From an uncultured Oscillospiraceae bacterium (GTDB lineage: Bacteria > Bacillota > Clostridia > Oscillospirales > Ruminococcaceae), in assembly GCA_934457235.1 (NCBI GenBank), contig CAKSHT010000055.1, positions 1 to 14,020 on the forward strand: DNA of 14,020 nt. Direction: 5' to 3'. The notes below the pieces were generated by a model, which saw nothing but the letters and a program-made list of their open reading frames with translations, was not told where the DNA came from and did no database searches. Position 1 is the first letter of the stretch, and every line of letters begins with the position of its first letter. This document shows, in pieces, positions 1 through 14,020 of the stretch. The translations under genes and the position numbers were made by a program.

Positions 1-29
1 GATAGATTGTCAAGTCAAGTGCAACAAAA

Positions 30-989
30 TCAGTGAAAAAATTTTTTGAGCACCTCAAAGGGAGTAAGGAAATTGAGACGTTTTCTCGGACGATTGTTAA
101 TCATATCAACAAAGTGCTGTAGATCTTCATCGGTAACATCAGCAAAGGAAGTACCTTTTGGAAAGAACTGCCGCAGCAGACCGTTGGTGTTTTCATTCGT
201 GCCACGCTGCCAAGGAGAATAAGGGTCACAGAAATACACATTCATACCTGTTGCTTCAGACAGTTCCTTGTGAGCTGCAAATTCCTTGCCGTTATCTACA
301 GTAAAGCTTTTCTTCAACTTATCGGGAATAGCTGAAAAGGCTTTAATAGTTGCTATATTGAACGCCTTGTCCTGCCTGTCATTGATTCTGAAAGCAACAA
401 GATAACCGGACTTGCGTTCAACATGAGTGCCGAAACAGCCTGTTTTACGCATTCCAAGAACAGTATCACTTTCCCAATGACCAAAGCGGGTACGATTTTC
501 TGCACCGGCAGGACGTTTACTGATTGGCGTAGTATCGGGGATTTTGCCACGCTTATCCTCGCCTTTGCACTTCTTGTGTTGCCATTTGAAACGCATAATT
601 TTCTTAAGCTGAGGGGGCAAAACACCGGAATCGATAGCACGATAAATGGTTGGAAATGAAATGCCGAATGGCTCATTGTCAAGCTTGGAACGACCGGCGA
701 TCTGCTCGGGAGACCACCTTAATGACATCTTTTCGAGTACATAATCACGTGCCGGTCCTTCTTTGAGTTTGGGCTTTCTGCCACAGTTTTTTCTTCTCTT
801 TCGGTAAAGCTTATCTGCATGATGTGCGGCATATTCGCCATTGGCATAACAATTTCTGCGAAACTCTCGACTCACCGAGGACGGAGACCGATTCAGCATT
901 CGGGCAATTACCCGAATGCTGAATCCCTGGGCTTTCAAAACTCTTGACATTTCTCGCTCTTCTGTGGTAAAATGGGTGTAATGGCACAT
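30..989 (-). CDS. IS30-family transposase
   Basis: This 319-residue transposase catalyses cut-out and insertion of its own element. Residues 1-46 form the N-terminal helix-turn-helix typical of IS30 (FTTEERE, then SIRVIARMLNRSPSSVSREFRRN). The DDE catalytic triad is visible as D175 in ESDTVLG, D232 in VDNGKE and E266 in GTNENTNG. The spacing of 33 residues between the second D and the E is the family norm. Length is full for the family and the frame is open, so the gene is probably functional. The ATG at 989 is preceded by a strong AGGAGGAG site. It is divergent from nothing: the lipoprotein gene upstream runs in the same direction. Confidence 0.95.
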   Translation of the reverse strand: MCHYTHFTTEEREMSRVLKAQGFSIRVIARMLNRSPSSVSREFRRNCYANGEYAAHHADKLYRKRRKNCGRKPKLKEGPARDYVLEKMSLRWSPEQIAGRSKLDNEPFGISFPTIYRAIDSGVLPPQLKKIMRFKWQHKKCKGEDKRGKIPDTTPISKRPAGAENRTRFGHWESDTVLGMRKTGCFGTHVERKSGYLVAFRINDRQDKAFNIATIKAFSAIPDKLKKSFTVDNGKEFAAHKELSEATGMNVYFCDPYSPWQRGTNENTNGLLRQFFPKGTSFADVTDEDLQHFVDMINNRPRKRLNFLTPFEVLKKFFH

Positions 990-1025
990 ATTGCTCCTCC
1001 TGTTTATGGTTGTGTGGTTACTCCC

Positions 1026-1054
1026 ATTATAACACGAGTTGCTTTATGTGTCAT
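1026..1054 (-). promoter_or_regulatory. promoter of the IS30 transposase
   Basis: On the minus strand there is a -35 ATGACA (1054-1049), a 17-bp spacer and a perfect -10 TATAAT (1031-1026). It lies about 40 bp ahead of the transposase start and inside the element, so the IS carries its own promoter. Confidence 0.7.
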
Positions 1055-1075
1055 TATTTTTTCCATGTGTTGCAC

Positions 1076-1801
1076 TTATATTGTAAATCTATCGTTTAAT
1101 AAATCATAATAACAATCACGCCAACTAGAACCAATGGCTACAATACCGTTCTCATAACCCTTGATATACTGTATAGTCGTCATTGTTTTACTCAGATCAT
1201 TGTCTACCGAAAGCGGTACCACCCACTCGCAGTTGGTGTCCATGACGCCAGCGGAAACAGTATTTCCGGAAGGACTTGATTCAATTTTCACGATCGGAAT
1301 ATACGGTTCTCCTGTATATCCATTTTCTCTGTCAATTACAGCATATTCTTTGGAATCGTTATAACGGTCAGCAATAACCTCTTTGGTTTCAAGGTTGTAT
1401 ACACAGTAGCCGACTGCCAGCTTTCCTCTTACGACCGGATTTTCGCCAAGCGTCTTAATATCATAGTCGTACATCTTCTTGTTCACGATATCGTAAACAT
1501 AACCCGTGTCGTCCTGCGTGAATGTCAGATAACCGTCCTTTAACTGCACATCGTTGTCGGTGATGTACTTTTCATTTTCCGGTTCCTCCGCTTCGGACTG
1601 CTCAGCCGTCGCAATATCTGCCGGCGAACTGTCCGCCGCTGTCGGCTCAGCTGCCGAGGTGGTGTTTTCCGTGCTGACGGAAACAGACTCCCCGGACGTA
1701 TCGTCCGCCGGGCTGGAGCCGGATTCCGATGTTCCGCCGCAGCCTGCCATTGAGAGCACAAGTGCGGACATTACCAGTGCCGCAAGTATCCTTTTTTTCA
1801 T
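1076..1801 (-). CDS. lipoprotein with WG-like repeat segment, 3' end inside the IS repeat
   Basis: This 241-residue predicted lipoprotein has a signal peptide at residues 1-20 with lipobox MAGC and lipidated C21. Residues 22-80 are a Ser/Thr/Glu/Ala-rich linker of the kind that spaces a domain from the membrane. Residues 85-241 are beta-rich with phrases such as YVYDIVNKKMYDY and GVMDTNCEWVVPLS, which resemble WG (KWG) repeat proteins. No enzyme motif is seen. The start at 1801 was chosen because CAGGAGG sits 6 bases upstream and because the signal peptide begins there; the reading frame extends 9 codons further without a site. The last codons (DRFTI) and the TAA at 1078-1076 fall inside the IS30 terminal repeat. 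The protein is therefore probably truncated or has a replaced tail. Function unknown. Confidence 0.75.
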   Translation of the reverse strand: MKKRILAALVMSALVLSMAGCGGTSESGSSPADDTSGESVSVSTENTTSAAEPTAADSSPADIATAEQSEAEEPENEKYITDNDVQLKDGYLTFTQDDTGYVYDIVNKKMYDYDIKTLGENPVVRGKLAVGYCVYNLETKEVIADRYNDSKEYAVIDRENGYTGEPYIPIVKIESSPSGNTVSAGVMDTNCEWVVPLSVDNDLSKTMTTIQYIKGYENGIVAIGSSWRDCYYDLLNDRFTI

Positions 1802-1842
1802 ATAAATCCTCCTGTTTTGACGCCACATAAGGCGCCGTTTAT

Positions 1843-1894
1843 TTGTGCCAAAAATCCGTTTTCATCTTCTTTTTTATGTGAATCTTTGGCACAA
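1843..1894 (-). repeat. 10-bp inverted repeat in the lipoprotein leader
   Basis: TTGTGCCAAA at 1843-1852 is perfectly complementary to TTTGGCACAA at 1885-1894, with 32 bases between. The distal arm coincides with the predicted transcription start, about 7 bases downstream of the -10 box. It could be a pair of operator half-sites or a leader hairpin; which one cannot be decided from sequence. Confidence 0.5.
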
Positions 1895-1899
1895 GATTC

Positions 1900-1930
1900 A
1901 TTATACCATATATATATATATATATATCAA
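1900..1930 (-). promoter_or_regulatory. lipoprotein promoter with (AT)10 spacer
   Basis: On the minus strand, -35 TTGATA (1930-1925) and -10 TATAAT (1905-1900) are separated by 19 bp. An uninterrupted 20-bp (AT)10 tract at 1908-1927 fills nearly all of the spacer and overlaps part of the -35. Loss of one AT unit would give the optimal 17-bp spacing, so strand slippage could switch promoter strength. Confidence 0.6.
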
Positions 1931-2010
1931 GAGGGTTTTTGAAATTTTTCAAAAAAATATGACATCTGATACCCACGGCTGCCCAGGCAAAACTGAACCA
2001 CATAAAAAAC

Positions 2011-2043
2011 AAAATCGCTTCCCCGGTCAGAGGAAGCGATTTT
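2011..2043 (-). terminator. terminator of tRNA-Gly
   Basis: A perfect 12-bp stem (AAAATCGCTTCC at 2011-2022 with GGAAGCGATTTT at 2032-2043) with a 9-base loop is followed on the minus strand by TTTTGTTTTTTATG. It lies just past the 3' end of the tRNA. The symmetric A and T runs could also stop transcription from the opposite strand. Confidence 0.85.
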
Positions 2044-2047
2044 CATA

Positions 2048-2121
2048 TGGAGCGGATAATGGGAGTCGAACCCACCACCTCAGCTTGGGAAGCTAATGTT
2101 TTACCGATAAACTATATCCGC
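2048..2121 (-). tRNA. tRNA-Gly (anticodon CCC)
   Basis: The minus strand folds into a complete cloverleaf. The acceptor stem pairs GCGGATA with TATCCGC. The D arm is GTTT/AAAC. The anticodon stem TTAGC/GCTGA encloses the loop TTCCCAA, giving anticodon CCC. The T arm GTGGG/CCCAT encloses TTCGACT. The discriminator base is T and CCA is encoded (2050-2048). The variable loop is 4 bases. It is a single-gene transcription unit with a consensus promoter 5' and a strong hairpin 3'. Confidence 0.93.
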
Positions 2122-2133
2122 GTCGATAAGAAT

Positions 2134-2162
2134 ATTATAACACCTCCGGGCGGATTTGTCAA
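2134..2162 (-). promoter_or_regulatory. promoter of tRNA-Gly
   Basis: Perfect consensus on the minus strand: TTGACA (2162-2157), a 17-bp spacer and TATAAT (2139-2134), ending 12 bases before the tRNA 5' end. The sequence from 2163 to 2348 between this promoter and the next terminator shows no gene. Confidence 0.9.
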
Positions 2163-2348
2163 GTAGCGCCCGACAGTAATTGCCGGCAGCACCCGCGGCG
2201 AATCCCGGATATCCGCGCAAATACGCCAGTATTTGTCCGTCACTGACCCGCCTGGATAATCAGCGACACGGATCCGCTGGGTACCCGCAGTTATTTACGC
2301 ATCTGGAGATCGTGTCGGGAATACCGGATATGCCTCCCGGTGATAAAC

Positions 2349-2379
2349 AAAAAGACCGTCCGATTTGGACGGTCTTTTT
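2349..2379 (-). terminator. terminator of tRNA-Leu
   Basis: A perfect 13-bp stem (2349-2361 with 2367-2379, core GACCGTCC/GGACGGTC) with a 5-base loop. The stem ends in TTTTT on the minus strand, directly after the tRNA 3' end. The matching A run makes it potentially bidirectional. Confidence 0.88.
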
Positions 2380-2381
2380 GT

Positions 2382-2466
2382 TGGTGCGGGTGACGGGACT
2401 TGAACCCGTATGTCATACAACACACGCACCTCAAACGTGCCTGTCTGCCAGTTCCAGCACACCCGC
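2382..2466 (-). tRNA. tRNA-Leu (anticodon GAG)
   Basis: The minus strand gives a class II tRNA with a long variable arm, as expected for leucine. The acceptor stem pairs GCGGGTG with CACCCGC. The anticodon stem CACGT/GCGTG (one T-G wobble) encloses TTGAGGT, giving anticodon GAG. The T arm ACGGG/CCCGT encloses TTCAAGT. The discriminator is A and CCA is encoded (2384-2382). Two other alignments of the anticodon arm were tried and left unpaired stems, so GAG is preferred. Confidence 0.92.
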
Positions 2467-2506
2467 ATTTATTTCCCGCTGAGTTTTAGCTCTCAACGAC
2501 TATATT

Positions 2507-2535
2507 ATTATATCACGGTCTTTCAGTTTTGTCAA
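2507..2535 (-). promoter_or_regulatory. promoter of tRNA-Leu with upstream A/T tracts
   Basis: Perfect consensus on the minus strand: TTGACA (2535-2530), a 17-bp spacer and TATAAT (2512-2507). Immediately upstream of the -35, positions 2540-2572 hold repeated A and T tracts (two copies of TTTTTTCAAAAAA). These are placed where an UP element would contact the RNA polymerase alpha subunit, fitting a strong stable-RNA promoter. The rest of the gap to 2661 shows no gene. Confidence 0.88.
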
Positions 2536-2661
2536 GGGCTTTTTTCAAAAAAACGCGATTTTTTTCAAAAAACATTTATTCCGACTCCTGAAGCGGTTTC
2601 CTCCGGGCTGTAACGGCTTAACAGAGCCGCTCGGATAACATACGTCCGTCCGCGTACCGAC

Positions 2662-2913
2662 TTAATTCCTCCGGCGGTCTGCGATGCCGAAGTGCACACC
2701 CATCTCCCGCGCCCGCTGATAGAGCGCGGACAATCTGCACTGGACGGCGTTTTCTTCGTATATCAGCGCGTCAATGTCGGAATCCTCCTGCGCCAGGTCA
2801 AAGAACGAGCGTATCTGCTCAAGGCGCTGCGTAAGCTCCTCATACTCCCTCAGAAGCTCCTGCGAACGGCGTTCATCGGGGCTTGTCCGGCGGCGGTCAA
2901 ATAATTTCAGCAT
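2662..2913 (-). CDS. DUF2508 family protein (YaaL-like)
   Basis: This small charged helical protein of 83 residues resembles the DUF2508 family (Bacillus YaaL), which is of unknown function and usually 70-90 residues long. The family pattern is seen as LLREYEELTQRLEQIRSFFDLA (residues 20-41), an acidic turn (EDSDIDALIYEENA, 43-56), then RLSALYQRAREMGV (60-73). It has no signal peptide or membrane segment, so it is cytoplasmic. It is the last gene of the operon, 47 bases after the TraB-like gene. The site AAGGAG is well spaced from the ATG at 2913, but site and start lie in a hairpin described separately. Confidence 0.75.
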   Translation of the reverse strand: MLKLFDRRRTSPDERRSQELLREYEELTQRLEQIRSFFDLAQEDSDIDALIYEENAVQCRLSALYQRAREMGVHFGIADRRRN

Positions 2914-2940
2914 GGCGTTCTCCTTTCGTCATGCTGAAAT
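2904..2940 (-). promoter_or_regulatory. hairpin enclosing the ribosome binding site and start codon
   Basis: An 11-bp perfect inverted repeat, ATTTCAGCATG (2904-2914) and CATGCTGAAAT (2930-2940), surrounds a 15-base loop. In the mRNA the loop shows the ribosome binding site AGGAG, while the AUG start of the DUF2508 gene sits in the 3' arm of the stem. No U run follows, so it is not a terminator. The 5' arm also contains an AUG that opens an 11-codon overlapping frame. Confidence 0.6.
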
Positions 2941-2960
2941 ATATGCGCCGGTTCCGGGAA

Positions 2961-3941
2961 TTATGCCGCCGCCAGCTCAGCCGCCTCAGTGCCGCGTATC
3001 GCCCTGACCGTATATCCCGCCTGCTCAAGCTGGGATATCACGGACGGCTCAGCGTAATAATGCATCGTCCCGACGAACACGAATCCAAGCTCGCCTTTTT
3101 GAAGGGCGTCGATGATGAAATCCACCATCAGCTTCTGGCGGTCGGTGTACATCATGTCATAATAGGTCTGCCAGGATTCCTGGTCACTCACCTGCGACGG
3201 GTCATAGACCTCAAGTTCGCTGAAATACCCGTCGTCAAAGCTGCTCCACGCTTCGTAAAGCTCCGTGGACTCCTGCGCCTGGCGCTTTATGCTCTCGTCG
3301 CTCGTGCACTGTTCCAGGGTTTCAAGCTGTACGCTCATCGGGATACTTCCCATCATCTTGTACTGCGCTTCCCCGCCCTCTATCTCACGGATCTTCATGC
3401 CCTCCTTATGGGCAAGCTCCAGCAGGACGTTCTCCGTGCCGTACTCGGTATCAAGTCCAGCCTGATCCATGACCAGCGGACTTGCCGCCGACGCCCACAT
3501 GAACGGGCACAGGCTCTCCATGCCGTCCTGCCAGATCCCGCGGCTGCGGAAATACGCGGCTATGCTGTCATAGTCCGCGCCGATAACGTCCCTGGCGGTC
3601 ACGCCGTCCAGCAGCAGGTACTTCACGCACTTCTGCCGGAGGATAAAGTCATTGCTGAACGCCACTGTATCCATCTCCGGCGCAACCCAGCTGCTGTTGC
3701 GCATTGCGTCGAGGATATAGTCTGGGTACTGAGCGTCCTTTACTCCCGCGTGCATGCTGCCGAGCAGAAATATCTGCGCTCCGGTGTCCGCGTCCTCCAC
3801 CACCCAGAACGGCGGAGTTACGCAGTTCTGTCCCGCCTGGGGCGTGTAATCCACCTCCAGCGGCTGGTTCTTCGTGCCGGAGCAGCCGGTAATTACAAGC
3901 GACAGCAGCACGGCAGCAGCGGTCTTCAGCAGCTTCTTCAT
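2961..3941 (-). CDS. TraB/GumN family lipoprotein
   Basis: The 326-residue product begins with a lipoprotein signal peptide (residues 1-19, lipobox VITGC, C20) and is anchored outside the membrane. The mature part fits the TraB/GumN family, which is related to the Tiki and PrgY metalloprotease-like fold. The first conserved block is IFLLGSMHAG (57-66) with H64. It is followed by the APEMD acidic block near 87-91. The second histidine block is FVFVGTMHYYAE near 288-298, then QLEQAGYTVRAI at the end. The conserved GxxH and GxMH histidines are proposed metal ligands in the family. The start at 3941 was chosen because the ATG overlaps the stop of the upstream gene (ATGA), giving translational coupling, and because the signal peptide begins there. 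The substrate is unknown. Confidence 0.85.
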   Translation of the reverse strand: MKKLLKTAAAVLLSLVITGCSGTKNQPLEVDYTPQAGQNCVTPPFWVVEDADTGAQIFLLGSMHAGVKDAQYPDYILDAMRNSSWVAPEMDTVAFSNDFILRQKCVKYLLLDGVTARDVIGADYDSIAAYFRSRGIWQDGMESLCPFMWASAASPLVMDQAGLDTEYGTENVLLELAHKEGMKIREIEGGEAQYKMMGSIPMSVQLETLEQCTSDESIKRQAQESTELYEAWSSFDDGYFSELEVYDPSQVSDQESWQTYYDMMYTDRQKLMVDFIIDALQKGELGFVFVGTMHYYAEPSVISQLEQAGYTVRAIRGTEAAELAAA

Positions 3942-4162
3942 TCCGCGAGCCTGCCCAGGCAGTCGGCACAGGCGGAGCCTTCGTCGTCGTACTCTGAAAG
4001 CTCCAGGCGGTCGCCGTCCTCGCTGTAATACACCAGCCATCTTCCGCCCTCGTTTATCAGGCAGATACGCTGATCGTCGTCTTCGCCGGTACCGCAGATG
4101 TTGTAATAATAATGCGGGATATCAAGCTCAAATAGCTTTGTCTGTAATTCCTGTACTGTCAT
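3938..4162 (-). CDS. small acidic protein of unknown function
   Basis: The 74-residue acidic protein lies between the phosphatase and the TraB-like gene and overlaps the latter by 4 bases. It has no signal peptide or membrane helix. A C-terminal pattern, RWLVYYSEDGDRLELSEYDDEGSA, loosely resembles small immunity-type proteins of the Imm59 kind, but no toxin gene is adjacent, so this is only a weak resemblance. Two cysteines in SACADCLG could form a pair. The start at ATG 4162 is preferred because AAGGG lies upstream; a GTG at 4186 is possible and would add 8 residues, but has no clear site. I do not recognise the family firmly. Confidence 0.65.
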   Translation of the reverse strand: MTVQELQTKLFELDIPHYYYNICGTGEDDDQRICLINEGGRWLVYYSEDGDRLELSEYDDEGSACADCLGRLAE

Positions 4163-4191
4163 TTCTTTCCCTTTCACTGTGATCACGTAAA

Positions 4192-4800
4192 TTAAAAAAG
4201 TCTGCCGCTGATCTCGAATACCGGTCCCTTTTCCCAGAGGAACGTGGACAGGATTATCTCATATCCGCCGCCGGGAGGGAGCATGAAATCCGCGGGCTTT
4301 CCCTTGGGCAGACCAAAGCCCGCCAGCAGATTAGTTATAACTCCACCATGGGTTATCACCGCCGCACGGGTCAGCCCCTTTTTCATCATGTCGCTGAAAA
4401 TTATGTCCAGACCGCTTATGCAACGCAGGGAGAAATCACCGAACTTCTCGCCGCCGGGGGGACATGCCTCCGGACCGCCTTTCAGCCACTCGGTGTATTC
4501 CGGGAGGTTCGCGATGTCCTTCTGGCGCTTTCCCTCAAACTCACCGAAATCCATCTCCGCGATCTCGTCTACCTTTGTGAGCTGTATCTCCGGGTAGATT
4601 ATATCCGCCGTTTCAGTGCAGCGCTTAAGCGGGGAGGAATACACGCGCTCAACGCCAGGATAAACTCCGGTCGCCGCAAGTCTGCGTATCTCCTTTTCGC
4701 CGTCCGGGCAGAGGGCAAGGTCGGTCTGTCCGATGTATTTTCCGTCCAGATTTCCCTGTGTAAGTCCATGACGGATAAGATACAAATAGTAATTCTTCAT
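4192..4800 (-). CDS. histidine phosphatase family protein (phosphoglycerate-mutase-like)
   Basis: This 202-residue cytoplasmic phosphatase uses a phospho-histidine intermediate. The catalytic core is seen as IRHGLTQGN (residues 9-17; R10 and nucleophile H11), R60 in YSSPLKRCTETA, the acid E82 in EIAEMDFGEFEG, and the second histidine H151 in VITHGG. The DFGEFEG block is shared with alpha-ribazole phosphatase (CobC) and with generic phosphoglycerate-mutase-like phosphatases. No cobalamin genes are nearby, so the substrate stays open. It is the first gene of the minus-strand operon. The ATG at 4800 has GAAAGG about 10 bases upstream. Family membership is sure, substrate is not. Confidence 0.9.
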   Translation of the reverse strand: MKNYYLYLIRHGLTQGNLDGKYIGQTDLALCPDGEKEIRRLAATGVYPGVERVYSSPLKRCTETADIIYPEIQLTKVDEIAEMDFGEFEGKRQKDIANLPEYTEWLKGGPEACPPGGEKFGDFSLRCISGLDIIFSDMMKKGLTRAAVITHGGVITNLLAGFGLPKGKPADFMLPPGGGYEIILSTFLWEKGPVFEISGRLF

Positions 4801-5026
4801 CTTTGATATACCTTTCGTAATATTTTGTCGGCGTTACGCCGTTCCTGTCATGTTTCGCCGGAGAGCATGGAATAAGGCTCCGGGCGCATTGTGATACTTT
4901 TTGTAGAATTGTGTCGGATTATACATTGCGTTTACCTTTTCTGCCGCCGTTATATACAGAACGTTATCACAACATCTTGCGTACGCGCGTCAGATCCGGT
5001 CGAAATCCGGCTAAGACCGCATGAAT

Positions 5027-5056
5027 ATTATAGATTATGCCCTATGTGGGTGTCGT
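5027..5056 (-). promoter_or_regulatory. possible promoter of the phosphatase operon
   Basis: On the minus strand ACGACA (5056-5051), an 18-bp spacer and TATAAT (5032-5027) would give a leader of about 220 bases. A second TATAAT at 4923-4918 has no good -35. The 368-base gap between the divergent genes (4801-5168) otherwise holds only an imperfect hairpin at about 4857-4887 and no convincing gene. Confidence 0.35.
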
Positions 5057-5062
5057 TTTTTT

Positions 5063-5105
5063 GTGTAATATGACACTTTACAAATCGGAATATTCAGTTT
5101 ATAAT
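5063..5105 (+). promoter_or_regulatory. promoter of the XRE regulator, with possible operator
   Basis: TTTACA (5077-5082), a 17-bp spacer and perfect TATAAT (5100-5105) lie about 65 bases before the gene. Directly upstream is a short dyad, GTGTAATATGACAC (5063-5076), placed between the two divergent promoters. That is a typical place for an operator, though the dyad is only 4 bp per arm. The promoter is well supported, the operator is weak. Confidence 0.7.
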
Positions 5106-5168
5106 ATACAATATGGTATTATACACAAAAACAAAACCATGGGGAAAATAACAACAAGGAGAAAATGT

Positions 5169-5837
5169 ATGAACAAAGACTTCCCCCGTATCATGACGCT
5201 TCTGCGTAAGGAACGGGGTCTTAGCCAGAAGCAGGCGGCGGCTGACCTTGACGTCACACAGGCGCTGCTTTCACACTATGAGAACGGCAAGCGCGAATGC
5301 GGTCTTGATTTTCTTGTGCGCGTTGCGGACTACTACAATGTTTCTATAGATTACCTGCTGGGTCGCTCGCCGATGAGCACCGGCGCTTCAGTCACGGAGC
5401 AGGAGCTTCCGGAAAGCTCCTCAGTTGAGAAGTACGAGGGCGCGCCCTCCGGGCTGTCCGTGTTCTTCCAGAAGAAGCTTCTGACGAACTCCATCGAGAT
5501 AATTTTCACGCTGCTCATCAAGGCGAAGAATTCCGAGCTGTCAAAGGCTGTGTATTCCTACCTGTCGATGGCGGTGTACCGCTGCTACAGAATGATCTAC
5601 AGCGCCGGGAAGTCCAACGACGAGCATGTGTTCAGCATTCCGGAAGAGAAAGTGTCCGGGCTGACGTCCGCGGCGCTCTCCATCGAGGATATCCGCGCGC
5701 GCTCCGCTGCCGAGAACGGCGGCTCCGAGGACGAGAAGATAACCACGGCACGCATCGAGCAGGAATACTCCAAGCAGGCTGCGGCGCTTCTCTCGGTCGT
5801 GAACAACTCCGAAAAGACGCTCAGCAAATTGCAGTGA
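5169..5837 (+). CDS. XRE-family transcriptional regulator
   Basis: This 222-residue protein has an N-terminal Cro/C1-type helix-turn-helix at residues 5-62. It reads LLRKERGLSQKQAAADLDV, then the recognition helix TQALLSHYENGKR and the closing VADYYNVSIDYLLGR. The C-terminal 150 residues are mostly helical and charged with no recognised domain, possibly for ligand sensing or oligomerisation. The start at 5169 is set by AAGGAG at 5156-5161, 7 bases upstream; the open frame extends upstream to 5037 but this has no site and covers the promoter. It is divergent from the phosphatase operon, so it may control that operon, itself, or distant genes. It ends in a strong terminator. Confidence 0.88.
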   Translation: MNKDFPRIMTLLRKERGLSQKQAAADLDVTQALLSHYENGKRECGLDFLVRVADYYNVSIDYLLGRSPMSTGASVTEQELPESSSVEKYEGAPSGLSVFFQKKLLTNSIEIIFTLLIKAKNSELSKAVYSYLSMAVYRCYRMIYSAGKSNDEHVFSIPEEKVSGLTSAALSIEDIRARSAAENGGSEDEKITTARIEQEYSKQAAALLSVVNNSEKTLSKLQ

Positions 5838-5846
5838 ATCATATAC

Positions 5847-5875
5847 AAGGCACCCGGTTACCGGGTGCCTTTTTT
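5847..5875 (+). terminator. terminator of the XRE regulator
   Basis: An 11-bp perfect stem, AAGGCACCCGG and CCGGGTGCCTT, with loop TTA is followed by a T run to 5875. It lies 9 bases after the stop. On the opposite strand the T run is poor, yet it is the only clear hairpin past the end of the flippase operon. Confidence 0.9.
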
Positions 5876-5919
5876 GCAGTCCCGAAGCTTTATAGCCATG
5901 CACCCGGAGTTCCGTTTTT

Positions 5920-7356
5920 TTAATCGCCGGAACTGTCGGGCTTAGCGCCGCCCTTCTTGCGGTTTATGAACAGCTTTACCGCCTGCACCGCCGACTTGAA
6001 GTTTATCGCGACGATGATAAGGAACACCACGGCGTTCAGCACATTCAGCAGCAGTCCCTCCTGCATTGTCATGACGAACACCGACATGACCGCAAGAAGC
6101 CCCAGGTTAAGGAACATCATCGGGAAATTCACGCTCATGTACAGGTACTTCCTGGTGTCGATAACGCGGAAAATGTACACCAGCACATAGCTTATCAGCG
6201 TAGCAAGCGCCGCGCCGAGAACTCCCATCGGGGAGTTGAGCAATATCAGATTCAGAAGCACGTTGCTTCCAGCGCCGATAACGCTGGAGATGAACGAGTG
6301 CGTTGTCTTGTTACAGGCCTCGTATATCGAGCTTAAGAAGTTATTGAAGCTCTGGAAAACCACCGCCGCCACCAGGAACGGTACATAGATATAAGCCCCG
6401 GCGAACTCCCTGCTTCCGAAGAACGGCATGATTATCGGCCGCAGCACCAGCAGTATGCCGGAAGCGGTGATGAACATGACCGTTTCTATCATGCTGAACA
6501 CGTTGGAATAGAACTGGCTTATCTTGCGGGAATTGCGCTCCGTGATGGCGGACATATGCCACGCCTGGGAGAATATCCCGACGACGATAGCCGCGAGGTT
6601 CGGGAACTTGAACGCGAACGAATACACGCCGTTCGCGGCGCTTCCGAAGAACGCAGTAACCATGAACGTATCCGATACGTTGATTATCCACCACATGACA
6701 GTGGTAGGCATCAGCGGGATACTGTAGCGTATCATTGACTTCGCAAGAACCGGGTCGTTTCCGAGAGGACGGTACTGCTTGTACAGCTTCGCCTTTATCG
6801 TCAGAAATACGATGGAAATGAGGTCCGCCAGCGACACAGACAGGATATACCCAACAACGCCGAGCTTGAAAACTCCGAGCAGCAGCAGGTTCAGAATTAT
6901 AACGGATATCGTGGTGAGGATACCGTCCACCGCAAACAGCTTGACATGCCCCCGCGCCCGGACGTATATCGCGCAGATACCCTTGACGCTTCCCGTGGCG
7001 ACGTACATGTATATCAGCCACTTGTACTGCGCCAGCATGTCGATGAATCCGATAAGCGGAACCGCCGCTGCGAACAGCACAAGTCCGATTATCGCGGTGT
7101 TCAGCCCTATCGAAAGGACATGCTTGCCATTGTTCGCCTTATCAAGCGCATAGCGAAGCACACCCTCGTTTATAGAGAGCGTTACCACAGATATCAGCAG
7201 CGACGAAGCGTTGATGATGTTGTTCACGTCACCGAACCCGTCCGCGCCAAGCATGCTTGTGTAGAATCTGAGCATGAAGTACACAAGTATCTTGGAACCG
7301 AACTGCCCGATCGCCAGAATTATGGTATTGCTTGCCAGCGTCTGGTATTTGTTCAT
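5920..7356 (-). CDS. oligosaccharide flippase family protein (Wzx/MATE-like)
   Basis: A 478-residue integral membrane protein with about 12-14 hydrophobic segments across its whole length. The N-terminus (TIILAIGQFGSKILVYFMLRFYTSMLG, residues 11-37) and the central block YSIPLMPTTVMWWIINVSDTFMVTAFFG (211-238) are typical of the polysaccharide biosynthesis and export family. These proteins flip lipid-linked glycans across the cytoplasmic membrane. No glycosyltransferases are nearby, so the substrate is unknown. The tail is basic and cytoplasmic (NRKKGGAKPDSSGD). It is the last gene of the rlmB operon, about 30 bases after tadA. The ribosome binding site is weak (GAAAG), suggesting modest translation. 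Confidence 0.9.
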   Translation of the reverse strand: MNKYQTLASNTIILAIGQFGSKILVYFMLRFYTSMLGADGFGDVNNIINASSLLISVVTLSINEGVLRYALDKANNGKHVLSIGLNTAIIGLVLFAAAVPLIGFIDMLAQYKWLIYMYVATGSVKGICAIYVRARGHVKLFAVDGILTTISVIILNLLLLGVFKLGVVGYILSVSLADLISIVFLTIKAKLYKQYRPLGNDPVLAKSMIRYSIPLMPTTVMWWIINVSDTFMVTAFFGSAANGVYSFAFKFPNLAAIVVGIFSQAWHMSAITERNSRKISQFYSNVFSMIETVMFITASGILLVLRPIIMPFFGSREFAGAYIYVPFLVAAVVFQSFNNFLSSIYEACNKTTHSFISSVIGAGSNVLLNLILLNSPMGVLGAALATLISYVLVYIFRVIDTRKYLYMSVNFPMMFLNLGLLAVMSVFVMTMQEGLLLNVLNAVVFLIIVAINFKSAVQAVKLFINRKKGGAKPDSSGD

Positions 7357-7386
7357 GTCATCGGTCTTTCATATTTTATTGCTCCG

Positions 7387-7848
7387 TCAGACGTCCCTGT
7401 CCCGAAGCTCCCTGAAAAATCTTGTCAGTATGTCGCCGCACTCCTGCATGAGTATGCGGCTGCGCACGAACGGAATGTGCGTAAACCGCTCCTCGAACAG
7501 ATTTACGACGGAGCTGCATGCGCCGTTCTTGTCATCGAACGCGCCGTAAACGACGCGCTTCAGCCGGGAATTCATGATAGCCCCGGCGCACATCGGGCAC
7601 GGCTCCAGCGTGACGTACAGCGTACACCCGGAGAGCCGCCAGCTCCCCAGAGTCTTTGCCGCCTGCTCGATCGCGAGAATTTCAGCATGCGCGGTCGGGG
7701 ACTGGAGCTGCTCGCGCAGGTTCCAGCCCTCGCCGATTATTTCACCCTCCGGTGAAACGACTATCGCCCCTACCGGTATCTCGCCCAACACATAGGCGCG
7801 TTCAGCAAGCGCCAGCGCCTTTGTCATATATTCCTCGTCCAGGGTCAT
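7387..7848 (-). CDS. tadA: tRNA-specific adenosine deaminase TadA
   Basis: TadA converts adenosine 34 to inosine in the anticodon of tRNA-Arg(ACG). The 153-residue protein has the zinc-binding cytidine-deaminase signature. H54-A-E56 provides the histidine ligand and the catalytic glutamate, and PCPMC provides C84 and C87. The GEIPVGA segment (22-28) and substrate-site N43 in GWN are also conserved. The length is normal for TadA. The start at 7848 was chosen because the ATG overlaps the stop of the upstream gene (ATGA) and because the reading starts with the usual short TLDEEYMTKAL helix. The 4-base overlap implies translational coupling to the large membrane protein. Confidence 0.95.
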   Translation of the reverse strand: MTLDEEYMTKALALAERAYVLGEIPVGAIVVSPEGEIIGEGWNLREQLQSPTAHAEILAIEQAAKTLGSWRLSGCTLYVTLEPCPMCAGAIMNSRLKRVVYGAFDDKNGACSSVVNLFEERFTHIPFVRSRILMQECGDILTRFFRELRDRDV

Positions 7849-10800
7849 ATGCGCTTGAAACTCATGACAAGCGCGGTCAGCACGAGCCACGCAGCGTTAT
7901 ATGCGGCTATCCAGAAGCCGTCGAACGGAGTGAAATTCTTGAATGCCGCGAAGATGAACGCCAGGAGTACGCCAAGCGCTACGCCGGCTATCTCCATTAT
8001 GCAGCCCATTCTTATACGCTCCCTGAGAGCCTTCGCGCAGTTGATGGAGGAAGCGAGCGATGAGAAAGTACCGTCGCAGGATACCGCGGCGCTGCCCTTT
8101 CCGGCGTATTTCGTGTGCTCGTCGAACAGGTCGTGGATTTCCGCCGGGAGTATCCGCACGTCGTCAGCATAGATATCGAAAAGCTCGGACACAACGCCCT
8201 CGCTGAGTATGCCGTCAACAGTCTTGATAACAAGGCTCACGCCGTTTCTGGAGAGCTTGTGCACCTGCTCGCGCACCTGCGGATTTGCAGACAGCGTAAC
8301 GAAGAAAAGCATGCACACCTCGCCGGCTACCGCCAGGTAAACCACCTCGTCGTGGTTCTTGTTGAGGGCGCTCTCTTTCTTTGCGTCCGGGACTACTATC
8401 CCGTGGGACTTCATGTGATCCCTGCTGCCGAGGAGTATCCTGCGGCTGCCGACCCAGCCGGAAACGCCAAGTCCGCTCTCGTATACGCAGTTGGACACCT
8501 TTTTCAGCAGCGCGGGCTTGTAGTTGAGCATGTTGAACAGCGGATCCGCCAGGATACTGTCGGAGCTTACCGCAAGGCTCGCGGCGTAGATTATAGCCTC
8601 GTCGATGGTGACGTGCTGCGCGCCATTAGCACCGTTCTTGTTGTAATCCCAGATATTGCGGATAGAAACAGAGCCTGCGGGGAACAGCGTCTTTGCCTCC
8701 ACCAGCACGGAATTCACCGCGCTGAAATCCTCTACGGCGCTGTAGCCCAGAATAGCCGCCCGGCGCTGTCCGTTCTTCCTGGAGGCGCTGAGCATAGGGA
8801 GCATAACGACGAGCGCCCCGGTGAATGTCGCGCCGATACACAGAACGGCGGAGAACACAGTCGCCGCAAACGACCACTGATTCATTATGCTTCCGGAATT
8901 GCCGGCGCTGGTGCTGAAAAATCCTATCGCTCCGCCGACAACGGAAAGTCCGAGGATTATCGGAGTCATGACTCTTGAAATACGGTCCGAGATATCCTCG
9001 CAGTAGGTGGAAATTATGAAATCGCACAGCATCTCGGTCTTGCGCATGGAAGCGACTACCGGGAATCCGCGCACTGCGCCGCGGGAGAGCTGTTCAGCGT
9101 CCTCGCCGTCGGTGCACTCGACGAAATATTTCTCCATATCCCCGGAGATGAACCGGAAATTGTTCTTCGCCGCCCGCACGGTGCACAGCTTTGACACCGT
9201 ATTGAAACACAGCGCCAGCATGGATACCATCAGATACACGAACGACTGCTTCATCATCAGATAATTCGGCTCGGCAAGATATACTATTATGCTTGCAAGC
9301 GCGCCGATATGCGCGAATCCGCACAGCGTGTCGCCGTCCGGCTTCTTTTTCAGCAGGCGCGTAAATCCGTTGGTGATTACACTGGAGCACGCCGCGAAGC
9401 TCAGAATGCCTATCGTCAGCTCGGTGTACAGGAACACCTCGAAATTCGTGGAGAGCTGAGAGAGTATCGGCACTCCGTTTATCTTGAACGTGAAGAACGC
9501 CGTTGCGATTATCGCCGCAGCGGTCAGCAGACCGAGTATCACCAGACGTCCCGTCAGACCCTTTCCGGCGCGCTCAAGGCGCTCGGTTATTACGTTCTCG
9601 TCGTCCAGGTCGATTACCTCGTCCTCGTCCTCCTCGTCATCCTCTTCCTCGTCCTGCTCCTCCTGCTCGTCGTCGATATCCTCAAGCATGAAGCTTGAGA
9701 TACGGCGCTTCTTACGGGCTGCGAGGGCTTCCGCCTCCCGCACCGCAGCGACCGGGTCGGTCTTGGGAAGAATGCTGGTGTCTATCACCTTGTTATCGTA
9801 ATCAATATTGAGCGCGCGGGGCGGCAGCGTCTTGTCGGAGAGATCCGTCAGAGTTACGGTGCGCTCCTCCGCAAGGTTCTTTTCACGCTGCTCTTTCAGC
9901 TTCTCGTTGAGGGAAGCTATCAGCGCGTCGCTGCTACGGCGCTCCTTTTCGGAAACGTCCTGCTTTTTCTGGGCGCCCGGAGTGAACAGGATATCGTCGG
10001 CGCTGGAGTGCGGCTTCTTGCGCGATGTCACGGGAGAATACTCCTTGACGCGCTCCGCTTCCCCGCCGGACATCTTCTTCAGATCGTTGCCGGACACAGC
10101 CAGCGTGTCGCCTATCTCCTGCGGCACAGAGCCGCTCTTCAGCTCGTCCACCGCCTTTTCACGGGATTCCATCGGGTTGAGGGAGTCCACAAGGTCGTCC
10201 GGCTCCTCGGCGGCGCGGTCGGCTGCCAGGAGCGCCTTGTTTATCTCCTCAATACGCTTCAGCTTGCGGAGCTTCTGGGTTTCCGTCGTCACAAGGTCGC
10301 TGCGGGTATGGAACACGATATCGTCATCAGCTCCCGACACCGCCGGCTTCACGAACGGCTGCACATGCTCGCTCTGCGGCTGCACGTACTCCTTTACGTC
10401 CTCCTCCGGCTCTGCGAACAGCTTCGCAGCTTCCATCGGCGACGAAAGCTCTGCGGTGTATCCGGAGTGCTCCGGCTCCTGCGGCTCCTCGCTCTTCACC
10501 GAGAACTGCATGGTTTTCTCTTCCTCGGCTCGGCGCGCTTCAAGTCTGCGCTGCTCCTCGCGCTCCTGCTCAAGGCGCTTTTCCTCAAGCTCGCGCTGCT
10601 TTTTCTGCTCCGCTTCAAAGCGCTTCTGCTCTGCACGCTCGGCGCGCTCGGCTTCTCGGCGCTCCTTTTCCTCGCGGGCGGCGCGGCGCTTCTCATCGTC
10701 CTCGGACTTTTTCCTGAGCTGCTCCGCACGGCGCTTTTCGTTCGCTTCCGCTGCGCGTCGGATATTCTCCGCGCGTTCGTGGGCGGCTTCCTCCTCAGTC

Positions 10801-10988
10801 TGCTCCAGCTCCTCACGCTCGCTTTCGGACATGCGTGTGCGCGCGCCGCTGCTGCGCATCAGCTGGTCAAGCTCACTGCCGCCGATTATCTCGGTGACGC
10901 TCTCCGTATGCTGTTCGCCGTGCCCGGAGGAACTGCGCTTTTTGTCTATTTCCGCAAGAATATCGTCAATGCTGTACTTATCAGACAT
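7845..10988 (-). CDS. large membrane protein with degenerate P-type ATPase domain
   Basis: This 1047-residue protein is not a family I recognise by name. Residues 56-158 are a long E/R/K/A-rich segment predicted to be a coiled coil or single alpha helix. Residues 160-435 are polar and disordered-looking. Residues 436-466 are almost all Asp/Glu. Then come hydrophobic helices near 480-500, 515-540, 558-575 and 580-600, a soluble loop at 601-672, helices at 673-693 and 706-732, a soluble domain at 735-990, and helices at 995-1015 and 1023-1043. This is the layout of a P1B ATPase. The catalytic motifs are lost: the DKTGT site aligns with EAKTLFP (764-770), TGD with TVD (923-925), and GDGxND with SCDGTFS (970-976). 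GLGVSGWVGSRRILLGS matches an N-domain. The N-terminus has SIDDILAEID. The start at ATG 10988 follows GAGGAG; an adjacent TTG is less likely. Confidence 0.85.
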   Translation of the reverse strand: MSDKYSIDDILAEIDKKRSSSGHGEQHTESVTEIIGGSELDQLMRSSGARTRMSESEREELEQTEEEAAHERAENIRRAAEANEKRRAEQLRKKSEDDEKRRAAREEKERREAERAERAEQKRFEAEQKKQRELEEKRLEQEREEQRRLEARRAEEEKTMQFSVKSEEPQEPEHSGYTAELSSPMEAAKLFAEPEEDVKEYVQPQSEHVQPFVKPAVSGADDDIVFHTRSDLVTTETQKLRKLKRIEEINKALLAADRAAEEPDDLVDSLNPMESREKAVDELKSGSVPQEIGDTLAVSGNDLKKMSGGEAERVKEYSPVTSRKKPHSSADDILFTPGAQKKQDVSEKERRSSDALIASLNEKLKEQREKNLAEERTVTLTDLSDKTLPPRALNIDYDNKVIDTSILPKTDPVAAVREAEALAARKKRRISSFMLEDIDDEQEEQDEEEDDEEDEDEVIDLDDENVITERLERAGKGLTGRLVILGLLTAAAIIATAFFTFKINGVPILSQLSTNFEVFLYTELTIGILSFAACSSVITNGFTRLLKKKPDGDTLCGFAHIGALASIIVYLAEPNYLMMKQSFVYLMVSMLALCFNTVSKLCTVRAAKNNFRFISGDMEKYFVECTDGEDAEQLSRGAVRGFPVVASMRKTEMLCDFIISTYCEDISDRISRVMTPIILGLSVVGGAIGFFSTSAGNSGSIMNQWSFAATVFSAVLCIGATFTGALVVMLPMLSASRKNGQRRAAILGYSAVEDFSAVNSVLVEAKTLFPAGSVSIRNIWDYNKNGANGAQHVTIDEAIIYAASLAVSSDSILADPLFNMLNYKPALLKKVSNCVYESGLGVSGWVGSRRILLGSRDHMKSHGIVVPDAKKESALNKNHDEVVYLAVAGEVCMLFFVTLSANPQVREQVHKLSRNGVSLVIKTVDGILSEGVVSELFDIYADDVRILPAEIHDLFDEHTKYAGKGSAAVSCDGTFSSLASSINCAKALRERIRMGCIMEIAGVALGVLLAFIFAAFKNFTPFDGFWIAAYNAAWLVLTALVMSFKRI

Positions 10989-11019
10989 CAATATCTCTCC
11001 TCTAATTCTGACCGCCGGT

Positions 11020-11751
11020 TCAGCCGCGGTGCTTTACGACCTCATACATGAGTATTCCGGCTGAAACCGAGGCGTTCAGTGAATTGACCTTTCCAAACAT
11101 CGGCAGGGACAGCGTCATGTCGCAGTTCTCGCGGACGAGCCTGCCAAGCCCGAAGCCCTCGCTGCCGATCACCAGTGCCACCGCACCGGACAGATCAGCC
11201 TTATCAAAGGGAGTTCCGTCTGCCTCCATGCCATATACCCACACGCCGTTCTCTTTCAGTCGCTTGATCGTATCCACGAGGTTTGGCACCCGCGCTACCT
11301 TCAGCCACGCCGCCGCACCAGCGGAGGTCTTGAACACCGTTGCGTTGAGGGACGCGCTGCGCCTTTTCGGGATTATCAGCCCGTCGGCGCCCGCCGCCTC
11401 TGCAGTACGGATTATCGCGCCGAGGTTATGCGGATCCTCTATTTCATCTGCGATGATTATGAACGGGGGTTTGCCCTTTTCCTGCGCCGCCGCGAGGATA
11501 TCCTCCACGGTGGAATAGGATGCGGACGCGATCTCCGCTGCGGTACCGCCGTGCTTCGGAGTGCCGCACATCGCTGTCAGCCGTTCATCGCTGACCTCCT
11601 TGACAACGGCGCCATTCTTCTTCGCAAGCGCCATTATCTTACCGAGGGAGGCGCCCTTCTGGACGTAAACCGTGTCGATCTCCCTGTCGGAATTCAGCGT
11701 TTCCGTTACGGCGTTCCTGCCGTATATTAAACTGCTTTCCTGATTTTCCAT
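11020..11751 (-). CDS. rlmB: 23S rRNA (guanosine-2'-O)-methyltransferase RlmB (SpoU/TrmH family)
   Basis: The 243-residue enzyme methylates the 2'-hydroxyl of a conserved guanosine in 23S rRNA with S-adenosylmethionine. An N-terminal substrate-binding domain starts at IYGRNAVTETL (residues 9-19). The SPOUT knot motifs follow: motif 1 DPHNLGAIIRTAEA with N109 and R115, motif 2 VIGSEGFGL with E198, and motif 3 LPMFGKVNSLNASVSAGI with N223 to N226. Length is normal. The start at 11751 is supported by AAAGGAA upstream; the frame runs on for 28 residues of poor sequence that cover the promoter. It is the first gene of the operon. The paralogue TrmH-type tRNA methylase is a less likely identity. 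Confidence 0.92.
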   Translation of the reverse strand: MENQESSLIYGRNAVTETLNSDREIDTVYVQKGASLGKIMALAKKNGAVVKEVSDERLTAMCGTPKHGGTAAEIASASYSTVEDILAAAQEKGKPPFIIIADEIEDPHNLGAIIRTAEAAGADGLIIPKRRSASLNATVFKTSAGAAAWLKVARVPNLVDTIKRLKENGVWVYGMEADGTPFDKADLSGAVALVIGSEGFGLGRLVRENCDMTLSLPMFGKVNSLNASVSAGILMYEVVKHRG

Positions 11752-11811
11752 AGTAATTCCTTTATATAAATAATAGTATACAGTAAAACTGCGCATTGAT
11801 ATACAATTTAC

Positions 11812-11840
11812 ATTATACCATAAAATCTGCTTCAATGCAA
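11812..11840 (-). promoter_or_regulatory. promoter of the rlmB operon (extended -10)
   Basis: On the minus strand TATAAT (11817-11812) is preceded by TGG, forming an extended -10. A weak -35, TTGCAT (11840-11835), is 17 bp upstream. It is the only good promoter for the four-gene operon, with a leader of about 55 bases. Confidence 0.75.
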
Positions 11841-11874
11841 GCCGGGAAAATGCGTTTTAAGTGAAAATTTGGTT

Positions 11875-11935
11875 ACAGAACGCCATTATTCGGCATTCTG
11901 TGCGGCTGACGCGGCGGACGTTCCGTCCGCGCCGC
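11875..11935. repeat. two tandem hairpins upstream of rlmB
   Basis: Hairpin one pairs ACAGAACGCC (11875-11884) with GGCATTCTGT (11892-11901), one mismatch. Hairpin two pairs GCGGCGGAC (11911-11919) with GTCCGCGCCGC (11925-11935), with a bulge. They lie between the gldA terminator and the rlmB promoter. They may be extra terminators or dispersed repeats; no function can be assigned. Confidence 0.45.
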
Positions 11936-11938
11936 AAA

Positions 11939-11975
11939 AATAAAGCCCCTGAAATTATATTTCAAGGGCTTTATT
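11939..11975 (-). terminator. terminator of gldA
   Basis: A long stem, AATAAAGCCC with GGGCTTTATT, is extended by TGAAA/TTTCA with one mismatch and ends on the minus strand in TTTATTTTTG. It lies about 15 bases past the gldA stop. Confidence 0.85.
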
Positions 11976-11990
11976 GTTAATAATTAAGAT

Positions 11991-13088
11991 TTACTTTCCG
12001 AGAGCGATCTTACCCATAGCGTCCGCCTGCATGATCGCGTCATACAGCTCGACGGGCTGGACGTCGCCGGCGAGGTTGTGGATAGTTTCACCGGGGATAC
12101 AAGCGTTCTCGGAAATGGTCTTAACCTGCTCCGGAGTGGTAACGCCGATTTCCTCGAGAGTTACCGGAAGTCCTACCTCAAGGCAGAAATCCTGAACCTC
12201 CTTGAATTCTTCCTTGGGGGCGCCCTCTAGTACGAGCTGAACAAGCGTGCCGAGTGCGACGCAGCAGCCGTGGTCTGCGTGCTTTATTCCGAGGGAGGTA
12301 ACGCCGTTGTAGAACGAGTGAGCAGCCGCACAGTTCACGTTATCCGCACCGACGCCCGAAAGGTAAACGTTAGCCTCAACGATATTTTCAAGCGCTGGAG
12401 TAACTGCGTGTACCTTGCAGGCCTCAATCGCCTGCTTGCCGTATTCACGGAGCGTATCGTAGCAAAGACGTGCAAGCGCCTGTCCTGCTCTTGTGATACC
12501 CGTGCCCTCAAGGCTCGCGGATTCCGTGCGTATCGAAGCGCGTCCCTCGAAGTAGGTGCCGAGAGCGTCGCCCATTCCCGCGACCAGGAACTTTACCGGG
12601 GCGTTAGCGATGACTGTGGTATCCACCATTACCGCGTCTGGGTTTGTGGGATAGAACAAGTACTTATCGAAACTGTGATCGTCGTTGTAAATTACGGAAA
12701 GTCCCGTGCAGGGAGCGTCGGTAGCGGCTACTGTCGGCACGATGACGATATGCTTTCCTGTGTAATACGCGGTCGCCTTTGCGGTATCTACTGCGCTTCC
12801 GCCTCCGACTGCGACAACGGCGTCGATGTTGTCGGCTTCAACGATGGCTTTCATCTTGTTGATCTCGCCGTTGCTTGAAATACCGCCGAAAACTTCGTAA
12901 CGTCTGTAATCGTCAAGGTCGCCGAAGCTCTTTTCTATCTTGTCATGACAGGCTTTGTAGCCACTGTTTGAACATACAAACAGCCAGCGCTTGCCCATGT
13001 AGCCCATTTCCTCGTGGAATTTCAGCAGGGCATCTCTGCCCTGTACGTATTTGAGCGGTTCACGCATCGCTCTGAGTCTTCCCATCAT
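11991..13088 (-). CDS. gldA: glycerol dehydrogenase (iron-containing alcohol dehydrogenase family)
   Basis: This 365-residue enzyme oxidises glycerol to dihydroxyacetone with NAD+, or runs in reverse on related diols and ketones. The N-terminal NAD domain has GGGSAVDTAKA (95-105) and PTVAATDAPCTGLSVIY (118-134), which is close to GldA. The metal ligands are D174 in GMGDALGTYFE, H257 in AAAHSFYNG and H273 in KHADHG, with the spacing known for GldA. The length matches the family. It stands alone with its own promoter and terminator, with no kinase gene beside it. The ATG at 13088 is 10 bases after AGGAGG; a GTG two codons upstream (13094) is only 4 bases away and less likely. Family placement is firm, physiological substrate is inferred. 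Confidence 0.92.
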   Translation of the reverse strand: MMGRLRAMREPLKYVQGRDALLKFHEEMGYMGKRWLFVCSNSGYKACHDKIEKSFGDLDDYRRYEVFGGISSNGEINKMKAIVEADNIDAVVAVGGGSAVDTAKATAYYTGKHIVIVPTVAATDAPCTGLSVIYNDDHSFDKYLFYPTNPDAVMVDTTVIANAPVKFLVAGMGDALGTYFEGRASIRTESASLEGTGITRAGQALARLCYDTLREYGKQAIEACKVHAVTPALENIVEANVYLSGVGADNVNCAAAHSFYNGVTSLGIKHADHGCCVALGTLVQLVLEGAPKEEFKEVQDFCLEVGLPVTLEEIGVTTPEQVKTISENACIPGETIHNLAGDVQPVELYDAIMQADAMGKIALGK

Positions 13089-13150
13089 AGTCACAGTACC
13101 TCCTGTTTGTTATTCCTTCTCCGGATTTTCCGAAGACGATCTTTGGTTTA

Positions 13151-13179
13151 TTTATAACACCTTTTCGGTCGATTGTCAA
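13151..13179 (-). promoter_or_regulatory. promoter of gldA
   Basis: On the minus strand TTGACA (13179-13174), a 17-bp spacer and TATAAA (13156-13151), about 60 bases ahead of the gene. It is near consensus, suggesting strong expression. Positions 13180-13326 show no gene. Confidence 0.82.
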
Positions 13180-13326
13180 GTGGAATCTGCCAAATCAGTA
13201 TGCTTTTTCGGAATATCTTTTATGAATAATGACATATAGCGAAACAGTAAATGTGATTCTAACATTTTGCTTTGATATTAAGCTTCTTTCATAACTTCAA
13301 ATATTTAATCCATATCCCCTTAGCCT

Positions 13327-13510
13327 TTATAGGTTTTCTTTTTTACGCCGCTCCATTTCCACAGGAGCTTTTTCACGCAATTCAGGCTTGTCAAATATTT
13401 CATAAAAATATTTTTCTATTGCTGGGTTCAATATGCCTGCTCCTGTTTCCAGCGCCAGCTTTACTGACTGCTCCTTGTAACTCCTGTCGTATTTCTTTGC
13501 TTCTGGACAT
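13327..13510 (-). pseudogene. frameshifted transposase remnant
   Basis: On the minus strand an ATG at 13510, preceded by GTGAAGGAT, opens with MSRSK. One extra base then shifts the frame. The next frame reads KYDRSYKEQSVKLALETG, which looks like the N-terminal helix-turn-helix start of an IS3-type OrfA transposase. The homology stops there. The frame continues with KYFYEIFDKPELREKAPVEMERRKKEN and ends at TAA 13327, a segment that does not continue the helix-turn-helix and may come from another gene. The remnant is about 60 codons long, much shorter than any OrfA. It is a decayed, probably chimeric relic. The identification is by motif only. Confidence 0.5.
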
Positions 13511-13825
13511 ATCCTTCACCATGAACAACACTCAGGAGACCGTCACATTTGAAGAAATTCGTGAGTTTGAGCAGCTTTCAGATGAAACACAAGAACCGCT
13601 CCCAGACGAATCTGAAAGCGGTTCTTGTAATATCGAGTTTGGCTCACCCGACTTGTCAACATCCCCAAAAATTACAACTATATTTAAGGTAATAAATAAT
13701 GTCCTAGTGTTTAGATAATAGAGAATGGTGACGGTATATGTCGCCCCTTCTTGCTTATATTAAATATCCTTAAAGCCTTTATCCATGCGGTTTTATGGGG
13801 TATATAAATGGCAAAATGTAAATAG
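13511..13825. other. gene-poor stretch with one long hairpin
   Basis: No convincing gene is seen. A plus-strand frame at 13519-13718 (start MNNTQETVTFEEI, acidic) has no ribosome binding site and no recognised family. Within it lies a hairpin: CAAGAACCGCT (13590-13600) pairs perfectly with AGCGGTTCTTG (13617-13627), and an inner CAGA/TCTG pair closes a CGAA loop. No T run follows on either strand, so a terminator role is doubtful. Confidence 0.5.
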
Positions 13826-14020
13826 TTATAAAGGCAACACCGCACAATTAACGGCTAAAGCCTTTGCTAAGCGACGCCTTCGGCTTACGCAACGCTTTCT
13901 TGCATCTTTTACGTCATCTTGCACAAATTTCGCTTGACGGGCATCAGCCCGCCTGCGCTCAATTTGTACTATCTGACGAAAAATCGAGTTTTGCCAATAA
14001 GCGAAGCGTAATATTGGCAA
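13826..14020. repeat. structured repeat-like sequence running off the window
   Basis: The segment begins AAGGCAACACCGCACAAT, which has the look of a mobile-element end, and is rich in dyads. ACAAATT (13923-13929) pairs with AATTTGT (13961-13967) around CGGGC atca GCCCG (13938-13951). TTGCCAATA (13991-13999) pairs with TATTGGCAA (14012-14020) at the window edge. A minus-strand frame covers it but starts at TTG at the edge and is very arginine-rich, as expected of a repeat and not of a protein. It may be a non-autonomous element or intergenic repeat; its far end is not visible. Confidence 0.45.

Follow-up and report, generated by a model that had tools for sequence, protein, structure and literature searches.

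The window (the whole stretch of 14,020 nucleotides that was analysed) carries on its minus strand a long open reading frame between an rlmB-like and a tadA-like gene; the features that can be placed on it are given in Table 1. This frame had been read as an intact gene of 3.1 kb starting at an ATG, which is confirmed: it is uninterrupted, and the Met of this start is a Met in all 50 rows of alignment A3. An alternative TTG start at 10991 immediately precedes the ATG (10986–10988) and would give an open reading frame of 7845–10991, also on the minus strand. Since the Met is present in every row of A3, the product that begins at the ATG is the likelier one.

Table 1. Genes and protein features at the locus, in window positions
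Feature	Position	Strand	Residues	Basis or remark
rlmB-like rRNA 2'-O-methyltransferase (SpoU family)	11020..11835	(-)		PF00588 + PF08032; directly upstream
Pseudo-P1B ATPase gene	7845..10988, stop included	(-)	1047 aa from ATG	ORF without interruption
YSIDDILAEID short helix motif	10944..10976	(-)	6-16	near N-terminus
Predicted long charged helix	10512..10826	(-)	56-160	block pLDDT 71-89, residues 61-150
Acidic linker directly N-terminal of membrane core	9603..9686	(-)	436-463	sequence
TM1-TM4 of P1B core	9147..9608	(-)	462-615	model; CopA register weak by sequence alone
Reduced actuator (A) domain	8994..9146	(-)	616-666	two strands, short helices, no TGE
TM5-TM6	8766..8993	(-)	667-742	CPC place reads A-T-F
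EAKTLFP at DKTGTLT place	8679..8699	(-)	765-771	gapless alignment
N-domain-like segment	8292..8669	(-)	~775-900	model, fold matches
GLGVSGWVGSRRILLGS, N-domain glycine motif	8424..8474	(-)	840-856	G842, G855 kept
TVD at TGD place	8214..8222	(-)	924-926	D926 kept 68/68
SCDGTFS	8061..8081	(-)	971-977	shortened segment where GDGxND is lost
TM7-TM8 and C-terminus	7848..8060	(-)	978-1048	model
tadA-like deaminase	7387..7848	(-)		directly downstream, overlaps stop

A Pfam scan of the window protein gave no significant match. The NCBIfam model TIGR01525 (heavy metal P-type ATPase) matched residues 665–924 with an E value of 3.2e-11, and it also has matches in 51 of 68 family members (E up to 1e-3); the window protein nevertheless lies far below the curated cut-off of 346.25 bits, scoring 42.8 bits as a whole and 48.4 bits for the core. 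When the 68 members were scanned with Pfam at E 1e-3, PF00702 (general HAD hydrolase) was found in one and DUF4079 in one, and no P-type ATPase model was found in any. Public names given to relatives include "hypothetical protein", "HAD family hydrolase", "Copper-transporting P-type ATPase" and "cation transport ATPase", of which the last three are misleading for genes of this family.

The gene order was compared at 87 loci (the window, the relatives L001–L006 and 80 fetched stretches). In 85 of them the family gene has an rlmB gene upstream on its own strand, in 84 within 400 bp; the remaining rlmB locus (L056) has a broken family gene, and the two loci lacking rlmB end at the family gene. 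In the window, 28 bp separate the two genes when counted to the TTG, and the median is 21 bp over the 70 loci in which both genes were called. By position, rlmB is the conserved partner. Coupling to tadA, which the initial annotation had emphasized, is real in the window, where the genes adjoin and overlap, but it is local: tadA and a flippase gene occur at 7 of the 87 loci, tadA being kept in close relatives only. Given the link to rlmB, the protein may be connected with translation or ribosome maturation, although co-expression or shared transcription alone may explain the adjacency.

Beyond tadA, in the region 2961–7356, the window and its close relatives have flippase-like, xre-type regulator, histidine phosphatase and TraB-like genes, a block found in only 6 to 7 of the 87 loci. 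The minus strand of the window also encodes a small DUF2508 protein (2662–2913) and a transposase-like gene (30–989) with HTH_38 and an rve integrase core, resembling IS30-type elements.

Outside the order, 30 rlmB loci were inspected up to 1.5 kb downstream. Four had no open reading frame, and none of the 26 frames that follow rlmB in the others matches the family; by eye, the next frame is often what we take to be YacP-like or SigH-like. Of 117 order genomes, 33 gave a YacP match. Its position was compared in 19 of these: 18 have it on a different contig, and in the remaining one (G042) it sits some 15 kb away. The pattern is consistent with YacP having been exchanged for another gene downstream of rlmB, and carries no information on function. 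In 32 of the 33 genomes the YacP (NYN) domain sits within an open frame of ∼830–1330 residues rather than in a small gene, an apparent fusion.

The family was collected from genomes of an order of gut-dwelling and anaerobic bacteria that we take to be Oscillospirales, with order membership as assigned by the search tool. A search of 245 order genomes with the window protein gave matches in 222 at E 1e-3, some of them possibly real pumps. The 80 further loci were picked by hand from the listed matches, strong and weak alike, and are not a random sample; together with L001–L006, and leaving out the broken gene of L056, they yield 85 relatives, two of which (L088 and L104) are cut by contig ends. 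Alignment A1 has 68 rows, the window and 67 of these relatives, with 18, mostly near-duplicates, and the broken L056 gene left out.

Using a profile at E 1e-50 or better, a family match was found in 371 of 394 order genomes, one per genome except for G575 with two; the 23 genomes with no match include several of the smallest, genome completeness not being given. Named carriers include Caproiciproducens faecalis, Caproicibacterium and Clostridium minihomine, and Caproiciproducens belongs to the Acutalibacteraceae. Six of 398 genomes in a phylum sample match, all six labelled as members of the order, the other 392 being presumed non-members. In genome G028 (L027, L056) the family gene is broken by an in-frame TGA, either an assembly error or a true loss, and G561 likewise has one TGA. 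Fifteen stretches of viral contigs matched a search pattern, and none of them encodes a relative.

In a class-level control of 291 genomes, the profile matched with E below 1e-100 in 12, all of them order-labelled; non-membership of the other 279 was inferred from labels. The next-best matches have E values of 4e-41 and weaker and cover only profile positions ∼225–512. At 1e-10, 273 of the 291 genomes match, since part of the profile is also matched by real pumps. The 18 best of the next-best matches are real pumps (DKTGT in 18, GDGxND, TGE and CPCA in 17 each), one of them a 309-residue fragment. A pump with all motifs was also present in one fetched order stretch (L085). In a quick tree of 68 family loops and the 18 pumps, the two groups are split by one branch with SH-aLRT 100, a split to be read with caution because the pump branch meets that of L118, which is long.

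Structure models were made with AlphaFold without templates. The full-length model has a pLDDT of 67.5 and a pTM of 0.54, and the predicted fold is that of a P1B-type P-type ATPase. This, together with the TIGR01525 match, bears out the P1B layout first proposed for the protein; a fold other than P-type ATPase, which would have refuted the proposal, was not obtained. Eight transmembrane helices and the A, P and N domains follow one another in P1B order, and individual N domains of copper ATPases are among the fold matches. Only a reduced A domain is present, at about half the size found in pumps, a point absent from the first reading. The phosphorylation place and TGD are a median of 151 residues apart in the family versus 149–152 in 17 pumps, and the N-domain stretch has a median of 121 in both. 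The segment after TGD is shorter in the family than in pumps, and the end of the P domain is shortened, the TM7 distances of the pumps having been obtained with a hydropathy rule that did not work for 8 of the 17.

Compared with the P1B copper ATPases (CopA; 7r0g, and 4bbj and 3rfu, which we take to be CopA), the family shares the eight helices, the order of the P and N domains, the spacing of ∼151 residues, the N-domain glycines and the Asp of TGD. In contrast, it lacks DKTGT, TGE, GDGxND, CPC and the His at the HP place (His in 0 of 68 rows, Pro in 34), its A domain is halved, the end of its P domain is shortened, and most members bear a long charged tail.

The state of the motifs is summarized as follows. 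The gapless fit of EAKTLFP to DKTGTLT stands, but its Glu is not family-wide: the phosphorylation column of A1 holds D in 26 rows, T in 13, S in 9, N in 6, E in 5 (including the close kin of the window), R in 5, G in 2, K in 1 and A in 1. The family has a signature of its own at this place, which ends in FP (F 62/68, P 57/68). Neither DKTGT nor GDGxND is found in the window protein or in any of the 85 relatives, and the degeneracy is thus not just a local decay. At TVD, the claimed loss of TGD applies to the Gly, which is not kept, and not to the Asp, which is invariant. SCDGTFS had been put forward as the counterpart of GDGxND; the motif is absent, but the equivalence is uncertain, the CopA profile alignment skipping this segment, and SCDGTFS may be either that counterpart or the following strand. 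The window protein has no TGE. Three of 85 relatives have a TGE[SPA] string: L001 in its tail, L087 in TM6, and L070, as LTGEA, close to the small A domain. SPCA/TPHA strings occur just before the phosphorylation place in L115 and in the tail of L105. As first noted, the window has no CPC-, SPC- or CPH-type string, and Cys at both CPC Cys columns is seen in 0 of 68 rows. The recognition of GLGVSGWVGSRRILLGS as part of an N domain agrees with its glycines, G842 being kept in 67 of 68 rows and G855 in all 68.

Purifying selection, as the initial annotation had assumed, acts on the gene. Against the close relatives L001–L004, dN/dS is 0.13–0.18 overall, 0.15–0.22 in the tail, 0.10–0.14 in the core and 0.07–0.11 in the P/N head; with L005 and L006, which are more distant, the head values are 0.13 and 0.10, respectively. 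These are plain NG86 values with dS mostly near or above 1, and the core value for L006 is undefined. The head is the most constrained region compared in five of the six relatives, core (0.103) and head (0.105) being equal within rounding for L001.

The N-terminal tail is variable. In the model it consists of a short helix (residues 8–20), the long charged helix and a few shorter helices, the rest up to residue 460 being mostly of low confidence. A word like YSIDDILAE occurs close to the start in 42 of 85 relatives, using a loose regular expression. The length of the tail ranges from about none to ∼890 residues (median 301), and L087, L093, L098 and L099 (541–548 residues) are nearly tail-less, as is L104, which is cut by a contig end. 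Two genomes of these four members (G059 and G075) have no Spo0A match. As the length varies and four members have nearly no tail, the tail looks accessory and the core looks like the conserved part. A shared N-terminal docking motif was considered and rejected: 26 genomes were searched for a degenerate DNA pattern of it, and of the 30 matches made into loci, 11 were copies of the family gene and 19 were other reading frames, with no recurrent N-terminal carrier in the loci built.

Family-wide loss of catalytic residues, a retained fold and purifying selection make this a pseudoenzyme family, whose members are, judging from their sequences, probably inactive. Degeneracy is shared across the family and goes together with purifying selection, and the dead pump envisaged at the outset is supported by the P-type fold, the absence of DKTGT and GDGxND from all 85 relatives, the selection and the separate branch in the tree. 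Members that have lost all three of acceptor, Mg2+ ligands and actuator glutamate, the window protein included, should be unable to run a phosphoenzyme cycle. Residual chemistry may persist in the part of the family, 26 of 68 rows, that keeps Asp at the phosphorylation place. The window protein thus probably belongs to an old pseudo-P1B ATPase family that has lost its phosphorylation chemistry and half of its actuator and has been kept for another job.

Could the membrane part alone be at work, as a passive channel, permease or lipid-binding protein gated by the head? The transmembrane part is kept, several of its residues are well conserved across the family, and the CPC Pro column holds Pro in 49 of 68 rows. 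The window, however, has Thr in this column, and no shared set of metal ligands was seen in the TM6 columns of the 68 rows. A mere pore would also leave unexplained that dN/dS is lowest in the head among the regions compared (tail, core and P/N head). We regard this explanation as unlikely.

A working non-canonical pump, as claimed for human TMEM94/ERMA, is less likely still. In this protein DKQGI and GSSANL replace DKTGT and GDGVND, and TGES is absent (PMC12134183, PMC13322241). ATP-driven Mg2+ uptake by ERMA, requiring its Asp, was reported by one group (PMC13322241), and in our family the Asp is present at the phosphorylation place in 26 of 68 rows and at TGD in all. Against this, the phosphorylation place lacks Asp in 42 of the 68 rows (with Glu in 5 of these), GDGxND is found in none of 85 relatives, CxC in none of 68 rows, and the A domain is of half size. 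For TMEM94 itself, another group reported a micromolar affinity for an ATP analogue, whereas ATPase activity or Mg2+ binding went undetected, autoinhibition in detergent still being possible (PMC12134183). As a concept, TMEM94/ERMA is the nearest to the present family: both have a P-type fold with a changed phosphorylation motif, no TGES and a replaced GDGVND. TMEM94 differs in its ten transmembrane helices and in keeping the Asp and Lys of the DK motif, while the bacterial family is P1B-like with eight helices and often lacks the Asp. No entry named TMEM94 or ERMA appears among the 59 PDB sequence matches or the 50 fold matches listed, which is no test of kinship.

A sporulation protein is very improbable. 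Spo0A is found in 222 of 245 order genomes, and genomes with it carry the family gene somewhat more often (209/222) than those without it (18/23, where 20 of the 23 genomes are listed and G244, G246 and G249 follow by elimination); the presence of the gene in those 18 led us to reject sporulation as the sole role. Least credible of all is a decaying, functionless pump gene, which would account for the lost catalytic motifs and was rejected on the head dN/dS of 0.07–0.11 against four close relatives, as well as being at odds with the presence of the gene in 371 of 394 order genomes and with its separation from real pumps in the tree.

For a pseudo-P1B ATPase kept for another job, the conserved head, with its two N-domain glycines and one Asp, speaks, on sequence grounds, for a binding or conformational role that has been retained. 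The protein would work without a phosphoenzyme cycle. Its eight-helix membrane base would carry the N/P head, which, with two fixed glycines and one fixed Asp, may be a ligand-responsive or protein-binding module, and the variable charged tail, missing in some members, would be an accessory arm. In line with the scaffold or sensor first suggested, the protein would most likely serve as a partner-binding scaffold or sensor in the membrane, and the link to rlmB raises the possibility that this role is related to translation. A bolder version, to which we give only a small chance, is a near-universal membrane regulator of the order that would bind a nucleotide or protein ligand in its N/P head and act with RlmB to couple the membrane or energy state to ribosome maturation. 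If true, such an RlmB-linked regulator would be the first bacterial P-type pseudoenzyme of its kind in the open-licence literature searched, where no paper on such a protein was found, in itself weak evidence of absence.

Degenerate P-type proteins as a kind are already known; what appears new here is the P1B fold in a pseudoenzyme state that is order-wide and fixed in a putative operon. The defining feature of P-type ATPases is a phosphorylated aspartate, and this family has been kept without that chemistry. Its presence under selection in 371 of 394 order genomes indicates that the P-type fold is useful beyond pumping, and the family gives bacterial access to the question disputed for TMEM94/ERMA: can a P-type fold that has lost its motifs still transport?
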